The notes beneath the pieces were generated by a model, which worked only from the letters and a program-made list of their open reading frames with translations, was not told the origin of the DNA and made no database searches. Made by a program: the position numbers and the translations under genes. From Sphaerobacter thermophilus DSM 20745 (GTDB lineage: Bacteria > Chloroflexota > Chloroflexia > Thermomicrobiales > Thermomicrobiaceae), in NCBI RefSeq assembly GCF_000024985.1, contig NC_013523.1, positions 310,001 to 374,000 of the forward strand: a DNA stretch of 64,000 nt. The letters run 5' to 3'. Below are positions 1-64,000 of the stretch, in pieces. Positions within the stretch are counted from its first letter, which is position 1, and each line of letters opens with the position of its first letter.

Positions 1-327
1 AGGAGTAGCGGGGGAGGGGAGAGCCGTGTGCCGCGCGGAGCCGCCCGTCACGTGGCCTGTCCGGTAGGGGAGGGCCTGGTGCCCTCCCGCGTTCCCCTCG
101 ACGATGACGGCGGGCGGTACTCCGTTCGATAAGCCCCGCCCCGAGCGGCGATGTGTCATCCTGGGAGGAGCGAAGGATCTCTTCGCGAACCCTGGATGCC
201 CACGTCACCATGTCGGACGACGGCGGCCGTACCCGGGCTGACTCCACCCGTTGACGGCCCTCCGGGCACGCGGAATACTGGCCGCACGATCGCATACGAG
301 AACCGTGCCGAGAAGGAGGACAAGCGC
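1..327. other. Non-coding leader region at the window edge
   Basis: No convincing gene is visible before the first start codon. The stretch is GC-rich and carries a small GAGGGC...GCCCTC hairpin near 78-94. A solitary half of an interspersed repeat lies at 154-181 (listed separately). An AGAAGGAGGA ribosome-binding site at 311-320 serves the gene that starts at 328. The longer open frame that begins at 151 is read as untranslated sequence, because the ribosome-binding site and the protein family both point to 328. Confidence 0.5.
154..181 (+). repeat. Half copy of the GTCATCCTGAG-type palindromic element
   Basis: The sequence opens with GTCATCCTG and closes with GAGCGAAGGATCTC. This matches the outer arm and the inner GAAGGATCTC arm of the complete palindromic element at 5140-5279, with the middle deleted. 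The partner arm (GAGATCCTTCG...AGAATGAC) is not seen here, so this looks like a truncated copy. Confidence 0.6.
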
Positions 328-1200
328 ATGGCCGGGTTGGTCTTCGCCTGCGTGGTGCCGCATGGGTTCCCGATCATCCCCGATCTGAGCGACGACGCCG
401 AAGGCGCGCTCGCGACCCGGGCGGCGATGGAGGAGGTTGGACGCCGCTGCGCCGCAGCCCGCCCCGACGTGCTGGTCGTCGCGACGCCGCACGGGACCCG
501 CGTCGACAACACGATCTGCCTGGCGTCCGTCGCCCGCGGCGCCGGGACTCTCCGCTGGGAGGGCCGCCAGGTCGAGATGAACGTCCCGGTCGACGGCCCG
601 ATGACCGACCTGATCGCCGAGCGGGCGGCCGCGCGCGGCATCCCCATCGCGCGGGCCAGCTTCGCGGGCAACCGGCGCGACCAGAGCGTGATCCCGCTCG
701 ACTGGGGCACGATCACCCCGCTCTGGTTCCTGGGCCATGGGCGCAACCTGGTCGGGCACGGCGACGTGCTGGCGCCGGAGCCGGAGGAGGACGCCGGCCC
801 GCCGGTGGTCATCGCCGCGCCGTCGCGCCTGCTGCCGCGCGAGACGATGGTCGAGTTCGGCACGGCCGTCGCCGAGGCCGCGGCGCAGAGCGGGCGTCGG
901 GTGGCGTTCGTCGCATCCTGTGACTGGGCACACACGCACAAGGAGAGCGGCCCCTACGGCTACCACCCGGCGGCGGCCAAGGTCGATGCCGCGGTCGTGG
1001 CCGCGCTCCGGGACAACGACCCGGGCCGGCTGATCACGCTGCCCGAGGACGAGGTGCAGCACGCCGCCATCGACGGGCTGTGGCAGACGCTCATGCTCGC
1101 CGGTGCCATGGCCCACACGCCGATGCGGGGCGAGCTCCTGAGCTACGAGGCGCCCTCCTACTACAGCATGATCGTCGCGACGTTCGAGCCGGTGGGGTGA
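328..1200 (+). CDS. Class III extradiol dioxygenase (LigB-like) family protein
   Basis: A 290-residue protein that resembles the catalytic subunit B family of class III extradiol ring-cleavage dioxygenases (LigB/MEMO superfamily). These open aromatic diols with non-haem Fe(II). The N-terminal VVPHGFPIIP and the VVATPHGT segment (about residues 50-57) fit the family's metal-ligand histidines. FVASCDWAHTHKESGPYGYHP (about 190-211) fits its second conserved block with a catalytic His. The ATG at 328 is preceded by AGAAGGAGGA at a spacing of 7. It is monocistronic and is followed by a strong hairpin. The substrate cannot be named. MEMO-like or AmmeMemoRadiSam B-type proteins are the alternative reading, but no partner genes for that are nearby. 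Confidence 0.72.
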   Translation: MAGLVFACVVPHGFPIIPDLSDDAEGALATRAAMEEVGRRCAAARPDVLVVATPHGTRVDNTICLASVARGAGTLRWEGRQVEMNVPVDGPMTDLIAERAAARGIPIARASFAGNRRDQSVIPLDWGTITPLWFLGHGRNLVGHGDVLAPEPEEDAGPPVVIAAPSRLLPRETMVEFGTAVAEAAAQSGRRVAFVASCDWAHTHKESGPYGYHPAAAKVDAAVVAALRDNDPGRLITLPEDEVQHAAIDGLWQTLMLAGAMAHTPMRGELLSYEAPSYYSMIVATFEPVG

Positions 1201-1275
1201 GGGAGCACTGAGCGTAGGCCGAGCAGCAGCCGGGGACGAAAGCCACAGGGCTACCAGGCCGAGGATCCCCTGAAG

Positions 1276-1305
1276 GGCCGGGGTGCCGCTCCTGGCACCC
1301 CGGCC
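1276..1305. terminator. Strong hairpin between convergent genes
   Basis: GGCCGGGGTGCC and GGCACCCCGGCC form a perfect 12-bp stem around a 6-nt loop. It lies between the stop of the dioxygenase gene and the stop of the minus-strand restriction-modification gene. No clear T tract follows, so it is a probable bidirectional terminator or barrier rather than a textbook one. Confidence 0.55.
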
Positions 1306-1377
1306 TCTAAGTCGGAGCCGAGGAGAGCGCCTTTCGAGCGCCCGCGTCCGAGGGCGTTGGGCACGTTGCGCGGAATG

Positions 1378-4300
1378 TTATGCGCGCCGGAATGCCTCGC
1401 CGAGATGGGTCTGCTGCACGGCCGCGACCTGCGGTGCTCGGCGCTGCGCCTCAGTCGGGGTTGGCAGCTCCTCGGCGAGGAACAGCTCCCCGGCAACGAT
1501 CTCATCGAGCAGAGCCTCCTGCTCCGGTTCCAGCGCCAACACCCCTTCCAGCACCCAAAGCAGCTCGAGCAGCTCCTTGGTCATCTCCCACGTCCAGCGC
1601 TCGGGACGAATGTCGTCCAGCGGCGAGGACTTGCGCCCGGCCCGCTCCCGCATGCGGTATCCGAGCCACGACCGCACTACGTTCAGTCCCGAGACCTCAT
1701 AGTCCCAGATGCGGGGATCAACCCGCTCGATTACACCTTCGCCGACATGGAGCTCTTGCGCGCTGGCATCGTAGCGGACGTCCTGTTGGAGGCTGACGGG
1801 GTATTTCTCGGGGTCGCTCGGGATCGCGACCTTGACCCGAGCGCGCCCAGGCGGTACCCGACCGCGTTGCGTGCCTATCGACTCAGGGAAGCGCTCTGCG
1901 TAGGTCTGCCAGGCGATGACCTGCTTACCCAGCTCGGCCGCTCGCCGGAAGAGGGTGACGTTCTTGGTCAGCGGCACCCGAGGGCCCGGCTCTTCCAGTT
2001 CGTCGTGGAAGCGTGCGGTGTAGCCCGGATGCCCCAAGACTCCGGCGATGTATCCGATCAGGTCCTCGGGCGTGACGGCGGAACCGTAGGTTTGTTCCAG
2101 CAGCTCGAGAAGCCCGTGCGTGATGTTTGGCTCCCGCGCCGGAGCGTCCCGATAAAGGGGCATGACATCCTTGCCGCCGCGATTACAAAAAAAATCAATG
2201 TCTGGCACGTTGGAAGCGGCAATGACAGCACTCCCGAAACCAAGAGGTTTGCTGAGCTGACTGATAAGAAAAATCTGTCTATCAGAATAAGAGCGCCACA
2301 CGGTTGGGCGACAGAAGTCGCCCAACCGTGAATCCCGAAAGACGTACTGACGATCGAACGAGCGGTACCCATACCGAACGATTTCGGGAGGTTCCGCGTC
2401 TGGGGATAATGAGTTGATGGCGGGTAGGGTGCCATTATCACCAAGTTGATCCTCATACGACTGAGAAACCTGCCGATCTCGTGTCTCGCGGAAATATTTG
2501 GCCCGATCAGGAGCTGCGAGTAATGCCGACCAACGCCGTTCGAGCACATCGCGACTGACACCAATCGGCCACAAACGTTTCAGTTGTACCCCCGAATGTT
2601 GCCATGGCATCACTTCAAGAATCGAGGGCCACGCAAAGTAGTCACCAGCAGAGGTAGGTATGAGCGGCTGCCCCCATCCAGTTTGGCCCGGTTGCCATGA
2701 AATGACAGCGAAACCCGTCAGTTCTGAGAGGACGGCGAACTTCTCAGCCCGCGTGCCGCGAACCCGCGCGTAGTGCACCGTGGCTGGCTGGTCACGATTC
2801 GGATTGCCGTACCGGACTCCAACTGCGATCGCGACGGGGGTCTGGATATCGAAGACATTCTCGGTCTTCCTGGTACCCCGGCTGTCGCCCTCCAGGTCGA
2901 GGATCCAGAGCTCGTCGAAGGTGCGCCGCATCTCCTCGCGCATCCCAACGAAGCCGGGGCCGCGGAGGTACGATGACGCGGTGATGAACGAGACGATGCC
3001 GGGACCGTCCTGCGCTTCGAAGACCTTCCACAAAGCCCAGCGCCAGAAGTAGACATAGAGGTTGTAAAGGTTCTTGACGTGGAGAGCCTTGCCGGCTTTG
3101 AGCGCCGGGTCCAAGAAGGACCTGAGCGGTGCCTTCTTGGTGACCTGATCACCGAAGCGGATCCAGCGCCCCCCGGTCTTGCCGTCATCCGAGTCGCTCT
3201 CTTCCCGCTCGTAGGGTGGGTTGCCGATGCAGACGAGGATGGGGGTCGTTCGCTTCACCTCCCGCGCCCGGCGATGCTCCTCGGCAAGCGGCTTCTCGTA
3301 GAAGCTGTGCGGCAGAGTCGTGATCTCGTTCGGCGACTCCAGCGTGTCAGTCAGATAGATGTGGACACCGTCGTCCGGTTCACGGCCTCCGAACTCGTGG
3401 ATCGCCTGGGCCAGCCGCAGGTGTGCCACCGCATACGGCCCAACCAGCAGCTCGAACCCGTAGAGGTTCCGGGCCATCTGGCTGGCGATGTCCCCAGCGG
3501 CGCCCGGCCCGTAGATCGCGGTCGCGCGTTCGATCCCGTGTTGTAGCACGCGCAGCAGGTAGGTGCCGGTGCCGGTGGCTGGGTCCAGCACGGTCACGTC
3601 CGGGTCGGCGAAGCCCAGCGGGCGGTTGAGCTTCGTCCGCAGCAGCTCATCGACCAGCGTCACCTGCGCCTTCACGACCTGAGCCGGAGTGTAGTAGACG
3701 CCGCGCTCGTCGCGCAGCTTCGGATCGTAGACAGCCAGAAAGTCCTCGTAGAAATAGAGCCAGGGATCCGTGTCGCTCTTGCCGCGAATCGCCGCCGGGT
3801 CGACCGCCTCGATGGTCCGCTCCAGCAGATCGATCCCCGGCCCAAGTTCCTCACGGGTGCCCTGCTGGGTCAGGATCTCGAGCGTTCGGGCCAGCAGCGA
3901 GGAGTGCTTTTGGATCGCGCGGGCCGCGCTCGGGGTATCCAGCGTCGTGGCTCCGCTCAACTTGGCAAGAAGGAGGCCGTAGGTCAGCGTCTGCGCATAT
4001 GCGTCAGCAAACTGGTCCGGGGTCGCTTCGGGGAAGAGCGTGCGCCTCCAGTCGTTGTAGATGCTGGTGAGTGCTGGTTTCTGCTCCCGGATTGCCTCGG
4101 CGACGTCTCCGCGAATCATGCGAGTCAAGGGGGCCAACTGCTCCGCGAGGGCGCGGGCGCTGGTTGGGACGATCGGCTGCCAGCGGAGGAACTCCCGCAG
4201 TAGCCCCAGCAGTTGGTTCGCGTCTCGCTCGGTGAGTTCGGCAGGACCACGCTCATCGATCTCGCCGAGCCTCACGTCGTGGGCGCTCTGGCGCTTCCCA

Positions 4301-4686
4301 TCTCGGTAGAACGTCCAGTCTCGTGCGTCGGTATAGACCAGGTTTGGCAGGGCGAGGAACTTGTTCAACTGTGCCCTGTCGCGCCCCCGGAGCTCCCGGC
4401 TGGTCGTCCCGACTCCGGGCGCCTTGAGCTCGATGTACCCGACCAGCAATCCATCGACTGCGATGGCGAGATCCGGCCGCCCGACCTCATCTACCGGAGA
4501 TTCGGAGAAGATTGAGACGTTGAGCCCGAGCGCCCGGCCAACTCGCTCGACGAGCCGCGGCACGCTCCTCTTGAGTTGATCTTCAGCCTGAAATGGGATC
4601 TGGTCGGCACGATCGGCGGTCGCTTTCACTTCTTCAGCGAACGACCGCAGGGCAGACTGGACCGCCTCGAGCGGGGAAACGGACAT
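1378..4686 (-). CDS. Single-chain type ISP-like restriction-modification enzyme (nuclease, N6-adenine methyltransferase, specificity domain)
   Basis: A 1102-residue protein joining cleavage, methylation and target recognition in one chain. Residues about 55-110 hold a PD-(D/E)XK-type nuclease signature: RPDL with D72, YIELK with E86 and K88, then QLNKF at Q106. A helical linker follows, then an N6-adenine methyltransferase: motif X-like GVYYTPAQVV (about 329-338), SAM-binding VLDPATGTGT (about 366-375), and catalytic NPPY (about 489-492). The C-terminal third (for example YIAGVLGHPGYTARF, then RVPLTKNVTLF) resembles the type ISP/LlaBIII specificity domain. No helicase motifs are visible, unlike true type ISP translocating enzymes. 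The gene stands alone and parts (about 2150-2640) are AT-richer than neighbours, suggesting acquisition. Phage defence is inferred. Confidence 0.88.
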   Translation of the reverse strand: MSVSPLEAVQSALRSFAEEVKATADRADQIPFQAEDQLKRSVPRLVERVGRALGLNVSIFSESPVDEVGRPDLAIAVDGLLVGYIELKAPGVGTTSRELRGRDRAQLNKFLALPNLVYTDARDWTFYRDGKRQSAHDVRLGEIDERGPAELTERDANQLLGLLREFLRWQPIVPTSARALAEQLAPLTRMIRGDVAEAIREQKPALTSIYNDWRRTLFPEATPDQFADAYAQTLTYGLLLAKLSGATTLDTPSAARAIQKHSSLLARTLEILTQQGTREELGPGIDLLERTIEAVDPAAIRGKSDTDPWLYFYEDFLAVYDPKLRDERGVYYTPAQVVKAQVTLVDELLRTKLNRPLGFADPDVTVLDPATGTGTYLLRVLQHGIERATAIYGPGAAGDIASQMARNLYGFELLVGPYAVAHLRLAQAIHEFGGREPDDGVHIYLTDTLESPNEITTLPHSFYEKPLAEEHRRAREVKRTTPILVCIGNPPYEREESDSDDGKTGGRWIRFGDQVTKKAPLRSFLDPALKAGKALHVKNLYNLYVYFWRWALWKVFEAQDGPGIVSFITASSYLRGPGFVGMREEMRRTFDELWILDLEGDSRGTRKTENVFDIQTPVAIAVGVRYGNPNRDQPATVHYARVRGTRAEKFAVLSELTGFAVISWQPGQTGWGQPLIPTSAGDYFAWPSILEVMPWQHSGVQLKRLWPIGVSRDVLERRWSALLAAPDRAKYFRETRDRQVSQSYEDQLGDNGTLPAINSLSPDAEPPEIVRYGYRSFDRQYVFRDSRLGDFCRPTVWRSYSDRQIFLISQLSKPLGFGSAVIAASNVPDIDFFCNRGGKDVMPLYRDAPAREPNITHGLLELLEQTYGSAVTPEDLIGYIAGVLGHPGYTARFHDELEEPGPRVPLTKNVTLFRRAAELGKQVIAWQTYAERFPESIGTQRGRVPPGRARVKVAIPSDPEKYPVSLQQDVRYDASAQELHVGEGVIERVDPRIWDYEVSGLNVVRSWLGYRMRERAGRKSSPLDDIRPERWTWEMTKELLELLWVLEGVLALEPEQEALLDEIVAGELFLAEELPTPTEAQRRAPQVAAVQQTHLGEAFRRA
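2299..2330. repeat. Perfect 14-bp inverted repeat inside the restriction-modification gene
   Basis: CACGGTTGGGCGAC and GTCGCCCAACCGTG are perfect complements separated by AGAA. They lie entirely within the coding sequence, around residues 786-796, where the protein reads RLGDFCRPTVW. A stem this long and perfect within a coding region is unlikely by chance. It sits in the AT-richer part of the gene. Confidence 0.8.
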
Positions 4687-4737
4687 GCGCTACCCCCTGT
4701 GAGCGTCATGGAACATCTGTCCGCATTCTCAGTGGCT

Positions 4738-4743
4738 AGTATA
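4738..4743 (-). promoter_or_regulatory. Extended -10 promoter for the restriction-modification gene
   Basis: On the minus strand TGTTATACT reads as an extended -10 (TGn plus TATACT). It lies about 50 bases before the ATG at 4686, within an unusually AT-rich short stretch. No good -35 is seen. A GGGGGT ribosome-binding site precedes the start codon. Confidence 0.45.
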
Positions 4744-4802
4744 ACAAGCTTTGCTCGTATCATGTGGTTGTTACCCGTCACTGGGTGAGATGGCCCGGGC
4801 GG

Positions 4803-5036
4803 TCAATCCGCGAAGCCGGTGTCGGCGTCGACGCGGCGCCAGCGGGGCAGGCTGGGGCGTGGCAGGAGCGCGGCGACCCGGGGCACGAGGGCGTAGGCGC
4901 CGACGGTGAGCAGCGATCCGGCGACGGCGTCGACGATGTAGTGGTTGCCGGTGGCGACCACGACCAGCACGACCAGCAGCCAGTAGCCCAGTGCCAGCCA
5001 GCGCAGGCGGCCGCGGCTGAGCCGGCGTAAGTGCAG
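4803..5036 (-). pseudogene. C-terminal remnant of a PAP2-family phosphatase
   Basis: Read on the minus strand, this stretch encodes about 78 residues that include ATGNHYIVDAVAG. That is the third (histidine-aspartate) motif and last membrane helix of PAP2/inositolphosphotransferase-type membrane phosphatases. It ends at a natural TGA (4803-4805). Upstream the frame is closed by a TGA at 5049-5051, inside a hairpin. The KxxxxxxRP and PSGH motifs and any start codon are missing, so only the tail of a gene remains. Confidence 0.7.
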
Positions 5037-5064
5037 CCGGGCCGGGGATCACTCCCCGGCCCGG
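5037..5064. terminator. 12-bp perfect hairpin at the breakpoint of the PAP2 remnant
   Basis: CCGGGCCGGGGA and TCCCCGGCCCGG pair perfectly around a TCAC loop. On the plus strand the stem is followed by TCCTTGTTTG, a weak T-rich tail. It coincides exactly with the point where the PAP2-like frame is lost. It could be a terminator or the end of an inserted repeat. Confidence 0.5.
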
Positions 5065-5139
5065 TCCTTGTTTGGGTCGTGTGATGAACGTGTGCGGCCC
5101 ACCGTGGCGCAGCCATCCGGGGTCATGCTTGGCAGTGTT

Positions 5140-5279
5140 GTCATCCTGAGCGGAGCCGTGCCCGGCTGGACGCCGGCCACGGCGGAGTCGAAGGATCTCA
5201 CGTCGGAGCAACGCGCTATGGCGAGATCCTTCGCTCCGCCGCCCGCCGCTCCGCGGCGACCGGCTCTGCTCAGAATGAC
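5140..5279. repeat. 140-bp palindromic interspersed element (complete copy)
   Basis: The ends are GTCATCCTGAGCGGAGCCG (5140-5158) and CGGCTCTGCTCAGAATGAC (5261-5279), which match as inverted repeats at 17 of 19 positions. A second, perfect inner pair is CGAAGGATCTC (5189-5199) and GAGATCCTTCG (5223-5233). No gene is encoded. A half copy lies at 154-181. Elements of this general look are miniature palindromic repeats without a transposase; a non-autonomous mobile origin is inference. Confidence 0.7.
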
Positions 5280-5385
5280 CTTTCCCATGGCTGGCCGGAC
5301 GGGTTGATCGGCTCACTGCGAGGACCAGGAGCACGGTCTGGGAGCACTGGCGTGACGCGCGTCTCTTGGGACGTGTGGAACAACG

Positions 5386-5415
5386 AAACAGCCGGCGCGG
5401 AAGCGCCGGCTGTTT
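5386..5415 (-). terminator. Intrinsic terminator of the small transcription unit
   Basis: AAACAGCCGGCGC and GCGCCGGCTGTTT form a perfect 13-bp stem with a 4-nt loop. On the minus strand the stem ends in TTT and continues CGTTGTT, so it works best in that direction. It starts about 34 bases after the stop codon of the 15-codon ORF. Confidence 0.75.
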
Positions 5416-5449
5416 GGGTTTCGTTGGGCAATCACCGAGGTGGTGCCTG

Positions 5450-5497
5450 CTAGCCGGCAACCTCCGCGGTGATGCCCGTAGTACCGTTACTACTCAT
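5450..5497 (-). CDS. Putative 15-residue peptide with a perfect Shine-Dalgarno sequence
   Basis: The minus strand reads ATG...TAG for MSSNGTTGITAEVAG. It is preceded by TAAAGGAGGTGAT (5518 to 5506), a full match to the 3' end of 16S rRNA. From the end of that match to ATG is 8 bases. A promoter with a perfect -35 lies upstream and a strong terminator downstream, so a complete minimal gene is present. The peptide is neutral, has no cysteine, no hydrophobic helix and no recognised family. The codons also form a hairpin that would hide the ribosome-binding site. It could therefore be a leader peptide or part of a regulatory RNA. Translation is not proven. Confidence 0.42.
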   Translation of the reverse strand: MSSNGTTGITAEVAG

Positions 5498-5555
5498 ATC
5501 GTGGCATCACCTCCTTTACCCTGCGCGGTCTGGAACTTTGCGAATACGTGCACGA

Positions 5556-5584
5556 ACTCTAACACGCCATGGGGTGGGTGTCAA
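5556..5584 (-). promoter_or_regulatory. Sigma70-type promoter of the small transcription unit
   Basis: On the minus strand a perfect TTGACA (complement of 5579-5584) is followed after exactly 17 bases by TAGAGT (complement of 5556-5561), a 4-of-6 match to the -10 consensus. Transcription would begin near 5549. Confidence 0.6.
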
Positions 5585-5587
5585 ATG

Positions 5588-5618
5588 CCTCAGGGGGATC
5601 GTTGCTCCCTGAGGGAGC
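5588..5618 (-). terminator. Hairpin after the LysM lipoprotein gene
   Basis: CCTCAGGG (5588-5595) pairs with CCCTGAGG (5607-5614). Alternatively GCTCCC (5604-5609) pairs with GGGAGC (5613-5618). It begins just downstream of the lipoprotein stop codon and could end the five-gene operon before the small unit's own promoter. Confidence 0.5.
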
Positions 5619-5619
5619 A

Positions 5620-6036
5620 CTAGGGCTCATCACGCCCCGGCACGATCAGCACCTGGCCTGCCTGAAGCCAGCTCGGATCGGTGATCCCGTTGGCCTCCGC
5701 CAGGGCCTGCGGGTCGACGTTGAGTTGCACCGCGATGCCGTAGAGTGTGTCGCCGGGTTGGACCACGTAGGTGTTGCTCGTCGCTTGTTCGTCCGGCGCA
5801 TCCTCCGCGCCCTGATCCGCCGGGGTCGGCGTGACGGGCGGCGGGCCGGGGGTCGGTGTCACAATCTTCAGCATCGGGATCGACGTGGGCGATGCGATCA
5901 CCGTGGGCGTCTCCGTCGTGTCCGTGCCGCGTGGGAGACAACCGGTCAACAGCGCCGCGGCGATGGCGACGAGCGGCACGAGAGCACGCAAGCGGCGGGC
6001 CGCCCCTGGCCCGGGCGGTTTCAGTGCGAGTCCCAT
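5620..6036 (-). CDS. LysM-domain lipoprotein
   Basis: A 138-residue exported protein. Residues 1-33 form a lipoprotein signal with an arginine-containing head, a hydrophobic stretch and the lipobox LLTGC (Cys33 would be lipidated). A Thr/Pro-rich linker follows (about 34-85). One LysM domain sits at about 88-131 (TYVVQPGDTLYGIAVQLNVD...LQAGQVLIVPG). LysM binds N-acetylglucosamine-containing glycans, so it probably tethers to the cell wall or an envelope glycan. It is the last gene of a minus-strand operon, 9 bases after the DUF3006 gene. No catalytic domain is present. Confidence 0.85.
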   Translation of the reverse strand: MGLALKPPGPGAARRLRALVPLVAIAAALLTGCLPRGTDTTETPTVIASPTSIPMLKIVTPTPGPPPVTPTPADQGAEDAPDEQATSNTYVVQPGDTLYGIAVQLNVDPQALAEANGITDPSWLQAGQVLIVPGRDEP

Positions 6037-6045
6037 CGGTGTCGT

Positions 6046-6297
6046 TCACTCCTCCGGTCCGAACAGGCGGCGCTGCAGGTCCCGCACCTCGTTGCGCCGC
6101 TCCCGCTCGGTGCGTCGATCCAGCCGGAAGCGGGCCCGCAGGACCGAGCCGTCCCGGGTCCCATCAGGTAGACGTTCGAGCGGCACCACCAGTTTCTGCC
6201 CGTCGTCGAAGACGAGCACCGCGAGCCGTTCGCCGGATGCTCCCTCTTCGATCTCGTCCACGGTCGCGATCAGGTCGTCCTGGCGGTCGGGGCTCAC
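6046..6297 (-). CDS. DUF3006 domain protein
   Basis: An 83-residue protein in which DLIATVDEIEEG...AVLVFDDGQKLVVPLERLPDGTRDGSVLRARFRLD matches the small DUF3006 beta-barrel-like family. That family is often found beside ComEC/Rec2-type metallo-beta-lactamase proteins. Its ATG overlaps the stop of the upstream MBL gene by 4 bases, so the two are translationally coupled. Function is unknown; the pairing suggests an accessory role for the MBL protein. A charged C-terminal helix (RRTERERRNEVRDLQRR) is visible. Confidence 0.78.
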   Translation of the reverse strand: MSPDRQDDLIATVDEIEEGASGERLAVLVFDDGQKLVVPLERLPDGTRDGSVLRARFRLDRRTERERRNEVRDLQRRLFGPEE

Positions 6298-7220
6298 GGC
6301 GTCCCCTCCTGACCTTCGAGCTGAATCTGCGTCCCGTCCGAGACAAAGACGACTGTGCCGTCGACATCGGTACGGTAGACGGTCATCCCTGCCTCGCGCA
6401 GGCGCTGCATCGTCTCGCGGTGCGGGTGGCCGTAGGAGTTGTCCGCGCCGGCTGAGATGACGGCGGTTCGGGCGCCGACAGCATCGAGGAACGGCATGGT
6501 GGACGACGAGTTGCTGCCGTGGTGGGCCACCTGGAGGAGGTCGGCGCGCAGTGCCGACGGGTCGAGCGCGAGCAGCTCCTCTTCCGCCTCCTCCTCGATG
6601 TCGCCCGTCAGCAGGATGCGCACGTCGCCGTCGATCACCCGCAGGACGACGCTGTTGTTGTTGTCGTGCACCTCGCCGTCGGAGTCGGTGATGAACGGTG
6701 GTTCAGGCCACAGAACCTCGACGCGTGTGCGTTCGCCCAGCTCGAACGCGTCGCCGCGGCGGGCCCGCTGTGCCGGGATGCCCTTCTCCTCGACGACCTG
6801 CAGCCCGCGTAGGTAGGCGCGGTTGGTGTTCTCGATGGCCGGGTCGAGATATGTGCCGACCGGGATGCGTCTCAGCACGGTTGCCAGCTCACCGATGTGG
6901 TCCTGATCGGGGTGGCTGGACACGACATAATCCAGTCGCTCGATCCCGTGCTCGCGGAAGAAAGACAGGATCACGCTGTCGACGGCGTCCTCTCGGTCTC
7001 CCATGTCGTAGAGCAGGCTTCGGCCGTCGGCGGTGATGATCCCCACGCTGAGCCCCTGGCCCACGTCGAAGAAGGCAATGCGAGTCAGCTCGCCCGGCTC
7101 CCTCCCGCCGCTCTCGTCGCCGATGAGCGAGGGGAGCGCGAGTGCGAGGATGACGAGAAGCAGGACGAGCGCCAGCGCGAGGATAACCCAGCGCAGGCGT
7201 CGAGAAGCACGACGGTTCAT
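6294..7220 (-). CDS. ComEC/Rec2-like metallo-beta-lactamase fold hydrolase, membrane-anchored
   Basis: A 308-residue protein with one N-terminal membrane helix (about residues 10-32, LRWVILALALVLLLVILALALPSL) followed by an extracytoplasmic metallo-beta-lactamase domain. Motifs are FFDVGQGLSVGI, the metal-binding SSHPDQDHIGE, LLTGDIEEEAEEELL and VAHHGSNSSS, all typical of the ComEC C-terminal domain. The large ComEC channel is absent, so this is a stand-alone secreted domain of the kind proposed to be a nuclease or phosphodiesterase. It overlaps both neighbours by 4 bases within the operon. The substrate is not known; DNA or a phospholipid-linked compound are both possible given the context. 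Confidence 0.85.
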   Translation of the reverse strand: MNRRASRRLRWVILALALVLLLVILALALPSLIGDESGGREPGELTRIAFFDVGQGLSVGIITADGRSLLYDMGDREDAVDSVILSFFREHGIERLDYVVSSHPDQDHIGELATVLRRIPVGTYLDPAIENTNRAYLRGLQVVEEKGIPAQRARRGDAFELGERTRVEVLWPEPPFITDSDGEVHDNNNSVVLRVIDGDVRILLTGDIEEEAEEELLALDPSALRADLLQVAHHGSNSSSTMPFLDAVGARTAVISAGADNSYGHPHRETMQRLREAGMTVYRTDVDGTVVFVSDGTQIQLEGQEGTP

Positions 7221-7828
7221 GATGCCGGATGGTTCGGGCGCGGCTCGTCACCGCGCGTGGCCTGCCAGACGTGGAGGATGCGTTGCAGCGTCGTCACGTT
7301 GGTCAGGATGGCCAGGATCCAGAGCGCCCAGACGGGCCGGTTGACGATGAGGAAGACGGCGAGCAGGATGACGCGCTCTGGGCGAGCGAAGAGCCCTACC
7401 TCGGCCTTGATCCCGACCGCCTCGGCGCGCGCGCGGGTGTAGCTGACCATGAGCGAGCCGACCATGGTGGCGTAGACCAGCAGGATGGGAACCGTGTCGG
7501 TGCCGGAGCGCAGCAGATAGAGCAGCACGCCGCCGTAGACGAGCGCCTCCGAATAGCGGTCCAGGGTGGAGTCGAAGAAGCCACCGAAGCGCGTGACCCG
7601 GTTGGTGACCCGCGCCACGGCACCGTCGAGCATGTCGAAGGCTCCGGCCGCCAGCGCCAGGATGCCACCGGCCACCAGGTTGCCGCTGGCAATCACGGCG
7701 GCCACGACCAGGTTCAGCAACAGGCCCAGTAGCGTGAAGCCGTTCGGGGAAAGGCGCGTGCGGGCCACCAGCAGCCCGACTCGCTGGAGTCGCAGCCGCA
7801 CCCAATCTCCGACGAGCGAACTGATCAT
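7217..7828 (-). CDS. CDP-alcohol phosphatidyltransferase family phospholipid synthase
   Basis: A 203-residue integral membrane enzyme. It carries the full family signature, DMLDGAVARVTN followed by RFGGFFDSTLDR, giving the DGxxAR...G...D...D metal and CDP-binding site (about residues 67-91). Hydrophobic segments flank it. The reaction transfers a phosphatidyl group from CDP-diacylglycerol to an alcohol. The glycosyltransferase immediately upstream resembles PimA, so a phosphatidylinositol-phosphate synthase role is attractive, but PgsA-like activity cannot be excluded. The gene lies 17 bases after the glycosyltransferase and overlaps the MBL gene. Confidence 0.85.
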   Translation of the reverse strand: MISSLVGDWVRLRLQRVGLLVARTRLSPNGFTLLGLLLNLVVAAVIASGNLVAGGILALAAGAFDMLDGAVARVTNRVTRFGGFFDSTLDRYSEALVYGGVLLYLLRSGTDTVPILLVYATMVGSLMVSYTRARAEAVGIKAEVGLFARPERVILLAVFLIVNRPVWALWILAILTNVTTLQRILHVWQATRGDEPRPNHPAS

Positions 7829-7845
7829 CGTCGTCCCCTACCCGG

Positions 7846-9009
7846 CTACTCGCGCGTCATAGAGAGCGACCGCGCCTCCGTAGGCCGCTGGCGGCCGTAG
7901 CGGCTCAGCGCCCGCTCGTAGACATCCAGCACCCGGCGCGCGATCACCGGCCACGAGTGCTCCTCGGCCCGGCGGCGGCCCGCCTCGCCCAGTCGCGCGG
8001 CCAACTCGCGGTCGGCCAGCACGTGCACCAGTGCCAGGGCGAGTGCTTCCGGGTTCTTCGGCTCGACGAGGAGCCCCTCCACCCCGTGCCGTACCACCGC
8101 CGTGTAGCCGTCGATGTTGGTAGCCACCACCGGCCTCCCCGACGCCATGGCTTCCAGCAGCACGATGCCGAAGCTCTCCCGGCCGGTCGAGGGTGCGCAG
8201 AAGACGTCGGCCGAGGCGTAGTACGAGGGGAGATCCTGCTTCGACACGGCGCCGACAAAGGTCACGTTGTCGAGCTCGTAGCGCTCCAGCAGGCGGTCGT
8301 AGCGCCACGCCTGACCAGGCCCGACGACCAGCAGGTGGACGCCCGGGAACTCCTGGCGGACCAGCGCGATGGCCCGGAGCAGATACTTCAAGCCCTTCCG
8401 CGACTCATTGTAGCGCCCGACGAAGAGTACGGTCGGCCCGGAGATATGGGCGTGCTGGATCTTTGGCACGTGCGGTCCGAACTGCTCGATGTCGATGCCG
8501 TTGGGGATGATCTCGTAGACCGCCGGGAAGTACTGGCTCACGAACTCCTCAGCCGACGGCGAGACGGCGATGCGCGCGTGCAGCTTGCCGTGGAAGAAGG
8601 AGAGCAGCGGCTTGCCGTAGAGGTAGGCCAGGTTGGACGAGCGCGCCGCGTGGAAGGTGCCGATGTTGACCGTCTTGGAGTGAAGGAGCACCATGAGCGG
8701 GAGCGTCGGCGCAAGCGGTTCGTGCAGGTGGATGATGTCGAAGTCCTCGTCGTGCAGGAACTCCTTGACCTTGCCCGAGATGAGGGGCGAGAGCGTGATG
8801 CGCGCGGTCGACCCGTTCGACGGTACCGGGACCGCCAGACCGAGCCGGTAGATGTGGCCGTCGTCTTCCTCGCCCTCTTCGTCGGAGCGCGGGGCGAGGA
8901 TGCGCGTCTGGTGGCCGAGCGCCCGGAACTCCCGGTCGAGGTGCATGATGTGCTCGTTGACCCCGCCGGGGTAACCAAAGTCGAATGGCGACACGAGGAG
9001 GATCTTCAT
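7846..9009 (-). CDS. GT4 glycosyltransferase, PimA-like
   Basis: A 387-residue GT-B glycosyltransferase. The N-terminal acceptor domain opens with MKILLVSPFDFGYPGGVNEHI. The C-terminal nucleotide-sugar domain includes VLFVGRYNESRKGL and the EX7E motif ESFGIVLLE (about residues 290-300). This pattern matches phosphatidyl-myo-inositol mannosyltransferase-like enzymes of Actinobacteria and Chloroflexota. It is the first gene of the minus-strand operon and is coupled to a CDP-alcohol phosphatidyltransferase, which supports glycolipid synthesis on the inner face of the membrane. The ATG at 9009 was chosen because the family starts at MKIL; the frame runs further upstream without family match. Confidence 0.85.
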   Translation of the reverse strand: MKILLVSPFDFGYPGGVNEHIMHLDREFRALGHQTRILAPRSDEEGEEDDGHIYRLGLAVPVPSNGSTARITLSPLISGKVKEFLHDEDFDIIHLHEPLAPTLPLMVLLHSKTVNIGTFHAARSSNLAYLYGKPLLSFFHGKLHARIAVSPSAEEFVSQYFPAVYEIIPNGIDIEQFGPHVPKIQHAHISGPTVLFVGRYNESRKGLKYLLRAIALVRQEFPGVHLLVVGPGQAWRYDRLLERYELDNVTFVGAVSKQDLPSYYASADVFCAPSTGRESFGIVLLEAMASGRPVVATNIDGYTAVVRHGVEGLLVEPKNPEALALALVHVLADRELAARLGEAGRRRAEEHSWPVIARRVLDVYERALSRYGRQRPTEARSLSMTRE

Positions 9010-9229
9010 GGAACCCTTTCGCGCGGCCGCCCGCTGCGGACGTGAGGCGTTGTCGCTACCGCCATTGTACACGCCACCGGGCGCATCATCGGCCGGCGCA
9101 CGGGCGGGCGACGATGCCATCCAGCCTGCGCCGGCGAACAGCCGGGCTGAATCGCCGCCGCGGCAGCGCGCGGCAGTATAGCGGTGCCGCGCTGGGCTGT
9201 CCATGCCCCACGGGAGAGGAGACGCGCCG

Positions 9230-9403
9230 ATGAACTGGCCCGCCGGTCTGTTCGCAGCCGGACTCTGGGTGTTGCTCAGCGCCGTTTGGGCCACGCTGCA
9301 GCCCTCACTCTACCCAGTCTCAACCGCCCGCCTCGCGGGACGCGTCTTTCGGGATCTCGCACCCGCGCTGCTGCTCGGCTTGCTGGTAGCCCGGCTCGCC
9401 TGA
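9230..9403 (+). CDS. Small two-helix membrane protein
   Basis: A 57-residue hydrophobic protein with two membrane helices: about residues 5-25, FAAGLWVLLSAVWATLQPSL, and about 42-56, LAPALLLGLLVARLA. A GGAGAGGA ribosome-binding site lies 7 bases before the ATG. It ends 4 bases before the convergent PRC-barrel gene. No family was recognised. The short size, good start and hydrophobic pattern support it as real. Confidence 0.5.
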   Translation: MNWPAGLFAAGLWVLLSAVWATLQPSLYPVSTARLAGRVFRDLAPALLLGLLVARLA

Positions 9404-9407
9404 CCGG

Positions 9408-9950
9408 CTAGCCCTGCGACTCCTCCGGACCCGGAGTTGCCTCCGGCTGCCCGCCCTCGGCCGGGGGATGGGCAATCTGCGCCGGAATGACCACGGCGTC
9501 GCGGCCGATACTGATCACGGTGTCGATCGGCACGGAGACGTTCGGCCGGAACGGCCCGGTGAACCCGGCGCGGACAATCTCCAGGCCGGTGATGACCCCG
9601 CTCTGCTCGTCGACGAGCACGGTCGCCACCGAGCCGACGCGACTGCCATCCTCGCTCACGACCTTCAGTGAGCCGATCTCGCTCAGTGACGGGTACTGCC
9701 GGTAGCGGTGCTCCGTCTCGTCCCCCTGGAGCACGGCACGGCTCTGTACCATGACCGCGTCCGGCCCGATCGACTGCACGTCGCGTCGCTCCACCACGTT
9801 CGTGGTGCCTCCGATGAGGCCGCCGCTGTGGACGGAGAACGCCTGGATGGCGCGGTCGTCGATCGAGAAGAGGATGTCGCGCACGGTTCCCAACTGCTCG
9901 CCACCCTCGATCGCTACCACAGGCATCCCTTTGAGTCGCTTTGCATCCAT
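9408..9950 (-). CDS. PRC-barrel domain protein
   Basis: A 180-residue protein with two PRC-barrel modules. The first is MDAKRLKGMPVVAIEGGEQLGTVRDILFSIDDRAIQAF at the N-terminus. The second, about residues 90-150, is IGSLKVVSEDGSRVGSVATVLVDEQSGVITGLEIVR. PRC barrels are small beta-barrels found in photosynthetic reaction centre H subunits and RimM; stand-alone copies are usually stress or envelope-associated adaptors of unknown role. The C-terminus is Pro/Glu-rich. It is divergently oriented from the GntR operon at 10158. Confidence 0.82.
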   Translation of the reverse strand: MDAKRLKGMPVVAIEGGEQLGTVRDILFSIDDRAIQAFSVHSGGLIGGTTNVVERRDVQSIGPDAVMVQSRAVLQGDETEHRYRQYPSLSEIGSLKVVSEDGSRVGSVATVLVDEQSGVITGLEIVRAGFTGPFRPNVSVPIDTVISIGRDAVVIPAQIAHPPAEGGQPEATPGPEESQG

Positions 9951-10086
9951 GGCGCAGCCTCCCTCTGTGGTCCGGCGGCTCCCCCGAAAATCGCCGTGCG
10001 TCCCGGTGCCCCTCCGGAAGCAAAGGATGTGCCACTGCGGCGCGGGTGCGAGGGAGCGTCCGATGGCGCCACTCGACGATCGCCTC

Positions 10087-10136
10087 TTGACAAGGGGGTT
10101 CTTGGGTGATAGGGTTCATCACTAGAGTAATGAACC
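10087..10136 (+). promoter_or_regulatory. Promoter with overlapping palindromic operator for the GntR-ABC operon
   Basis: TTGACA (10087-10092), a 17-base spacer and TAGGGT (10110-10115) form a promoter. Overlapping the -10 and start site is a 24-bp imperfect palindrome (10113-10136) with outer arms GGTTCAT and ATGAACC and inner ACT/AGT, 10 of 12 positions paired. The position at the start of a GntR gene argues for autorepression, as known for YtrA-type regulators. Confidence 0.7.
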
Positions 10137-10157
10137 ACAGAGGCAGGTGGCAGGACG

Positions 10158-10526
10158 GTGTTTGACGACCGAAGCCCGATCTACCGACAGATCGCGGAGC
10201 AGATCAAGCAAGCGATCCTGACCGGAGACCTCCAGGAGGAGGAACAGGTCATGTCGACCAACCAGTACGCCGCCTTCTACCGGATCAACCCGGCGACGGC
10301 GGCCAAGGCCTTCCAGGAACTGGTGGACGAAGGGCTCCTCTACAAGCGGCGCGGCATCGGGATGTTCGTCAGCCCCGGCGCGCGGGAGCGACTGCGCTCC
10401 CAGCGCCGCGAGCGCTTCTTCGCGGACGTGGTCGAGCCGATGGTGGCCGAGGCCCGGGCGATCGGCATCCCTCTGCGCGAGGTCATCCAGTGGCTGGAGC
10501 AACGGGAAGACGAGGAGGAGCGATGA
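10158..10526 (+). CDS. YtrA-subfamily GntR transcriptional regulator
   Basis: A 122-residue regulator. The N-terminal winged helix matches GntR proteins (SPIYRQIAEQIKQAILTGDLQEEEQVMSTNQYA, then INPATAAKAFQELVDEGLLYKRRGIGMFV). The short C-terminal helical tail in place of a large ligand domain is the YtrA hallmark. It starts at GTG (10158). YtrA-type repressors usually control the ABC transporter encoded in the same operon, here overlapping the next gene by 4 bases. The likely operator is the palindrome at 10113-10136. The inducing signal is unknown; cell-envelope-active antibiotics induce characterised relatives. Confidence 0.9.
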   Translation: MFDDRSPIYRQIAEQIKQAILTGDLQEEEQVMSTNQYAAFYRINPATAAKAFQELVDEGLLYKRRGIGMFVSPGARERLRSQRRERFFADVVEPMVAEARAIGIPLREVIQWLEQREDEEER

Positions 10527-11407
10527 TCGAGCGCATCGACATCGACCGCCTGACGCTGCGGTACGGGGACGTGACTGCCCTCGACGGGCTGAGCCTGTCG
10601 CTGGAGGGCGGCAAGATCTACGGGTTGCTGGGGCGCAACGGCTCCGGCAAGACGAGCCTGCTGTCGGTCCTCGCCGCCTTCCGTAAGCCGACATCGGGGG
10701 ATGTCCGAATCAATGGACATCCGGTGTTCGAGAATCAGGCCATCACCAGTCAGATCGCCTTCATCCGTGAGAGCGGCGACACGGTGGAGGACACCGAGAA
10801 GGTCGAGTCGGCGATGCGGTACGCCGCGTACCTGCGGCCGAACTGGGACGCCGAGTACGCCGCCCGGCTGCTGGAGCGTTTTGAGGTGCCGACGAAGGCC
10901 AGGATCGGGAGTCTCTCCCGGGGCAAGCGCTCCGCGCTCGGTATCGTGCTGGGTTTGGCTGCACGCGCGCCGCTGACGATCTTCGACGAGACGTACCTCG
11001 GGATGGACGCGCCGTCGCGCTACGCCTTCTACGACGAGCTCCTGAACGATTACATGGCGCACCCGCGCACGTTCATCATCTCGACCCACCTGATCGAAGA
11101 GGTGAGCCGGCTCTTCGAGAACGTCGTCATCATCGACCGCGGTCGGTTGGTCGTGCATGACGACGTCGAGACGCTGCTCAACCGCGGCACCGCGGTCACC
11201 GGCCCGGCCGACGTCGTCGATCGGTTCGTCAACGGGTACACGGTCATCGGCACGCGGCAACTCGGCCGGACGAAGTCGGCGTTGGTCTACGGGCATCTCG
11301 ATCCTGAGCAGCGCGCCGAGGCCCGGGCTGCCGGACTCGATCTGGAGCCGCTGGCGCTCCAGGACTTGTTCGTCCACCTGACCGAACCGAGAGGAGACCA
11401 GTCATGA
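10523..11407 (+). CDS. ABC transporter ATP-binding protein (YtrB-like)
   Basis: A 294-residue ATPase with Walker A GLLGRNGSGKTSLL (about residues 34-47), signature-like LSRGKRSALGIVLGLA and Walker B LTIFDET. It has a family-typical His switch (IISTHLIEE) and a C-terminal extension after residue 210. The signature has K at the position usually held by Q. The start overlaps the GntR stop (ATGA), showing translational coupling. It pairs with the membrane protein that follows, with which it also overlaps by 4 bases. Confidence 0.88.
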   Translation: MIERIDIDRLTLRYGDVTALDGLSLSLEGGKIYGLLGRNGSGKTSLLSVLAAFRKPTSGDVRINGHPVFENQAITSQIAFIRESGDTVEDTEKVESAMRYAAYLRPNWDAEYAARLLERFEVPTKARIGSLSRGKRSALGIVLGLAARAPLTIFDETYLGMDAPSRYAFYDELLNDYMAHPRTFIISTHLIEEVSRLFENVVIIDRGRLVVHDDVETLLNRGTAVTGPADVVDRFVNGYTVIGTRQLGRTKSALVYGHLDPEQRAEARAAGLDLEPLALQDLFVHLTEPRGDQS

Positions 11408-12147
11408 GCCAGGCAGCGATGACGCAGCGGACGCAGCGGAGCTGGCGCTTCCCCGCCCCGCTGGTGACCGATTACGGGGGCTTCCTCACTGCGGTGTGGG
11501 CCGGCGTGCTCGTGTTGACCTTCGCCGGGAGCCTGGTGTCTGCCACGTTCTTCGACCTCATTCCAGCCTCGGCGTGGGAGCTCATCACCCCTCCGGCGCG
11601 GGTGTATATGGCGGTCATCTCCGCGTTCGTGGTGTACAGCTTCCTGCCGCTGTACGTCAGCCATGGCCAGACGCGGCGTGGCTTCGCCATCGAGGGGCTC
11701 ATCGCCCTGGTGGTGCATGCCGCTCTCGCCACGGTGCTGATAACCCTCGGCTTTGTGATCGAAGCGGGGTGGTACCGGGTGATGGGGTGGACGCGCGGGG
11801 TGCCCGACGGGCACCTCTTCACCTCTTACGGGAACCTGCCGCTGATCGTCGCTGAGTACGGGCTGGCGTTCCTGGTCTGGTCGGCGGCCGGGGCCTTCGC
11901 CGGGGCAGCGTTCTACCGGTCCAGCCATGGTGGGTGGCTCGCGCTGCCCCCTGCGCTGGCGATGGTGGGGATCACCGGCTCTGCCCTCGGCGAATCGCTG
12001 GGTCCCATCACCCGCTTCTTCCAGGGTCTGACGGGCACCGATGCCGCATCGCTGCCGCTCGCGACGGTCGTCTCGTTCGCCTGCGTGCTGATCGCGGTAG
12101 CAGGAACGTGGTTGCTGATCCGGGACGTCCCGATCCGTAAGCGCTAA
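11404..12147 (+). CDS. ABC transporter membrane protein of the GntR operon
   Basis: A 247-residue integral membrane protein with about six helices (for example GGFLTAVWAGVLVLTFAG, VYMAVISAFVVYSFLPL, IALVVHAALATVLITLGFV, ATVVSFACVLIAVAGTWLL). There is no recognisable catalytic motif. By position it is the permease partner of the upstream ATPase. Sequence similarity to named permeases was not clear to me, so the assignment rests on topology and on the overlapping operon structure. Confidence 0.7.
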   Translation: MSQAAMTQRTQRSWRFPAPLVTDYGGFLTAVWAGVLVLTFAGSLVSATFFDLIPASAWELITPPARVYMAVISAFVVYSFLPLYVSHGQTRRGFAIEGLIALVVHAALATVLITLGFVIEAGWYRVMGWTRGVPDGHLFTSYGNLPLIVAEYGLAFLVWSAAGAFAGAAFYRSSHGGWLALPPALAMVGITGSALGESLGPITRFFQGLTGTDAASLPLATVVSFACVLIAVAGTWLLIRDVPIRKR

Positions 12148-12235
12148 GGCTTCCGCAACGCGCTGGACCACGCCGCAGCACCACCGAACAGTCATCCACA
12201 TGTTGTCTCGTCGTTGCGCACGAGAGGGGGCGCGC

Positions 12236-13192
12236 ATGATCTCTGCACGCGGACTGACCAAGCGATACGGCGACAAGATCGCCGTGGAGTCCCTCACATT
12301 CGATGTCAAGCCCGGGGTGGTGACCGGGTTCCTCGGACCCAACGGCGCGGGCAAATCCACGACGATGCGCCTCATCCTGGGCCTCGACGCGCCCACTGCC
12401 GGTTCGGTGACCGTCAACGGCCGGGCCTACCGCGACCTCCCGGCGCCGATCCAGGAAGTGGGGGCGCTACTCGACGCGGGTGCGGTCCAGCGTGGGCGCT
12501 CGGCACGACAGCACCTGCGTTGGGTCGCGCAGGCGAGCGGGATTCCGGTCCGGCGCGTCGATGAGGTGCTCGACCTCGTCGGCCTGAGCGACGTCGCCGA
12601 GAAGCGTATCGGGACGTTCTCGCTCGGCATGTTGCAGCGGCTGGGCATTGCCACGGCGCTGCTCGGTGACCCGCCGGTCCTCATGTTCGACGAGCCGGTC
12701 AACGGCCTCGACCCCGAGGGCATCGCCTGGTTCCGCAACCTGGTGAAGCGACTGGCTGCCGAGGGGCGGACGATCCTGATCTCCAGCCACCTGATGAGCG
12801 AGATGCAGGAGATCGCCGACCGTGTCCTGGTCATCGGCCGCGGCCGGATCATCGCCGACGCCTCGATCGACGATCTGGTGCGGCAGACCGGTGGCGACGC
12901 GGTGCGGGTGGTATCGCCGCGCGCGGCGGACTTCGTGCCGATCCTTGAAGCGGCCGGGGCCAGCGTCATGCCCGAGCAGGACGGGAGCCTCCTCGTAACC
13001 GGTATAGAGATCGCCGACATCGGCGCCCTTGCCGCCCGGCACGGGATCACGCTGCACGAGCTATCCCCGCGTCGTGCCAGCCTCGAGGAGGCATTCATGG
13101 CGATCACCCGGAGCAGTGTGGAGTATCAGGCGAAGCGGTCCCGGTCGACCGCCGTCGCAATCGCCGGACGGGAGGAGCGCATCGATGGCTAG
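12236..13192 (+). CDS. ABC transporter ATP-binding protein (second pair)
   Basis: A 318-residue ATPase of the drug/antibiotic-export (CcmA-like) class. Features are Walker A GFLGPNGAGKSTTMRLI, signature FSLGMLQRLGIATALL, Walker B VLMFDEPVNGLDPEG and the H-loop ISSHLMSEM. A C-terminal domain of about 100 residues follows, as in bacitracin/daunorubicin-type exporters. It starts 88 bases after the first permease gene; GAGAGGGGG is the ribosome-binding site. It overlaps the next gene by 8 bases. Together with the first pair it probably forms an envelope-stress or export operon under the GntR regulator. Confidence 0.9.
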   Translation: MISARGLTKRYGDKIAVESLTFDVKPGVVTGFLGPNGAGKSTTMRLILGLDAPTAGSVTVNGRAYRDLPAPIQEVGALLDAGAVQRGRSARQHLRWVAQASGIPVRRVDEVLDLVGLSDVAEKRIGTFSLGMLQRLGIATALLGDPPVLMFDEPVNGLDPEGIAWFRNLVKRLAAEGRTILISSHLMSEMQEIADRVLVIGRGRIIADASIDDLVRQTGGDAVRVVSPRAADFVPILEAAGASVMPEQDGSLLVTGIEIADIGALAARHGITLHELSPRRASLEEAFMAITRSSVEYQAKRSRSTAVAIAGREERIDG

Positions 13193-14024
13193 CACGATCG
13201 TCGACATCCGGCAGAAGTCGACTCGTCTGCGACCCGCGATCCCACTCACCGCCACGCTGAGGGCAGAGTGGACCAAGCTCATGACGGTCCGGTCCACCTA
13301 CGTCTTGCTTGCCCTGAGCCTGCTGCTCTCGGTGGCGGTGACCGCGCTCGTCTCCTGGGCGGCCGGCTGGTCCTGGAGCGAATGGGCCGAAGCCGACCGC
13401 GCCGCCTTCGACCCGGTCATCAACTCGTTCGTCGGGCTCCTGCTGGCGACGGTCTTGCTGGTCGCGCTCAGCGTGGGGTTCGTCACCTCGGAGTACACGA
13501 GCGGCATGGTGCGGCTGACGCTGACGACCACGCCGCGACGTGGCCGCGTGCTCCTCGCGAAGGCGGGCGTCATCGCGGCGGTGACGATGGTCGCGGGCGT
13601 CATCATCACCGTCGCAACGTTCCTCACGGGGCAGGCGGTGTTTGCGGCCTACGACGTTCCGACGGCGTCGCTGGGTGATCGGGATGCCGCGCTGGCGGTG
13701 CTCGCGACCGGGCTGACGACGGCGGTCTACCCGGTCATCGGCGTGGCGATCGGGTACCTGCTCCGCCGCACGGCCGTCGCCATCACCGTCACGCTCTTGC
13801 TGATGTTCGCGCCGGCCTTCTTCGGGCCGCTGCTGCCGCTGCGCTGGCAAGAGCGCGTGCTGGCCTACCTGCCTGGTCCGGCGACGGACAGCCTCGCATT
13901 TGGCCACCTCGCGACGGATGCCCCGATGTACCTGGAGCGTGGTATTGCCGCGGTGGTGGTCGCCGCGTGGTTGGTCGCGCTCCTCGGCGCCGCGTACCTG
14001 GTGCTGAACCGGCGGGATGTGTGA
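13185..14024 (+). CDS. ABC-2 type permease
   Basis: A 279-residue membrane protein with about six helices. The N-terminal TATLRAEWTKLMTVRSTYVLLALSLLLS is typical of ABC-2 permeases next to CcmA-like ATPases. Internal EYTSGMVRLTLTTTPRRGRVLLAK is the family's cytoplasmic coupling segment. The ATG at 13185 follows GGGAGGAG and overlaps the ATPase stop. It is the last gene of the operon and meets the convergent SDR gene after 13 bases. Confidence 0.88.
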   Translation: MASTIVDIRQKSTRLRPAIPLTATLRAEWTKLMTVRSTYVLLALSLLLSVAVTALVSWAAGWSWSEWAEADRAAFDPVINSFVGLLLATVLLVALSVGFVTSEYTSGMVRLTLTTTPRRGRVLLAKAGVIAAVTMVAGVIITVATFLTGQAVFAAYDVPTASLGDRDAALAVLATGLTTAVYPVIGVAIGYLLRRTAVAITVTLLLMFAPAFFGPLLPLRWQERVLAYLPGPATDSLAFGHLATDAPMYLERGIAAVVVAAWLVALLGAAYLVLNRRDV

Positions 14025-14037
14025 CGCCGGGCCGGGC

Positions 14038-14826
14038 CTAGAGCGTGCCGCGGTAAAGCCCGCCGTCGACCAGGATCGTCTGACCGGTCACGTAGCTCGC
14101 GGCGGGCGACGACAGGAAGACCACGACCCGGGCGAATTCGTCCGGCTCGCCCAGGCGCCCCAGCGGGATGCCCTGGGCGTTGTCACGCAGCGCGTCGTCG
14201 AGGGCGATCCCCTCGCGCTCAGCCCGAGAGCGTGCCAGGTCGAGGATGCGGTCGGTGCGCGTCGGGCCGGGGCCGACGTTGTTGACGCGGATGTTGTAGC
14301 GGCCCAGCTCGTTGGCCATCGACTTGACCAGCCCGACCACCCCCGAGCGGGCGGTGTTCGAGAGGATCAGGCCGTCGAGCGGCTGCTTGACCGAGATCGA
14401 GGTGATGGTGACGATGCTGCCGCCGCGGTCTTTCAGGTGCGGGACCGCGGCCCGGCACATCCGCAGGGTGCTGAGCAGGTTCAGCTCGATCGCGTCGATG
14501 AAATCTTGCTCGCTCAGCGTCTCGAACGTGCCGGCCGGTGGGCCGCCTGCGTTGGTCACGACCGCATCGAGCTGGCCGAAGTGCCGGACCGTCTCATCGA
14601 AGACGCGGGTGATGTCCTCGGCGCGGCGCGCGTCGGCGGTCAGCGCCAGCACCTCGGCGCCCGCCTCCTCGCGGATCTCCTGCGCGGCCTGCTCGATCCG
14701 CTGCTGGTCGCGGGAGAAGATGGCGACCCGTGCGCCCTCCCGGGCGAACTCGAGGGCGACGGCCTTGCCCAATCCCTTGCTTGCCGCGGCGACGAGTGCC
14801 ACTCGGCCGGTGAGTCCGAGATCCAT
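14038..14826 (-). CDS. Short-chain dehydrogenase/reductase-like protein lacking the Tyr-Lys pair
   Basis: A 262-residue Rossmann protein. The cofactor motif is [16 protein letters not shown], and the NAG motif is [13 protein letters not shown]. The region [21 protein letters not shown] aligns with the SDR catalytic block. Where classical enzymes have YxxxK, this protein has S-N-T-A-R. The subfamily with SVKQP...LSNxxR is common and often annotated as 3-oxoacyl-ACP reductase-like, but its chemistry is doubtful without the Tyr. A C-terminal [29 protein letters not shown] is normal. Upstream on the minus strand TACACT (complement of 14897-14902) is a possible -10. Confidence 0.82.
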
Positions 14827-15037
14827 GCTGCCCCTCCCCCACACGGCGCGGCGCCGTGCCGCGCCGGGCCTCACGTTCCACGCATGATGCGCGCACAGTG
14901 TAGCATGATGATAGCGGCGGGCTATTCGCCCCGCCGTGGTATTATCCCTGCGTGGTTACGCTCGCAGCCAAGAGTTGTAGCCGGTGCAGCGGGGCTGGGA
15001 TTGGGTTGTGAGTCGAGGTAGCTTCTATCGTTCCAGC

Positions 15038-17539
15038 ATGAATCGCCCGCGCGGGCGCCGCCGGTTGCGCCAGTACGGGCCGCGGGGACCGCGCCCGCAC
15101 CGGATGCCGCCGCTGTTGCTACGCAGCCGCCGGCGGCGACGGGTATCGCCGTGGGGTATCGGGCGCTTCGCGGCCGCAACGTTTCTCGTCCTGCTGGTCC
15201 TGGTCCTTGGCGCTGCCGGTGTGGCCGCGGGGGGCGGCATCGCCTTCTGGAGCTATGTGACGGAGGGGCTCCCCAATATCGAGCAGGTCGAGGCCCGGCA
15301 GTTCGCCACGACCAAGATCTACGACCGCAACTGGAAGCTCCTCCACGAAGTCTCCGACCCACAGACCGGTTGGCGGACGCCGGTCGGCTATCAGGAGATC
15401 CTGGACCACATTACCCGGCAGCAGAGCGACCCCAACAAGCCGCATCGGGCCTGGATCTTCGACGCCACCGTGGCCGCCGAGGACGCCACCTTCTGGAGCA
15501 ACCAGGGGGTAGACCCGATCGCGATTGCGCGCGGGGTTCTCATCAACCTCAGTGGGATCGGTTCCTCCGGCGCCTCGACCATCACGCAGCAGACCGTTCG
15601 CCTCCTCTACCCGGAGACGATCGGTATGGAGCGCAGCTACATGCGCAAGATCCGGGAGGCGATCACGGCCTACCGGTTCACTCAGCGCTACACCAAAGAG
15701 CAGATCCTGGAGATGTATCTCAACAACGTCTACTACGGCAATCGCGCCTACGGCATCGACGCCGCGGCGCAGGCCTACTTCAACAAGCATCCCTGGGATC
15801 TGACGCTGGCCGAGGCGGCGATGCTCGCTGGACTGCCGCAGGCGCCGAGCCTCTACGACCCGGTGCAGAACTACGAGCTGGCCAAGGCCCGCCAGCGCTA
15901 TGTTCTGGACCAGATGGTCAAGGAGGGAATGATCACCGAGGAGGAGGCGGAGGAGGCCTACGCTCAGCCGCTCCATCCCCAGACGCGTGAGGGCCGCTAC
16001 AACCTGGCGCCGCACTTCGTCAACTTCGTCAAGTACTACCTGGAGCAGCGCTTCGGGGCCGCCATGCTCTACCAGGGCGGGCTGACGGTGCGGACGACGC
16101 TCGACTTCGGCATGCAAGAGCGCGCCCAGCAGATCGTGGCCGAGCACATCGAGCGTCTGGCGCCCTGGGACGTCAACAACGGGGCTTTGGTCGCCATGCT
16201 CCCCTGGAGCGGGGAGATCGTGGCCATGGTCGGCAGTGCCGACTACTACAACGACGCCATCGACGGGCAGGTCAACGTGGCGGTGCGCGAGCGCCAGCCC
16301 GGCTCCTCGATCAAGCCGATCGCCTACCTGGCGGCTTTCGAGAAGGGCTGGCACCCGGGCACGATCATTCTTGACTACGACACCCGCTGGCCCACGCCCG
16401 GTGCACCGGAGCCGTTCTACCGCCCGCAGAACTACACTGGGCTGTACTACGGAGCGGTGAGCGTCCGCGAGGCGCTTGGCAACTCGCTCAACATCCCGGC
16501 GGTGAAGGCGCTCGACTTCGCCGGGATCGACAGCATGATCGATCTGGCCCACCGGATGGGGATTCGGACCGGGTTCCGGCGCGGCCCAGGGCACTACGGG
16601 TTGTCGATCGCGCTCGGCGGCGGCGAGGTGACGCTGCTTGAGCACACCAACGCCTTCGCCACCCTGGCCAACAACGGGCGCTACGTGCCCTATACCCCGA
16701 TCCTCGAGGTGCGCGACATCTCCGGGAACACGCTCTTCTCGCTCGACCGGTCGCAGACGCTGGCGCAGGCCGAGCAGGTGGTCAAAGCCGAGCACGCCTA
16801 TCAGATCACCCACATCCTCTCCGACAACAACGCGCGGGCGATGATCTTCGGCACGTGGACGCCGCTCACCCTGCCCGAGCTGGGCAACCGGCCGGTGGCC
16901 GCCAAGACCGGCACGACCAACGACTGGAAAGACGGCTGGACCATGGGATACACCACGGATCTGGTCGTCGGCGTCTGGACGGGGAACACGGACAGCCACC
17001 CCACCCGGCAGTTGGATGGTATCCAGGGGGCCGCGCCCATCTGGCACGACTTCATGGTCGCGGCGCACACCGACCCCGCGTTCGCCGAAACCCTCCTCGG
17101 GCCGGACGGCCAGCCGATACCGGAGGAGTTCCCGCGGCCGCCTGGCATCTACGAGGGACCGATCTGTGCGGCGACCGGGAAGCTGCCCGTCCCCGGTTTT
17201 CGGACGGTGACGGAGGTGCTGGTCCAGGGCGAGGGCCCGACGCAGCGCTGCAACCAGCTCACCGACTGGGAGCGCCGCGAGCTGACGGCGGCACTGCAGG
17301 ACGTCGCGCGCAACGGTCGCTTTACCAGCCGGGGGATCCAGACCCTCTACGCCTACGCGGCCGCGGTCGGTATCGCACCGCCGTCGCCGACGCCGACCCC
17401 GACGCCGGAGGCGATCGAGACGCCGGTCGCCGAGCCGACGCCCGAGCCGAATCCGACCCCGCCGGCTGCCGATCCCGAGCCTGAGCCGCAGCCTAATCCC
17501 GAGCAGCCGCCCGACTCCGGCGAGGAGGGCGACGACTGA
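15038..17539 (+). CDS. Class A penicillin-binding protein (transglycosylase/transpeptidase)
   Basis: About 833 residues. A basic cytoplasmic tail and one membrane helix (FLVLLVLVLGAAGVAAGGGIAFWSYV) come first. The GT51 transglycosylase follows, with VAAEDATFWSNQGVD, GASTITQQTVRLLYP and KEQILEMYLNNVYYG. The transpeptidase domain has SSIK (active serine), SLN and KTGT. The tail is a Pro/Thr/Glu-rich extracellular stretch ending in acidic residues. It polymerises and cross-links peptidoglycan at the outer face of the membrane. The start is uncertain: ATG 15038 and GTG 14984 are both possible, and no strong ribosome-binding site decides. A TATTAT -10-like box lies at 14940-14945. The nuo operon starts 97 bases downstream. 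Confidence 0.92.
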   Translation: MNRPRGRRRLRQYGPRGPRPHRMPPLLLRSRRRRRVSPWGIGRFAAATFLVLLVLVLGAAGVAAGGGIAFWSYVTEGLPNIEQVEARQFATTKIYDRNWKLLHEVSDPQTGWRTPVGYQEILDHITRQQSDPNKPHRAWIFDATVAAEDATFWSNQGVDPIAIARGVLINLSGIGSSGASTITQQTVRLLYPETIGMERSYMRKIREAITAYRFTQRYTKEQILEMYLNNVYYGNRAYGIDAAAQAYFNKHPWDLTLAEAAMLAGLPQAPSLYDPVQNYELAKARQRYVLDQMVKEGMITEEEAEEAYAQPLHPQTREGRYNLAPHFVNFVKYYLEQRFGAAMLYQGGLTVRTTLDFGMQERAQQIVAEHIERLAPWDVNNGALVAMLPWSGEIVAMVGSADYYNDAIDGQVNVAVRERQPGSSIKPIAYLAAFEKGWHPGTIILDYDTRWPTPGAPEPFYRPQNYTGLYYGAVSVREALGNSLNIPAVKALDFAGIDSMIDLAHRMGIRTGFRRGPGHYGLSIALGGGEVTLLEHTNAFATLANNGRYVPYTPILEVRDISGNTLFSLDRSQTLAQAEQVVKAEHAYQITHILSDNNARAMIFGTWTPLTLPELGNRPVAAKTGTTNDWKDGWTMGYTTDLVVGVWTGNTDSHPTRQLDGIQGAAPIWHDFMVAAHTDPAFAETLLGPDGQPIPEEFPRPPGIYEGPICAATGKLPVPGFRTVTEVLVQGEGPTQRCNQLTDWERRELTAALQDVARNGRFTSRGIQTLYAYAAAVGIAPPSPTPTPTPEAIETPVAEPTPEPNPTPPAADPEPEPQPNPEQPPDSGEEGDD

Positions 17540-17635
17540 GCCGAGGCGTGCCCGTTACCCGTGTTACGGCGGGGGGCGTGTGATATAGTACACAAGCGCG
17601 GGGACGAGCCCCGGACGCCCGGAGAGGGAGCGAGG

Positions 17636-17992
17636 ATGCTGCAAGGGTACGCGGTCATCGGGCTGATGCTCATCACAGCAATCCTGATGGGCTCGGTCCT
17701 CCTATTGCTCGGCCGGTTGATCCGACCGTACCGGCCCACCCCGGCGAAACTCCAGCCCTACGAGAGCGGTATCCCCGACGTGGATCCGCCCAAGACTCGC
17801 TACACTCCCCGCTTCTACATCGTGGCCATGCTCTTCGTCATCTTCGACATCGAGGCGATCTTCCTCTATCCCTGGGCGGTCTCGTTCGTGCCGCTGGGCG
17901 CGTATGGCTACGTCACGGCGGTCGTCTTCCTGACCATCTTGCTCGCCGGCCTGCTCTACGAATGGAAGAAGGGGGCGCTCGAATGGGTGTAA
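17636..17992 (+). CDS. nuoA: NADH-quinone oxidoreductase subunit A
   Basis: A 118-residue membrane protein with three helices and the NuoA segment [45 protein letters not shown]. It belongs to the membrane arm of complex I, at the quinone-site junction. GGGAGCGAGG precedes the ATG at 17636. A TATAGT -10-like box lies at 17584-17589, about 47 bases upstream, with only a weak -35. It is the first gene of the operon and overlaps nuoB. Confidence 0.95.
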
Positions 17993-18540
17993 TTGAGGAC
18001 CGGTTCGAGCGAAACATCCTGACGACCACCGTCGATACCGTCTTCAACTGGGCGCGGCGCTCCAGTCTCTGGTGGCTTCAGTTCGGACTGGCCTGCTGTG
18101 CCATTGAGATGATCAGCGCGGCGATGCCGCGCTTTGATCTGGCCGAGCGCTTCGGCATGCTCTACCGTGCCTCGCCGCGCCAGGCCGACCTGATGATCGT
18201 GGCCGGCACGGTGACGAAGAAGATGGCGCCCGTCGTCCGGCAGCTCTACGACCAGATGGCCGATCCGAAGTGGGTCATCAGCATGGGGAGTTGCGCGAAC
18301 GTCGGGGGGCCGTTCGACACCTACGCGGTGGTCCAGGGGGTGGATCAGGTGATCCCGGTCGATGTCTACGTGCCGGGCTGCCCGCCCCTGCCTGAGGCGC
18401 TGTACTACGGCGTGCTCGAGTTGCAGAACCGCGTGATCAAGTACGACACGATCGCGAAGAAGCAGGGCGTCGAGGCGGCCGAGGCGGACCGCATCCGCGC
18501 GCGCGAAGAGGCACAGGCCGCGCTGGGTGTTCGGCGCTAG
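17983..18540 (+). CDS. nuoB: NADH-quinone oxidoreductase subunit B
   Basis: A 185-residue peripheral subunit that carries the terminal iron-sulfur cluster N2 next to the quinone site. The four ligand cysteines are visible as the tandem pair in [21 protein letters not shown] and VPGCPP. The ATG overlaps the nuoA stop by 10 bases. The C-terminus after about residue 155 is a charged helix. No defect is seen. Confidence 0.96.
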
Positions 18541-18572
18541 GCTCGGCGGCGCGCGGCGGGAGAGGTGACGAC

Positions 18573-19181
18573 GTGTCTGAAGAACGGCAGATCGCCGCGG
18601 TACCCCGGTCAGAACCCTGGAGCGACACAGGGTACTGGGGTCCGACCAACCCCGATGAACACCCAGCGGTCCGCGCCGTACGCGAACAGTTCCCCGACGC
18701 CTACATCTCCGCCTACTCGTTCCGCGACGAGATGACGATCCGCGTCGAGCGCCCGCGCTTTCGGGACGTGATCCAGTTCCTGCGCGATCACCCCGACCTG
18801 CAGTACACGATGCTGTCCGACGAGACGGCCGTCGACATGCTGCGGCTGCGGCCCGATCCGCGCTTCGACGTGTTGGCGCAGCTCTACTCGATCCGCCGTC
18901 GCTGGCGGCTGCGGGTCAAGTGCGGGGTCAACGACGGGGAGGTCGTCCCCTCGCTGGTGCCGGTCTTCGCCGCGGCGGGCTGGCTGGAGCGCGAGGTCTA
19001 CGACATGTTCGGCATCGTCTTCGAGGGACATCCGGATCTGCGCCGCATCCTGCTCCCCGAGGACTGGGACGAGGGGCACCCGCTGCGCAAGGACTACCCG
19101 CTGCGCGGCTACCGCGAGTATGTGCAGCCCGGGTTCGAGGCGCCCGCGCCGCGTGTCCGCTCGAGACTTCGGAGGCCGTAG
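18573..19181 (+). CDS. nuoC: NADH-quinone oxidoreductase subunit C
   Basis: A 202-residue peripheral-arm subunit. The family block [20 protein letters not shown] and the following [23 protein letters not shown] are intact near the C-terminus. It starts at GTG (18573) with GGGAGAGG upstream. It is a separate gene from nuoD, not fused as in E. coli. Confidence 0.95.
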
Positions 19182-19185
19182 CACC

Positions 19186-20418
19186 ATGTCGCTAGAGATC
19201 ACCGAGCCGACGCCGGTCATCATCAGCGAAGAGCGCCAGATCAGCGACACGCGGCGGGAGATGGTCCTGAATATGGGACCGCAGCACCCGAGCACCCACG
19301 GCGTGCTCCGCGTCCGCCTGACGCTCGAGGGTGAGACGATCACCGCCTGCGACCCGGTGATCGGCTACCTGCACCGTGGCGTCGAGAAGATCGGGGAGTC
19401 GAAGCGCTACGCGCAGTTCACCCCCTGGACCGACCGCACCGACTACGTCGCGGCGCCCTCCAACAACCTGGGCTACGTGCTGGCGGTCGAGAAGCTCCTG
19501 GGGATCGAGGCGCCGGAGCGAGCGCAGTACTGGCGCATGATCATGGGCGAGCTGGCGCGCATTGCCTCGCATCTGGTCTGGCTGGGCACCCACGCGCTCG
19601 ACATCGGGGCGCTGTCGATGTCGCTCTACTGCTTCCGCGAGCGTGAGCTGATCCTCGACATCTTCGAGAAGTTCTGCGGCGCCCGGCTGACGACCAACAT
19701 GATGGAGATCGGCGGGTTCTCCCGCCCCATCCCGGCCGGCCTGCCGGAGATGATCCGCGACTTCCTGAAGGTCTTCCCGCAGCGACAGCGCGAATATGAG
19801 GACCTCCTCTCGGCCAACCCGATCTGGCTGGCGCGTACACGAGGGGTCGGCGTCATCGAGCCGGATGTGGCGATCAACTATGGGTTGACCGGGGCCTGCC
19901 TGCGCGGCTCGGGCGTGAACTACGACGTGCGCAAGGCGCAGCCGTATCTCCTCTACGATCGGATCGACTTCGAAGTGCCGCTCGGCACCCAGGGCGACGT
20001 CTACGATCGCTACCTGGTGCGCATGGAGGAGATGCGGCAGTCGCTGAAGATCATTGAGCAGTGCCTGGATCAAGTGCCGACTGACGGCCCGCTGAAGCTG
20101 GCGGAGTCCAACTACGTCATCCCGCCGCATGAGACGGTGCTGACGACCGCCGAGGACATGCAGCGGCACTTCATCTGGGTGATCAAGGGCTTCTCGCCGC
20201 CGAAGGGCGAGGTCTACATGTCGATCGAGCACTCCAAGGGAGAGCTCGGCTATTACATCGTGAGTGATGGGTCGCCGGTCCCGTACCGGCTGCGGATCCG
20301 GACACCGGATTTCGTTAATCTCCAGTCGCTGCCGTACCTGGCCGAAGGGGCCATGCTGGCCGACGTGGTGGCGTTGATCGGCACAATCGACATCGTGCTG
20401 GGGTCGGTCGACCGTTAA
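19186..20418 (+). CDS. nuoD: NADH-quinone oxidoreductase subunit D
   Basis: A 410-residue subunit that forms the quinone-binding pocket with NuoB. The conserved NMGPQHPSTHGVLRVRL is at about residues 28-44, and the family C-terminus (LADVVALIGTIDIVLGSVDR) is complete. It starts 5 bases after nuoC. A GC-rich gap of 131 bases separates it from nuoH. Confidence 0.96.
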   Translation: MSLEITEPTPVIISEERQISDTRREMVLNMGPQHPSTHGVLRVRLTLEGETITACDPVIGYLHRGVEKIGESKRYAQFTPWTDRTDYVAAPSNNLGYVLAVEKLLGIEAPERAQYWRMIMGELARIASHLVWLGTHALDIGALSMSLYCFRERELILDIFEKFCGARLTTNMMEIGGFSRPIPAGLPEMIRDFLKVFPQRQREYEDLLSANPIWLARTRGVGVIEPDVAINYGLTGACLRGSGVNYDVRKAQPYLLYDRIDFEVPLGTQGDVYDRYLVRMEEMRQSLKIIEQCLDQVPTDGPLKLAESNYVIPPHETVLTTAEDMQRHFIWVIKGFSPPKGEVYMSIEHSKGELGYYIVSDGSPVPYRLRIRTPDFVNLQSLPYLAEGAMLADVVALIGTIDIVLGSVDR

Positions 20419-20549
20419 GATAGCCCAGCCCGACGCGGTCCGGCGCGAGGCGCCGCGCGGGCCGGGACCTTCACCATGCGCTGGGGGCAGGGGGAGCGCC
20501 CGGGGCGGGGGTGTAGGGGAGCAACGGGGAGCTTGAGGCAGAGGCGCGC

Positions 20550-21581
20550 ATGAACTGGTCTGCGTTCATCAGCAGCTACATCTTCGCGTTCATCGTGCTC
20601 AACGTCATGCTGGGCTTGATGGCCTACATGACGTACATCGAGCGCAAGGTGATGGCCGCGATGCAGGACCGGGTCGGGCCGAACCGCACCGGTCCCTTCG
20701 GCCTGCTCCAGCCCATCGCCGACGGGGTCAAGCTCCTGGCCAAAGAGGACATCGTCCCCAAGAACGCGGACCGGCTGGTCTTCCTGATCGCCCCGTTGAT
20801 CTCCTTCGTGCTGGCTCCCCTGTCCGCCGCGGTCATCCCCTTCGGCGGCACGATCACCGTCTTCGGCTACGACGTCAATCTCTACGTGGCGGACATCAAC
20901 GTCGCCGTCCTCTACGTGCTGGCGTTGGGCGGCATGGGGGTCTACGGCATCATCCTGGGCGGCTACGCCTCCGGCAGCCGCTACTCGCTGCTGGGGGCGC
21001 TGCGCTCTGCGGCCCAGGTGGTGAGCTACGAACTCGTGCTCGGCCTGTCGCTGGTGGGGATCTTCATCCTGTCGGGCTCGCTCAGCCTCGTGGAAATCCT
21101 CAACGCCCAGCAGCAGCCGCTGACCCTGTTCGGGGGCGCGATCCAGATTCCCAACTGGTACATCCTGAGCCAGCCGCTCGGCTTCGTGCTCTTCCTGATC
21201 GCGGCCGTGGCCGAAACCAACCGCGCGCCGTTTGACCTGCCCGAGGCCGAGACCGAGTTGATCGGCGGCTTCCATACCGAGTACTCGGGCTTCCGCTTCT
21301 CCTTCTTCTTCCTGGCCGAGTACATCAACATGATCGTCGTGTCGTTCATGGCGGCGACGCTCTTCCTCGGCGGTATCGATGGACCGATCGCGGACGGCGT
21401 CTGGTGGCTGGCGGCCAAGGCCGCGCTGTTCCTCCTGTTCTACATCTGGCTGCGCACCACCCTGCCGCGCTTCCGGTACGACCAGTTGATGGGCCTGGCG
21501 TGGAAAGTTCTGCTGCCGCTGGCCGTGATCAACGTCGCGCTGACCGGGTTGATTCGACTTTGGGGGTTAGGTCTACTCTAG
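20550..21581 (+). CDS. nuoH: NADH-quinone oxidoreductase subunit H
   Basis: A 343-residue membrane subunit with about eight helices that contacts the quinone chamber. Conserved MAAMQDRVGPNRTGPFGLLQPIADGVKLLAKED and AETNRAPFDLPEAETELIGGFHTEYSGFRF are intact. It is followed after 60 bases directly by nuoJ. The usual nuoI ferredoxin-like gene between them is missing. Confidence 0.96.
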   Translation: MNWSAFISSYIFAFIVLNVMLGLMAYMTYIERKVMAAMQDRVGPNRTGPFGLLQPIADGVKLLAKEDIVPKNADRLVFLIAPLISFVLAPLSAAVIPFGGTITVFGYDVNLYVADINVAVLYVLALGGMGVYGIILGGYASGSRYSLLGALRSAAQVVSYELVLGLSLVGIFILSGSLSLVEILNAQQQPLTLFGGAIQIPNWYILSQPLGFVLFLIAAVAETNRAPFDLPEAETELIGGFHTEYSGFRFSFFFLAEYINMIVVSFMAATLFLGGIDGPIADGVWWLAAKAALFLLFYIWLRTTLPRFRYDQLMGLAWKVLLPLAVINVALTGLIRLWGLGLL

Positions 21582-21641
21582 GCGGCGCGGGCTCGGATCG
21601 CCCGTGGTGCGTGATGAAGCGACGAGGAGACGATCCGCGTC

Positions 21642-22370
21642 ATGTCTGCTGAGGTCCTGGTATTCGACATTCTGGGGGCGGTGGCCGTGCTGGCAGCGGC
21701 CGGCGTCGTGCTGGCGCGCAAGCCGGTCCACAGCGCGCTGTCGCTCGTCGTCAGCTTCGTCAACGTCGCCGCGATCTACGTCATCCTGCGAGCCGAGTTC
21801 CTGGCGGCGGCGCAGATCATCGTCTACACGGGCGCCATCCTGGTGCTCGTCCTGTTCGTGATCATGCTCGTTCATCCCGAGGACCTGCCCGAATTCCACG
21901 GCGGGCGCCCGATCCAGCGCGTGCTGGCGCTCATCCTCGGCCTGGTCCTGCTGGGTGAGGTGCTGGCCGCAATCCTGACCCGCACCGTCGTCGGGCAGCC
22001 GGGCCCCTGGTCGGAGCAGGCGGTCCAGGCTGTCGGCGGGAATACCCAGGCGCTGGGCCAGGTGCTCTACTCCGGCTATGTCTTGCCGATTCAGGCCACC
22101 GCGCTGCTGTTGCTGGTGGCCACCATCGGCGCGCTCGTGTTGGCCCGACCCGAAACGCCTCGTGTGCGGCGCGTTGCCCGCGACACGCTGACCATCTCGC
22201 TGGGCCACCCGCGCGGCGCCGACGGCGCGAACGGCGTGGAGCTGCCGGCTCTGCCTGCGGTGGCGGGCGACCGGATCAAGCCGGAGACGGGCGAGCGCGA
22301 GCTGGTTATGGCCAAGTCTGGTGATGATTTCCTCGATCAACCGGTTTGGGGGGAGCGGCGCCGGTCATGA
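21642..22370 (+). CDS. nuoJ: NADH-quinone oxidoreductase subunit J
   Basis: A 242-residue membrane subunit with five predicted helices, including the conserved third helix region AAQIIVYTGAILVLVLFVIMLV. It is longer than typical NuoJ because of a polar C-terminal tail after about residue 175 with no family match. It overlaps nuoK by 4 bases. Confidence 0.93.
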   Translation: MSAEVLVFDILGAVAVLAAAGVVLARKPVHSALSLVVSFVNVAAIYVILRAEFLAAAQIIVYTGAILVLVLFVIMLVHPEDLPEFHGGRPIQRVLALILGLVLLGEVLAAILTRTVVGQPGPWSEQAVQAVGGNTQALGQVLYSGYVLPIQATALLLLVATIGALVLARPETPRVRRVARDTLTISLGHPRGADGANGVELPALPAVAGDRIKPETGERELVMAKSGDDFLDQPVWGERRRS

Positions 22371-22675
22371 GTGAGTTGACCTCCAGCCATTTTCTTGTGC
22401 TCAGCGCGGCCCTCTTCATCATCGGGATGATGGGCGTGCTGACGCGCCGCAACGTGCTCGTCATCTTCATGTGCGTCGAGCTGATGTTCAACGCCGTGAA
22501 CGTCAGCTTCATCGGCTTCGCCTGGGAGCAGAACTCGCTGGTGGGTCAGACCTTCGCCCTGTTCATCATCGCGGTCGCCGCGGCTGAGGCGGTGGTCGGC
22601 CTGGGCATCATCATGGCGCTGTCCCGGCGCCTCGACACGGTGGACATCGACAAGGTCCGCGAGCTGCGGGAGTAG
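22367..22675 (+). CDS. nuoK: NADH-quinone oxidoreductase subunit K
   Basis: A 102-residue, three-helix antiporter-like subunit. The helix-2 glutamate (FMCVELMFNAVNVSF) and the helix-3 glutamate (AAAEAVVGLGIIMAL), both needed for proton transfer, are present. The ATG at 22367 overlaps the nuoJ stop. Confidence 0.95.
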   Translation: MSELTSSHFLVLSAALFIIGMMGVLTRRNVLVIFMCVELMFNAVNVSFIGFAWEQNSLVGQTFALFIIAVAAAEAVVGLGIIMALSRRLDTVDIDKVRELRE

Positions 22676-22777
22676 ACAGGCGCGGGGGTCTGGTGTGGCA
22701 CGACTGCGCATCGCTGAGGAGGCTGCCGGCGAGCACGGCCGGTGGAGTAGGGCGCAGGTAGGGGAGTAGCCGTCGCG

Positions 22778-24676
22778 ATGGCCAACTGGTTGTTTCTCAT
22801 TCCACTGGCGCCGCTCGCCGCCGCGGTCATCAACTTTCTCTTCGGCCGCTGGTACATCCGGGACCGGGCCCACTGGCTCGCGATCCTCGGGGTAGCGACC
22901 GCATTCGCGGTCAGCGTCGCCGTCTTTGCCCAGGTAGCGGGCGATGGCGAGGCGGTCAGCCAGCATCTCTTCACCTGGATCCCGGCGGGCGACTTCCAGA
23001 TCCCGGTCACGCTGACCGTTGACCAGTTGACCGCCGTGATGCTGCTGGTCGTCACCGGCGTCGGCCTACTTGTGCACATCTACTCCGTCGGGTACATGCA
23101 CGGCGACCCCGGCTTCTACCGCTTCTTCGCCTACCTCCCGCTCTTCGTCTTCTCAATGCTGATGCTGGTCCTCGCCAACAACTACCTCCTGCTCTTCTTC
23201 TTCTGGGAGGCGGTGGGGCTCTGTTCCTTCCTGCTGATCGGCTTTTGGTACCGGCGGCGCTCGGCGGCGCAAGCGGCGAAGAAGGCGTTCGTCGTCAACC
23301 GGATCGGCGACTTCGGCTTCGGCCTGGGTGTCATGCTGATCTTCGTCAACCTGGGCACCCTGGAGTACGCCGGGGTGTTCGAGCGCGTGGCCAGCCTGCC
23401 CCAGGGTACGGTGACCATCATCGCGCTGCTGCTGTTCACCGGCGCCATCGGGAAGTCGGCGCAGATTCCGCTCTTCGTCTGGTTGCCGGACGCCATGGAG
23501 GGCCCGACGCCGGTCTCGGCGCTGATCCACGCCGCGACGATGGTGACGGCCGGTATCTTCATGGTCGCCCGCTCCTGGCCGATCTTCGCCGCCTCGCCGG
23601 ATGCGATGCTGGTGGTGGCGATTATCGGCGCGGCGACCGCCTTCGTGGCCGCGACGATCGGGCTGACGCAGTACGACATCAAGAAGGTGATCGCCTACTC
23701 GACGGTCAGCCAGCTCGGCTACATGGCCTTCGCGCTGGGCGTCGGGGCCTGGGCCGCGGCCATCTTCCACCTGATGACCCACGCCTTCTTCAAGGGCCTG
23801 CTCTTCCTCGGCGCCGGGAGCGTGATCCACGCCATGCACGACGAGCAGGACATGCGCCACATGGGCGGCCTGAAGAAGTACATGCCGGTCACCTATTGGA
23901 CCTTCCTGATCGGATCGGCGGCCAATGCCGGCATCCTCCCCTTCGCCGGGTTCTGGAGCAAGGATGAAATCATCGTCGGCGCCTGGGTCGGCGGCCGGCC
24001 GATCATCGCCATCGTAGGGCTGATCGCGGCGCTCTTCACCTCGCTCTACATGTTCCGGGTCGTGTTCCTCACCTTCCACGGGGAGGAGCGCTTCGACCGG
24101 CGCCATGTCAAGCCGCATGAATCGCCGGCCGTGATGACGATCCCGCTGCTGATCCTGGCGGTGGGCGCGATGCTGGCCGGGTTCGTGGGCTTCCCGCCCG
24201 AGAACGGCGCCTTCCATCACTTCCTTGAGCCGGTCTTCAGCGGCCACGGCGCCGAGGCGCACCACGTCTCGACGGCGACCACCCTGACGTTCGGCGCCAT
24301 CTCGACGGCGATCGCCCTGGCAGGGCTCGGCCTGGCCTACGCGGCGTACATCCGCGGCTCGCTCAACCCGGCGACGATCGCGGAGCGGTTCGGCCCGCTC
24401 TATCAACTCGCGTATCGCCGGTGGTACTTCGACGAGATCTACGAGACCCTGATCGTGCACCCGCTCTACCGGTTGTCGGTCTGGCTGTGGCGGGTGGTGG
24501 ACGTGCAGATCATCGACGGCACGGTCAATGGCGTGGCCGCGCTGGTGAGCTTCACCGCGCAGCGCTGGCGGCGGGTCCAGACCGGTCTGGTGGCGAACTA
24601 CGCGCTCGCCATCGCGCTCGGGACCGTGATCATCGTCGGGGTCTACCTGATCGTCGGTAGCAACCTGTTCCAGTAG
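22778..24676 (+). CDS. nuoL: NADH-quinone oxidoreductase subunit L
   Basis: A 632-residue antiporter-like proton-pumping subunit. LLLFFFWEAVGLCSFLLIGFWY carries the helix-5 glutamate, and KSAQIPLFVWLPDAMEGPTPVSALIHAATMVTAG is the discontinuous-helix lysine/histidine region. The C-terminal part is the lateral helix and last transmembrane segment (NYALAIALGTVIIVGVYLIVG). GGTAGGGGAG precedes the ATG by about 10 bases. The gene lies 102 bases after nuoK. Confidence 0.96.
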   Translation: MANWLFLIPLAPLAAAVINFLFGRWYIRDRAHWLAILGVATAFAVSVAVFAQVAGDGEAVSQHLFTWIPAGDFQIPVTLTVDQLTAVMLLVVTGVGLLVHIYSVGYMHGDPGFYRFFAYLPLFVFSMLMLVLANNYLLLFFFWEAVGLCSFLLIGFWYRRRSAAQAAKKAFVVNRIGDFGFGLGVMLIFVNLGTLEYAGVFERVASLPQGTVTIIALLLFTGAIGKSAQIPLFVWLPDAMEGPTPVSALIHAATMVTAGIFMVARSWPIFAASPDAMLVVAIIGAATAFVAATIGLTQYDIKKVIAYSTVSQLGYMAFALGVGAWAAAIFHLMTHAFFKGLLFLGAGSVIHAMHDEQDMRHMGGLKKYMPVTYWTFLIGSAANAGILPFAGFWSKDEIIVGAWVGGRPIIAIVGLIAALFTSLYMFRVVFLTFHGEERFDRRHVKPHESPAVMTIPLLILAVGAMLAGFVGFPPENGAFHHFLEPVFSGHGAEAHHVSTATTLTFGAISTAIALAGLGLAYAAYIRGSLNPATIAERFGPLYQLAYRRWYFDEIYETLIVHPLYRLSVWLWRVVDVQIIDGTVNGVAALVSFTAQRWRRVQTGLVANYALAIALGTVIIVGVYLIVGSNLFQ

Positions 24677-24693
24677 GCGGTAGAGGAGCGCAG

Positions 24694-26277
<1,584 letters not shown>

Positions 26278-26351
26278 CGACCGGCGCGTTCACACGGTAG
26301 CGCGGTGCGGCGGGGCTTCCCCGCCGCCCGCCTTGCGAAGGAGACACGAGG

Positions 26352-27848
26352 GTGCCAGTCGTCGAACTCGTACGGCCGGAGTGGGGTCTGATCGTCCCCG
26401 AGCTGATCCTGCTGGGCACGATCGTGGTCGTGCTCGCCGGGGACCTCATCCTGCCGCGCCGGCAGCATAGCGCGTTGACCTGGGTGGCGCTGGCCGGCCT
26501 CGCGCTCTCGCTCCTGTCGAACCTCACGATCGACTGGGACGCCGGGCAGTCCACCTTCAACGGCATGTTCAAGGCCGACTACTTCAGCCTCTTCATCAAC
26601 ATCGTCGTCGGCCTCGCCGGTATTCTCTCGGTCATGATCTCATCGTCCTACGTGGAGGGGGCAGAGGAGCCGGGCGGCCTGCCGCTGCCGGAGTACCTGG
26701 CGCTGCTCCTCTTCTCGATCCTGGGCACGATGCTGGTCGGCGCGGCCGGTGACCTGCTCATGATCTTCCTCGGCATCGAGATGGGGTCGCTCGCCGTCTA
26801 CGCGCTGACCGGGTTCGCCCGGCGGCGCACCACCTCGCTTGAGGGCGCCCTGAAGTACTTCCTGCTCGGCGCCTTCGCCACGGCGATCCTGATCTACGGC
26901 ATGGCCTGGACCTACGGCGCCACCGGCACCACGGCGCTGGACGAGATCGCGGCCCGGCTGCGGCCGGTCATCACCGGCGAGGGCGGCATCGAGGCGTCGC
27001 TGCTGCTGGCGCTGCTGCTGCTGGCGATCGGCCTCGGGTTCAAGATCGCCGCGGTCCCCTTCCACATGTGGACGCCGGACGCCTATCAGGGCGCGCCGAC
27101 GCCGGTCAGCGGCTACATGTCGGTCGTGCCGAAGGTGGCGGGCTTCGCCGCCATGGCGCGGGTGCTGGTGCAGGCGCTGGGTCCGCTCAGCGACTCCTGG
27201 CTCACCCTGATCGCGATCCTGGCGCTGGCCACCATGGTCTACGGCAATGTGGTGGCGATCGCCCAGCGCGACGTCAAGCGTATGCTCGGCTACTCCTCGA
27301 TCGGCCACACCGGCTACATCCTCGTCGGGCTGGCGGCGTACAGCGGCATGAGCGCGGACGACCGCAGCGTCAGCAGCGTACTCTTCTACCTGTTCAGCTA
27401 CGCCTTTATGAACATCGGCGCCTTCGGCGTCGTGACGTGGTTGCAGGCGCGTGGCCTCGGGGTGACCCTCGATGACTTCCGCGGCCTGGCGGCGCGCAGC
27501 CCGCTGGCGGCGCTCGCCATGACGGTCTTCATGCTGTCGCTGATGGGTCTGCCGCCGCTGCTCGGCTTCTACGCTAAGTACTACGTGATTCTCGCCGCGG
27601 TGCAGGTGGGCCTGATCTGGCTGGCCGTGGCGGTTGTGGTCATGAGCGCCGTCTCGGCCTTCTTCTACCTGCGCGTCGTGGCGGTCATGTACTTCAACGA
27701 GCCGGTCGGTGACTGGAAGACGCAGCGGACGCCGCTCCTCGGCACCGGGCTGGCACTGATGGCGATCGGCACACTCGTCTTTGGTCTCCTGTCCAGCCCG
27801 CTCCTCGACCTCGCCCAGAAGTGGGTGCAGGCGTTCGGCGTGGCGTAG
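26352..27848 (+). CDS. nuoN: NADH-quinone oxidoreductase subunit N
   Basis: A 498-residue antiporter-like subunit. [24 protein letters not shown] and [29 protein letters not shown] are conserved, and [14 protein letters not shown] completes the family core. It starts at GTG (26352) after GAAGGAGA. A GCGGCGGGG/CCCCGCCGC hairpin lies in the gap before it (near 26307-26328). It ends the operon; repeats follow. Confidence 0.96.
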
Positions 27849-27860
27849 TGGGCCGGACAC

Positions 27861-28027
27861 CCCTCACCCCCTAACCTCCTCTCGCCTTGTGGGAGAGGGG
27901 GAATGGGTTTCTCATGCGTTAAACGTCATACGTCATGCGTCATCAGTATTGCGTACTGCGTATTGCGTGCTGCGTAGTGGGGCGTACTCCAGTCTCCCAG
28001 AGTTGGGAGAGGGGTCGGGGGGAGGGC
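27861..28027. repeat. Composite repeat block: two inverted CCCTCACCCC-type arms around heptamer arrays
   Basis: The left part (27861-27901, CCCTCACCCCCT...GGGAGAGGGG) and the right part (about 27992-28027, reading CCCTC...CCCCTCTCCCAAC on the minus strand) are diverged copies of the element found intact at 47674-47715 and 61364-61405, in opposite orientations. Between them lie two short tandem arrays listed separately. No gene is encoded in 27849-28135. Confidence 0.6.
27924..27977. repeat. Heptamer tandem arrays (CGTCATN x3, TGCGTNN x4)
   Basis: CGTCATA, CGTCATG and CGTCATC run without gap at 27924-27944. TGCGTAC, TGCGTAT, TGCGTGC and TGCGTAG follow at 27950-27977. The 7-base period with variable last bases resembles short tandemly repeated repetitive sequences. 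A related array, in the opposite orientation, is at 50991-51011. Confidence 0.75.
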
Positions 28028-28135
28028 CGTGTTCCCCGTTCGATCGCGCCTCATTTCGGGTCGGAGGCGGCACGCCCTTTGCGTCCTGGCAGATCGGTTT
28101 GTCCCACGCTCGCATCGAGATAGGGAGTACCGGGC

Positions 28136-28546
28136 ATGCGAGATGCCTTCGACCGCCTCTCAAGCCGCATCGCCAGGATGGTTGGCTCGTACCTGGCGTT
28201 CCTGGTGGCCTGTGCTGTCATCATCATCTGGGCCGCCTCCGGCACCTGGTTCGGTTTCAGCGACACCTGGCAACTCGTCATCAATACCGGCACGACCATC
28301 GTGACTTTCCTCATGGTCTTCCTCATTCAGGCCACGCAGAACCGGGACGCCCGCGCCACACAACTAAAGCTGGACGAGTTGATCCGCGCGGTGACCGATG
28401 CGCGGGCGACGTTCATCGACATCGAAGAGGGTACTGAGCGAGATCTTGACACCGCGGAGGCGGAGTTCCGCCAGAGCCGCAGCCACGACGACGCGTCAGG
28501 GAGGGCCACAGCGCGATCGCGCCGGAAGCGCGCCGGTGGGGACTAG
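28136..28546 (+). CDS. Low-affinity iron permease family membrane protein
   Basis: A 136-residue protein with two membrane helices (about residues 17-37 and 48-66) and the conserved stretch IQATQNRDARATQLKLDELIRA typical of the low-affinity iron permease (Fet4-like C-terminal) family. Bacterial members are small and poorly characterised; iron transport is not shown for them. The C-terminal 60 residues are charged and predicted cytoplasmic. The ATG at 28136 is preceded by GATAGGGAG. Confidence 0.78.
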   Translation: MRDAFDRLSSRIARMVGSYLAFLVACAVIIIWAASGTWFGFSDTWQLVINTGTTIVTFLMVFLIQATQNRDARATQLKLDELIRAVTDARATFIDIEEGTERDLDTAEAEFRQSRSHDDASGRATARSRRKRAGGD

Positions 28547-28599
28547 CCGCGGGCCGGTTGCCCACCGGCTCGATCGAGGCCGTTGAAGGAGTGGGCCGG

Positions 28600-28674
28600 A
28601 TGGAATCCTGGATCCCATGGGCGGCTGTCATTGGAGTCGTGGTCTTCCTCGCGCTCCTGTTCTTCGCCTGCTGA
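28600..28674 (+). CDS. 24-residue single-helix membrane peptide
   Basis: The ORF reads MESWIPWAAVIGVVVFLALL followed by FFAC, a short polar start and one continuous hydrophobic helix. GAAGGAG lies 9 bases upstream of the ATG. It sits 53 bases after the iron-permease-like gene in the same direction, so it could be co-transcribed. Such mini-membrane proteins often regulate a larger membrane partner. No homolog is known to me. Confidence 0.45.
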   Translation: MESWIPWAAVIGVVVFLALLFFAC

Positions 28675-28851
28675 CCAGGGAGACCGACAGCCGGGTTCCG
28701 ACCCCCGCCGGCGCTTTGGAGGGATGCCTATCCTGTCACGAGCACATGGGCCAGGATGGCTGCTCAAACGTCGTGTGCTTCCCCGCTACGCCAGGAGTCC
28801 GCAATGCGCCCCTCAAGGCCGGGGACCGAACCGCACGCCGCGATCTGCGCA

Positions 28852-31326
28852 TCACAGCACGCTCAGGGGGTCGACATCGATGGCCCAGCCGGGGTCGAGG
28901 TCGACGGCGCTGGCGACCGCGTGGCTGTCGGCGCCGCGCAGCAGGATCTGCCACTGGTAGCGGCCGCGAACCTTGGCGGTGAAGGCCGGGGTGGGACCGA
29001 GCAGGTCGACATCGCGCGCGCCGAGCCGGTCGGCGGTGGCGGCCAGCAGGTCGGCGACCTCGGCCGCCGTGGTCTGGCAGGTCACCTCGTCCGGGTGGCG
29101 GTAGACGAAGCGGATCAGGCGGCGGAAGGGCGGGTAGCCGTGCTTCCGCCGGAAGGCGATCTCCTCCCGGTAGAAGGCCGCATAGTCGTGGCGGCTGGCG
29201 GCGTCGATCGCGTAATGGTCGGGTGTGTACGACTGAACGATGACCCGCGCGCCCGGCGTTCGCCGCCCCGCGCGGCCGGCCACCTGTGTCAGGAGCTGGA
29301 AGGTGCGCTCGGCCGAGCGGATGTCGGGCAGGTGGAGCAGGGTGTCGGCGTTGATGATGCCGACGGTGGATACCAGCGGGAAGTCGAGCCCCTTGGCGAC
29401 CATCTGGGTGCCGACAATGACGTCCACCTCGTGGCGCAGCACTCGCTGCATCAGGTGGCGATGCTCCACGCCCCGGCGGAGCGCGTCCTGATCCCAGCGG
29501 AGCACACGAGCGCCCGGGATCAGGCGCCGCACCTCCGCCTCCACCCGTTGGGTCCCGGTGCCGTAGTAGCCGACGGCGCTGCTGCCGCAGGCCGGGCAGC
29601 GGCTGGGCGGCGGCTGGCGCTGATTGCAGCGATGGCAGAGGAGCAGCCGCTGGTCCGCGTGGTAGACGAGCGGCACATCGCAGAAGGGGCACTGCTCGAC
29701 GTGGCCGCAGGCGCGACACTGGATCAGCGTGGCGGCCCCTCGGCGGTTGAGGAAGAGGATCGCCTGTTCCCCTGACTCCACAGCCCTGCGCAGCGCGGCC
29801 TGCAACGGGCGGCTGAAGATGTGGGTGTGCCCCTGGGACAGTTCCAGGCGCATATCGACGACCTGGACCTCGGGGAGGTCCAGGGTCCGGTGCTCCGGCC
29901 GGCCACGCTTCCCGAGTACGCGCGGGCCGACGCGGGTGGGGAGTTCGAGCAGCCGGATGGCGCCCGTCTCGGCGGCGTAATAGGTCGTGACGTCGGGGGT
30001 GGCACTGCCGAGCAGGAGGACGGCGTTGTGCTGGCGGATCAGCCGCCGCGCCACCTCCCGCGCGTGGTAGCGGGGTGGATTGTCCTGCTTGTAGGCACCC
30101 TCGTGCTCCTCGTCGAGGATCACCAGGCCCACCCGCTCCAGCGGGGCGAACAGCGCTGAACGGGGGCCGACGACAATTGGGATGCGGCCCTCGGCGACGG
30201 CGCGCCAGGTGTGGTAGCGGGTGGCGGGCGGGAGTGTGCTGTGGAGTACCGCGACCTGGCCGGGGAAGCGCTCGTTGAAACGCGCCACGGTCTGCGCCGC
30301 CAACGCGATCTCCGGCACCAGCATGATGACCTGCTTGCCGCGTCCGACGCACCACGCGGCGGCCCGCAGGTAGATCTCGGTCTTGCCGCTCCCGGTGATG
30401 CCGTGTAGCAGGAACTCCTCCGGCTCGCCCGCCCGCAGCGCTGCCAGCAGCGTGCGCCAGGCGGCCGCCTGCTCGGGGGTCAGGTAGGTGCTGCCCGCCC
30501 CTGGGCGCGGCTGCGCCGGCGGAGCACTCGGCGACGGGAGTTCCAGGATCTCGATCACACCGCGCTCTGCCAGTGCCTGGAGCGCGGCAGCGGTGACGCC
30601 CGGCCGGCGCACCAGATCGTGCCAGGGGATCGGCTCATCCCCGGCCAGCGCCACGCGGCGGCGGATAACTTCCAGGGCCCGCCGCTGGGCCGGGGCGCGA
30701 TGCAGGTCGACTCCGTCCGGAGTGATCAACCGGACATAGCGGGCGGTGGGCGTCCGCGGTGCGCCGGAGACAACGCGCGCGGTCCGCTCGATGACTCCTG
30801 CCGCTTCGAGCTTGGCGACGACCGAGGTCAGCGAGCGGCCGAGCGCCTTACGTGCCGCCTCCAGGCTTGTCTCCCCTCGCTCCGCGAGGAGATCCACCAG
30901 TGCCTGCTGGGTCCGGGTGAGTTGGTGATCGCCTGCACCGTCCGGCGACCGCAGCCGCAAGTGCTCGACGCTGCGCTGACCCACCCCGGGCGGGAGGCAC
31001 GGGCTCGCGGCCTCAAACAGGGAGCAGAGCGTGGTCTCCGCGATCCACTGGATCAGCTCCCACTGGCGCTCGGAAAGGCAGAAGGCAGGCTCGACCGGGG
31101 CGTAAACAGGCCGCACCGGGAAGGCGGGCGCCTCGTCGTGGACCCGCACCACGATCGCCAGCCGCAGCTCCTTGCGCAGCGGGACCCAGATCAGGTGGCG
31201 CGGTGCGACGCGCCCGGCCAGGTGCTCCGGCAGGGCATAGGTCAGCAACCGCCGCCGATCGCTGACGGGCGTATCCACGGCGGCATCGACATAAAGCTGT
31301 TTCCGCGTGGAGGCCGAGGTTTCCAT
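28852..31326 (-). CDS. priA: Primosomal protein N' (replication restart helicase)
   Basis: An 824-residue superfamily 2 DNA helicase that reloads the replisome at stalled forks. It has an N-terminal DNA-binding domain, a winged-helix region, Walker A LHGITGSGKTEIYL, and DEAH-box ILDEEHEGAYKQ. The paired zinc sites are CRACGHVEQCPFC and CHRCNQRQPPPSRCPAC. The helicase C domain has VGTQMVAKGLDFPLV and QVAGRAGRRTPG. The ATG at 31326 was chosen over the upstream extension because the family homology begins there. It is monocistronic. Confidence 0.95.
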   Translation of the reverse strand: METSASTRKQLYVDAAVDTPVSDRRRLLTYALPEHLAGRVAPRHLIWVPLRKELRLAIVVRVHDEAPAFPVRPVYAPVEPAFCLSERQWELIQWIAETTLCSLFEAASPCLPPGVGQRSVEHLRLRSPDGAGDHQLTRTQQALVDLLAERGETSLEAARKALGRSLTSVVAKLEAAGVIERTARVVSGAPRTPTARYVRLITPDGVDLHRAPAQRRALEVIRRRVALAGDEPIPWHDLVRRPGVTAAALQALAERGVIEILELPSPSAPPAQPRPGAGSTYLTPEQAAAWRTLLAALRAGEPEEFLLHGITGSGKTEIYLRAAAWCVGRGKQVIMLVPEIALAAQTVARFNERFPGQVAVLHSTLPPATRYHTWRAVAEGRIPIVVGPRSALFAPLERVGLVILDEEHEGAYKQDNPPRYHAREVARRLIRQHNAVLLLGSATPDVTTYYAAETGAIRLLELPTRVGPRVLGKRGRPEHRTLDLPEVQVVDMRLELSQGHTHIFSRPLQAALRRAVESGEQAILFLNRRGAATLIQCRACGHVEQCPFCDVPLVYHADQRLLLCHRCNQRQPPPSRCPACGSSAVGYYGTGTQRVEAEVRRLIPGARVLRWDQDALRRGVEHRHLMQRVLRHEVDVIVGTQMVAKGLDFPLVSTVGIINADTLLHLPDIRSAERTFQLLTQVAGRAGRRTPGARVIVQSYTPDHYAIDAASRHDYAAFYREEIAFRRKHGYPPFRRLIRFVYRHPDEVTCQTTAAEVADLLAATADRLGARDVDLLGPTPAFTAKVRGRYQWQILLRGADSHAVASAVDLDPGWAIDVDPLSVL

Positions 31327-31433
31327 GTGGGAAGTGTAGCAGCCTGGCCGATTCGCTGTCGGTGACAAGTGGTCACGGTGGTGGCGGGGTCGAGTCGGCC
31401 CGTGCAGAGGGCAACCGGAGCCCTATCCAGTGG

Positions 31434-32018
31434 TTATGCCTCACCGAGTGGCGAGAACTCGGTCTTGAAGCGTTCGTAGCTTTCACGAAGGATCGAATCC
31501 CAGTTAGGGCTCAGGGGCCGAACGCCAAGATCTACGATGCAGAAGCGCAGGACCTCCTCGATCGTGACCCAGCCAGTCGGCAGGTGCCAGTCGTTGAGCG
31601 AGGGATGTCGATCCGGGGCGTCGGCCAGGGGAACCGCGATCGGTCCCTGGATGTGGTGACGGCAGTATTGGGCATTGGCGCCAGGAAAGCGGACGTACTC
31701 CCAACGGAGAATCGGTTCGTCGATCCCGTCCCTATATAGGGCGTAGCGGTAGCTAATCGTTCGCAGGATGTACGTGTCATCCGCGTCGCGTGGCGCCTCG
31801 CAAACTTGACCGATATAGAGGCCCATCCGGCCGAAGCGCGTGGCCAGTACCGCAGTCGTGGAGTTGCCGTGCGCGCGGAAGCGGATGTTGGCGCGGTTTT
31901 GAGACGGGACAACCTCGAAGCTTAACGGCGTCTGAGTCACAGTAGAGTGGAGGACGGTGTTGAGGTAATCGACGAAGATCCGTACAGCATGCGCGAGCGA
32001 CCGACCCCGGATCGGCAT
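31434..32018 (-). CDS. Uncharacterised protein, possible toxin of a toxin-antitoxin-like pair
   Basis: A 194-residue cytoplasmic protein without signal or membrane segment. The C-terminal half holds RHHIQGPIAVPL...HLPTGWVTIEEVLRFCIVDLGV, a pattern I recall from uncharacterised prokaryotic families with conserved His residues; no catalytic motif can be assigned. It begins 6 bases after the small upstream gene, with which it forms a two-gene unit. The pair is less GC-rich than its surroundings. A toxin role is inferred from operon layout and promoter structure only. Confidence 0.55.
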   Translation of the reverse strand: MPIRGRSLAHAVRIFVDYLNTVLHSTVTQTPLSFEVVPSQNRANIRFRAHGNSTTAVLATRFGRMGLYIGQVCEAPRDADDTYILRTISYRYALYRDGIDEPILRWEYVRFPGANAQYCRHHIQGPIAVPLADAPDRHPSLNDWHLPTGWVTIEEVLRFCIVDLGVRPLSPNWDSILRESYERFKTEFSPLGEA

Positions 32019-32024
32019 CGGACG

Positions 32025-32240
32025 CTAGGCATCCAACATGAGAATGTGGAACTGCAAGTCGAAGCCTTGAGGAGTTCGCGGGAGTCGGTCCTGGCGGGCA
32101 CGCTCGACCGCCTCGTCGAAGGTCATACCCAGGCGGTTCGCTTCAAGCTCGATGAGGCGTCGCAGTTGATCGGTCGTCAGCTCTCCGGCTTCGAGCGCCG
32201 CGAGCAGGTCGTCTGGAATAGCGAGCGCGGCCGTAACCAT
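32025..32240 (-). CDS. Small antitoxin-like protein
   Basis: A 71-residue, mostly helical, acidic protein (IPDDLLAALEAGELTTDQLRRLIELEANRLGMTFDEAVERARQ). It could be a compact DNA-binding or partner-binding antitoxin, but no standard ribbon-helix-helix or HTH could be assigned. AGGAGG precedes the ATG. It is the first gene of the pair, the usual antitoxin position. An 18-bp perfect palindrome overlaps its promoter, suggesting autoregulation. Confidence 0.55.
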   Translation of the reverse strand: MVTAALAIPDDLLAALEAGELTTDQLRRLIELEANRLGMTFDEAVERARQDRLPRTPQGFDLQFHILMLDA

Positions 32241-32252
32241 CCTCTAGCCTCC

Positions 32253-32295
32253 TCCTGGCAATTGCCAGGATTGCACGCAGGTGTAATTCTGTCAA
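32253..32295 (-). promoter_or_regulatory. Promoter overlapping a perfect 18-bp palindrome
   Basis: On the minus strand a perfect TTGACA (complement of 32290-32295), a 17-base spacer and AATCCT (complement of 32267-32272, weak -10) form a promoter. TCCTGGCAATTGCCAGGA (32253-32270) is a perfect palindrome that covers the -10 and the expected start site. A repressor bound here would block transcription of the two-gene unit. Confidence 0.68.
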
Positions 32296-32468
32296 GGCTT
32301 GCCTGGCCGCGCCGGCGCGAGCACGGTGTGTTAATGCCAAGAACCGATGCTCTGGTCGCGATCCCGCTCCGCCGGTTTACACCGGCAGTCATGATGGGGA
32401 TAATCCGGGGTCGGGTGTGGGCTGCACCTGAAAGGACATAAGGTCAGGCTGAGGAAGGAACGGCTGCG

Positions 32469-33842
32469 ATGGCCAGCCAGATGAGGAAAACGATCGAGCA
32501 GGAGTACATTGAGCGGCACCCCGGCTCGCGGGAGCGCTACGAGCGCGCGGTGCGGGCCTTCCCCAGCGGCGTCACGCACGATGTGCGCTACCTGCGTCCC
32601 TTCCCGATCTACGCCGAGCGGGCGCAGGGGTCGAAGAAGTGGGATGTCGACGGCCATGAACTGATCGACTATTCCATGGGCCACGGGGCGCTGATCCTGG
32701 GGCATAGCCATCCGGAGATCGCCGAGGCGGTGGCTGATCAGGTGCGCCGCGGCACGCACTTCGGGGCTGGGCACGACCTGGAGATCGAGTGGGGCCAGCG
32801 GGTCTGCAACCTGGTGCCGTCGGTCGAGCGGGTCAAGTTCACCTCGTCCGGTACCGAGGCGACGCTGATGGCCATGCGGCTGGCACGAGCCTTTACCGGG
32901 CGGGACAAGATCATGAAGTTCGCCGGCCACTTCCATGGCTGGCAGGACTACGCCATCAAAGGGGAGCAGCCGCCGTTCGATGGCCCGCCGCCGCCGGGTG
33001 TCCCGCAGGCCGTGGCCGACACGGTGGTGGTGGCGCCGGTCAACGATCTGGACTTCGTGGAGCAGCGCCTGGCCGCCGGCGATATCGCGGGGGTGATCCT
33101 GGAGCCGAGTGGTGCGTCATACGCGACGATCCCGCTGCCGGAAGGATTCCTCCAGCGCCTGCGTGAGGTCACCAAGAAGCACGACACGCTGCTGATCTTT
33201 GACGAGGTCATCACCGGTTTCCGCTGGGCGCCGGGTGGGGCGCAGGAGCGCTTCAACGTCACACCGGATCTGACCACCATGGCGAAGATTGTGGCTGGTG
33301 GTCTGCCGGGCGGAGCGGTCGGCGGCCGAGACGACGTGATGGCGCTGCTGGAGTTCCGCGACGATCCGGGGTGGCGCAAGGTCGGGCATCCGGGAACCTT
33401 CAACGCCAACCCGCTCTCAGCCGTGGCCGGGGCGACCTGTCTGCAGATGGTGGCCGACCCGCGGGTGCAACGCCACGCCGACGAGATGGCGGCGAAGATC
33501 CGCGCCGGCTTCAATGAGGTGCTGGTGCGCCGCGGGGTTCCGGGCTTCTGCTATGGCGAGTCCTCGGTCTTCCACGTCATGCTTGGGGTGGAGTGCTCCA
33601 ACATGACGAGCGGAGACCTGCGCATGCCGGAGGGTGTCGACCCGGTGGTGCTCAAGCGGGGCCCGGCGCCGAAGCTCTCGCTGGCGCTGCACCAGGGCAT
33701 GATCAACGAGGGGGTCGATCTCTTCCACGGCGGCGGCTTGCTGAGCGCGGCCCACTCGGAGGAGGACATCGCCAAGACCATCGAGGCGTTCGACCGCACC
33801 GTCGCTCGGATGGCCGACGAGGGGCTCTTCTCGGGCGCCTAG
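32469..33842 (+). CDS. Class III aminotransferase, glutamate-1-semialdehyde aminomutase-like
   Basis: A 457-residue fold type I PLP enzyme. Features are VKFTSSGTEATLMAMRLARAFTGRDKIMKFAGHFHGWQDY, the PLP-contacting LLIFDEVITGFRW, and the Schiff-base lysine in MAKIVAGGLPGGAVGG. This strongly resembles HemL-type enzymes. The N-terminal extension and absence of other haem genes argue for a paralog with another amino-ketone or amino-acid substrate. It is followed 31 bases later by a gamma-glutamyltranspeptidase-like gene, so the two may form one catabolic unit. Confidence 0.85.
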   Translation: MASQMRKTIEQEYIERHPGSRERYERAVRAFPSGVTHDVRYLRPFPIYAERAQGSKKWDVDGHELIDYSMGHGALILGHSHPEIAEAVADQVRRGTHFGAGHDLEIEWGQRVCNLVPSVERVKFTSSGTEATLMAMRLARAFTGRDKIMKFAGHFHGWQDYAIKGEQPPFDGPPPPGVPQAVADTVVVAPVNDLDFVEQRLAAGDIAGVILEPSGASYATIPLPEGFLQRLREVTKKHDTLLIFDEVITGFRWAPGGAQERFNVTPDLTTMAKIVAGGLPGGAVGGRDDVMALLEFRDDPGWRKVGHPGTFNANPLSAVAGATCLQMVADPRVQRHADEMAAKIRAGFNEVLVRRGVPGFCYGESSVFHVMLGVECSNMTSGDLRMPEGVDPVVLKRGPAPKLSLALHQGMINEGVDLFHGGGLLSAAHSEEDIAKTIEAFDRTVARMADEGLFSGA

Positions 33843-33873
33843 GGCACGTCGCCGCAAGGGAAGGGGAACACGG

Positions 33874-35538
33874 ATGCCCAGCGACAATCCGGCATGGCCG
33901 TTCGACCATCTCCCGGCGCCGGAGCAGGGGCCGAAGGAGGTGGCCGTCGGTGAGCGGGCGATGGTTTCGACCTCGCACCCGATGGTCACCGAGGCCGCGG
34001 TGCAGGTGCTGCGCGAGGGGGGCAACGCGATCGACGCGCTGCTGACCGCCATGCCGCTGCAGCACGTGGTCGAGCCGCACATGTCGACGCTGGCCGGCGG
34101 CTTCGGCCTGGTCTACTGGGAGGCGGCCTCCGGGCGGGCCTACTACCTGAATGCGGAGTTGGACCGCCCGTCGGGTGGGCCGATCCCGCCCAGGGACGCG
34201 CCGGAGGAGTCGGGTCAGCGCATCGCTGTGCCGGGCACCGTGCGCGGGATGCAGGCCCTGGCCGAACGCTTCGGCACCCGGCCGTGGGCTTCCTACTTCG
34301 AGCCGGCCATCAAGGTGGCGGACGACGGCTTCCCGATGTACTCCTTCCTCTACGGCGAGATGGCCGCATCCTACGACCGGCTGACCCACTACCCGTCGGG
34401 GCGGGCGTTCTACACCCCTGCCGGCTACCTGACGCCGGTCGGCCACCTGCACCGCCAGCCCGCGCTCGCGGCGGCGCTGCGCCGGCTGGCCCAGCCGGAC
34501 GGCGTCGAGTGGTTCCAGCGGGGCGAGTGGGCGCAGCGCTTCGTCGAGGCGGTGCAGCAGACCGGCGGCTCGGTAACGCTGGAGGATATGGCGGGTTATG
34601 AGCCGCGCTGGGCTGAGCCGCTCCGCTTCCGCGCCTTCGGCTATGACCTGCTCGGCGGCGACGCGCCGGAGTACGGCGCGGCGTTCGTGGGTGTCGCGCT
34701 GGGGATCCTGGAGCGCGTGGGCATCGACCCGGCCGAGCCATGGCACGGGTCGGCCCGCGCCACGGCGCTGGTGGCGCGGGCGCTCGGTGTGGCGGCGCAC
34801 TATACCGCCCGCTACTGCCAGGACCCCACCGCGTTCGGGGTGCCGTTCGACATCTTGCTGTCGGACGAGTTCCTGAGCCTGCAAGCTCGCCTGCTGACGG
34901 AGAGCTTCCCCACGGTGGATTTGCCTCTGCCTGATGACAACCTCGTCGCGGCGCCGCCGCAGCCTGGTCCGGGGTCGACCGACAGCAACCACATCGTCAT
35001 CGTCGACGCTGCGGGCAACTGGCTGACGATGCTGCACACGGTCTACGGCACGCCGTTCGGCACGGGGCTGGTGGTCGACGGGATCAGCGTCAACAGCGGG
35101 AATCCGAGCTACTTCGGAGGCGTCTCGGTGGGACCCGGCCGGCGGATCACGACGCCGCTGGCACCGGTCCTCGTGCTGCGTGACGGCCAGCCGTGGATCG
35201 GAATCGGCTCGCCCGGTGCTGCCTGCCAGGCCGTGGCGCTGGTCCTCCTGAACCTGCTTCACCACCGCATGGACCTCGAGGCGGCGATCGATGCGCCGCG
35301 CCTGCAGTTGCGGGCCGAGGGCGGCCGGGGGATGGGCTGGGAGATCGGCACGATCGCGGTCGAGACCCGCTTCCCGGAAGCGACGCTGCGGGGTCTGGTG
35401 CGGCTCGGCATCGACGTGGCGTCGCTGGGTGACTACAACTGGCACATGGGCTCGGTGCAGACGGTGATGCGCGACGAGTCCGGTCGCCTTCATGGCGCGG
35501 CCGATCCCCGCCGTGGCGGCCACGCCGCCGGGTTCTGA
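33874..35538 (+). CDS. Gamma-glutamyltranspeptidase family protein with Ser at the nucleophile position
   Basis: A 554-residue member of the Ntn-hydrolase gamma-glutamyltransferase family. N-terminal VSTSHPMVTEAAVQVLREGGNAIDALLTAMPLQHVVEPH and C-terminal LVLRDGQPWIGIGSPGAACQAVALVLLNLL are typical. The autocleavage/nucleophile block, usually Txx(S)VVD, reads SNHIVIVDAAGN, so Ser371 replaces the expected Thr. No signal peptide is seen. It would transfer or hydrolyse gamma-glutamyl amides if active. It is preceded closely by the aminotransferase gene and ends at a strong terminator. Confidence 0.85.
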   Translation: MPSDNPAWPFDHLPAPEQGPKEVAVGERAMVSTSHPMVTEAAVQVLREGGNAIDALLTAMPLQHVVEPHMSTLAGGFGLVYWEAASGRAYYLNAELDRPSGGPIPPRDAPEESGQRIAVPGTVRGMQALAERFGTRPWASYFEPAIKVADDGFPMYSFLYGEMAASYDRLTHYPSGRAFYTPAGYLTPVGHLHRQPALAAALRRLAQPDGVEWFQRGEWAQRFVEAVQQTGGSVTLEDMAGYEPRWAEPLRFRAFGYDLLGGDAPEYGAAFVGVALGILERVGIDPAEPWHGSARATALVARALGVAAHYTARYCQDPTAFGVPFDILLSDEFLSLQARLLTESFPTVDLPLPDDNLVAAPPQPGPGSTDSNHIVIVDAAGNWLTMLHTVYGTPFGTGLVVDGISVNSGNPSYFGGVSVGPGRRITTPLAPVLVLRDGQPWIGIGSPGAACQAVALVLLNLLHHRMDLEAAIDAPRLQLRAEGGRGMGWEIGTIAVETRFPEATLRGLVRLGIDVASLGDYNWHMGSVQTVMRDESGRLHGAADPRRGGHAAGF

Positions 35539-35595
35539 AGGGGCAGGCGGCCGCATCCCCGACGACACCGAGGGCTATCGACGCATCCGGAACGG

Positions 35596-35625
35596 AACCG
35601 CCCGCGGCACACGCCGCGGGCGGTT
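35596..35625. terminator. Bidirectional terminator hairpin
   Basis: AACCGCCCGCGGC and GCCGCGGGCGGTT form a perfect 13-bp stem with an ACAC loop. It lies between the convergent gamma-glutamyltranspeptidase and ilvE genes. The arms end in AA/TT, giving a short T run on both strands. Confidence 0.7.
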
Positions 35626-35680
35626 ATCGTTCGTGTCCTCCAGGTTGGCGCCGGCGAGATGCCGTCTCCCTGGGAGTGGC

Positions 35681-36634
35681 TTAGTCGCCGGTCGGGGCGA
35701 GCTTGGCGAGGCCGACCGGGGTGCGCCACTCGGCGTAGCGCGGGTCGATGCCGCGCAGGACGTCGTGGTAGAGCTGCTCCAGCCGGCGGGTGATCGGGCC
35801 GGGCGTGCCGTCGCCCACCTGATAGCGGTCGACCGAGACGATCGGCGTGATCTCGGCCGCCGTGCCGCAGAAGAAGACTTCGTCGGCGACGTAGAGTTCG
35901 GTCCGGTCGACCGGCCGCTCCTCCACCTCCAGCCCCAGGTCCTGCCGGGCCATGGTGATCAGCGCGTCACGCGTGATGCTCTCCAGGATGCTGCTGGTGA
36001 CATCCGGGGTGATCAGCTTGCCGTTGCGGACCAGCATCAGGCAGGCGCCGGGGCCCTCAGCGACTTTCCCCTGTGCGTTGAGCAGGATGGCGGTGTCATA
36101 GCCGTTGGCCGCTGCCTCCATGTTGGCCAGTTGCCCGTTGCGGTAGTTGGAGAGGTTCTTGACCCGCGGCGGCATCACGTTGTCCGAGATGCGCGTCCAG
36201 GAGCTGATGCCGGCGTGCTGCGTCTTGCCGGTCAGGAGGTGCGACGGCATCGGTCGCGTGTTGATCAGGATCGACGCCTCGCTGCCGAACCCGCTGAAGG
36301 ACTTGCCGTCGCCGCTGCGGTAGGCCAGCGGACGGATGTACACGTCCTCCCGATGCTCGTTGTCACGCACCAGCTGGACGATGGCATCGATGAGCTGGTC
36401 GGTGGAGTAGTCCTGGTCCAGGCGGACAAGCTTCATCGACTGGCTGAAGCGCTCCATGTGCTCGCGCAGCCGGAAGATGTACGCCTCCCCATGGTCGGGG
36501 TTCCAATACGCCCGGATGCCCTCGAAGATTGCGCCGACCGTGGACCAGCCGATCTCGGTCACGTGGATGGTCGCATCTTCCCATGGCATCTGACGGCCGT
36601 TCCACCAGAGATATTTCGGGTGTGCTTCTGACAT
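35681..36634 (-). CDS. ilvE: Branched-chain amino acid aminotransferase
   Basis: A 317-residue fold type IV PLP enzyme that interconverts Val/Leu/Ile and their 2-oxo acids with glutamate. VGAIFEGIRAYWNP, the Schiff-base lysine in PRVKNLSNYRNGQLANMEA, and VAEGPGACLMLVRNGKLITP...SILESITRDALI are diagnostic. In the second motif ACLM replaces the more common NIF/ENIF, which may affect substrate preference. GGGAGACGCC precedes the ATG. It is monocistronic. Confidence 0.92.
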   Translation of the reverse strand: MSEAHPKYLWWNGRQMPWEDATIHVTEIGWSTVGAIFEGIRAYWNPDHGEAYIFRLREHMERFSQSMKLVRLDQDYSTDQLIDAIVQLVRDNEHREDVYIRPLAYRSGDGKSFSGFGSEASILINTRPMPSHLLTGKTQHAGISSWTRISDNVMPPRVKNLSNYRNGQLANMEAAANGYDTAILLNAQGKVAEGPGACLMLVRNGKLITPDVTSSILESITRDALITMARQDLGLEVEERPVDRTELYVADEVFFCGTAAEITPIVSVDRYQVGDGTPGPITRRLEQLYHDVLRGIDPRYAEWRTPVGLAKLAPTGD

Positions 36635-36758
36635 CGGCGTCTCCCGCTCTCATCACCCCCGGCCGCGTGGCGGGGCGTCTTCCAATGGACGATTCGCCGT
36701 GCAGGATAGCACACGCGTGCGTTGAGTCCTACAACCAATGCGTCCCAGCCAGGACGAC

Positions 36759-38570
36759 CTATGCCTCGGGGCGGTTCTCGATGCGCAGATGGGCCTTCAT
36801 GCGGGTGAAGAGTTCGCCGCGGGGGAGCCAGTCGCCTCGGCTGTTGGTGGGGATGCCGCTCACCCACGGCTTGAAGAGATACCAGGTGACCGGGTAGGCG
36901 ACCGGGATGTAGATTGCCGCGCTCTGCAGTGTCTGCTCGCACTGACGGTATAGATCGAGGCGCGCCGCAGGATCAGACTCCTCGCGGGCGCGGCGTACCA
37001 GGTCGGTGTAGGCGGGATCCTCCCAGGCGAGCCGCCGCGGCAGCGGATCCTCGGGCGCGAAGAGGTCGCCGTAGCCGTTGTGCGGGTCCGGGTAGTGGAA
37101 CCACCAGCGGAGCCAGATCAGCGCGGGCTCGTGCGCCCGGACCGCGGCGTCAAAGTCCTCGCGTTCGAGGATGTCGAGTGAGAGGCTGAGGCCGAGGTTC
37201 TCGCGGAGCTGGCTGATCACGTCGTTGGCGATCAGCTCCGCATCCGAATCGGACTGGCGCATGGTGAGGGTTAGCGGTGGCCAGTTCTGCCCCCCGGCGA
37301 AGGGCGTGTCCTCCAGGAGCGCCAGCGCGGCGTCGACGTCGAACTGCTGGATCTGGACGATCTCAGCATCGTTGAAGTGCCCGGGCATGCCGACCGGCAT
37401 GAGGCTCGTGGCGCCCAGGGCACGTCCCTCGGTGATCTGGACGATGCGCTCCCGGTCGATGGCGCGGCTGATCGCCTGCCGCACGCGGAGGTCGTCGAAG
37501 GGCGGCATGGTGACCTGCGGGATGAGGCACCACACGGCCGCCTCGACGGCGCGGCCGAGCTGGCGCGACAGATTCGGGCTGTTGCGCACCACCGGCAGGT
37601 CCGGCCGCGGGACGGCGATGTAGTCCACCTGACGGTCGTCGTAGGGAGCCAGACCCTGGTCGAGCGGGAGGATCGGCGTGATACAGCGGTCGAGCGCGAC
37701 CCGCGCGGCGTCCCAGTAGTTGGGGTTGCGGGCGATTTCGAACGCCACGCCGCGCTCCCACCGCGTCAGGATGAACGGGCCGTTGGAGACACAGTTGCCG
37801 GCCTCGGTCCAGCGGTCGCCGTGGCGCTCAACCGAGGGGCGGTGGGCCGGGAACCCGGCGACGGAGGCGATGATGACGAGGAAGCGTGGGCTGGGGCCGG
37901 TGAGGTCGACGTCGAGCGTCCAGTCGTCGGCAGCGCGGGCGCCCAGGGCTTCCGGAGGCGCGCCCGCCGTGTGGATCTCCCGGGCACCCACGATGTCGTA
38001 CAGGAGCGGCGCGTCGGGCGCGGCCGTCTCGGGATTGAGTTTCCGCTGCCAGGACCAGACGAAGTCGTGAGCGGTGACGGGGTCGCCGTTGGACCAGCCG
38101 CGGTTGTTAGGCCGCAGCCGGAAGGTCCAGGTGAGCCCGTCCGGGCTGGTGCTCCAGGCCTCGGCCCAGTCCGCGACCGGCTCGAAGTCGGGGGTGAGCG
38201 TCAGCAGCCCGGCCCACAACTCCGGCTCCCCGCCGCAGTAGCGGTTGGCGTTGAAGTCGTGACTGATCGGGTCGGCCGCGAAGCCCCATTGGTAGAAGAC
38301 CTGGGGGCCGCTCGCCGGCGGCGTGCTGAGGGCCGTGGCTGGCGATGTCGGCTGGGGGGACGCCGCACCGGCGGGCGACGGTCGAGCGGCGGGAGATTGG
38401 CTGCCCCGGCTGACGGGTGTGGAGTCAGTTGCGGAGCCGGCGCTGCCGCCGCGACAGGCCGCGAGCAGCGCGAGCGCTCCGGCGGCCAGCAACGCGCGGC
38501 GGCTCAGCCGGGCGGCGGCGGCCGGGCTGGGCCTCGAAGAGGGCTGCGGATGGCGGTCCTGTCTGGGCAT
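36759..38570 (-). CDS. Peptide/nickel-type ABC solute-binding lipoprotein with a Tat-like signal
   Basis: A 603-residue extracytoplasmic solute-binding protein of family 5 (oligopeptide, dipeptide or nickel). The signal has a twin arginine, SRRALLAAGALALLAAC, and the Cys follows a lipobox. A Ser/Pro-rich linker follows. The binding domain includes PVTAHDFVWSWQRKLNPET, NGPFILTRWERGVAFEIARNPNYWD and LRVRQAISRAIDRERI. No permease or ATPase genes adjoin it, so it must use a remote transporter or signal on its own. ATG 38570 was preferred; GTG 38585 is possible. Confidence 0.9.
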   Translation of the reverse strand: MPRQDRHPQPSSRPSPAAAARLSRRALLAAGALALLAACRGGSAGSATDSTPVSRGSQSPAARPSPAGAASPQPTSPATALSTPPASGPQVFYQWGFAADPISHDFNANRYCGGEPELWAGLLTLTPDFEPVADWAEAWSTSPDGLTWTFRLRPNNRGWSNGDPVTAHDFVWSWQRKLNPETAAPDAPLLYDIVGAREIHTAGAPPEALGARAADDWTLDVDLTGPSPRFLVIIASVAGFPAHRPSVERHGDRWTEAGNCVSNGPFILTRWERGVAFEIARNPNYWDAARVALDRCITPILPLDQGLAPYDDRQVDYIAVPRPDLPVVRNSPNLSRQLGRAVEAAVWCLIPQVTMPPFDDLRVRQAISRAIDRERIVQITEGRALGATSLMPVGMPGHFNDAEIVQIQQFDVDAALALLEDTPFAGGQNWPPLTLTMRQSDSDAELIANDVISQLRENLGLSLSLDILEREDFDAAVRAHEPALIWLRWWFHYPDPHNGYGDLFAPEDPLPRRLAWEDPAYTDLVRRAREESDPAARLDLYRQCEQTLQSAAIYIPVAYPVTWYLFKPWVSGIPTNSRGDWLPRGELFTRMKAHLRIENRPEA

Positions 38571-38602
38571 CGTGCTCGCTCTCACCGAGCGGCCGTGGCG
38601 CG

Positions 38603-39580
38603 TCAGGCGCTGGGGGCGCCGAGGTTCCCGCTCTCAGTGTAGAAGACGCGCGCGGCCGCGCCGACGATCCCGGTGTGGGCACGGAGTGCCGACCGTTCGA
38701 TCCGCACGTCGGGGTAGATCTGTGCCATCGCGTAGCGGGGCAGGGTCTCGCGCAGCGCGTCGAGCAGCAGGTCGGCCGACTCGGCCACGCCGCCCCCGAG
38801 GACGATCATCTCGGGGTTGAAGAGATTGACGAAGCCGGCGAGCCCGACGCCGAGGGCGCGACCAGCCCGCTCGTAGACGGCGCGCGCGGCGGGGTCCCCT
38901 GCGCGGGCGGCCTCGGCCACGACCGCAGCGGTGATCGGCCCACCCGCGGCGATCTCGGCGATGGTGCGGGATCGCTCGGAGTGGACGAGCAACTCGCCAT
39001 CGCGCGCGATGGCCCAGCCGGCGGCGTAGGCTTCGACACAGCCGATGCCGCCGCAGTGGCAGCGCGGCCCGGACGGGTCGATCGAGACGTGACCCACCTC
39101 GCCGCCGAGCCCGCGGGTGCCCTCGATCAACTGTCCGTGGGAGATGATGCCGCCGCCGACACCGGTTCCCAGGGCAATGTAGATCATGTGCTGCACGCCT
39201 CGGGCCACACCGAACATCGCTTCGCCGAGCGCCGCGTTGTTGCCGTCGTTGCCGATCATAACCGCGCGTTGCGTGCGTTGCTGCAGGATGTCGCGGATGG
39301 GGATGTCGTCCCAGCCGGGCATGTTGGTGGCGAAGTAGACCACACCGGCGATCGGGTTGAGCGGACCCGGCGCCGACAAGCCGACGGGGATGCTGGTGTC
39401 CGCTCCCTCGCGGTCCGCCACCTCTGTGATCAGGGCGACGATCCGGTCGATGACGGCCTCCGGGCCCTCCTGTGCCAGGGTCGGGCGGCGGATCAGGTGC
39501 CGGATCGCGCCGTCGCGCGTCACGAGAGCGGCGCGGATGTTCGTCCCACCCAGATCGACGGCGATGGCCGCGTCACTCAT
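38603..39580 (-). CDS. ROK-family sugar kinase (glucokinase-like)
   Basis: A 325-residue ROK kinase. The phosphate-binding loop is AIAVDLGGTNIRAALV. IGNDGNNAALGEAMFG contains the catalytic Asp. GTGVGGGIISHGQLIEGTRGLGGEVGHV precedes the zinc site CHCGGIGCVEAYA, typical of ROK sugar kinases. Substrate could be glucose, N-acetylglucosamine or N-acetylmannosamine. It is upstream of the solute-binding protein by 32 bases on the same strand, so they are probably co-transcribed, suggesting sugar or amino-sugar use. Confidence 0.9.
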   Translation of the reverse strand: MSDAAIAVDLGGTNIRAALVTRDGAIRHLIRRPTLAQEGPEAVIDRIVALITEVADREGADTSIPVGLSAPGPLNPIAGVVYFATNMPGWDDIPIRDILQQRTQRAVMIGNDGNNAALGEAMFGVARGVQHMIYIALGTGVGGGIISHGQLIEGTRGLGGEVGHVSIDPSGPRCHCGGIGCVEAYAAGWAIARDGELLVHSERSRTIAEIAAGGPITAAVVAEAARAGDPAARAVYERAGRALGVGLAGFVNLFNPEMIVLGGGVAESADLLLDALRETLPRYAMAQIYPDVRIERSALRAHTGIVGAAARVFYTESGNLGAPSA

Positions 39581-39615
39581 CGGTCTCCCTCTCTCCGTCA
39601 CCCTGCATCCGGCAG

Positions 39616-40314
39616 CTAGTCGAACAGGCGGTAGCGCAGCAGGGTCGCCAGGACGGTGAGCCCGTCCTTCCAGGTGATCTTCTTCCCCTCCCAGAACTCC
39701 CGCCCATTGTACGCGACGGGCACCTCGTAGATCCGGTGTCCCTGCTTGAGGATCTTGGCGGTGATCTCGGGGTCGAAGCCCCAGCGGTTGGAGCGGAGCT
39801 TGATCGAGCGGGCCACGTCTGCGGTAAAGACCTTGTAGCAGGTCTCCATGTCGGTGAGGGTCGTGTTGAACAGGATGTTGGTCGTCAGGGTGAGGAAGCG
39901 GTTGCCGACCGCGTACCAGAAGTACATTGCCTTGTGCTCGCCCAGGAAGCGCGACCCGTAGACGACCTTCGAGCGACCCTCCTGGATCGGTCGCAGCAGC
40001 CGAGTGTAGTCGCGCGGGTCGTACTCCAGATCGGCGTCCTGGATGACGACGACGTCGCCGGTGATGGCCCCCAGCGCGGTACGCACGGCCGCGCCTTTCC
40101 CCAGGTTGCGATCGTGCGTCAGGACGATCAGGTCGCTGCTGCGCGCCGCCTCTGCCAGCAGGTACTCGCGGCTGCCGTCGGTCGAGCAGTCGTCAACGGC
40201 GATGATCTCGCGGTCGCAGGGCAACTCGACGGCGCGGATTTGCTGGAGGATCTCCCCGAGCGTGTCTGCCTCGTTGTAGACCGGCAAGATGACCGAGAGC
40301 TTCTGGAGCCGCAC
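39616..40314 (-). CDS. GT2 glycosyltransferase (polyprenyl-phosphate mannosyltransferase-like)
   Basis: About 232 residues with a GT-A fold: SVILPVYNEADTLGEILQ, IIAVDDCSTDGSREYLL, and the metal-binding DADLEYDPRDY. FLGEHKAMYFWYAVGNRFLTLTTNILF and YKVFTADVARSI match the dolichol/polyprenol-phosphate mannosyl- or glucosyltransferase group. No C-terminal membrane segments are seen. The start is uncertain: GTG 40314 gives a family-length protein, while an upstream ATG at 40383 adds a basic Gly/Arg-rich tail that looks untranslated. Confidence 0.83.
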   Translation of the reverse strand: MRLQKLSVILPVYNEADTLGEILQQIRAVELPCDREIIAVDDCSTDGSREYLLAEAARSSDLIVLTHDRNLGKGAAVRTALGAITGDVVVIQDADLEYDPRDYTRLLRPIQEGRSKVVYGSRFLGEHKAMYFWYAVGNRFLTLTTNILFNTTLTDMETCYKVFTADVARSIKLRSNRWGFDPEITAKILKQGHRIYEVPVAYNGREFWEGKKITWKDGLTVLATLLRYRLFD

Positions 40315-40367
40315 CCGAATCCGCTGCTGGTCCAGCGTTCCCCTCCCTCCCCTGTTTCCCCTCCCCG

Positions 40368-40400
40368 CCCGGCCGCGGCGCATGGCGCTGCGCGGCCGGG
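40368..40400 (-). terminator. GC-rich hairpin after hslU
   Basis: CCCGGCCGCG (40368-40377) pairs with CGCGGCCGGG (40391-40400) around a 13-nt loop that itself contains a GCGC repeat. It starts 9 bases after the hslU stop codon. No T run follows, so termination strength is uncertain. Confidence 0.5.
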
Positions 40401-40408
40401 GCACAGGC

Positions 40409-41842
40409 TCAGAGGATGAACTTGCTCAGGTCGTCGTCGGCCGCGATGTCTTCCACGCGCTGGAGTACATAGTCGCGGTCGATGACCACCCGCTCACCCC
40501 TACGGTCGGGGGCCTCGAAGGAGATGTCCTCCAGCACGCGCTCGACGATGGTGTGCAGGCGCCGGGCACCGATGTCCTCGGTGCGGGCGTTCACCTCCGC
40601 GGCGATGCGTGCAATCTCCCGCAGGCCATCCTCCGTGAAGACGAGCTCGACGTCCTCGGCGGCGAGCAGGGCCTGGTACTGGCGCGTGAGCGCGTTGTCG
40701 GGCTGGGTCAGGATCGCGAACAGGTCGTCCTCGCTCAGGTGGTCCAGCTCGACCCGGATCGGGAACCGCCCTTGCAGCTCCGGGATCAGGTCGGACGGGC
40801 GCACGGTCTGGAACGAACCCGCCGCGATGAAGAGGATGTGGTCGGTCTTGATCGGCCCGTAGCGGGTGTTGACCACCGACCCCTCGACGATGGGGAGCAG
40901 GTCACGCTGGACGCCTTCCCCCGAGACGTCCGGCCCGTAGTCGCCGTTGGGATTGATCAGCTTGTCGATCTCGTCAATGAAGATGATGCCGTGCTCCTCG
41001 GCGCGGCGGACCGCCTCCTCGACCACCGAGTCGAAGTCCACCAGCCGGTTTGCCTCCTGCTGGGTCAGGATCTGGCGCGCCTCCCGAACCGAGACCTTGC
41101 GCGAGCGACGGCGCGGCGCGAAGCCCTCCAGCAACTCGCTGAAGGTCTCGTGGAGTTCCTCGGGGCTCATGCCCGCGGCGAACTCCAGCGGGATGATCGC
41201 GTCGAACTCCTGATCGGTCTCCAGTTCGACCGTCTCATCCTCGAGCGCTTCCTTCTGGAGCAGGTCGAGCATCCGGGCGCGCTGCCGCGCCAGCCGGCGG
41301 CGGACGTTCGCCTCGTGCCGCCGTCGCTGCTCGGGGTCCTGGATCGCCTCGGCCTCGCGCGGCGTTTCCTTGCGTCGTCCGCGCCGGTTAGCGGCGCGCT
41401 GCTCGATCAGCAAGTCGGCCAGACGCTGGATGGCGGCAGAGCTGGCCTCCTCCCGCACGGCTTCGAGCCGCTGCCCGTGGAGCATGCCGATGCTGACCTC
41501 GACGAGATCGCGCACGATCGTCTCGACGTCGCGGCCGACGTAGCCAACCTCGGTGAACTTCGTTGCTTCCACCTTGAGGAAGGGCGCGTCGGCGATGGTT
41601 GCGACGCGGCGGGCGATCTCCGTCTTCCCGACCCCGGTCGGTCCGATCATCAAGATGTTCTTGGGCATGACCTCCTGCCGCAGCCCCTCGGGGAGATGCT
41701 GGCGGCGCCAGCGGTTACGGAGCGCGATCGCCACTGCCCGCTTGGCCTGATCCTGGCCGACGATGTAGCGGTTGAGCGCCTCCACGATCTGGCGCGGCGT
41801 CATGGCGCCGATCGGGTCTCTGGTGGCTGCGTCGTGGGTCAT
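40409..41842 (-). CDS. hslU: ATP-dependent protease ATPase subunit HslU
   Basis: A 477-residue AAA+ unfoldase that feeds substrates to HslV. PRQIVEALNRYIVGQDQAKRAVAIALRNRWRR opens the domain. Walker A is MIGPTGVGKTEIARR, then FLKVEATKFTEVGYVGRDVE (pore motif GYVG). The I domain is highly charged (about residues 130-240). Walker B is GIIFIDEIDKL. The C-terminal LSKFIL tail that docks into HslV is present. ATG 41842 follows the hslV stop by 4 bases; an in-frame ATG at 41866 would overlap hslV. Confidence 0.95.
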   Translation of the reverse strand: MTHDAATRDPIGAMTPRQIVEALNRYIVGQDQAKRAVAIALRNRWRRQHLPEGLRQEVMPKNILMIGPTGVGKTEIARRVATIADAPFLKVEATKFTEVGYVGRDVETIVRDLVEVSIGMLHGQRLEAVREEASSAAIQRLADLLIEQRAANRRGRRKETPREAEAIQDPEQRRRHEANVRRRLARQRARMLDLLQKEALEDETVELETDQEFDAIIPLEFAAGMSPEELHETFSELLEGFAPRRRSRKVSVREARQILTQQEANRLVDFDSVVEEAVRRAEEHGIIFIDEIDKLINPNGDYGPDVSGEGVQRDLLPIVEGSVVNTRYGPIKTDHILFIAAGSFQTVRPSDLIPELQGRFPIRVELDHLSEDDLFAILTQPDNALTRQYQALLAAEDVELVFTEDGLREIARIAAEVNARTEDIGARRLHTIVERVLEDISFEAPDRRGERVVIDRDYVLQRVEDIAADDDLSKFIL

Positions 41843-41846
41843 CTGG

Positions 41847-42419
41847 TCAGTCGTTCTGGGCTTCATCCTGCCGCCTGGTTGTCTCGATCACGATGTGGTC
41901 GTTGGTGTAGATGCACAGGTCCGCGGTCACACGCATGGCCGCCTCGGCGATCTCGCGGGCGGGCATGTCGGTATGCTGCAGCAGCGCCCGTGCCGCGGCG
42001 GTGGCGTAGGGCGCGCCAGTGCCGATCGCGGCCACCCCGTCGTCCGGCTCGATCACATCACCCTCGCCGGAGATCACCAGCAGCGAGTCGCCGTCGGCCA
42101 CGATCAACTGCGCTTCGAGGCGGCGCAGGTAGCGATCAGTGCGCCACTCCTTGGCGAGCTCCACTGCCGCACGGCGCAGGTTACCGTCCCAGTCGCGCAG
42201 GTGGGTTTCGAACTTCTCGAACAGCGTGAGGGCATCGGCGACGGCGCCTGCGAAGCCGGCCACGACCTGGCCGTCGAGGAGCGTGCGGATCTTCCGCGCT
42301 CCGTGCTTCATCACCACGTCGCCGTAGGTGACCTGCCCGTCCCCGGCGAGCGCGACATCCCCATCCCGCTGGACGCCGAGGATGGTCGTGGCGTGCCACC
42401 GTGTGGACTGGTTCTGCAT
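41847..42419 (-). CDS. hslV: ATP-dependent protease subunit HslV
   Basis: A 190-residue proteasome-like Ntn hydrolase. The mature nucleophile Thr lies in [14 protein letters not shown], within 12 residues of the start, so the propeptide is about 10 residues rather than one. [20 protein letters not shown] and [18 protein letters not shown] are conserved. It is first in the hslVU operon. A TAGAAT -10-like box lies upstream on the minus strand (complement of 42476-42481). Confidence 0.95.
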
Positions 42420-42608
42420 GTCCGCTCCGTCGTAGAGGCCGCCGGCTCAGTGAGCCAGCCGCCCTTCAAAGTTAGATTCTACCATTTTCGCCCCGCCGCA
42501 CCCTCGGGGTGCGCTGCTTCGCATTGGTACGTATGCCCCGTTGCTCCCGTGGCGTCCCCCGGCCCGTGCCAGGCTCGCCGCTCTCGAGGTGCGCGCGGGG
42601 CGACGCAC

Positions 42609-43514
42609 TCAGCCTGGCAGGCGCTGGGGCGCGTTCAGGGCGGGGGCCCAGAGATCGCCGAGCTGCTGGATCCGTTCGGGCATGGTGCGCAGGGTGAACT
42701 GGTCTGGCCGTATCGTGCCGGCGGCTACCTCGTCCCAGGTGACCGGCGCGGAGACCGGGGCCCCTGGATGCCCGCGCGCGGTATAGGGCGCCGCCGTGTT
42801 GCGCGCGACGCTGTTCTGTGCGTGGTCGACGGTCACGCGCTGCCCCTCGTGTGTCCCGCGGGCGGCGACCGCGATCTGGTCCGGGTGCTCCTCGGCCAAC
42901 TGGGCGGCGATGCCCCGCACCCAGTCGCGCACCGCCGCGAAGTCGTGGACGGGTTCGAGCGGGACGAAGACGTGCAGTCCCCGCCCGCCGCTGGTCTTTG
43001 GGTAGCCGTCGATGCCTTGCGCCGCCAGCGTGTCGCGGACCAGCAGCGCAGCGTCCAGCACCGCGGGGAAGTCCACCTCGTCGCCCGGGTCGAGGTCGAA
43101 CACGGCCCAGTCCGGCTGTTCCAGGCGGTCTGCGGTCGCAAGCCAAATATGAAACTCGATCGCGCCGCGCTCCGCGTACCAGAGCAGAGCCGCCGCGTCC
43201 GGGATTAGCGGCGGGTGCAGCTCCCCGGCGCGTGACGCCGGGCTGTAGGTCGCACTCGGCAGCCAATCAGGTGCGTCCTTCGGCAGGTCGCGGCGGTAGT
43301 GGCCCGGTCGATCGATCCCGCCGGGGAAGACGCGCAGGGTCACCGGATGATCGCGGAGGTAGGGCAGCATGGCCGGGGCCACGGCCTGGTAGTAGTCGAG
43401 CAGGTCGGTCTTGGTCAGCCCGTCCTGCGGCCACAGGACCTTGTCCGGGCTGGTGACGACGATCTCGCGCCCGTCGACCTGGAGCACCTGGATGTCTGCC
43501 TGCTCGCCGCTCAT
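42609..43514 (-). CDS. Stand-alone LigD-type polymerase/primase domain
   Basis: A 301-residue archaeo-eukaryotic primase-fold polymerase like the PolDom of LigD, which fills ends during bacterial non-homologous end joining. VTSPDKVLWPQDGLTKTDLLDYY is the family N-terminus. DWAVFDLDPGD holds the DxD metal site, and KTSGGRGLHVFVPL is the nucleotide-binding block. No ligase or nuclease domain is fused, and Ku or ligase genes are not in the window. Its ATG overlaps the stop of the upstream aminotransferase gene (ATGA), so it is translated from the same mRNA. Confidence 0.9.
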   Translation of the reverse strand: MSGEQADIQVLQVDGREIVVTSPDKVLWPQDGLTKTDLLDYYQAVAPAMLPYLRDHPVTLRVFPGGIDRPGHYRRDLPKDAPDWLPSATYSPASRAGELHPPLIPDAAALLWYAERGAIEFHIWLATADRLEQPDWAVFDLDPGDEVDFPAVLDAALLVRDTLAAQGIDGYPKTSGGRGLHVFVPLEPVHDFAAVRDWVRGIAAQLAEEHPDQIAVAARGTHEGQRVTVDHAQNSVARNTAAPYTARGHPGAPVSAPVTWDEVAAGTIRPDQFTLRTMPERIQQLGDLWAPALNAPQRLPG

Positions 43515-44719
43515 GGTCCGGCCCGCCTTCCCCCGGCCAGAGCGCCGTGGAATACCTGGCCGAGTCGTTCGATCCCTAGCGTCAGGTCCTCCGGCGGCAA
43601 CGTCGAGAAGCCGATGCGGAGCGACGCACTGGGCCGCATGTCGGGGTAGAAGAGGCTGCCAGGCAGGTAGACGACACCGGCCGCGGCACACTCCGGCAGC
43701 AGCGCGCTGGTATCGATCCCGTCGGGCAGCGTTACCCAGAAGAAGTAGCCGCCCTCAGGCTCCGTCCAGCGGACACCGGGCGGCATGGCGCGCTCCAGCG
43801 CGGCGCGGACGGCCTCCCAGCGGGCGCGGTAGACGGCGCGTGCTTGGTCGAGGTGCGCGTCGAGCCAGCCATCGGCGCAGACCTGGACGACGGTCCGCTG
43901 CATCATTCGGTCGCTCTGGATGTCGACCGCCTCCTTGGCGTCGATCAAGAGGCGCATCAGCTCCTGCGGGGCGGCTACCCAGCCCATGCGCAGCGCCGGG
44001 GCGAGGGTCTTGGAGAAGGTGCCGATGTAAATCACGTCCGGGTCGAGCGCGCGGAGTGGGCCGGGGTCGCGCTCGAACCAGAGCTCGCCGTACGGGTCGT
44101 CCTCCACCACCGGCACGCCGAACTCGCGAGCCAGGGCCAGGATCTCCCGGCGCCGAGCCGGGCTGCCGGTGACGCCGGTCGGGTTCTGGAAGGTCGCCAC
44201 CGTGTAGATGAACTTGGGGCGCGGCGAGGTGTCGAGCGCGCGTGCTAACGCCTCCGGGACGATCCCCTCGTCATCGACGGGGACGGTGAGGTACTGCGCC
44301 TCGTAGTGGTCGAACACCTGGAAGCCACCAAAGTAGCCCGGCTCCTCGATGACGACCCGGTCGCCGGGATTGAGCAGCAACCGGGCGACGAGGTCGATCC
44401 CCTGCTGCGCGCCGGCCGTGATCAGAATGTTGTCAGGGTCGACCTCGGCGCCGCGCCGCCGCATGCGCGCGGCGATCAGCTCGCGAAGGGGACGATGGCC
44501 GGGTGTCTCGTCGTAATAGAGCGTGGCCGGGTCGAGCTCCGCCCAGACCTGGCGCGCGGCCTCCGCCAGGCGGTCGATCGGCAGGCACTCGACAGGTGGC
44601 GTCCCCCCGCCGAGGTAGATCGTTCCGGGGTCGGTGAGCAGCGGGTCGAGGTCGAGGCGGAGGCTCGGCTGGATCCGTGCGGCGCGGTGGGCCAGGTGGG
44701 TGCCCCAGTCAGTGCTCAC
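43511..44719 (-). CDS. Class I aminotransferase (LysN/Aro8-like), without HTH
   Basis: A 402-residue fold type I PLP enzyme resembling 2-aminoadipate/aromatic aminotransferases and the C-terminal half of MocR regulators. ITAGAQQGIDLVARLLLNPGDRVVIEEPGYFGG, TVATFQNPTGVTGSPARR, VVEDDPYGELWFE and the PLP-lysine segment IYIGTFSKTLAPALRMGWV are present. No N-terminal winged helix exists, so it is an enzyme, not a MocR regulator. It starts at GTG, whose last bases overlap the stop of the AlaX-like gene. It is the middle gene of a three-gene coupled operon. Confidence 0.88.
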   Translation of the reverse strand: MSTDWGTHLAHRAARIQPSLRLDLDPLLTDPGTIYLGGGTPPVECLPIDRLAEAARQVWAELDPATLYYDETPGHRPLRELIAARMRRRGAEVDPDNILITAGAQQGIDLVARLLLNPGDRVVIEEPGYFGGFQVFDHYEAQYLTVPVDDEGIVPEALARALDTSPRPKFIYTVATFQNPTGVTGSPARRREILALAREFGVPVVEDDPYGELWFERDPGPLRALDPDVIYIGTFSKTLAPALRMGWVAAPQELMRLLIDAKEAVDIQSDRMMQRTVVQVCADGWLDAHLDQARAVYRARWEAVRAALERAMPPGVRWTEPEGGYFFWVTLPDGIDTSALLPECAAAGVVYLPGSLFYPDMRPSASLRIGFSTLPPEDLTLGIERLGQVFHGALAGGRRAGP

Positions 44720-45459
44720 TCCCCGCGCTCCTCGTCTACGGCGTCGTCGACCAGCGCGATCTCCAGCCGCTTGTTGATGCGGCCTTTGCTGCGGGTGCCG
44801 ATGACCTTCAGGCCGCCGATTTCGCGGGTGTTGCGCACGTGGGTGCCACCGTCGGCCTGCAGATCGAGCCCTTCGATCTCGACCACCCGCACCTCCTGGA
44901 TGTGGGCGGGCAAGAGGTTGATCTTGGTGCGGATCAGGTCGGGGATCTGGAATGCCTCCTCGCGCGGCAGGGTGCGCCAGGAGATCGGCAGTCCCGCGGC
45001 GATCCGCTCGTTGGCGGTCCGCTCGATGTGGGCCACGCGCTCCGGATTGAGGTCTTCCAGTTCAAAGTCCATGCGTGCTTTGTCGGGGCCCATGTTGCCG
45101 CCGGTGACCAGCGCGCCGTACTCGCGGAAGACGACGCCGCAGAGGACGTGGAGCGCGGAGTGCATGCGCATGAGACGGTACCGTCGATCCCAGTCGATCT
45201 CACCCCGGAGCGCGGTGCCGGGCGGGGGCGGAGCACCACCTTCCAACACGTGCACGATCTGACCGTCCTCGCGGGCGATGCGCACGACCTGCCAGGAGTG
45301 TGTGCCGTCGGTTAGCGTGCCGAGGTCGTGGGGCTGGCCGCCGCCGCCGGGGTAGAACGCGGTGCGGTCGAGAACCACGCCGGTCTCCCCGACCACCGCG
45401 GTCACGGTCGCATCGAACGTTCGCAGGTAGCTGTCGTCCAGATAGAGCAGGGCAGTCAC
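44716..45459 (-). CDS. AlaX-like alanyl-tRNA editing protein
   Basis: A 247-residue protein related to the editing domain of alanyl-tRNA synthetase, which hydrolyses mis-aminoacylated Ser/Gly-tRNA(Ala). LDRTAFYPGGGGQPHDLGTL is the AlaX N-terminal motif. The zinc-site histidines are in MRMHSALHVL. The second site, usually CGGTH, reads ADGGTHV, so the Cys ligand is Asp here. The start is GTG 45459, with GAGGAG upstream; the longer frame to 45786 has no family match. It is the first gene of the overlapping operon with an aminotransferase and a LigD-type polymerase. Confidence 0.88.
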   Translation of the reverse strand: MTALLYLDDSYLRTFDATVTAVVGETGVVLDRTAFYPGGGGQPHDLGTLTDGTHSWQVVRIAREDGQIVHVLEGGAPPPPGTALRGEIDWDRRYRLMRMHSALHVLCGVVFREYGALVTGGNMGPDKARMDFELEDLNPERVAHIERTANERIAAGLPISWRTLPREEAFQIPDLIRTKINLLPAHIQEVRVVEIEGLDLQADGGTHVRNTREIGGLKVIGTRSKGRINKRLEIALVDDAVDEERGE

Positions 45460-45646
45460 CGATCTCACTCCTCGACCAAACCCGCAGTCATATGGTAGGG
45501 GGCGATCATAGGAACGGGTAGGGCGAATGTCAACTGCCAGCACCGGCACCACGCTTGCGGTTTCCCGGAGGCAGTGCGCCAGTGGGCAACGTATTCGCGT
45601 GCCCGCGGCGCGAGTGCGATAGAGCAGTCGATTGGGAGACAGAGCG

Positions 45647-45886
45647 ATGGATGAGACACGCGCCCGGGACCTCGCCACCCGGGCGATCGAGCGATTGGGT
45701 GGTATGGAGGCGGTCGAGCACCTCTTCGTCGAGCCGCATGTACCCAACCCGGAGCACGAGTTCGTCATTGAGGACCAGCGGGTCATGGTCCGCCTGCGGG
45801 ACGCGCAGCGGCCGGCGACCGTCTACGTCGGTCCGTATACGTTCGAACTTCGGGACCGGCGACTCGTCAGGGCCGCGGGAGCATGA
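45647..45886 (+). CDS. Small uncharacterised protein
   Basis: A 79-residue protein (N-terminal helix DETRARDLATRAIERLGGMEAVEHLF, then a strand-rich part ending in TVYVGPYTFELRDRRLVRAAGA). GGGAGA lies upstream of the ATG at 45647. It is divergent from the AlaX operon and 69 bases before the RNase J gene, with which it may be co-transcribed. No family was recognised. Confidence 0.62.
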   Translation: MDETRARDLATRAIERLGGMEAVEHLFVEPHVPNPEHEFVIEDQRVMVRLRDAQRPATVYVGPYTFELRDRRLVRAAGA

Positions 45887-45955
45887 GATGATTAGGCCGA
45901 CTGCCCGCGGATGGCGCGGGATGCGGAACGAACATTACAGGGAGACAGCGAGCGC

Positions 45956-47620
45956 ATGGCGCGGCCACGGGTAAGAGTCATCCCGCTCGGCGGGGTTGGG
46001 GAGGTCGGAAAGAACCTCACGGTCTACGAGTATCGCGGGGATCTGGTGATGATCGACGCCGGGGCGAAGTTCCCGGAGGAGGAGATGCGCGGCGTCGATC
46101 TGATCGTGCCCGACATCACCTACGTCAAGGAGCGGGTGGACCGGCTACGCGGCATCCTGATCACCCACGGGCACGAGGACCACATCGGTGGCCTGCCGTA
46201 CCTGCTGCCGCAGTTGAAGTCGCGAGCGCCGATCCCGCTCTACGGCTCGGCGCTGGCGATGGCGTATGCTGAGGCGAAGCTGGACGAGGCGGGTGTGCTC
46301 GATCTGGCCGAGTTCCACGTCGTCGAGCCGGGCCAGCACTACCAGTTGGGGCGGTACCTGACGGCCGAGTTCGTGCCGGTCACCCACAGTATCCCGGGCA
46401 GCTTCGCGGTTGCCCTCCGCACCCCGCTCGGCTGGGCAGTGCACACGGGCGACTTCAAGTTCGACCCGACCCCACCGCTCGGCCCGCCCACCGACGAGGC
46501 CCGGCTCCGCGAGCTGGGGAACGAGGGGGTACTGCTGCTCCTGTCCGACGCCGTGCGCGTCGAGCGGCCAGGGCACACGCCCTCGGAGGCGGTCGTGAGC
46601 GAGACGCTCTACCGCGTGATCGGGGAGGCGAAGGGGCGTGTGGTGCTGACGACCTTCGCCTCGAACATCACCCGCATCGACCAGGCGATCCGCGCGGCCT
46701 ACCGCCACGGCCGTAAGGTGGCCATCTCCGGGCGCAGCATGGAGCAGAGCACCCGGATCGCGCAGGATCTCGGGTACATGAAGCCGCCGCCGGACACGAT
46801 TATCCCGCTGGATGTGGCGGTCAAGCTGCCTCGTGAGCAGGTGCTCTTCCTGACGACCGGCAGCCAGGGGGAGGCGTCGGCGGCGCTGGCGCGCATCGCC
46901 AGTGGCGAGCACCCGGCGATCAAACTGCAGCGCGGCGATACGGTGATCTTCTCCGCTACCCCGGTTCCGGGAAACGAGGACACCGTCTCGCAGACGATCG
47001 ACCAGTTGTTCCGCCGCGGCGTCAGCGTCGTCTACTCGGCTATCGAGCCGACGATCCATGTCTCGGGTCATGCCAGCCGCGATGAACTGCGCTTCATGCT
47101 CCGGTTGCTGCGGCCCCGGTTCGTGGTGCCGATCCACGGCGAGTACCGGCACCTGGCGCTCTATCGTGAGCTGGCGCTGGAGATGGGCTACAACGATGCG
47201 CAGGTGCTGCTGCCCGAGATCGGCAACGTGTTGAGCTTCGGCCGCGACTCCGGTCGCCGGGAGCAGACGGTGGAATCGGGCGCAGTGCTGGTGGATATCA
47301 TCGGCAACCGGAACGTGATCCTGCGGCAGCGGGATGAGATCGCAGCCAGCGGGGTGATCATCGCGACGATGATCGTGGATCGGGACAGCCGCCAGTTGAT
47401 CGCGGGCCCCGACGTCTCCGCCCAGGGACTGGACGGGCAGATCGACGCCAAGGTACTGAAGCGCGCCGAGGACGAGCTGCGGCGCTTCCTGGAGAAGCGG
47501 CAGAAGGGCGGCTTCAGCTACGGCTACCTCGTGAGCCGGACGAAGAACGTGCTCAGCCGGCAGATCTACCGCGACGCCAAGATCCGCCCCATGATTCTCC
47601 CGGTCATCAGCGAGTTGTAG
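45956..47620 (+). CDS. rnj: Ribonuclease J
   Basis: A 554-residue beta-CASP metallo-beta-lactamase RNase that acts in rRNA maturation and mRNA decay (5'-exo and endo). RVIPLGGVGEVGKNLTVYEY starts the protein. The metal motif HGHEDHIGG is at residues 71-79. VTHSIPGSFAVALRTPLGWAVHTGDFKFD, FSATPVPGNEDTVSQTID and HVSGHASRDELRFMLRLLRPRFVVPIHGEYRHL complete the beta-CASP core. The ATG at 45956 follows CAGGGAGA. It is followed by the 47633-47715 repeat. Confidence 0.94.
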   Translation: MARPRVRVIPLGGVGEVGKNLTVYEYRGDLVMIDAGAKFPEEEMRGVDLIVPDITYVKERVDRLRGILITHGHEDHIGGLPYLLPQLKSRAPIPLYGSALAMAYAEAKLDEAGVLDLAEFHVVEPGQHYQLGRYLTAEFVPVTHSIPGSFAVALRTPLGWAVHTGDFKFDPTPPLGPPTDEARLRELGNEGVLLLLSDAVRVERPGHTPSEAVVSETLYRVIGEAKGRVVLTTFASNITRIDQAIRAAYRHGRKVAISGRSMEQSTRIAQDLGYMKPPPDTIIPLDVAVKLPREQVLFLTTGSQGEASAALARIASGEHPAIKLQRGDTVIFSATPVPGNEDTVSQTIDQLFRRGVSVVYSAIEPTIHVSGHASRDELRFMLRLLRPRFVVPIHGEYRHLALYRELALEMGYNDAQVLLPEIGNVLSFGRDSGRREQTVESGAVLVDIIGNRNVILRQRDEIAASGVIIATMIVDRDSRQLIAGPDVSAQGLDGQIDAKVLKRAEDELRRFLEKRQKGGFSYGYLVSRTKNVLSRQIYRDAKIRPMILPVISEL

Positions 47621-47632
47621 CCAGGAGCGCGA

Positions 47633-47715
47633 GCGTCGGACGGAGCCTCGCCCGTCCTCAGTCCGCGAGAACGGCCCTCACCCCCGTCCCCTCTCCCAAC
47701 GTTGGGAGAGGGGAG
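47633..47715. repeat. CCCTCACCCCCGTCCCC-type palindromic repeat, copy A
   Basis: The core (47688-47713) is a perfect 26-bp palindrome with arms CCCCTCTCCCAAC and GTTGGGAGAGGGG. It is preceded by GCCCTCACCCCCGT. The 42 bases 47674-47715 recur without change at 61364-61405. An upstream GCGTCGGACGGAG (47633-47645) also recurs before that copy. It sits just after the RNase J stop codon and may act as a terminator. Confidence 0.8.
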
Positions 47716-47760
47716 TTGCGTGTGGGGGGCGGGCGAGAAGCCGGCGCACCGGGCTCAGTT

Positions 47761-48105
47761 TCAGCGCGTCATGGCGATGATGACGGCGACCAGCGCGCAG
47801 AGACCGGCGGCAGCGGACGATACGGCGATGGCGGGATTGCGGCCGATGCGCTGGCGCAGCGGGACGACCAGCATGATGGCCGGGATGGTCAGCAGCCCGA
47901 AGAGGACATGCGTCCATGGGACGAGGTTGGGGTTCCGGACGAAGAGAATGATCCCCATGATGATTTGGACGCCGAGCAGGGCGTGGGCGGTGCCGGTCAG
48001 CCAGGGAGGGAGACCCTGACGCCGCGCCAGGATCCACGACGCGATCGCGATCCCGAGATAGACAATCACCAGCAACTCACCGAGTCCGCCGTGTGCCTGA
48101 TTCAT
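47761..48105 (-). CDS. Four-helix membrane protein of unknown function
   Basis: A 114-residue protein with four helices (about residues 9-26, 38-56, 67-85, 92-112). HGGLGELLVIVYLGIAIASWILARRQ and the spacing of histidines (H5, near H41 and H66) are reminiscent of small haem- or copper-associated membrane proteins, but no family is certain. AAGGAGGTG lies 7 bases before the ATG at 48105. The gene is convergent with RNase J. Confidence 0.68.
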   Translation of the reverse strand: MNQAHGGLGELLVIVYLGIAIASWILARRQGLPPWLTGTAHALLGVQIIMGIILFVRNPNLVPWTHVLFGLLTIPAIMLVVPLRQRIGRNPAIAVSSAAAGLCALVAVIIAMTR

Positions 48106-48200
48106 CGCCACCTCCTTGGCAGCCGGTCCGGGTGGGCCGTCGTTGGGCCGCGAGTTGGCCCGCGGTCATTATACCCGATAGTTCAGAGATTGGGCGCGCA

Positions 48201-48848
48201 TCACGGCAATGCGAGCCGCAGGAGCCGGGTCCCGAGGCGGCGGCGGGTGGCGCTGCGGCTGAAGATCGCCATTAGTCCCAGGAGAGGAATGACAACGCGG
48301 GGCGGGAGCGACACCACGTGACGGGGGTGCAGCACCGGCACCCCGCCGGTGTAGAGGTCGCGCAGCAGGTGGGAGCCGAGGCCGAGGAGCGCGGCCAGCC
48401 CCAGGTGCCGCTCCGGCGCCAATCGCTCAGCCAGGATGGCGAGGAGCACCGGGGTCAGCAGCGAGTGGGACAACGGCCGGGTGGCCATGGTCATGCAGCG
48501 GTCGAGCCGCAGAGAGCGGGCGGCGGCGATGTGGTCGAGGTCGATCAGGAGCGCACTGGCGAGGGCCACGCGCAGGAACGTCCCCTGCTCCCGCACGTAG
48601 GGGAGGACGGGCAGCGCCACGGTCAGCGCGGTCCCCGCGTGGCACAGACCGTCGAGCACCCCGCGCTCGGGGGTGCCGTTGGCGGCACGCTCCCAGCGGT
48701 GATGCCAGGTGGCGGTCGCCAGCGCGGCCAGCATCGCCGCGGCCAGGGAGAGCATCGCGGCCCAGGGGGGCGGCCCGGTCTCGGAATCCCCCCGCGCCGG
48801 ACGTGTACGGGCCGGTCCTTGTGATGCACGCGTATTCACCGGTACCAT
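48201..48848 (-). CDS. YdjM-like membrane-bound metal-dependent hydrolase family protein
   Basis: A 215-residue membrane protein. Conserved polar motifs within the helices are [25 protein letters not shown] and [20 protein letters not shown], the His/Asp pattern of the YdjM/LexA-regulated inner-membrane family. Function is not established; metal-dependent hydrolysis is predicted from the His-Asp clusters. The N-terminus is Arg-rich and the exact start is uncertain. It is divergent from queC. Confidence 0.78.
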
Positions 48849-48902
48849 CCCCTACGGTCGTCGACGGCATCACGATACCCAGGGATCGGAGTATTACGCA
48901 AG

Positions 48903-49595
48903 ATGCAGGCACAGGCGAATGAACGTCCGGGCGCGGTGGTCCTGCTCTCCGGCGGCGTGGATAGTACGACGGTTGCCTACCTTGCGCGGGCCAGCGGCTA
49001 CGCCATCTATGCCCTGTCGTTCGACTACGGCCAGCGCCACCGGCGGGAGCTGGACGCCGCCGCGGCGGTGGCCCGGGCGGTCGAGGCGGTCGAGCACCGC
49101 GTGGTCCGCATCGATCTGGCCGGCATCGGTGGCTCCTCCCTGACCGGCCATGGGGAGATCCCGACCGGTGGAGTGACCGACGGCATCCCGAGCACCTGGG
49201 TGCCCGCGCGCAACCACATCTTCCTGGCCGTGGCCTCCGGCTACGCCGAGGTGGTCGGGGCCAGGGCAATCTACATCGGGGTCAGTCAGGTTGACTACTC
49301 GGGCTACCCCGACTGCCGGGCAGAGTTCCTGGAGGCGTACCAGCGGGCGGCTGATCTCGCGAGCAAGCAGTTCGTCGAGGAAGGCCGGTCGATCCCGGTC
49401 GTCGCGCCGCTGCTGCACCTTTCGAAGGCCGGGACGGTGCGGCTGGGCCTGGCGCTCGGCGTGGACTACGGGCTGACGTGGTCGTGCTACCAGGGCGGCG
49501 AGTCGCCCTGCGGTGTGTGCGATTCGTGTCGCCTGCGGGCCGAGGCCTTCGCGGCGGCCGGTGCGGTCGACCCGCTGGTCGGGCGGCCAAGGTAA
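48903..49595 (+). CDS. queC: 7-cyano-7-deazaguanine synthase
   Basis: A 230-residue ATP-dependent enzyme that turns 7-carboxy-7-deazaguanine into preQ0 for queuosine (or 7-deazaguanine DNA) synthesis. The PP-loop is [16 protein letters not shown], followed by [14 protein letters not shown] and the conserved [19 protein letters not shown]. The zinc site is [15 protein letters not shown]. The ATG at 48903 has a modest ribosome-binding site. No preQ1 riboswitch was recognised upstream. It lies 96 bases before ychF. Confidence 0.95.
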
Positions 49596-49691
49596 CAGGG
49601 GCGGGCTGCCGGGCGAGGACCGGCGTGGTACAACCTACGCGGCCCGGCCGTGGGGGAGTGCCGGGGTACCGAGGAGGCAGGCGGAGGCGGT

Positions 49692-50798
49692 ATGGCGCTG
49701 CAGTTGGTCATCATCGGGCTCCCACAGAGTGGCAAGACGACCGTGTTCAACGCGCTGACGCGGTCTGAGGCGCCCACCGGCGTCTTCTCCACCGGTGAGG
49801 AGGAGCCGAACCTGGCGACGGTCAAGGTGCCCGACGAGCGGCTGGACGTGCTGACCCGGATGTTCAATCCCCGGCGTACCGTGCCGGCCGACGTCCAGTA
49901 CTACGACATCGCCGGGCTGGCGAAGGGCATCCACGAGCAGGGCATGAGCGGGCGGCTGCTTGGCTACCTGAGTCAGGGCGCGGCGCTGGTCCACGTGGTT
50001 CGGGCCTTCGAGGACCCGTCGGTGCCCCATCCCGAGAGTTCGGTGGATCCCCCGCGTGACATCGAGACGCTCAACCTGGAGTTGTCCTTCTCCGACCTGG
50101 CGCTGATCGAGAAGCGGCTGGGGCGCCTGGAGGCGAACATCCCCAAGTTGCGCGGAGCCGAGCGCGAGGCGAACGAGCGAGAGGCCGAGGTTCTCCGGCG
50201 CCTCAAGACGGCGTTGGAGGAGGGGACGCCGATCCGTGAGGTGGAGCTTCAGCCGGAGGAGGAGCGGCTGCTGCGCGGCTTCGGCTTCCTGACCGCCAAG
50301 CCGCTGCTGATCCTCCTCAACGTGGGCGAGGAACAATTGGGTGCGCCGGCGCAGGCGCTGGTCGAGGAGGCGCGGGCGCGCTTCGGGCGACCCGGGGTGG
50401 AGGTAGATGCCCTGGCGGGCAAGATCGAGGCGGAGATCGCGGTGCTCGACGAGGAAGATGCCACCCTCTTCATGGCCGACCTCGGCATCACCGAGTCGAG
50501 CCGGGATCGGGTCATCCGCCTCTCGTACGCGCTGCTGGGCCTGATCTCGTTCTTCACCGTCGGACCGGACGAGGTGCGCGCCTGGACGATCCGCCGGGGG
50601 ACGCCGGCCGTCGAGGCAGCCGGGGAGATCCACACCGACATCCAACGCGGCTTCATCCGGGCGGAGGTGGTGAGCTACGACGACCTGATCGCCGCCGGGG
50701 GATTGCCCGAAGCGCGCAAGGCGGGCAAGCTCCGCCTGGAGGGGAAGCAGTACATCGTCCAGGACGGGGACATCGTCCACTTCCTGTTCAACGTGTGA
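49692..50798 (+). CDS. ychF: Redox-regulated ribosome-associated ATPase/GTPase YchF
   Basis: A 368-residue Obg-related P-loop protein. The Walker A loop is IIGLPQSGKTTVFNAL. YYDIAGLAKGIHEQGMSGRLLGYL is switch II. The coiled-coil insert (LIEKRLGRLEANIPKLRGAEREANEREAEVLRRLK) and the C-terminal TGS domain with FFTVGPDEVRAWTIRRGTPAVEAAGEIHTDIQRGFIRAEV are intact. GLPQSGKT replaces the usual GLPNVGKS, a variation seen in some phyla. The ATG at 49692 follows GGCGGAGG. Confidence 0.94.
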   Translation: MALQLVIIGLPQSGKTTVFNALTRSEAPTGVFSTGEEEPNLATVKVPDERLDVLTRMFNPRRTVPADVQYYDIAGLAKGIHEQGMSGRLLGYLSQGAALVHVVRAFEDPSVPHPESSVDPPRDIETLNLELSFSDLALIEKRLGRLEANIPKLRGAEREANEREAEVLRRLKTALEEGTPIREVELQPEEERLLRGFGFLTAKPLLILLNVGEEQLGAPAQALVEEARARFGRPGVEVDALAGKIEAEIAVLDEEDATLFMADLGITESSRDRVIRLSYALLGLISFFTVGPDEVRAWTIRRGTPAVEAAGEIHTDIQRGFIRAEVVSYDDLIAAGGLPEARKAGKLRLEGKQYIVQDGDIVHFLFNV

Positions 50799-51155
50799 TC
50801 CAGAGGGATGGGCGAAATCCGCCCAACCTGTCGTCCCGGCGAGGACGGGGTCGTGCTTCTTCTGGTGTCCTTCCCACCGGCTCAGTTCGCGTGGGGGAAC
50901 CGACCCCGCGGCGGTGGATGAGAGTCGAGACGCGAGACGAGCGAGTGCGGGCGCCGGATGCGGCCTCGTCCGAGCCGGACGTTGCACGGAACACGCAACA
51001 CGCAACACGCAACATCTCCCCGTCCCAGGCTCGTGCGGCGCGGGGCAGCGTGGCAGAGTGCCCCATCGGGGCCGCACTCCCGATGACGCTTCCATTCCCG
51101 TGCGGGCGTGCCTAAGATACCGTTGACGTTTGGACCATGGAGTGCGCATGTGCCG
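50799..51155. other. Intergenic region with a heptamer array; no gene seen
   Basis: No credible CDS or RNA gene was seen. It holds the ACACGCA array at 50991-51011 and short direct repeats such as GAGACGCGAGACGAGCGAG before it. The start of the YfhO-like gene is uncertain (GTG 51108 or ATG 51156), so the gap could be shorter. Confidence 0.5.
50991..51011. repeat. Heptamer tandem array (ACACGCA x3)
   Basis: Three head-to-tail ACACGCA units. The complement, TGCGTGT, has the same TGCGTNN form as the array at 27950-27977, so the two loci share one repeat type on opposite strands. Confidence 0.7.
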
Positions 51156-53651
51156 ATGGTCGATCTCGCCCCGCGGACGGCCGGGTTGATCCCCCTGTGG
51201 CTGGTGCCCGCCGGAGCGTTGCTCTGGCTGGGGCTCGTCTGGCTGGCGCGGGGGCCGCTGCGGTCACGGTGGCCCGGGCTGCTGGGCGATGTTGTGGCAC
51301 TCGGCGCCCTCGGGTTAGCGCACCTCCTCTTCTTCTGGCGCCCGTTGCTCACCCCCACCCAGGTCCCGCGCGGGGGCGGTGATCTGGTCTCGTTCGTCTT
51401 CCCGCTCCACGCCTTCAGCGCGGCCCAGATCCGGGAGGGGATCATTCCGCTGTGGAACCCGCACCTCCACGGCGGGATGCCGCACCTGGCGAACTTCCAG
51501 GCGGCGGTGCTCTATCCGCTGAATCTGTTGACGTACCTCCTGGCGCGCCCGTTCAGCTACGGCGCGCTGGAGTTGCTGGCGATTGCCCACTTCGGGATCG
51601 CCAGTATCGGCGCCTACCTGCTGGCGCGGACGCTGGGGATGCGCCCGCTGGCGGCGGTCGTGCCCGGGATCGTCTTCCCCTACAGCGGCTTCCTGGTGGC
51701 GCACCTGGGGCACTACGGGATGCTGGCGGCGGCCTCCTGGGTGCCGCTCCTGTTGCTTGCGTTGCGGCTGATGGTCGTCCGTGCCTCCTGGGGCTGGGCA
51801 GCGGCCGCGGCAGTCGTGACCTTCCTGATCACCAGCGCCGGACACCAACAGACGCTCGTCTACGCCCTCACAGTGGGAGGGGCCTGGTGGCTCTTCTGGG
51901 TCGCGCACCGGCATCGCCTTTTACCGGGGATGCTGCGGCCGATCACCGGCGGGGCCGAGGGCACCGCGACGGTCCAACCGGATACCGGCGTGATCCCGGG
52001 CGAGTTACGCCGATGGCCCTGGTGGTCGCTCGTCGGCGATGCCCTCCGGGCAGGGCTCGCGGTCGGCAGCGGCGTGGCGCTGGCTGCGCCGATGGTGCTG
52101 CCGTCACTGGAGATGGCGCGGCTCTCCGTCCGCACCGGTCTGAGTTACGAGCAGGCGAGCGAGTTCAGCATCCAGCCGGTGGCGCTGCTGCACCTCCTGG
52201 TCCCCAAGGCGTTCGGCAGCAATCCGACCGACTACTGGGGTCCGTTCTCCAACGGCGAGATCTGGGCCTACGCGGGCATCGCAACCCTGGTTCTGGCCGG
52301 GATCGCGCTGGTCGCGCGTCCCGAACCGGTCCGGCTCCTCCTCGGCGGCCTGGGGCTGGCTGCCCTCCTCTTCGCGCTCGGCCCGTACACGCCCTTGCAC
52401 GGCTGGTTCTACCGCTTCGTGCCGCTGTACGACCTGATCCGCGCCCCGGCCCGCGCGGTGCTCTACCTAGACCTCGCGCTGGCGCTCCTCGCCGGGTTCG
52501 GCGTGAGCGAGCTGGCGGCGCATGCGGATAGGCTGGCCTCGCGCGTAGCAGGTGCCGTTCGTCTCGCCCTGCGAGTGGTCCTGGCCGGGACGGCGGCGCT
52601 GGCGCTCTTCGTCATCCCCGTCTTCTACTCGATCATCCTCAGCGCCAACGACCTGTCGAATCGCCCGGTGATCGCCGTCGATGGGCTGAACCTGTTGTTC
52701 CTCTATCTGGCACTGACCGCCGTCCTCCTCTGGGCGGTGCTCGGAGGTCGATTGCAGGGTCCGGCGGTAGCTGTGGCCGCCACAGTGCTGATCGTGGTCG
52801 ACCTGTTCGGGGCAACGGCGACGTTCAACCCGTCGCCGGACGACATCACGGGCGGGTTCCGACACGCAGAGGCGGTCGACTACCTCCGGACCGAGGCAGA
52901 GCGGTCCGGCCCCTTCCGCATCGAGGCGGCGACAGCACGCTGGCAGCCGGACCTGGCCGCGGTGGTCGGGCTCGACGACGTGGGTGGCCTGTACGACCCG
53001 ATGCAGCCGCGGGACTACGACGCTGCCCGCCGCGCGGCGGTGGACAACCGGGACCAGGGACTCTACGACCTGCTCGGCGCGCGGTTTCTGATCACTGACG
53101 CGGATGCGGAGCCGCCGGGAGCCTCGTTCCGCCGCGTCCACGAGACCGACGATGGGCTCGTCATCTGGGAGAACCAGGACGCGATGCCCCGGGTCTGGCT
53201 GGCCTACACAGCGGAGCAGGTGGATTCCGAGACGGCGCTGGCGGCGATCCGGCAAGCCGACTTCGATCCACGCGAGACGCTCTACCTCACCGGCGAACTC
53301 CCGCCTGCAGAACCGGGCGGCCAGGGGGAGGTCACGATCGAGCGCCTGGAGGCCAACCGCGTCCACGTGCGGGTCCAGACCGACCGCCCTGCGTACGTGG
53401 TGCTGGCAGACCCGGACTATCCGGGCTGGGTCGCGACGGTGGATGGCGAGCCGGCGGAGTCAGCCACCGCCTACGGGCTGTTCCGCGCGGTGACGGTGCC
53501 GGCGGGTGAGCACGAGGTCGTCTGGCGCTTCCAGCCACCCCTCGCGCGCGCCGGCGCTGCGGTGTCACTCCTGGCCCTGCTGGGAGTAGGCGCAATGGCG
53601 CTCTTCGGCTGGCGGCAGCAGCGGAGCGTGCCCGGGGCGCCTCAAGGTTGA
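51156..53651 (+). CDS. YfhO-family large membrane protein
   Basis: A protein of about 831 residues. The first 570 or so hold 12 or more membrane helices with the GT-C-like pattern of YfhO: early acidic residues in GGGDLVSFVFPLHAFSAAQI, then IIPLWNPHLHGGMPHLANFQAAVLYPLNLL. The C-terminal 250 residues are a soluble extracytoplasmic domain ending in ANRVHVRVQTDRPAYVVLADPDYPGWVATVDG and one last helix. Characterised relatives (YfhO, CsbB systems) glycosylate teichoic acids or lipids with undecaprenyl-linked sugars. The sugar is unknown. Start codon not certain; GTG 51108 is an option. Confidence 0.85.
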   Translation: MVDLAPRTAGLIPLWLVPAGALLWLGLVWLARGPLRSRWPGLLGDVVALGALGLAHLLFFWRPLLTPTQVPRGGGDLVSFVFPLHAFSAAQIREGIIPLWNPHLHGGMPHLANFQAAVLYPLNLLTYLLARPFSYGALELLAIAHFGIASIGAYLLARTLGMRPLAAVVPGIVFPYSGFLVAHLGHYGMLAAASWVPLLLLALRLMVVRASWGWAAAAAVVTFLITSAGHQQTLVYALTVGGAWWLFWVAHRHRLLPGMLRPITGGAEGTATVQPDTGVIPGELRRWPWWSLVGDALRAGLAVGSGVALAAPMVLPSLEMARLSVRTGLSYEQASEFSIQPVALLHLLVPKAFGSNPTDYWGPFSNGEIWAYAGIATLVLAGIALVARPEPVRLLLGGLGLAALLFALGPYTPLHGWFYRFVPLYDLIRAPARAVLYLDLALALLAGFGVSELAAHADRLASRVAGAVRLALRVVLAGTAALALFVIPVFYSIILSANDLSNRPVIAVDGLNLLFLYLALTAVLLWAVLGGRLQGPAVAVAATVLIVVDLFGATATFNPSPDDITGGFRHAEAVDYLRTEAERSGPFRIEAATARWQPDLAAVVGLDDVGGLYDPMQPRDYDAARRAAVDNRDQGLYDLLGARFLITDADAEPPGASFRRVHETDDGLVIWENQDAMPRVWLAYTAEQVDSETALAAIRQADFDPRETLYLTGELPPAEPGGQGEVTIERLEANRVHVRVQTDRPAYVVLADPDYPGWVATVDGEPAESATAYGLFRAVTVPAGEHEVVWRFQPPLARAGAAVSLLALLGVGAMALFGWRQQRSVPGAPQG

Positions 53652-53995
53652 CCCTGTCATCGCATGTGCACGGTCGACACGTGCCCCGGTAGTGCGAGGG
53701 GATCCGACCACAGCGCGAAGATCCTCCCGCCACCTAACCCTGGCTCGTGCCGACCGCCTACACCCGATCGACTTGTTACACCCCACGGACGCGGCACGGT
53801 ATCCTCCACGCCGCGTCGCCGTGTTGGCAGTGCCGCACGAGTCCGCCGGGTGGTGCGTGCTGCTGTGTGTCGAGGAGGGCATCGCTCCTCAGCATTCTAG
53901 AGGTGCGTGGCATGGCCCGTGCCTCTCGGTCCCCATGTCGAACGGACCCTCTTGGTTGACAGCCATCGTTTAATTGGGGGGGTGGAGAGGGACAT
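53652..53995. other. Intergenic region, nothing assigned
   Basis: About 340 bases without a credible CDS. TTGACA followed closely by TTTAAT occurs near 53956-53975 just before cobB but at an unsuitable spacing. Short overlapping open frames here have no ribosome-binding sites or recognisable content. No tRNA or known RNA fold was found. Confidence 0.45.
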
Positions 53996-54787
53996 ATGCA
54001 CGAAATGACATCGACGCGAGCGACGCTGACCGAGCAGCAGCGCGAGACCCTGGAGGCTCTCGCCGGGGAGATCCGCGTGCGCCGCCCGGTGGTGGCGTTC
54101 ACCGGCGCGGGCATCTCCACGGAGTCGGGGATCCCCGATTACCGGGGGCCGAACGGCCTCTGGAAGCGGGTCAGGCCGACGACGTTCCGCGAATTCCTGA
54201 ACGACCCGGAGGTCCGGGCTGCCTATTGGCGGCGACGGCGGGAGCGCTATCCTCAGATGGTCCAGGTGGAACCGAACGCGGGACACCTGGCGCTCGTGCG
54301 GCTACAGGAAGCCGGTCTGCTGTCAACGATCATCACGCAGAATATCGACGGGCTGCACCAGCGGGCCGGGGCCGATCCGGAGTCGGTGATCGAGCTCCAC
54401 GGCACGGTCCACGAGATCCGCTGCCTGGAGTGCGAGCGGCGGTTCCCGGCCGCGGAGTTCCCGCTGCCGGAGGGGGATGAGGAGCCGGTCTGCCCGGTCT
54501 GCGGCGGGATCGTCAAGGAGGCGACCATCTCCTTCGGGGAGTCGCTCGTGGCAGACGACCTGCGCCGCGCGCTAGAGATCGCGCGGGACTGTGAGCTGAT
54601 GCTGGTTGTCGGGTCGTCGCTCCAGGTCAACCCGGCGGCCAAGGTGCCGCTGATCGCTGCCCAGCAGGGCGCAGTCCTGGCGATCATCAACCGTGAGCCG
54701 ACTCCGCTGGATCCTCTGGCCGACTTTGTCGTGCAGGCATCGGCCGGGGCGGCGCTCTCCTATGTGGCGGATCTGCTGACCGGTTAG
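53996..54787 (+). CDS. cobB: NAD-dependent protein deacylase, Sir2 family
   Basis: A 263-residue sirtuin. VVAFTGAGISTESGIPDYRGPNGLWK is the NAD-binding loop. ITQNIDGLHQRAGADPESVIELHGTVHEIRC holds the catalytic His. The zinc cysteines are CLEC and CPVC, and VVGSSLQVNPAAKVP follows. It removes acyl groups from lysines using NAD. The family's Tyr/Arg pair for succinyl-lysine binding was not checked in detail, so preference for acetyl or other acyl groups is open. GGAGAGGGA precedes the ATG. Confidence 0.94.
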   Translation: MHEMTSTRATLTEQQRETLEALAGEIRVRRPVVAFTGAGISTESGIPDYRGPNGLWKRVRPTTFREFLNDPEVRAAYWRRRRERYPQMVQVEPNAGHLALVRLQEAGLLSTIITQNIDGLHQRAGADPESVIELHGTVHEIRCLECERRFPAAEFPLPEGDEEPVCPVCGGIVKEATISFGESLVADDLRRALEIARDCELMLVVGSSLQVNPAAKVPLIAAQQGAVLAIINREPTPLDPLADFVVQASAGAALSYVADLLTG

Positions 54788-54908
54788 GCGTCTGCTGCGT
54801 ACCTCATGGTCACGAACATGCTGAAGGTCGCGCACTGTGGGATCGGTGAAAGCCGTTCAAGGCAGGGGCGACCGAGTACCCCTTGAACGCTTGGAGTGGA
54901 GCGGATCG

Positions 54909-55259
54909 ATGTCCCGAGACGACCGAGCACGATTGCTGCGCCGCCGTGTTCCTGACCCGGACTTGAGCGTGTCGGATGTGCCGCGGGGCGACATGCCGGA
55001 GCTGGACGAACAGGTGGAGCCGTACGGCGGCGCGCTGCGACACGACAGCGACACTCTGGCGCGGATCAATGCACTGAATGAGGAACGCCGCCGCCTGCTG
55101 AACGCGCAGGTGTACGGGCTTGCCGCAACAAAGCGGGCCGAGCGGCTGCGTCAGATCCAGGAGGAATTGGACCAGCTCTGGCTGAAGCGCCGGCTGGAGT
55201 TGAGCCAGCAACCGGGCGACGCCCCCGACTGGCTGGAGGGCGACTACGGGGCGAACTGA
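54909..55259 (+). CDS. DUF2630-like small coiled protein
   Basis: A 116-residue protein. The C-terminal part ILARINALNEERRRLL-like helix and RLRQIQEELDQLWLKRRLEL resemble DUF2630, a short helical-hairpin family of unknown function. The N-terminal 45 residues are charged and probably disordered (RRRVPDPDLSVSDVPRGDMP). The ATG at 54909 follows TGGAGTGGAG. It ends convergent with rpsD, separated by a strong terminator. Confidence 0.65.
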   Translation: MSRDDRARLLRRRVPDPDLSVSDVPRGDMPELDEQVEPYGGALRHDSDTLARINALNEERRRLLNAQVYGLAATKRAERLRQIQEELDQLWLKRRLELSQQPGDAPDWLEGDYGAN

Positions 55260-55293
55260 GCACGGCTACCGGCATCACCGCGGATACCGGTTT

Positions 55294-55320
55294 CCAAGGC
55301 CCGGCAATGCCGGGCCTTGG
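55294..55320. terminator. Bidirectional terminator between the DUF2630-like gene and rpsD
   Basis: CCAAGGCCCGGC and GCCGGGCCTTGG pair perfectly over 12 bp around an AAT loop. It lies between two convergent stop codons, and on the plus-strand left side TTT precedes the stem, giving a short U run for the minus-strand (rpsD) transcript's complement. Confidence 0.65.
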
Positions 55321-55336
55321 GTGCCAGTGTGAGTTC

Positions 55337-55948
55337 CTACCGCGCGTAGAACGCGATGATCAGTTCGATGTCGACCGGGATGTCCAGCTCCTCGGGATTG
55401 GGTTCCGAAATCACCCGGCCGACCGGCTGTGTGCCCTCGCGGGAGAGCCACGACGGGATCTGATGTCCGGCGTCCTGGAGTGCCTCCTGGACGTCCGGGA
55501 TCTCCGCCGCCTTCTCGGTCAGCGCGATCGTATCGCCCGGGGACACCCGGTAGGAGGGGATGTCGACCCGGCGGCCGTTGACCAGCACATGCCCGTGATT
55601 CACGAGCTGGCGGGCCATGGGGCGGGTCGGGGTGAAGCCCAGCCGGTAGACGACGTTGTCCAGCCGCGACTCAAGCAGCTTGACCAGCGCGGTTCCGGTC
55701 GGCTCCTTCGACCGGCGGGCGTCCTGGAACGTCCGGCGGAACTGCTTCTCAAGCATGCCGAAATGCCGCTTCAACTTCTGCTTCTCGCGAAGCTGGCGGC
55801 CGTACTCGGTCATGCGGCGCGGGCGGGCATGGGCATGGGCGCCGGGCGGGGTCTTGAGCCGCCGCTCCAGCGAGCGCGACCGGGTACCGGTCAGGTTGAT
55901 GCCCTCCCGCCTGGAGATCTTGTGCTTGGGTCCAGTGTAACGCGCCAT
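55337..55948 (-). CDS. rpsD: 30S ribosomal protein S4 (cysteine-free form)
   Basis: A 203-residue primary 16S rRNA-binding protein. It begins MARYTGPKHKISRREG; at the positions of the zinc cysteines of the C+ form there are His/Ser/other residues, so this is the zinc-independent C- type. The S4 RNA-binding domain (LESRLDNVVYRLGFTPTRPMARQLVNHGHVLVNGRRVDIPSYRV) is complete. It stands alone rather than in the alpha operon with rpsM, rpsK and rpoA. AAGGAGGAG precedes the ATG. A leader hairpin lies 18 bases upstream. Confidence 0.95.
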   Translation of the reverse strand: MARYTGPKHKISRREGINLTGTRSRSLERRLKTPPGAHAHARPRRMTEYGRQLREKQKLKRHFGMLEKQFRRTFQDARRSKEPTGTALVKLLESRLDNVVYRLGFTPTRPMARQLVNHGHVLVNGRRVDIPSYRVSPGDTIALTEKAAEIPDVQEALQDAGHQIPSWLSREGTQPVGRVISEPNPEELDIPVDIELIIAFYAR

Positions 55949-55965
55949 GCTCCTCCTTGTAGGCT

Positions 55966-55983
55966 CGGTGCCGTTCGGCACCG
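55966..55983 (-). promoter_or_regulatory. Hairpin in the rpsD leader
   Basis: CGGTGCC and GGCACCG form a short stem with a GAAC tetraloop on the minus strand, 18 bases upstream of the rpsD start and directly before the ribosome-binding region. S4 autoregulates its own mRNA in other bacteria, so a similar role is possible here. This is inference. Confidence 0.4.
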
Positions 55984-56087
55984 TCTTGAATCGTCCTGCC
56001 TCATTGCGAGGTCATCGCTTTAGAATACCAAACGGTTGACCTTCGCGTCGCACCCGTTTGTTCGCCCGGCAGGGAGAGGGGGCCGCG

Positions 56088-56627
56088 ATGGAGAGGATTG
56101 TCGTTCGCGGGGCCGAGCCGGAGGACGTACCGGCCATCACCGAGATTCTGAACTGCCCCGGCGTGGTCTATGGCACGCTCCAGCTCCCCTATCGCTCGGT
56201 CGCGGAGCGGCGACAACGGGGTACGGACCACGACCCTGACGTCCACCGGCTGGTGGCCGAGGTGGACGGCCGCGTGGTGGGAACCCTCGGGCTCCATGTC
56301 GAGCGCCATGCGCGGCGCCGGCACGTCGGCTCGATCGGGATGGCGGTGCACGATGAGTTTCAGGGGCGGGGCGTCGGGACCGCCCTGATGGCAGCGATGA
56401 TCGACCTGGCCGACAACTGGCTCGGTCTGCACCGGGTCGAGTTGACCGTCTACGCCGACAATGCCGCGGCGATCCACCTCTACGAGAAGTTCGGCTTCGT
56501 GGTGGAAGGTCGGTTCGTCGACTACGCGTTCCGGGCCGGACAATATGTCGACGCCCTGGCCATGGCGCGGCTGCGCCCGGCGAGCCACGGTGAGGACACG
56601 GGAGCCGGGCAGGCGCCGTCCGCTTGA
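56088..56627 (+). CDS. GNAT-family N-acetyltransferase
   Basis: A 179-residue acetyltransferase. IGMAVHDEFQGRGVGTALMAAMIDLADNWLG contains the acetyl-CoA loop (Q/RGxGxG/A form QGRGVG). VELTVYADNAAAIHLYEKFGFVVEGRFVDYAFRAGQYVDALAMARL is the C-terminal half typical of the RimJ/YhhY-like group. A YhhY-type amino acid acetyltransferase is the closest recall, but the substrate is not assignable. AGGGAGAGGG precedes the ATG. It is divergent from rpsD. Confidence 0.88.
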   Translation: MERIVVRGAEPEDVPAITEILNCPGVVYGTLQLPYRSVAERRQRGTDHDPDVHRLVAEVDGRVVGTLGLHVERHARRRHVGSIGMAVHDEFQGRGVGTALMAAMIDLADNWLGLHRVELTVYADNAAAIHLYEKFGFVVEGRFVDYAFRAGQYVDALAMARLRPASHGEDTGAGQAPSA

Positions 56628-56744
56628 CACCTCATGGGGAGTCAGCGGCACCGTCTCGACACGTCCCAGTTCGGGCGACGGCCCGCTGCGCGAGCAGGAG
56701 CAGTACCAGGTGAGCCGGCTGGCTCTGGTCGAGCTGAGCGTTGC

Positions 56745-56774
56745 TTGACGCTGTCGCCTGTTCAGGAATAGGCT
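56745..56774 (+). promoter_or_regulatory. Probable promoter of the HAD hydrolase gene
   Basis: TTGACG (56745-56750), 18 bases, then TAGGCT (56769-56774). The GGAGGAAAA ribosome-binding site and ATG at 56811 follow. The -35 is a 5-of-6 match and the -10 is weak. Confidence 0.45.
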
Positions 56775-56810
56775 TGGCTCGTCGGTCGTACGGCTGGAGG
56801 AAAATGATAG

Positions 56811-57494
56811 ATGGCCACGAGCGGTTTCCGTCCTAAACTGGTCCTTTTCGACCTCGACGACACGCTGTGCGACCATAATGCGTCGCTGCGGCTGCGCCTT
56901 CGGATGGCGTTCGCGGAAGCTTGCCGTGGCCTGGATGATGTTGACCTGGATGCGCTGGTCGAGGCGTCGGTCGCGCGCTCCGTCTTTGGTACCGACCACT
57001 TCGCCGACATCCTGGCGCAGGTCGGAGCCGGGACACCGGAGCGGGTCGAGCGCGCGGTCGCATCCTACGTGAGCGATCGCTACCGCGGCCTGAAACTCTT
57101 CGACGAGGCGCTGGAGGTGGTCGACGCCGTGCGGCAGCACGCGCGGGTGGGGATGATCACCAACGGTCCGAGCGTGATCCAGCGCGACAAGATCGCACGC
57201 CTGCGGATCGCGGATGCCTTCCCGTTCATCCTCGTCTCGGAGGAGGTCGGAGTCTGGAAGCCGGACCCGGCAATCTTCCAGCGCGCGCTGGAGCTCGGTG
57301 AGGCGGCGCCGCACGAGGCGGTGTACGTGGGGGACAACCCGGAGCACGACGTGGCCGGCGCCCGGGCTGCGGGCCTTGCCAGCGTGTGGGTGAATCGCAA
57401 CGGCCGGGAGTGGCCCGGTGGCCCGCCGCCCGATTACACGATTGCGAACCTGCGCGAGCTGCTGCCGCTCTTCGGGTTCGACGGCACCCGGTAG
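56811..57494 (+). CDS. HAD-superfamily hydrolase (subclass IA)
   Basis: A 227-residue phosphatase-like protein. Motif I is LVLFDLDDTLCDHN (nucleophile Asp14, general acid Asp16). Motif II is VGMITNGP, motif III is around RDKIARL, and motif IV is VYVGDNPEHDVAGARAAG. The helical cap between motifs I and II marks subclass IA; the group includes YjjG-type nucleotide phosphatases and phosphoglycolate-phosphatase-like enzymes. The substrate is not predictable. GGAGG precedes the ATG closely. Confidence 0.9.
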   Translation: MATSGFRPKLVLFDLDDTLCDHNASLRLRLRMAFAEACRGLDDVDLDALVEASVARSVFGTDHFADILAQVGAGTPERVERAVASYVSDRYRGLKLFDEALEVVDAVRQHARVGMITNGPSVIQRDKIARLRIADAFPFILVSEEVGVWKPDPAIFQRALELGEAAPHEAVYVGDNPEHDVAGARAAGLASVWVNRNGREWPGGPPPDYTIANLRELLPLFGFDGTR

Positions 57495-57592
57495 GCTCCG
57501 CGCGTCACCCGGCTCCTCCCCGCCAGAGGGTGGTAACGCCGGGGTGAGCCGCTGATCCGACCGGGTGCGGTGCTGCAGGGAAAGGGATAGGG

Positions 57593-58711
57593 ATGCGCTG
57601 GCGGCAGATGTCGCGGGTGATGACGCTGTTGCTTGTAACGATCTCGCTTGCGTGCGGGGGAGCCGCCTCGGAACCGACAGCGACACCGTCGCCGACCCCG
57701 ACCGAACCGCCAACCCCGACCGCGACCCCGACGCCGGAGCCGACACCCACGCTGACCCCGGAGGAACTGGCGACCTACCAGCCGAACGAGATGGGCCAGG
57801 TCATGGTCCTGATGTACCACGGCATCACCGAGGACGGCGGCGAGTACGACCGCACCCCCGACGGTTTCCGGCAGGACCTCCAGTGGCTCTACGACAACGG
57901 CTACTACGTCATCCCGATCCGCGACTACCTGACCAACCGCATCAGCGCACCGCCCGGCAAGCGCCCGGTGGTCCTGACCTTCGACGACGGCGTGGTCAGC
58001 CAGTTCCGCTACCTGGTCGACGAGAATGGCCAGAAGACGATTGACCCAAACTGCGCCGTAGGCATCCTGGAAGACTTCTTCACGCGCCACCCGGACTTCG
58101 GGCGCGGTGGGCTCTTTTCGATCCTGCCGCGGGCGCCGTTCGCCTGGCCCGACGAGCCGGAGCAACTGGAATACGCCGAGGAGAAGCTGCGCTGGCTCGT
58201 GGAGCACGGGTACGAGATTGGCAACCATACCCTGAGTCACGCCAACCTGCGCGAGTTGTCGGACGAGGAGATCAAGGCGGAGCTGGCCGGTGCGGTCGAT
58301 ATGATCCGCGAGTACGTGCCGGACGCTGAGGTCGAGGTGATCGCGCTGCCGTTCGGGATGTACCCGCCGGGTGGGGACGATACGCTGCTGCGCGGCTTCA
58401 CCTACGAGGGCCGGGAGTACCGCTTCACCGGCGCGCTGATGGTGGGCGCCAACCCGGCACCGTCGCCGGTGGACGCGGAATTCGACCCCTTCTGGACGCC
58501 GCGGATCCAGGCCACCGAGGAGGTGCTGGCCGAGTGGTTCGCATACGCGGCAGACAACCCAGCTATAATGTATGCCAGTGATGGGAACCCGGACACGGTG
58601 ACCATCCCCGACACTCTACCCGAGTGGCTGGCCGAGCGCTTCATGGAGGACCGGGCCAGCGACAAGACGGTCATCCGCTACCCCGACGTAGCCGACCGGA
58701 GAGGTGGTTAG
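57593..58711 (+). CDS. Polysaccharide deacetylase family lipoprotein
   Basis: A 372-residue exported protein. The signal MRWRQMSRVMTLLLVTISLAC ends in a lipobox-like Cys. A Thr/Pro-rich linker (about residues 25-55) leads to a NodB-homology domain. VVLTFDDGVVSQF carries the metal Asp pair, and GNHTLSHANL is the H(S/T)xxH motif. VIALPFGMYPPGG is motif 3. It probably removes acetyl groups from peptidoglycan or another envelope N-acetyl glycan. It precedes ispH by 8 bases, so the two may be co-transcribed. Confidence 0.9.
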   Translation: MRWRQMSRVMTLLLVTISLACGGAASEPTATPSPTPTEPPTPTATPTPEPTPTLTPEELATYQPNEMGQVMVLMYHGITEDGGEYDRTPDGFRQDLQWLYDNGYYVIPIRDYLTNRISAPPGKRPVVLTFDDGVVSQFRYLVDENGQKTIDPNCAVGILEDFFTRHPDFGRGGLFSILPRAPFAWPDEPEQLEYAEEKLRWLVEHGYEIGNHTLSHANLRELSDEEIKAELAGAVDMIREYVPDAEVEVIALPFGMYPPGGDDTLLRGFTYEGREYRFTGALMVGANPAPSPVDAEFDPFWTPRIQATEEVLAEWFAYAADNPAIMYASDGNPDTVTIPDTLPEWLAERFMEDRASDKTVIRYPDVADRRGG

Positions 58712-58719
58712 AAAGCGCG

Positions 58720-59673
58720 ATGACGCGACGCATAGTGATGGCGGAGGAGCTGGGGTATTGTTGGGGTGTCCGCCGCGCCCTGGAGATCATCACCGAGGCG
58801 GGCGACCCGAACAACCCGGTCGCGACCATCGGCGACGTGATCCATAACCCCCAGGTCGTGCAGCGTCTCAAGGCGCGAGGCGTGGACACCGCTGAGTCGG
58901 TCGAAGAGGCCGCGCAGCGCGGCTTCCGGCGGGTAGCGATCACGGCGCATGGCGCCGGTCCGGAGCGTGCGCGGCTGGCTGCCGAGCACGGGCTGGAGCT
59001 GATCGACACGACCTGCCCCCTGGTGACCAAGGTCCAGCGTCTCGGGCAGAAGTTGGTGCGGCAGGGGTACTTCCTGGTGGTTTATGGCGATTCCTTCCAC
59101 CCCGAGGTGCGCGGGGTTCTCGCCTGGGCCGAAACCTCACGTGCCGTCGCCGCCAAGCATATCGAGGACCTGCCCTGGAACGCGCCGCGCGGGTCGACCG
59201 ACCCGGACGCCAAGGTACCCCCGCGCAAGGTGGCGGTCGTCTCGCAGACGACCAAAAACGTCGACGAATTCATGGAGTTCGTCACCCAGTTGACGTCGAT
59301 GGTCGCCCGCGACGGCGGTGAGATCCGGGTGTGCAACACGATCTGCGAGCCGACCTCGGAGCGGCAGAACGCGCTGCGGCGGCTGGCCGGCGAGGTCGAC
59401 CTGATCCTGGCCATCGGGGGTAAGAAGAGCTCGAACACGGCTCGGCTGGCCGAGGTCGGCCGGAGCTACGGCGTGCCCAGCTACCACATCGAGAGCGAGG
59501 CAGAGATCGAGCCGGCCTGGCTCGACGGCGTCGAGGTCGTGGGCGTGACGGCCGGGGCCTCCACCCCGGACGACGTGATCGAGGGCGTGGTCGACTGGCT
59601 GGTGGGGCAGGGCTTCGCCCCGCCCGAGGATGGCATTCGCTACCGCGACCTGGACGACGTCCCGGCCTACTAG
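58720..59673 (+). CDS. ispH: 4-hydroxy-3-methylbut-2-enyl diphosphate reductase
   Basis: A 317-residue [4Fe-4S] enzyme for the last MEP-pathway step, making IPP and DMAPP. The three cluster cysteines are in GYCWGVRRA, DTTCPLVTKVQ and NTICEPTSERQ. AHGAGPE and GDSFHPEVRGVLAW hold substrate-binding His residues, and GGKKSSNTARLAEV is conserved. The ATG at 58720 follows GAGAGG. It shows the organism uses the MEP route for isoprenoids. Confidence 0.95.
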   Translation: MTRRIVMAEELGYCWGVRRALEIITEAGDPNNPVATIGDVIHNPQVVQRLKARGVDTAESVEEAAQRGFRRVAITAHGAGPERARLAAEHGLELIDTTCPLVTKVQRLGQKLVRQGYFLVVYGDSFHPEVRGVLAWAETSRAVAAKHIEDLPWNAPRGSTDPDAKVPPRKVAVVSQTTKNVDEFMEFVTQLTSMVARDGGEIRVCNTICEPTSERQNALRRLAGEVDLILAIGGKKSSNTARLAEVGRSYGVPSYHIESEAEIEPAWLDGVEVVGVTAGASTPDDVIEGVVDWLVGQGFAPPEDGIRYRDLDDVPAY

Positions 59674-59792
59674 CCCCGGGCATCGCTCGGTGGAAGCGCA
59701 GCGTAGCATCCGAACGGCGGCTCGCAGGGGCCGCCGTATCGCGTAGGGACCGCGCCGGCTGCGGGCGGCGCGCTGGAGCGAGAGGAGCGGCG

Positions 59793-60536
59793 ATGGCGGA
59801 CTTGATCGAGCACGCCTCCGACGTGGCGGATGAGGCGGCTCGCCGGGCGCACCGCGCGGTCGTTCCAGGCCGGGTGCAGCGTCGCCGGGGACGGTTCTTC
59901 CTGCTCGCGTCGGCAATCGCACTGGTCGGCTACCTCTCACTCATGGTGGTGGTCCGCGCCAATAAGTCGCTCCAGGCGGATGTGGCCGCCACCATGCGCA
60001 TCCAGCGGACACAGCACCCGATGCTCGTGCGGGCGATGTCCGCCGTGAGCTGGTTCGGATTCCGCCCGCAGAGCCTGATCCTGCCGGCCACGGCCATCGC
60101 AGGGGCGTGGCTGCTGCGGTTCCGCACCGAGGCCCTCTTCCTCATCGCTGCCTGGGGCGCCAGCTTCCTCAGCTTCACCACCAAGCTCTTCGTGCAGCGC
60201 CCTCGACCGGACGGCGAGCTGTTCCGCGTGGTCGAGGCGAACATCCGCGACTCGAGCTTCCCGAGCGGGCACACGCTGCACTACGTCGCGTTCTGGGGAT
60301 TCTTCTCGTACCTCATCTTCACCAAGGTGCGGAACGGCGTCGTGCGCTGGGTCACGACTGGCTTCATCGCGACGATGGCGGCGCTGGTCGGGCCGTCGCG
60401 CGTCTACCTGGGCCACCACTGGCTGACCGACGTGCTCGCCTCCTACCTGCTCGGCCTGGCCTACCTGCTGGGGCTGGTGACGGTGTACCGGTGGGTCCGG
60501 TCGTGGCTCCACGCGGACAACGGACAGGACGGATAG
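59793..60536 (+). CDS. PAP2-family membrane phosphatase
   Basis: A 247-residue membrane protein with about five helices. The three phosphatase motifs are KLFVQRPRP (KxxxxxxRP), SSFPSGHTLHYVAF (PSGH) and SRVYLGHHWLTDV (SRxxxxxHxxxD). It could act as undecaprenyl-pyrophosphate, phosphatidate or phosphatidylglycerophosphate phosphatase. It is followed after one base by the GDPD-like gene. A remnant of another PAP2 protein is at 4803-5036. Confidence 0.92.
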   Translation: MADLIEHASDVADEAARRAHRAVVPGRVQRRRGRFFLLASAIALVGYLSLMVVVRANKSLQADVAATMRIQRTQHPMLVRAMSAVSWFGFRPQSLILPATAIAGAWLLRFRTEALFLIAAWGASFLSFTTKLFVQRPRPDGELFRVVEANIRDSSFPSGHTLHYVAFWGFFSYLIFTKVRNGVVRWVTTGFIATMAALVGPSRVYLGHHWLTDVLASYLLGLAYLLGLVTVYRWVRSWLHADNGQDG

Positions 60537-60537
60537 G

Positions 60538-61314
60538 ATGGCCGGTCCGGAGCGCCGCGCGGCTGACGGGCCGGGGAGCGGCCGGCCGATCCTGATCGCC
60601 CACCGCGGCGGCGCCCGGGGCAACGAGGAAAACACCGCCCCCGTCTTCGCCCGCACGGAGCAGATGCCTGTCGACATGGTGGAGTTCGACGTCCGCCGCA
60701 CGGTCGACGGCGCACTGATCCTTGTCCACGACGCCACGGTCCACGTGGGCGGTCGCCGGTTCCACGTGGCGGAGACGCCGGTCGCTGACCTGCGCGCAGC
60801 CGTGCCGGGACTGCTGACGCTGGACGAGTTCCTCGAGCAATTCGGGAAGGTGCGCCCGTTCAACCTCGACATGAAGGCCCGCGGCTACGAAGCGGAGATC
60901 GCGGCCGCGCTCCGGCGCCACGACGTGGTGGCTCAGGCCCTGGTGTCAAGCGTCCACATCTGGAGCCTGCGGCGGCTCGGCCGGATGGTGCCTGAGCTGG
61001 CGCTGGGGCTGTCCCGCGGGCACCTCGCCTCCAGCGCACCCCCGCCGCTGCAGCCGTTGGCAGCCCGCTGGCTGCGGCTCACCCTCCTCCTGATGCTGCT
61101 GCCCGGCCTGTGGATCTCCCGGGCGCGGTCGGTGATGCTCCAGCACCGGGTGGTCACCCCGTGGCTGGTGCGTTTCCTCCGCCGGCGCGGCTACCGGGTC
61201 TTCACCTGGACCGTGGACGACCCCGGCGAAGCCGCCCGCGTTGCCCGGGCCGGGGTCGACGGCATCGCCAGCAACACGCCGCTAGATATCCGCGACGCCA
61301 TCGCGAGCCGGTAG
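60538..61314 (+). CDS. Glycerophosphodiester phosphodiesterase family protein
   Basis: A 258-residue TIM-barrel enzyme. ILIAHRGGARGNEENTAPVF is the conserved HRG...EN motif. VDMVEFDVRRTVDGALILVHDATV holds the metal Glu/Asp and the second His. VFTWTVDDPGEAARVARAGVDGIASNTP completes the barrel. A hydrophobic stretch (LRLTLLLMLLPGLWISRA, about residues 179-196) is unusual and may bind the membrane. It starts 1 base after the PAP2 stop, so the two probably act together in phospholipid turnover. Confidence 0.9.
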   Translation: MAGPERRAADGPGSGRPILIAHRGGARGNEENTAPVFARTEQMPVDMVEFDVRRTVDGALILVHDATVHVGGRRFHVAETPVADLRAAVPGLLTLDEFLEQFGKVRPFNLDMKARGYEAEIAAALRRHDVVAQALVSSVHIWSLRRLGRMVPELALGLSRGHLASSAPPPLQPLAARWLRLTLLLMLLPGLWISRARSVMLQHRVVTPWLVRFLRRRGYRVFTWTVDDPGEAARVARAGVDGIASNTPLDIRDAIASR

Positions 61315-61328
61315 GAGCAGGATCACGC

Positions 61329-61405
61329 GCGTCGGACGGAGTCGCGCCTTGCCCGTAGAGAGGGCCCTCACCCCCGTCCCCTCTCCCAACGTTGGGAGAG
61401 GGGAG
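61329..61405. repeat. CCCTCACCCCCGTCCCC-type palindromic repeat, copy B
   Basis: The 42 bases at 61364-61405 match copy A (47674-47715) exactly, including the 26-bp palindrome at 61378-61403. GCGTCGGACGGAG (61329-61341) also matches. It lies between the convergent GDPD and DUF1269-like genes. Confidence 0.8.
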
Positions 61406-61455
61406 CCGGGCGCGAGGGACCGGCGAGGCTTTATGGGACGCTGGCGCTGGAAGCG

Positions 61456-62085
61456 CTACTGCGGGTGGTCCTCGGCAGGGGATTCGGAGCCGGGGAAGGC
61501 TTCCGGGTGGGCCTGGTAGCGGTAGCTGGCGATGTCCCGGGCGTCGGATGCATTGAGGAGCCGCTCCGCGGTTGTGACCTGCTCGCCTTCCTTGGCCAGG
61601 ACCATCACCAGGAAGTTGCCCTGCTCGACGAGCTGCTTGTAGTGCGCGGCGAGATCCTTGGGCACGCCGAGCCCGGCCACGGAAGCGATCCAGCCGCCGG
61701 CGCCTGCGCCCACGGCCGCGCCGCCCAGCGCCGAGGCCAGCCAGCCCGCGGCCAGGAGCGGCCCCGCCCCCGGTATCGCCAGGAGCCCGGCGCCGACCAG
61801 CCCGCCCAGTACGCCGCCCACGACACCACCGCCGAGCGCGCCCGCCAGGGACGAGCTGGAGGCCTGGTCGGACGCCGCCTGTGACGGGATCTCTGCTGCG
61901 GCGTCGGTGCCGCGTGTGACGAGCGAGAGCATGTCGCGGTCGAACCCGGCACTGTGCAGGCGCTCCAGGCCGGAGCGGGCATCGTCTACCGAGGGGAAGA
62001 CGCCGATCACGGTCCGGTAGCCTCCCGCCAGCGCTGCCTGGAGCTTGTCACGGTTCCATCCGCCTGTGTCACCCGGTACGGTCAT
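61456..62085 (-). CDS. General stress protein (DUF1269-like) with a glycine-zipper core
   Basis: A 209-residue protein. The N-terminal domain (YRTVIGVFPSVDDARSGLERLHSAGFDRDMLSLVTRG) resembles the ferredoxin-like general stress protein 17M domain. The middle (about residues 75-138) is a Gly/Ala-rich hydrophobic stretch with GGGVVGGVLGGLVGAGLL and GAAVGAGAGGW, a glycine-zipper pattern able to insert into membranes. The C-terminal domain repeats the stress-protein fold (GNFLVMVLAKEGEQVTTAERLL). The ATG at 62085 follows GGGGAGAAAG. Its role is unknown; membrane-associated stress response is likely. Confidence 0.78.
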   Translation of the reverse strand: MTVPGDTGGWNRDKLQAALAGGYRTVIGVFPSVDDARSGLERLHSAGFDRDMLSLVTRGTDAAAEIPSQAASDQASSSSLAGALGGGVVGGVLGGLVGAGLLAIPGAGPLLAAGWLASALGGAAVGAGAGGWIASVAGLGVPKDLAAHYKQLVEQGNFLVMVLAKEGEQVTTAERLLNASDARDIASYRYQAHPEAFPGSESPAEDHPQ

Positions 62086-62191
62086 GCTTTCTCCCCTTGG
62101 GGCGACGACCGGCCGGGTTTGCCCGGCACTCGTCGCACGTTGAACCACTTTGATCCGGGGGGAGGGTGCAAGGGGCGTGCCAGCCAGGGGG

Positions 62192-62680
62192 CTAGGCTCG
62201 ATCCCCCTTCAGGATGGTGCTGGCCAGCCGGTCGGCCAGTTCCTCCAGGATCTCCTGGTCGGCCGCGCCGAAGGCGTTGAGCTGGTTCGAGTCGACGTCG
62301 ATCTCGCCGAGCACCCGATCGCCCGCCAGGATCGGGACGACGATCTCGGCGCGCGTCTCGGCGAAGCACTGGAGGTAGCGCGGGTCCTTGGAGACGTCCG
62401 GTACGATGATCGACTCTCCGTGCGCGGCGGCATAGCCGCAGATCCCCTCGCCGATTGGGATGCGCACATGCTCGGTCGCAGCCGGGCCACGCCAGGCGGC
62501 CAGGACGAGATCGTTGCCCTCGACCAGGTAGATCCCGGCCCAGGTGTGGTGGGGGAGGGTTTCCGTGAGGATCGCGCAGACGCCGTCGAAGATGGCCTGC
62601 ACGCTCTCGGTGCTGCGGAAGAGGTCGTTGACGCGCTCGCGGACAGTGGCGTAGTGGTCGACGCCCTTGTAGCTGGTCAT
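62192..62680 (-). CDS. GAF-domain protein, likely free methionine-(R)-sulfoxide reductase
   Basis: A 162-residue single-GAF protein of the length of E. coli fRMsr (YebR). HHTWAGIYLVEGNDLVL and GEGICGYAAAHGESIIVPDV, followed by RYLQCFAETRAEIVVPI, hold two cysteines, Cys81 and Cys105. They correspond to the resolving and catalytic cysteines of fRMsr. The third E. coli cysteine is absent, as in many active relatives. It would reduce free Met-R-SO with thioredoxin. The start at 62680 follows AGGAGG. Confidence 0.8.
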   Translation of the reverse strand: MTSYKGVDHYATVRERVNDLFRSTESVQAIFDGVCAILTETLPHHTWAGIYLVEGNDLVLAAWRGPAATEHVRIPIGEGICGYAAAHGESIIVPDVSKDPRYLQCFAETRAEIVVPILAGDRVLGEIDVDSNQLNAFGAADQEILEELADRLASTILKGDRA

Positions 62681-62789
62681 GGTGCCTCCTGGGAGCGAGG
62701 CCGGGTGGACCCGGCCGCGGGCATCGTGCCGCAATTGTAGCGGTCGCCCGGCTCCCAGGGCAGGCGGCTATCGGGTGTGGAGAGCGCCG

Positions 62790-64000
62790 CTAGGGAGATG
62801 GCGGGGGCGAGCCGTAGCGCCACTGGTAGTAGTGGCGCCCGACGTTGCCCATCTCCACCTGCCATTCGTCCGCGTTGGCGGGCGTGTAGGTCAGCAGGCG
62901 CCGCTCGAAGGCCTGGACCAGCACCCACTGGTCGACGCCCTGCACCCGCGCGCGAACCCAGTACGGCTCGGTGATCGGGCGCCCGACCACGTAGATCGGA
63001 TTCCAGGGCTGCTGCGTCAGCCAGTTATGGAACACCGCGGCGACGTTGTGTCCGGTGACCTCGTCGTAGGCTGCGAGCGTCGTGTACCCGGCCAGCGTCG
63101 GCTCCACACCGACCGCGCCGGCCTTGTTCAGGGTCTCCTGCACGGCGGCGCCGATGCGGTTGGGCGCCCGGTGGTCGTTGGCGACGGTCGCGACACCTCG
63201 CAGCGAGGCGTAGGTGGGCGCGTCGGGGTTCTGGGGAGCAGGGTCCCCCGCGACCGGGACAGCGGCCGGGCCGACCGACTGGAACGCGTTGTCCCCGATC
63301 TGGATCTCGCCGCGGATCATGTCGCGCACCAGCAGGCCATTGGTGACGAACCAGGGGCTGGTGCGGTCGCCGCCCGGGTTGGTGATCTCCATGCGGCTCT
63401 TGTCGAAGTAATAGACCTGGCGGCTGCCGCCGGGCGACTCGGCGTATGCCTCCTTCAGTGCGGCGAAGGTATCGGGTCCCCACAGCCAACTGCGCGCGTC
63501 GGCGCCCTGCGCGATGTAGCCGTCGGTCGTGCGCCAGAGGTCCTGCACCGCGCGGTCCGCGGCGGCGACGCCCGGCGGGAGCGCGGCCAGCGGCGGGGCG
63601 ACGGGCACCGGGCCGGGGCGGCCTAGGCGCTCACCGTCCCCGTTGGCGGTGCGGAACGACCAGGTGCGGGAGAAGGGCGCGCCGTCGACGTGGCCCTCGA
63701 CGGTGATCGTATACGTGGTGCCCGGCTCAAGCGGGCTGGTGGCGGCAATCATGTAGGTCCGTCGCGTGAGCCAGCCGTTGCCCGTCTGCGCGATCACGGG
63801 GACGGTGCGACCGTTGGCCATCAGGGTGGCGCGCTCGAAGGTCACGTTCCCCGGACCGTGGTATTTGAGCGTGATCGGGTAGCCGACGGGGTAGCTGGCG
63901 CCGGGGAAGGGGTTGGGGGCCTCACCCCAGAACCGGAGGCCGACGCCGGTGGTCCCGTCCGGCGGCCAGGCGACCCACTCCGGGGTGGCCGTGTCGCTCC
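62790..64000 (-). CDS. Extracellular repeat-type protein of Chloroflexota (5' end beyond the window)
   Basis: The frame is open to the right-hand edge, so the N-terminus is missing. The visible 403 residues start with a beta-sandwich-like part (TPEWVAWPPDG...GLRFWGEAPNPFP, then TYTITVEGHVDGAPFSRTWSFRT), as found after CAP/SCP domains. A second part follows: ADARSWLWGPDTFAALKEAYAESP, VYYFDKSRMEITNP and WFVTNGLLVRDMIRGEIQIGDNAFQ. The C-terminal segment is WVLVQAFERRLLTYTPANADEWQVEMGNVGRHYYQWRYG. This second part recurs in exported Chloroflexota proteins. No catalytic motif is seen. Confidence 0.78.
   Translation of the reverse strand, partial: SDTATPEWVAWPPDGTTGVGLRFWGEAPNPFPGASYPVGYPITLKYHGPGNVTFERATLMANGRTVPVIAQTGNGWLTRRTYMIAATSPLEPGTTYTITVEGHVDGAPFSRTWSFRTANGDGERLGRPGPVPVAPPLAALPPGVAAADRAVQDLWRTTDGYIAQGADARSWLWGPDTFAALKEAYAESPGGSRQVYYFDKSRMEITNPGGDRTSPWFVTNGLLVRDMIRGEIQIGDNAFQSVGPAAVPVAGDPAPQNPDAPTYASLRGVATVANDHRAPNRIGAAVQETLNKAGAVGVEPTLAGYTTLAAYDEVTGHNVAAVFHNWLTQQPWNPIYVVGRPITEPYWVRARVQGVDQWVLVQAFERRLLTYTPANADEWQVEMGNVGRHYYQWRYGSPPPSP

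Follow-up and report, generated by a model that had tools for sequence, protein, structure and literature searches.

A predicted mini-ORF RNA unit with two competing hairpins in Sphaerobacter thermophilus and its relatives

Although Chloroflexota abound in soil, in hot springs and in waste-water plants, knowledge of their RNA biology is, as far as we are aware, very scarce. In a 64,000-nucleotide stretch of the Sphaerobacter thermophilus genome (hereafter the window), a compact arrangement of signals occupies positions 5386-5584 of the minus strand, comprising a promoter, an extended Shine-Dalgarno sequence (SD) with a 12-base match to the anti-Shine-Dalgarno, an open reading frame (ORF) of 15 codons with alternative pairings around it, and a terminator stem. 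An original prediction had interpreted these elements, all of which were located again on re-reading, as a translational or transcriptional switch (thermosensor, riboswitch or leader-peptide attenuator) or as the gene of a tiny peptide, lying beside a decayed PAP2 gene that it might once have controlled. The question raised by the locus is whether the arrangement is a gene at all and, if so, whether selection has kept its peptide, its RNA structure, its translation or the control of a neighbour.

Layout of the unit and its complementarity to 16S rRNA

The unit opens with a sigma-70-type promoter at 5584-5556 (TTGACA, 17 bases, TAGAGT, with a TG ahead of the -10 box), which carries 10 of 12 consensus bases. 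A promoter scan found this single site in 5300-5700, against 0.1 expected from shuffles, and flagged no antisense promoter in that interval. All 11 homologues in the family keep the -35 box TTGACA, together with TGnTAnnnT-like -10 boxes. Transcription probably starts near 5549 on the minus strand, and a transcript running from there to 5386 would make an RNA gene of about 165 bases. Immediately 5' of the SD lies the motif CC-GNNYA-GG (5520-5528), a putative mini-hairpin by its pairing potential; CC-N5-GG stands there in 65 of 70 class loci, and the motif is confined to the class, being absent outside it.

The extended SD, AAAGGAGGTGAT (5517-5506), is at all 12 positions complementary to the tails of the two 16S rRNA genes (GGATCACCTCCTTT; both tails read GGCTGGATCACCTCCTTT) and is near-invariant among relatives. 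Throughout the 3.99-Mb genome, which has two replicons of 2,741,033 and 1,252,731 bases, this 12-mer occurs here and opposite the two 16S ends, and nowhere else.

The ORF (MSSNGTTGITAEVAG, 5450-5497, minus strand) runs from an ATG at 5497-5495 to a TAG at 5452-5450. Within it, segment 2 (GGGCATCACC, 5477-5468) is complementary to segment 1 (GGTGATGCC, 5511-5503), which overlaps the SD and would form an SD-occluding hairpin (1:2), or alternatively to GGTGATTGCCC (5436-5426), belonging to segment 5 (CGGTGATTGCCC, 5437-5426) 3' of the stop codon. Covariation and predicted folding point to segment 2 as a switch strand, whose pairing with segment 5 (2:5) would free segment 1. In the predicted fold, segments 3 (GGAGGTTGCC, 5465-5456) and 4 (GGCACCACCTC, 5447-5437) are the 5' and 3' arms of an inner extension of the long hairpin; the equivalents of segment 3 in relatives were recognised by eye only. 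The stability of the predicted fold corresponds to z = -5.7, which none of 200 shuffles equalled. The further GUAGUA/UACUAC stem of the original prediction is not conserved in relatives.

The 13-bp terminator stem that had also been claimed is present at 5386-5415, but its minus-strand T-run is weak (TTTCGTTGTT) and the scan flagged it in the plus orientation only, so that it may act both ways. Relatives show strong hairpins with T-runs, clear ones in many cases. Having its own promoter and terminator, the unit is, as far as sequence signals tell, a separate transcription unit.

Distribution among relatives and conservation of the hairpins

Class, order and family refer here to those of Sphaerobacter itself; taxon placement outside named records follows a kinship label, and many of the relatives are metagenome-assembled genomes. 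Searching the family at the DNA level gave one unit per genome in 11 further genomes, and every one of these units had promoter boxes, SD, 15-codon ORF and terminator. The covariance search from the locus, which had been suggested with the original prediction, was carried out with a first model of 12 sequences and a second of 72, the E-values being rough owing to a short calibration. With the first model, the unit was located in 53 of the order's 61 genomes (none of the 28 of good quality lacked it) and in 128 of the 158 from the class (82 of the 93 of good quality), mostly as a single copy, while the second, in a search of the phylum, recovered 53 of the 54 class genomes drawn as well as scattered genomes outside the class. 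When 70 class loci were inspected by eye, every one showed a strong SD whose GGAGG core is followed at 8-12 nt by a start codon, and an ORF of 13-17 codons; segment 2, segment 5 and the terminator were nearly always present. Judged by this conservation in relatives, the unit is far beyond chance. A few genomes carry two units (L053; L084 and L085; L080 and L081), the copies at L053 overlapping as an inverted pair.

Outside the class, the loci found by the model (L099-L118, except L115, which is a class member) have the plan in common and the sequences changed. In L108, L114 and L118, the SD GGAGGAGGTGATG[CT]C has its match in G[AG]CATCCCTCCT within the ORF, and another part of the ORF matches the segment after the stop codon. 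An SD-plus-start pattern (AAGGAGGTGRTG-N1-9-ATGRNT) occurred in 107 of 400 phylum genomes, against 2 control matches; 28 of the 36 pattern loci fetched have mini-ORFs of 13-29 codons and the same general layout, and large-genome lineages show, for instance, AAGGAGGTGGTGTGTA-ATG with 24-codon ORFs. Deep homology of these pattern-found loci is plausible, less certain than within the class. A core pattern, which detects close forms only, yielded 35 stretches over the genomes of 84,980 species, lying in Chloroflexota-named records, one 'bacterium' record and one Ectobacillus record; the Ectobacillus stretch looked unrelated by eye and was rejected as a relative. The core pattern had 0 matches in viral contigs, and spread by viruses was discarded as an explanation.

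The two hairpins leave different evolutionary traces. Among the 12 family sequences, 97.5% of the cells of 1:2 are paired, segment 1 being constant and the changes in segment 2 staying pairable by wobble; the family alignment contains no double-sided changes in this stem, because segment 1 is fixed by its complementarity to 16S rRNA. The 2:5 stem is paired in 96.2% of cells in the same sequences, with double-sided changes in four pairs. Across 71 distinct class sequences the paired share is again 96.2% of cells, 9 of 11 pairs have changed on both sides, the covariation score was reached by 0 of 500 shuffles and slid controls paired at no more than 58.5%. Because the alignment had been made to fit the model and the sequences share ancestry, these figures are biased in favour of the structure. 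Exchanges of C-G to G-C and of A-U to G-C are nevertheless seen across families. Such an alignment of relatives had been proposed as the check for compensatory changes or conservation, and the unit came through it.

For 69 class loci, the duplex between SD and ORF has a mean energy of -16.1 kcal/mol, against -9.9 in shuffles. This complementarity beats shuffles at 59 of the 69, with the other 10 failing to beat 5% of shuffles, and at 16 of 20 model-found loci outside the class. In the distant pattern set, pairing between the ORF and the post-stop segment beats shuffles at 16 of 28 loci, and SD occlusion at only 7 of 28. On the comparative evidence, both the 1:2 and the 2:5 pairings are kept by evolution, and the proposed switch with two competing hairpins is supported by the covariation of 2:5 together with the retained SD:ORF complementarity.

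Partition-function folding of growing transcripts gave 1:2 a predicted occupancy near 0.7-1.0 until segment 5 appears, and 2:5 one near 1.0 thereafter. The same order emerged from the prediction for every one of the 11 loci covered, whether at 37 or at 55 °C. Predicted SD accessibility in the full-length RNA extends from about 0 to 0.8 between loci, so that the 'open' state is a relative one.

Reading frame, peptide and possible function

The distance from the ATG to segment 2 is 17, 20 or 23 nt, always 2 modulo 3, in 65 of 65 measurable loci, and that from segment 2 to the stop codon is 22, 25 or 28 nt. Since these spacings differ by multiples of three, the indels on both sides of segment 2 are whole codons, and genuine translation of the tiny ORF is supported by this conservation of frame. 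The peptide is weakly constrained, with a pN/pS of 0.74 outside segment 2 and 0.82 overall, values that do not indicate strong purifying selection. No peptide similarity remains between classes (19-29 residues, e.g. MSERSRCTGSGIESHTFQERGLSR), and no membrane-spanning stretch was seen by eye, the peptides being short and mostly polar. The claim of a tiny-peptide gene holds in so far as the frame is kept and the ORF appears to be read, but not as regards clear conservation of the product.

Nearly every mini-ORF (loci L001-L118 and L186-L215; 5497-5474 in the window) has a stop in the -1 frame within the first eight codons, usually a TAG, TGA or TAA split after its T across codons 2 and 3. Such a stop is found in 69 of 70 class loci (25 expected from synonymous shuffles, 38.6 with codon 2 kept), in 16 of the 20 model-found loci outside the class, and in 26 of 28 of the pattern set, where the pattern itself fixes part of codon 2.

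Our preferred reading, in which we place about even confidence, is a stand-alone mini-mRNA whose translation would be gated by its own folding and whose output would be the act of translation or the RNA. The peptide drifts while the frame, the ORF length, the 16S complementarity and the hairpins stay, which suggests that the selected output is translation or an RNA state set by the ribosome, rather than the peptide. In such a mini-mRNA, segment 2 of the 15-codon ORF would have two alternative partners, the SD region (segment 1) and segment 5 beyond the stop codon. During transcription, the SD hairpin 1:2 is predicted to form first and to be swapped for 2:5 after segment 5 has been made, a handover by which the start site would open only on a nearly complete transcript.

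Segment 2 lies at -25 to -16 before the stop codon in 47 of 65 loci, about where, judging from ribosome footprints in general, a ribosome that is terminating would have its rear edge. By the arithmetic of these distances, segment 5 would lie just ahead of a terminating ribosome and segment 2 about at its trailing edge. With this geometry, a ribosome at the stop codon would release segment 2, closing the SD behind it, and the closed SD could block the next ribosome until the first leaves, so that ribosomes would be admitted singly. Candidate outputs are the parking of ribosomes, the stability of the RNA or the uncovering of a segment that acts in trans. A broader proposal, in which the unit, a single-copy mini-mRNA with maximal complementarity to the 16S tail, would be a core RNA of the phylum serving as a ribosome sensor or valve that passes one ribosome at a time, with occupancy rather than the peptide as the signal, is advanced tentatively, as a possibility we hold to be somewhat improbable. 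That the unit is so deeply conserved suggests that it matters for how ribosomes are sensed or used.

The strictly kept frame and length, a pN/pS below 1 and a C-terminal R or K that is often present would also fit a functional micropeptide (about 15 residues) encoded by an mRNA that limits its own translation through the two hairpins. Peptides are alike within lineages, following M-S-x-K-R-x-G-V-T-x-G-E-A-R in one family and M-S-S-H-G-T-x-G-I-T-V-E-V in another. However, it is the RNA pairing that fixes their core G-[IV]-[TA], constraint outside it is as modest as stated above, and between classes the RNA plan persists where peptide similarity is gone; we regard this explanation as doubtful. 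It seems unlikely that the unit is a dual-function or trans-acting small RNA, in which segment 2 (anti-SD-like) or segment 1 (SD-like) would pair with other RNAs. Its stand-alone, single-copy nature with promoter and terminator would suit such a role, and segment 1 could hold the 16S tail by 12 bp, but no conserved unpaired seed stands out apart from the start region. In this reading, translation of the mini-ORF would set which segment is exposed, and the RNA would be comparable to the trans-acting leader RNA rnTrpL of Sinorhizobium (PMC7298713).

The genomic surroundings bear on whether the unit serves a downstream gene, for instance the decayed PAP2, as a cis leader (attenuator, riboswitch or thermosensor), or is the 3' part of a LysM operon. 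In Sphaerobacter, a small LysM lipoprotein gene (5620-6036) adjoins the unit upstream, and at 36 of 71 class loci, in several families, such a gene on the same strand has its end 60-230 nt before the unit. It is missing beside about half of the class loci and beside the 19 tested outside the class; judged from this distribution, the LysM gene is an old but dispensable neighbour. Genes for DUF1684, PIG-L or luciferase-like proteins lie downstream in single lineages, but no downstream gene is conserved across lineages, where DUF1684, luciferase-like, dxs, PIG-L, Sir2, RecN and others are found. The original suggestion of control over the PAP2 gene, or over any one downstream gene, finds no support, given these differing neighbours, and a leader-peptide attenuator in the usual sense lacks its regulated gene. 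The idea of a temperature switch fares no better, since going from 37 to 55 °C leaves the predicted occupancies of 1:2 and 2:5 much the same and the family extends throughout the class, beyond the thermophile. With a promoter of its own besides, the unit is very unlikely to be a cis leader or an operon part. The region downstream of it in Sphaerobacter is decayed and repeat-rich, as a chance arrangement or decaying relic might be expected to look, but near-universal presence in the class, covariation and whole-codon indels refute that explanation, to which we assign practically no weight.

Within this downstream region, translating what is left at 4800-5000 gives a sequence similar to the end of a PAP2-type protein, although a Pfam search of the ORF tested at this remnant reported nothing, and no link between the remnant and the unit was seen. 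Between the remnant and the RNA, at about 5135-5290, lies a repeat-like GTCATCCTGAGCGGAGCC...GAAGGATCTC with an inverted partner, and farther on, at 1378-4686, a large type ISP restriction-modification protein with N6_Mtase and Type_ISP_C domains is encoded.

Comparison with known systems

Searches of Rfam at gathering and permissive thresholds returned nothing credible, the best match being Leu_leader with 23.8 bits against a threshold of 50, and no paper describing this RNA was found in the literature, which was covered incompletely. The RNA gene escaped annotation because its ORF has only 15 codons. Identity with tmRNA or 6S RNA was rejected, as the unit has no Rfam match and ordinary copies of both RNAs are present elsewhere in the genome, so that it replaces neither. 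We know of no counterpart to a gated mini-ORF that stands alone and is universal in its class while its peptide drifts.

The hok mRNA is a type I toxin mRNA with a metastable SD-sequestering hairpin. Hairpins of this kind are also described in the AapA1 mRNA of Helicobacter pylori (PMC6733600). Type I toxin mRNAs (AapA1, hok) resemble the unit in being stand-alone short mRNAs with a tiny ORF, in which a local hairpin can hide the start during transcription and a longer-range pairing later replaces it. They differ from the Chloroflexota unit, whose peptide is polar and lacks conservation and whose late pairing would free the SD, whereas toxin mRNAs typically end translation-inert; the unit is also single-copy and near-universal, whereas they are sporadic. 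The hydrophobic, membrane-active peptide that marks this group was not seen among the peptides read.

Leader-peptide attenuators (trp, erm) and the rnTrpL leader RNA of Sinorhizobium, which acts in trans (PMC7298713), share with the unit a tiny ORF, a strong SD and alternative hairpins that include ORF codons and are followed by a terminator. Mutually exclusive hairpins, a feature of attenuators and riboswitches, are indicated here by covariation and predicted folding. Unlike those systems, the unit has neither a conserved downstream gene nor a codon bias to one amino acid, and its switch would control the SD of the mini-ORF itself.

SgrS, SR1 and RNAIII are dual-function small RNAs with a short ORF. 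Further examples of small RNAs that also encode peptides have been described (PMC5521070). The unit is similarly an independent sRNA-like unit carrying an ORF, but here ORF and structural switch use the same bases. Extended SD pairing has been described for many mRNAs of Staphylococcus aureus (PMC13009471), and the 16S complementarity likewise reaches well beyond the usual core; in Sphaerobacter, however, the 12-base match is found once in the genome outside rRNA. Taken against each known kind that could be tested, the unit fails at least one tested defining feature, except for the broad class of dual-function small RNAs.

A near-universal, single-copy RNA of a class is a candidate core regulator of a breadth comparable to that of 6S RNA. 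Should translation itself turn out to be what is selected, the unit would offer a compact example from nature of a transcript that reads the state of the ribosome, and it lends itself to clear tests by compensatory mutation. The individual tricks, namely metastable SD hairpins, trans-acting leader RNAs and extended SDs, are known.
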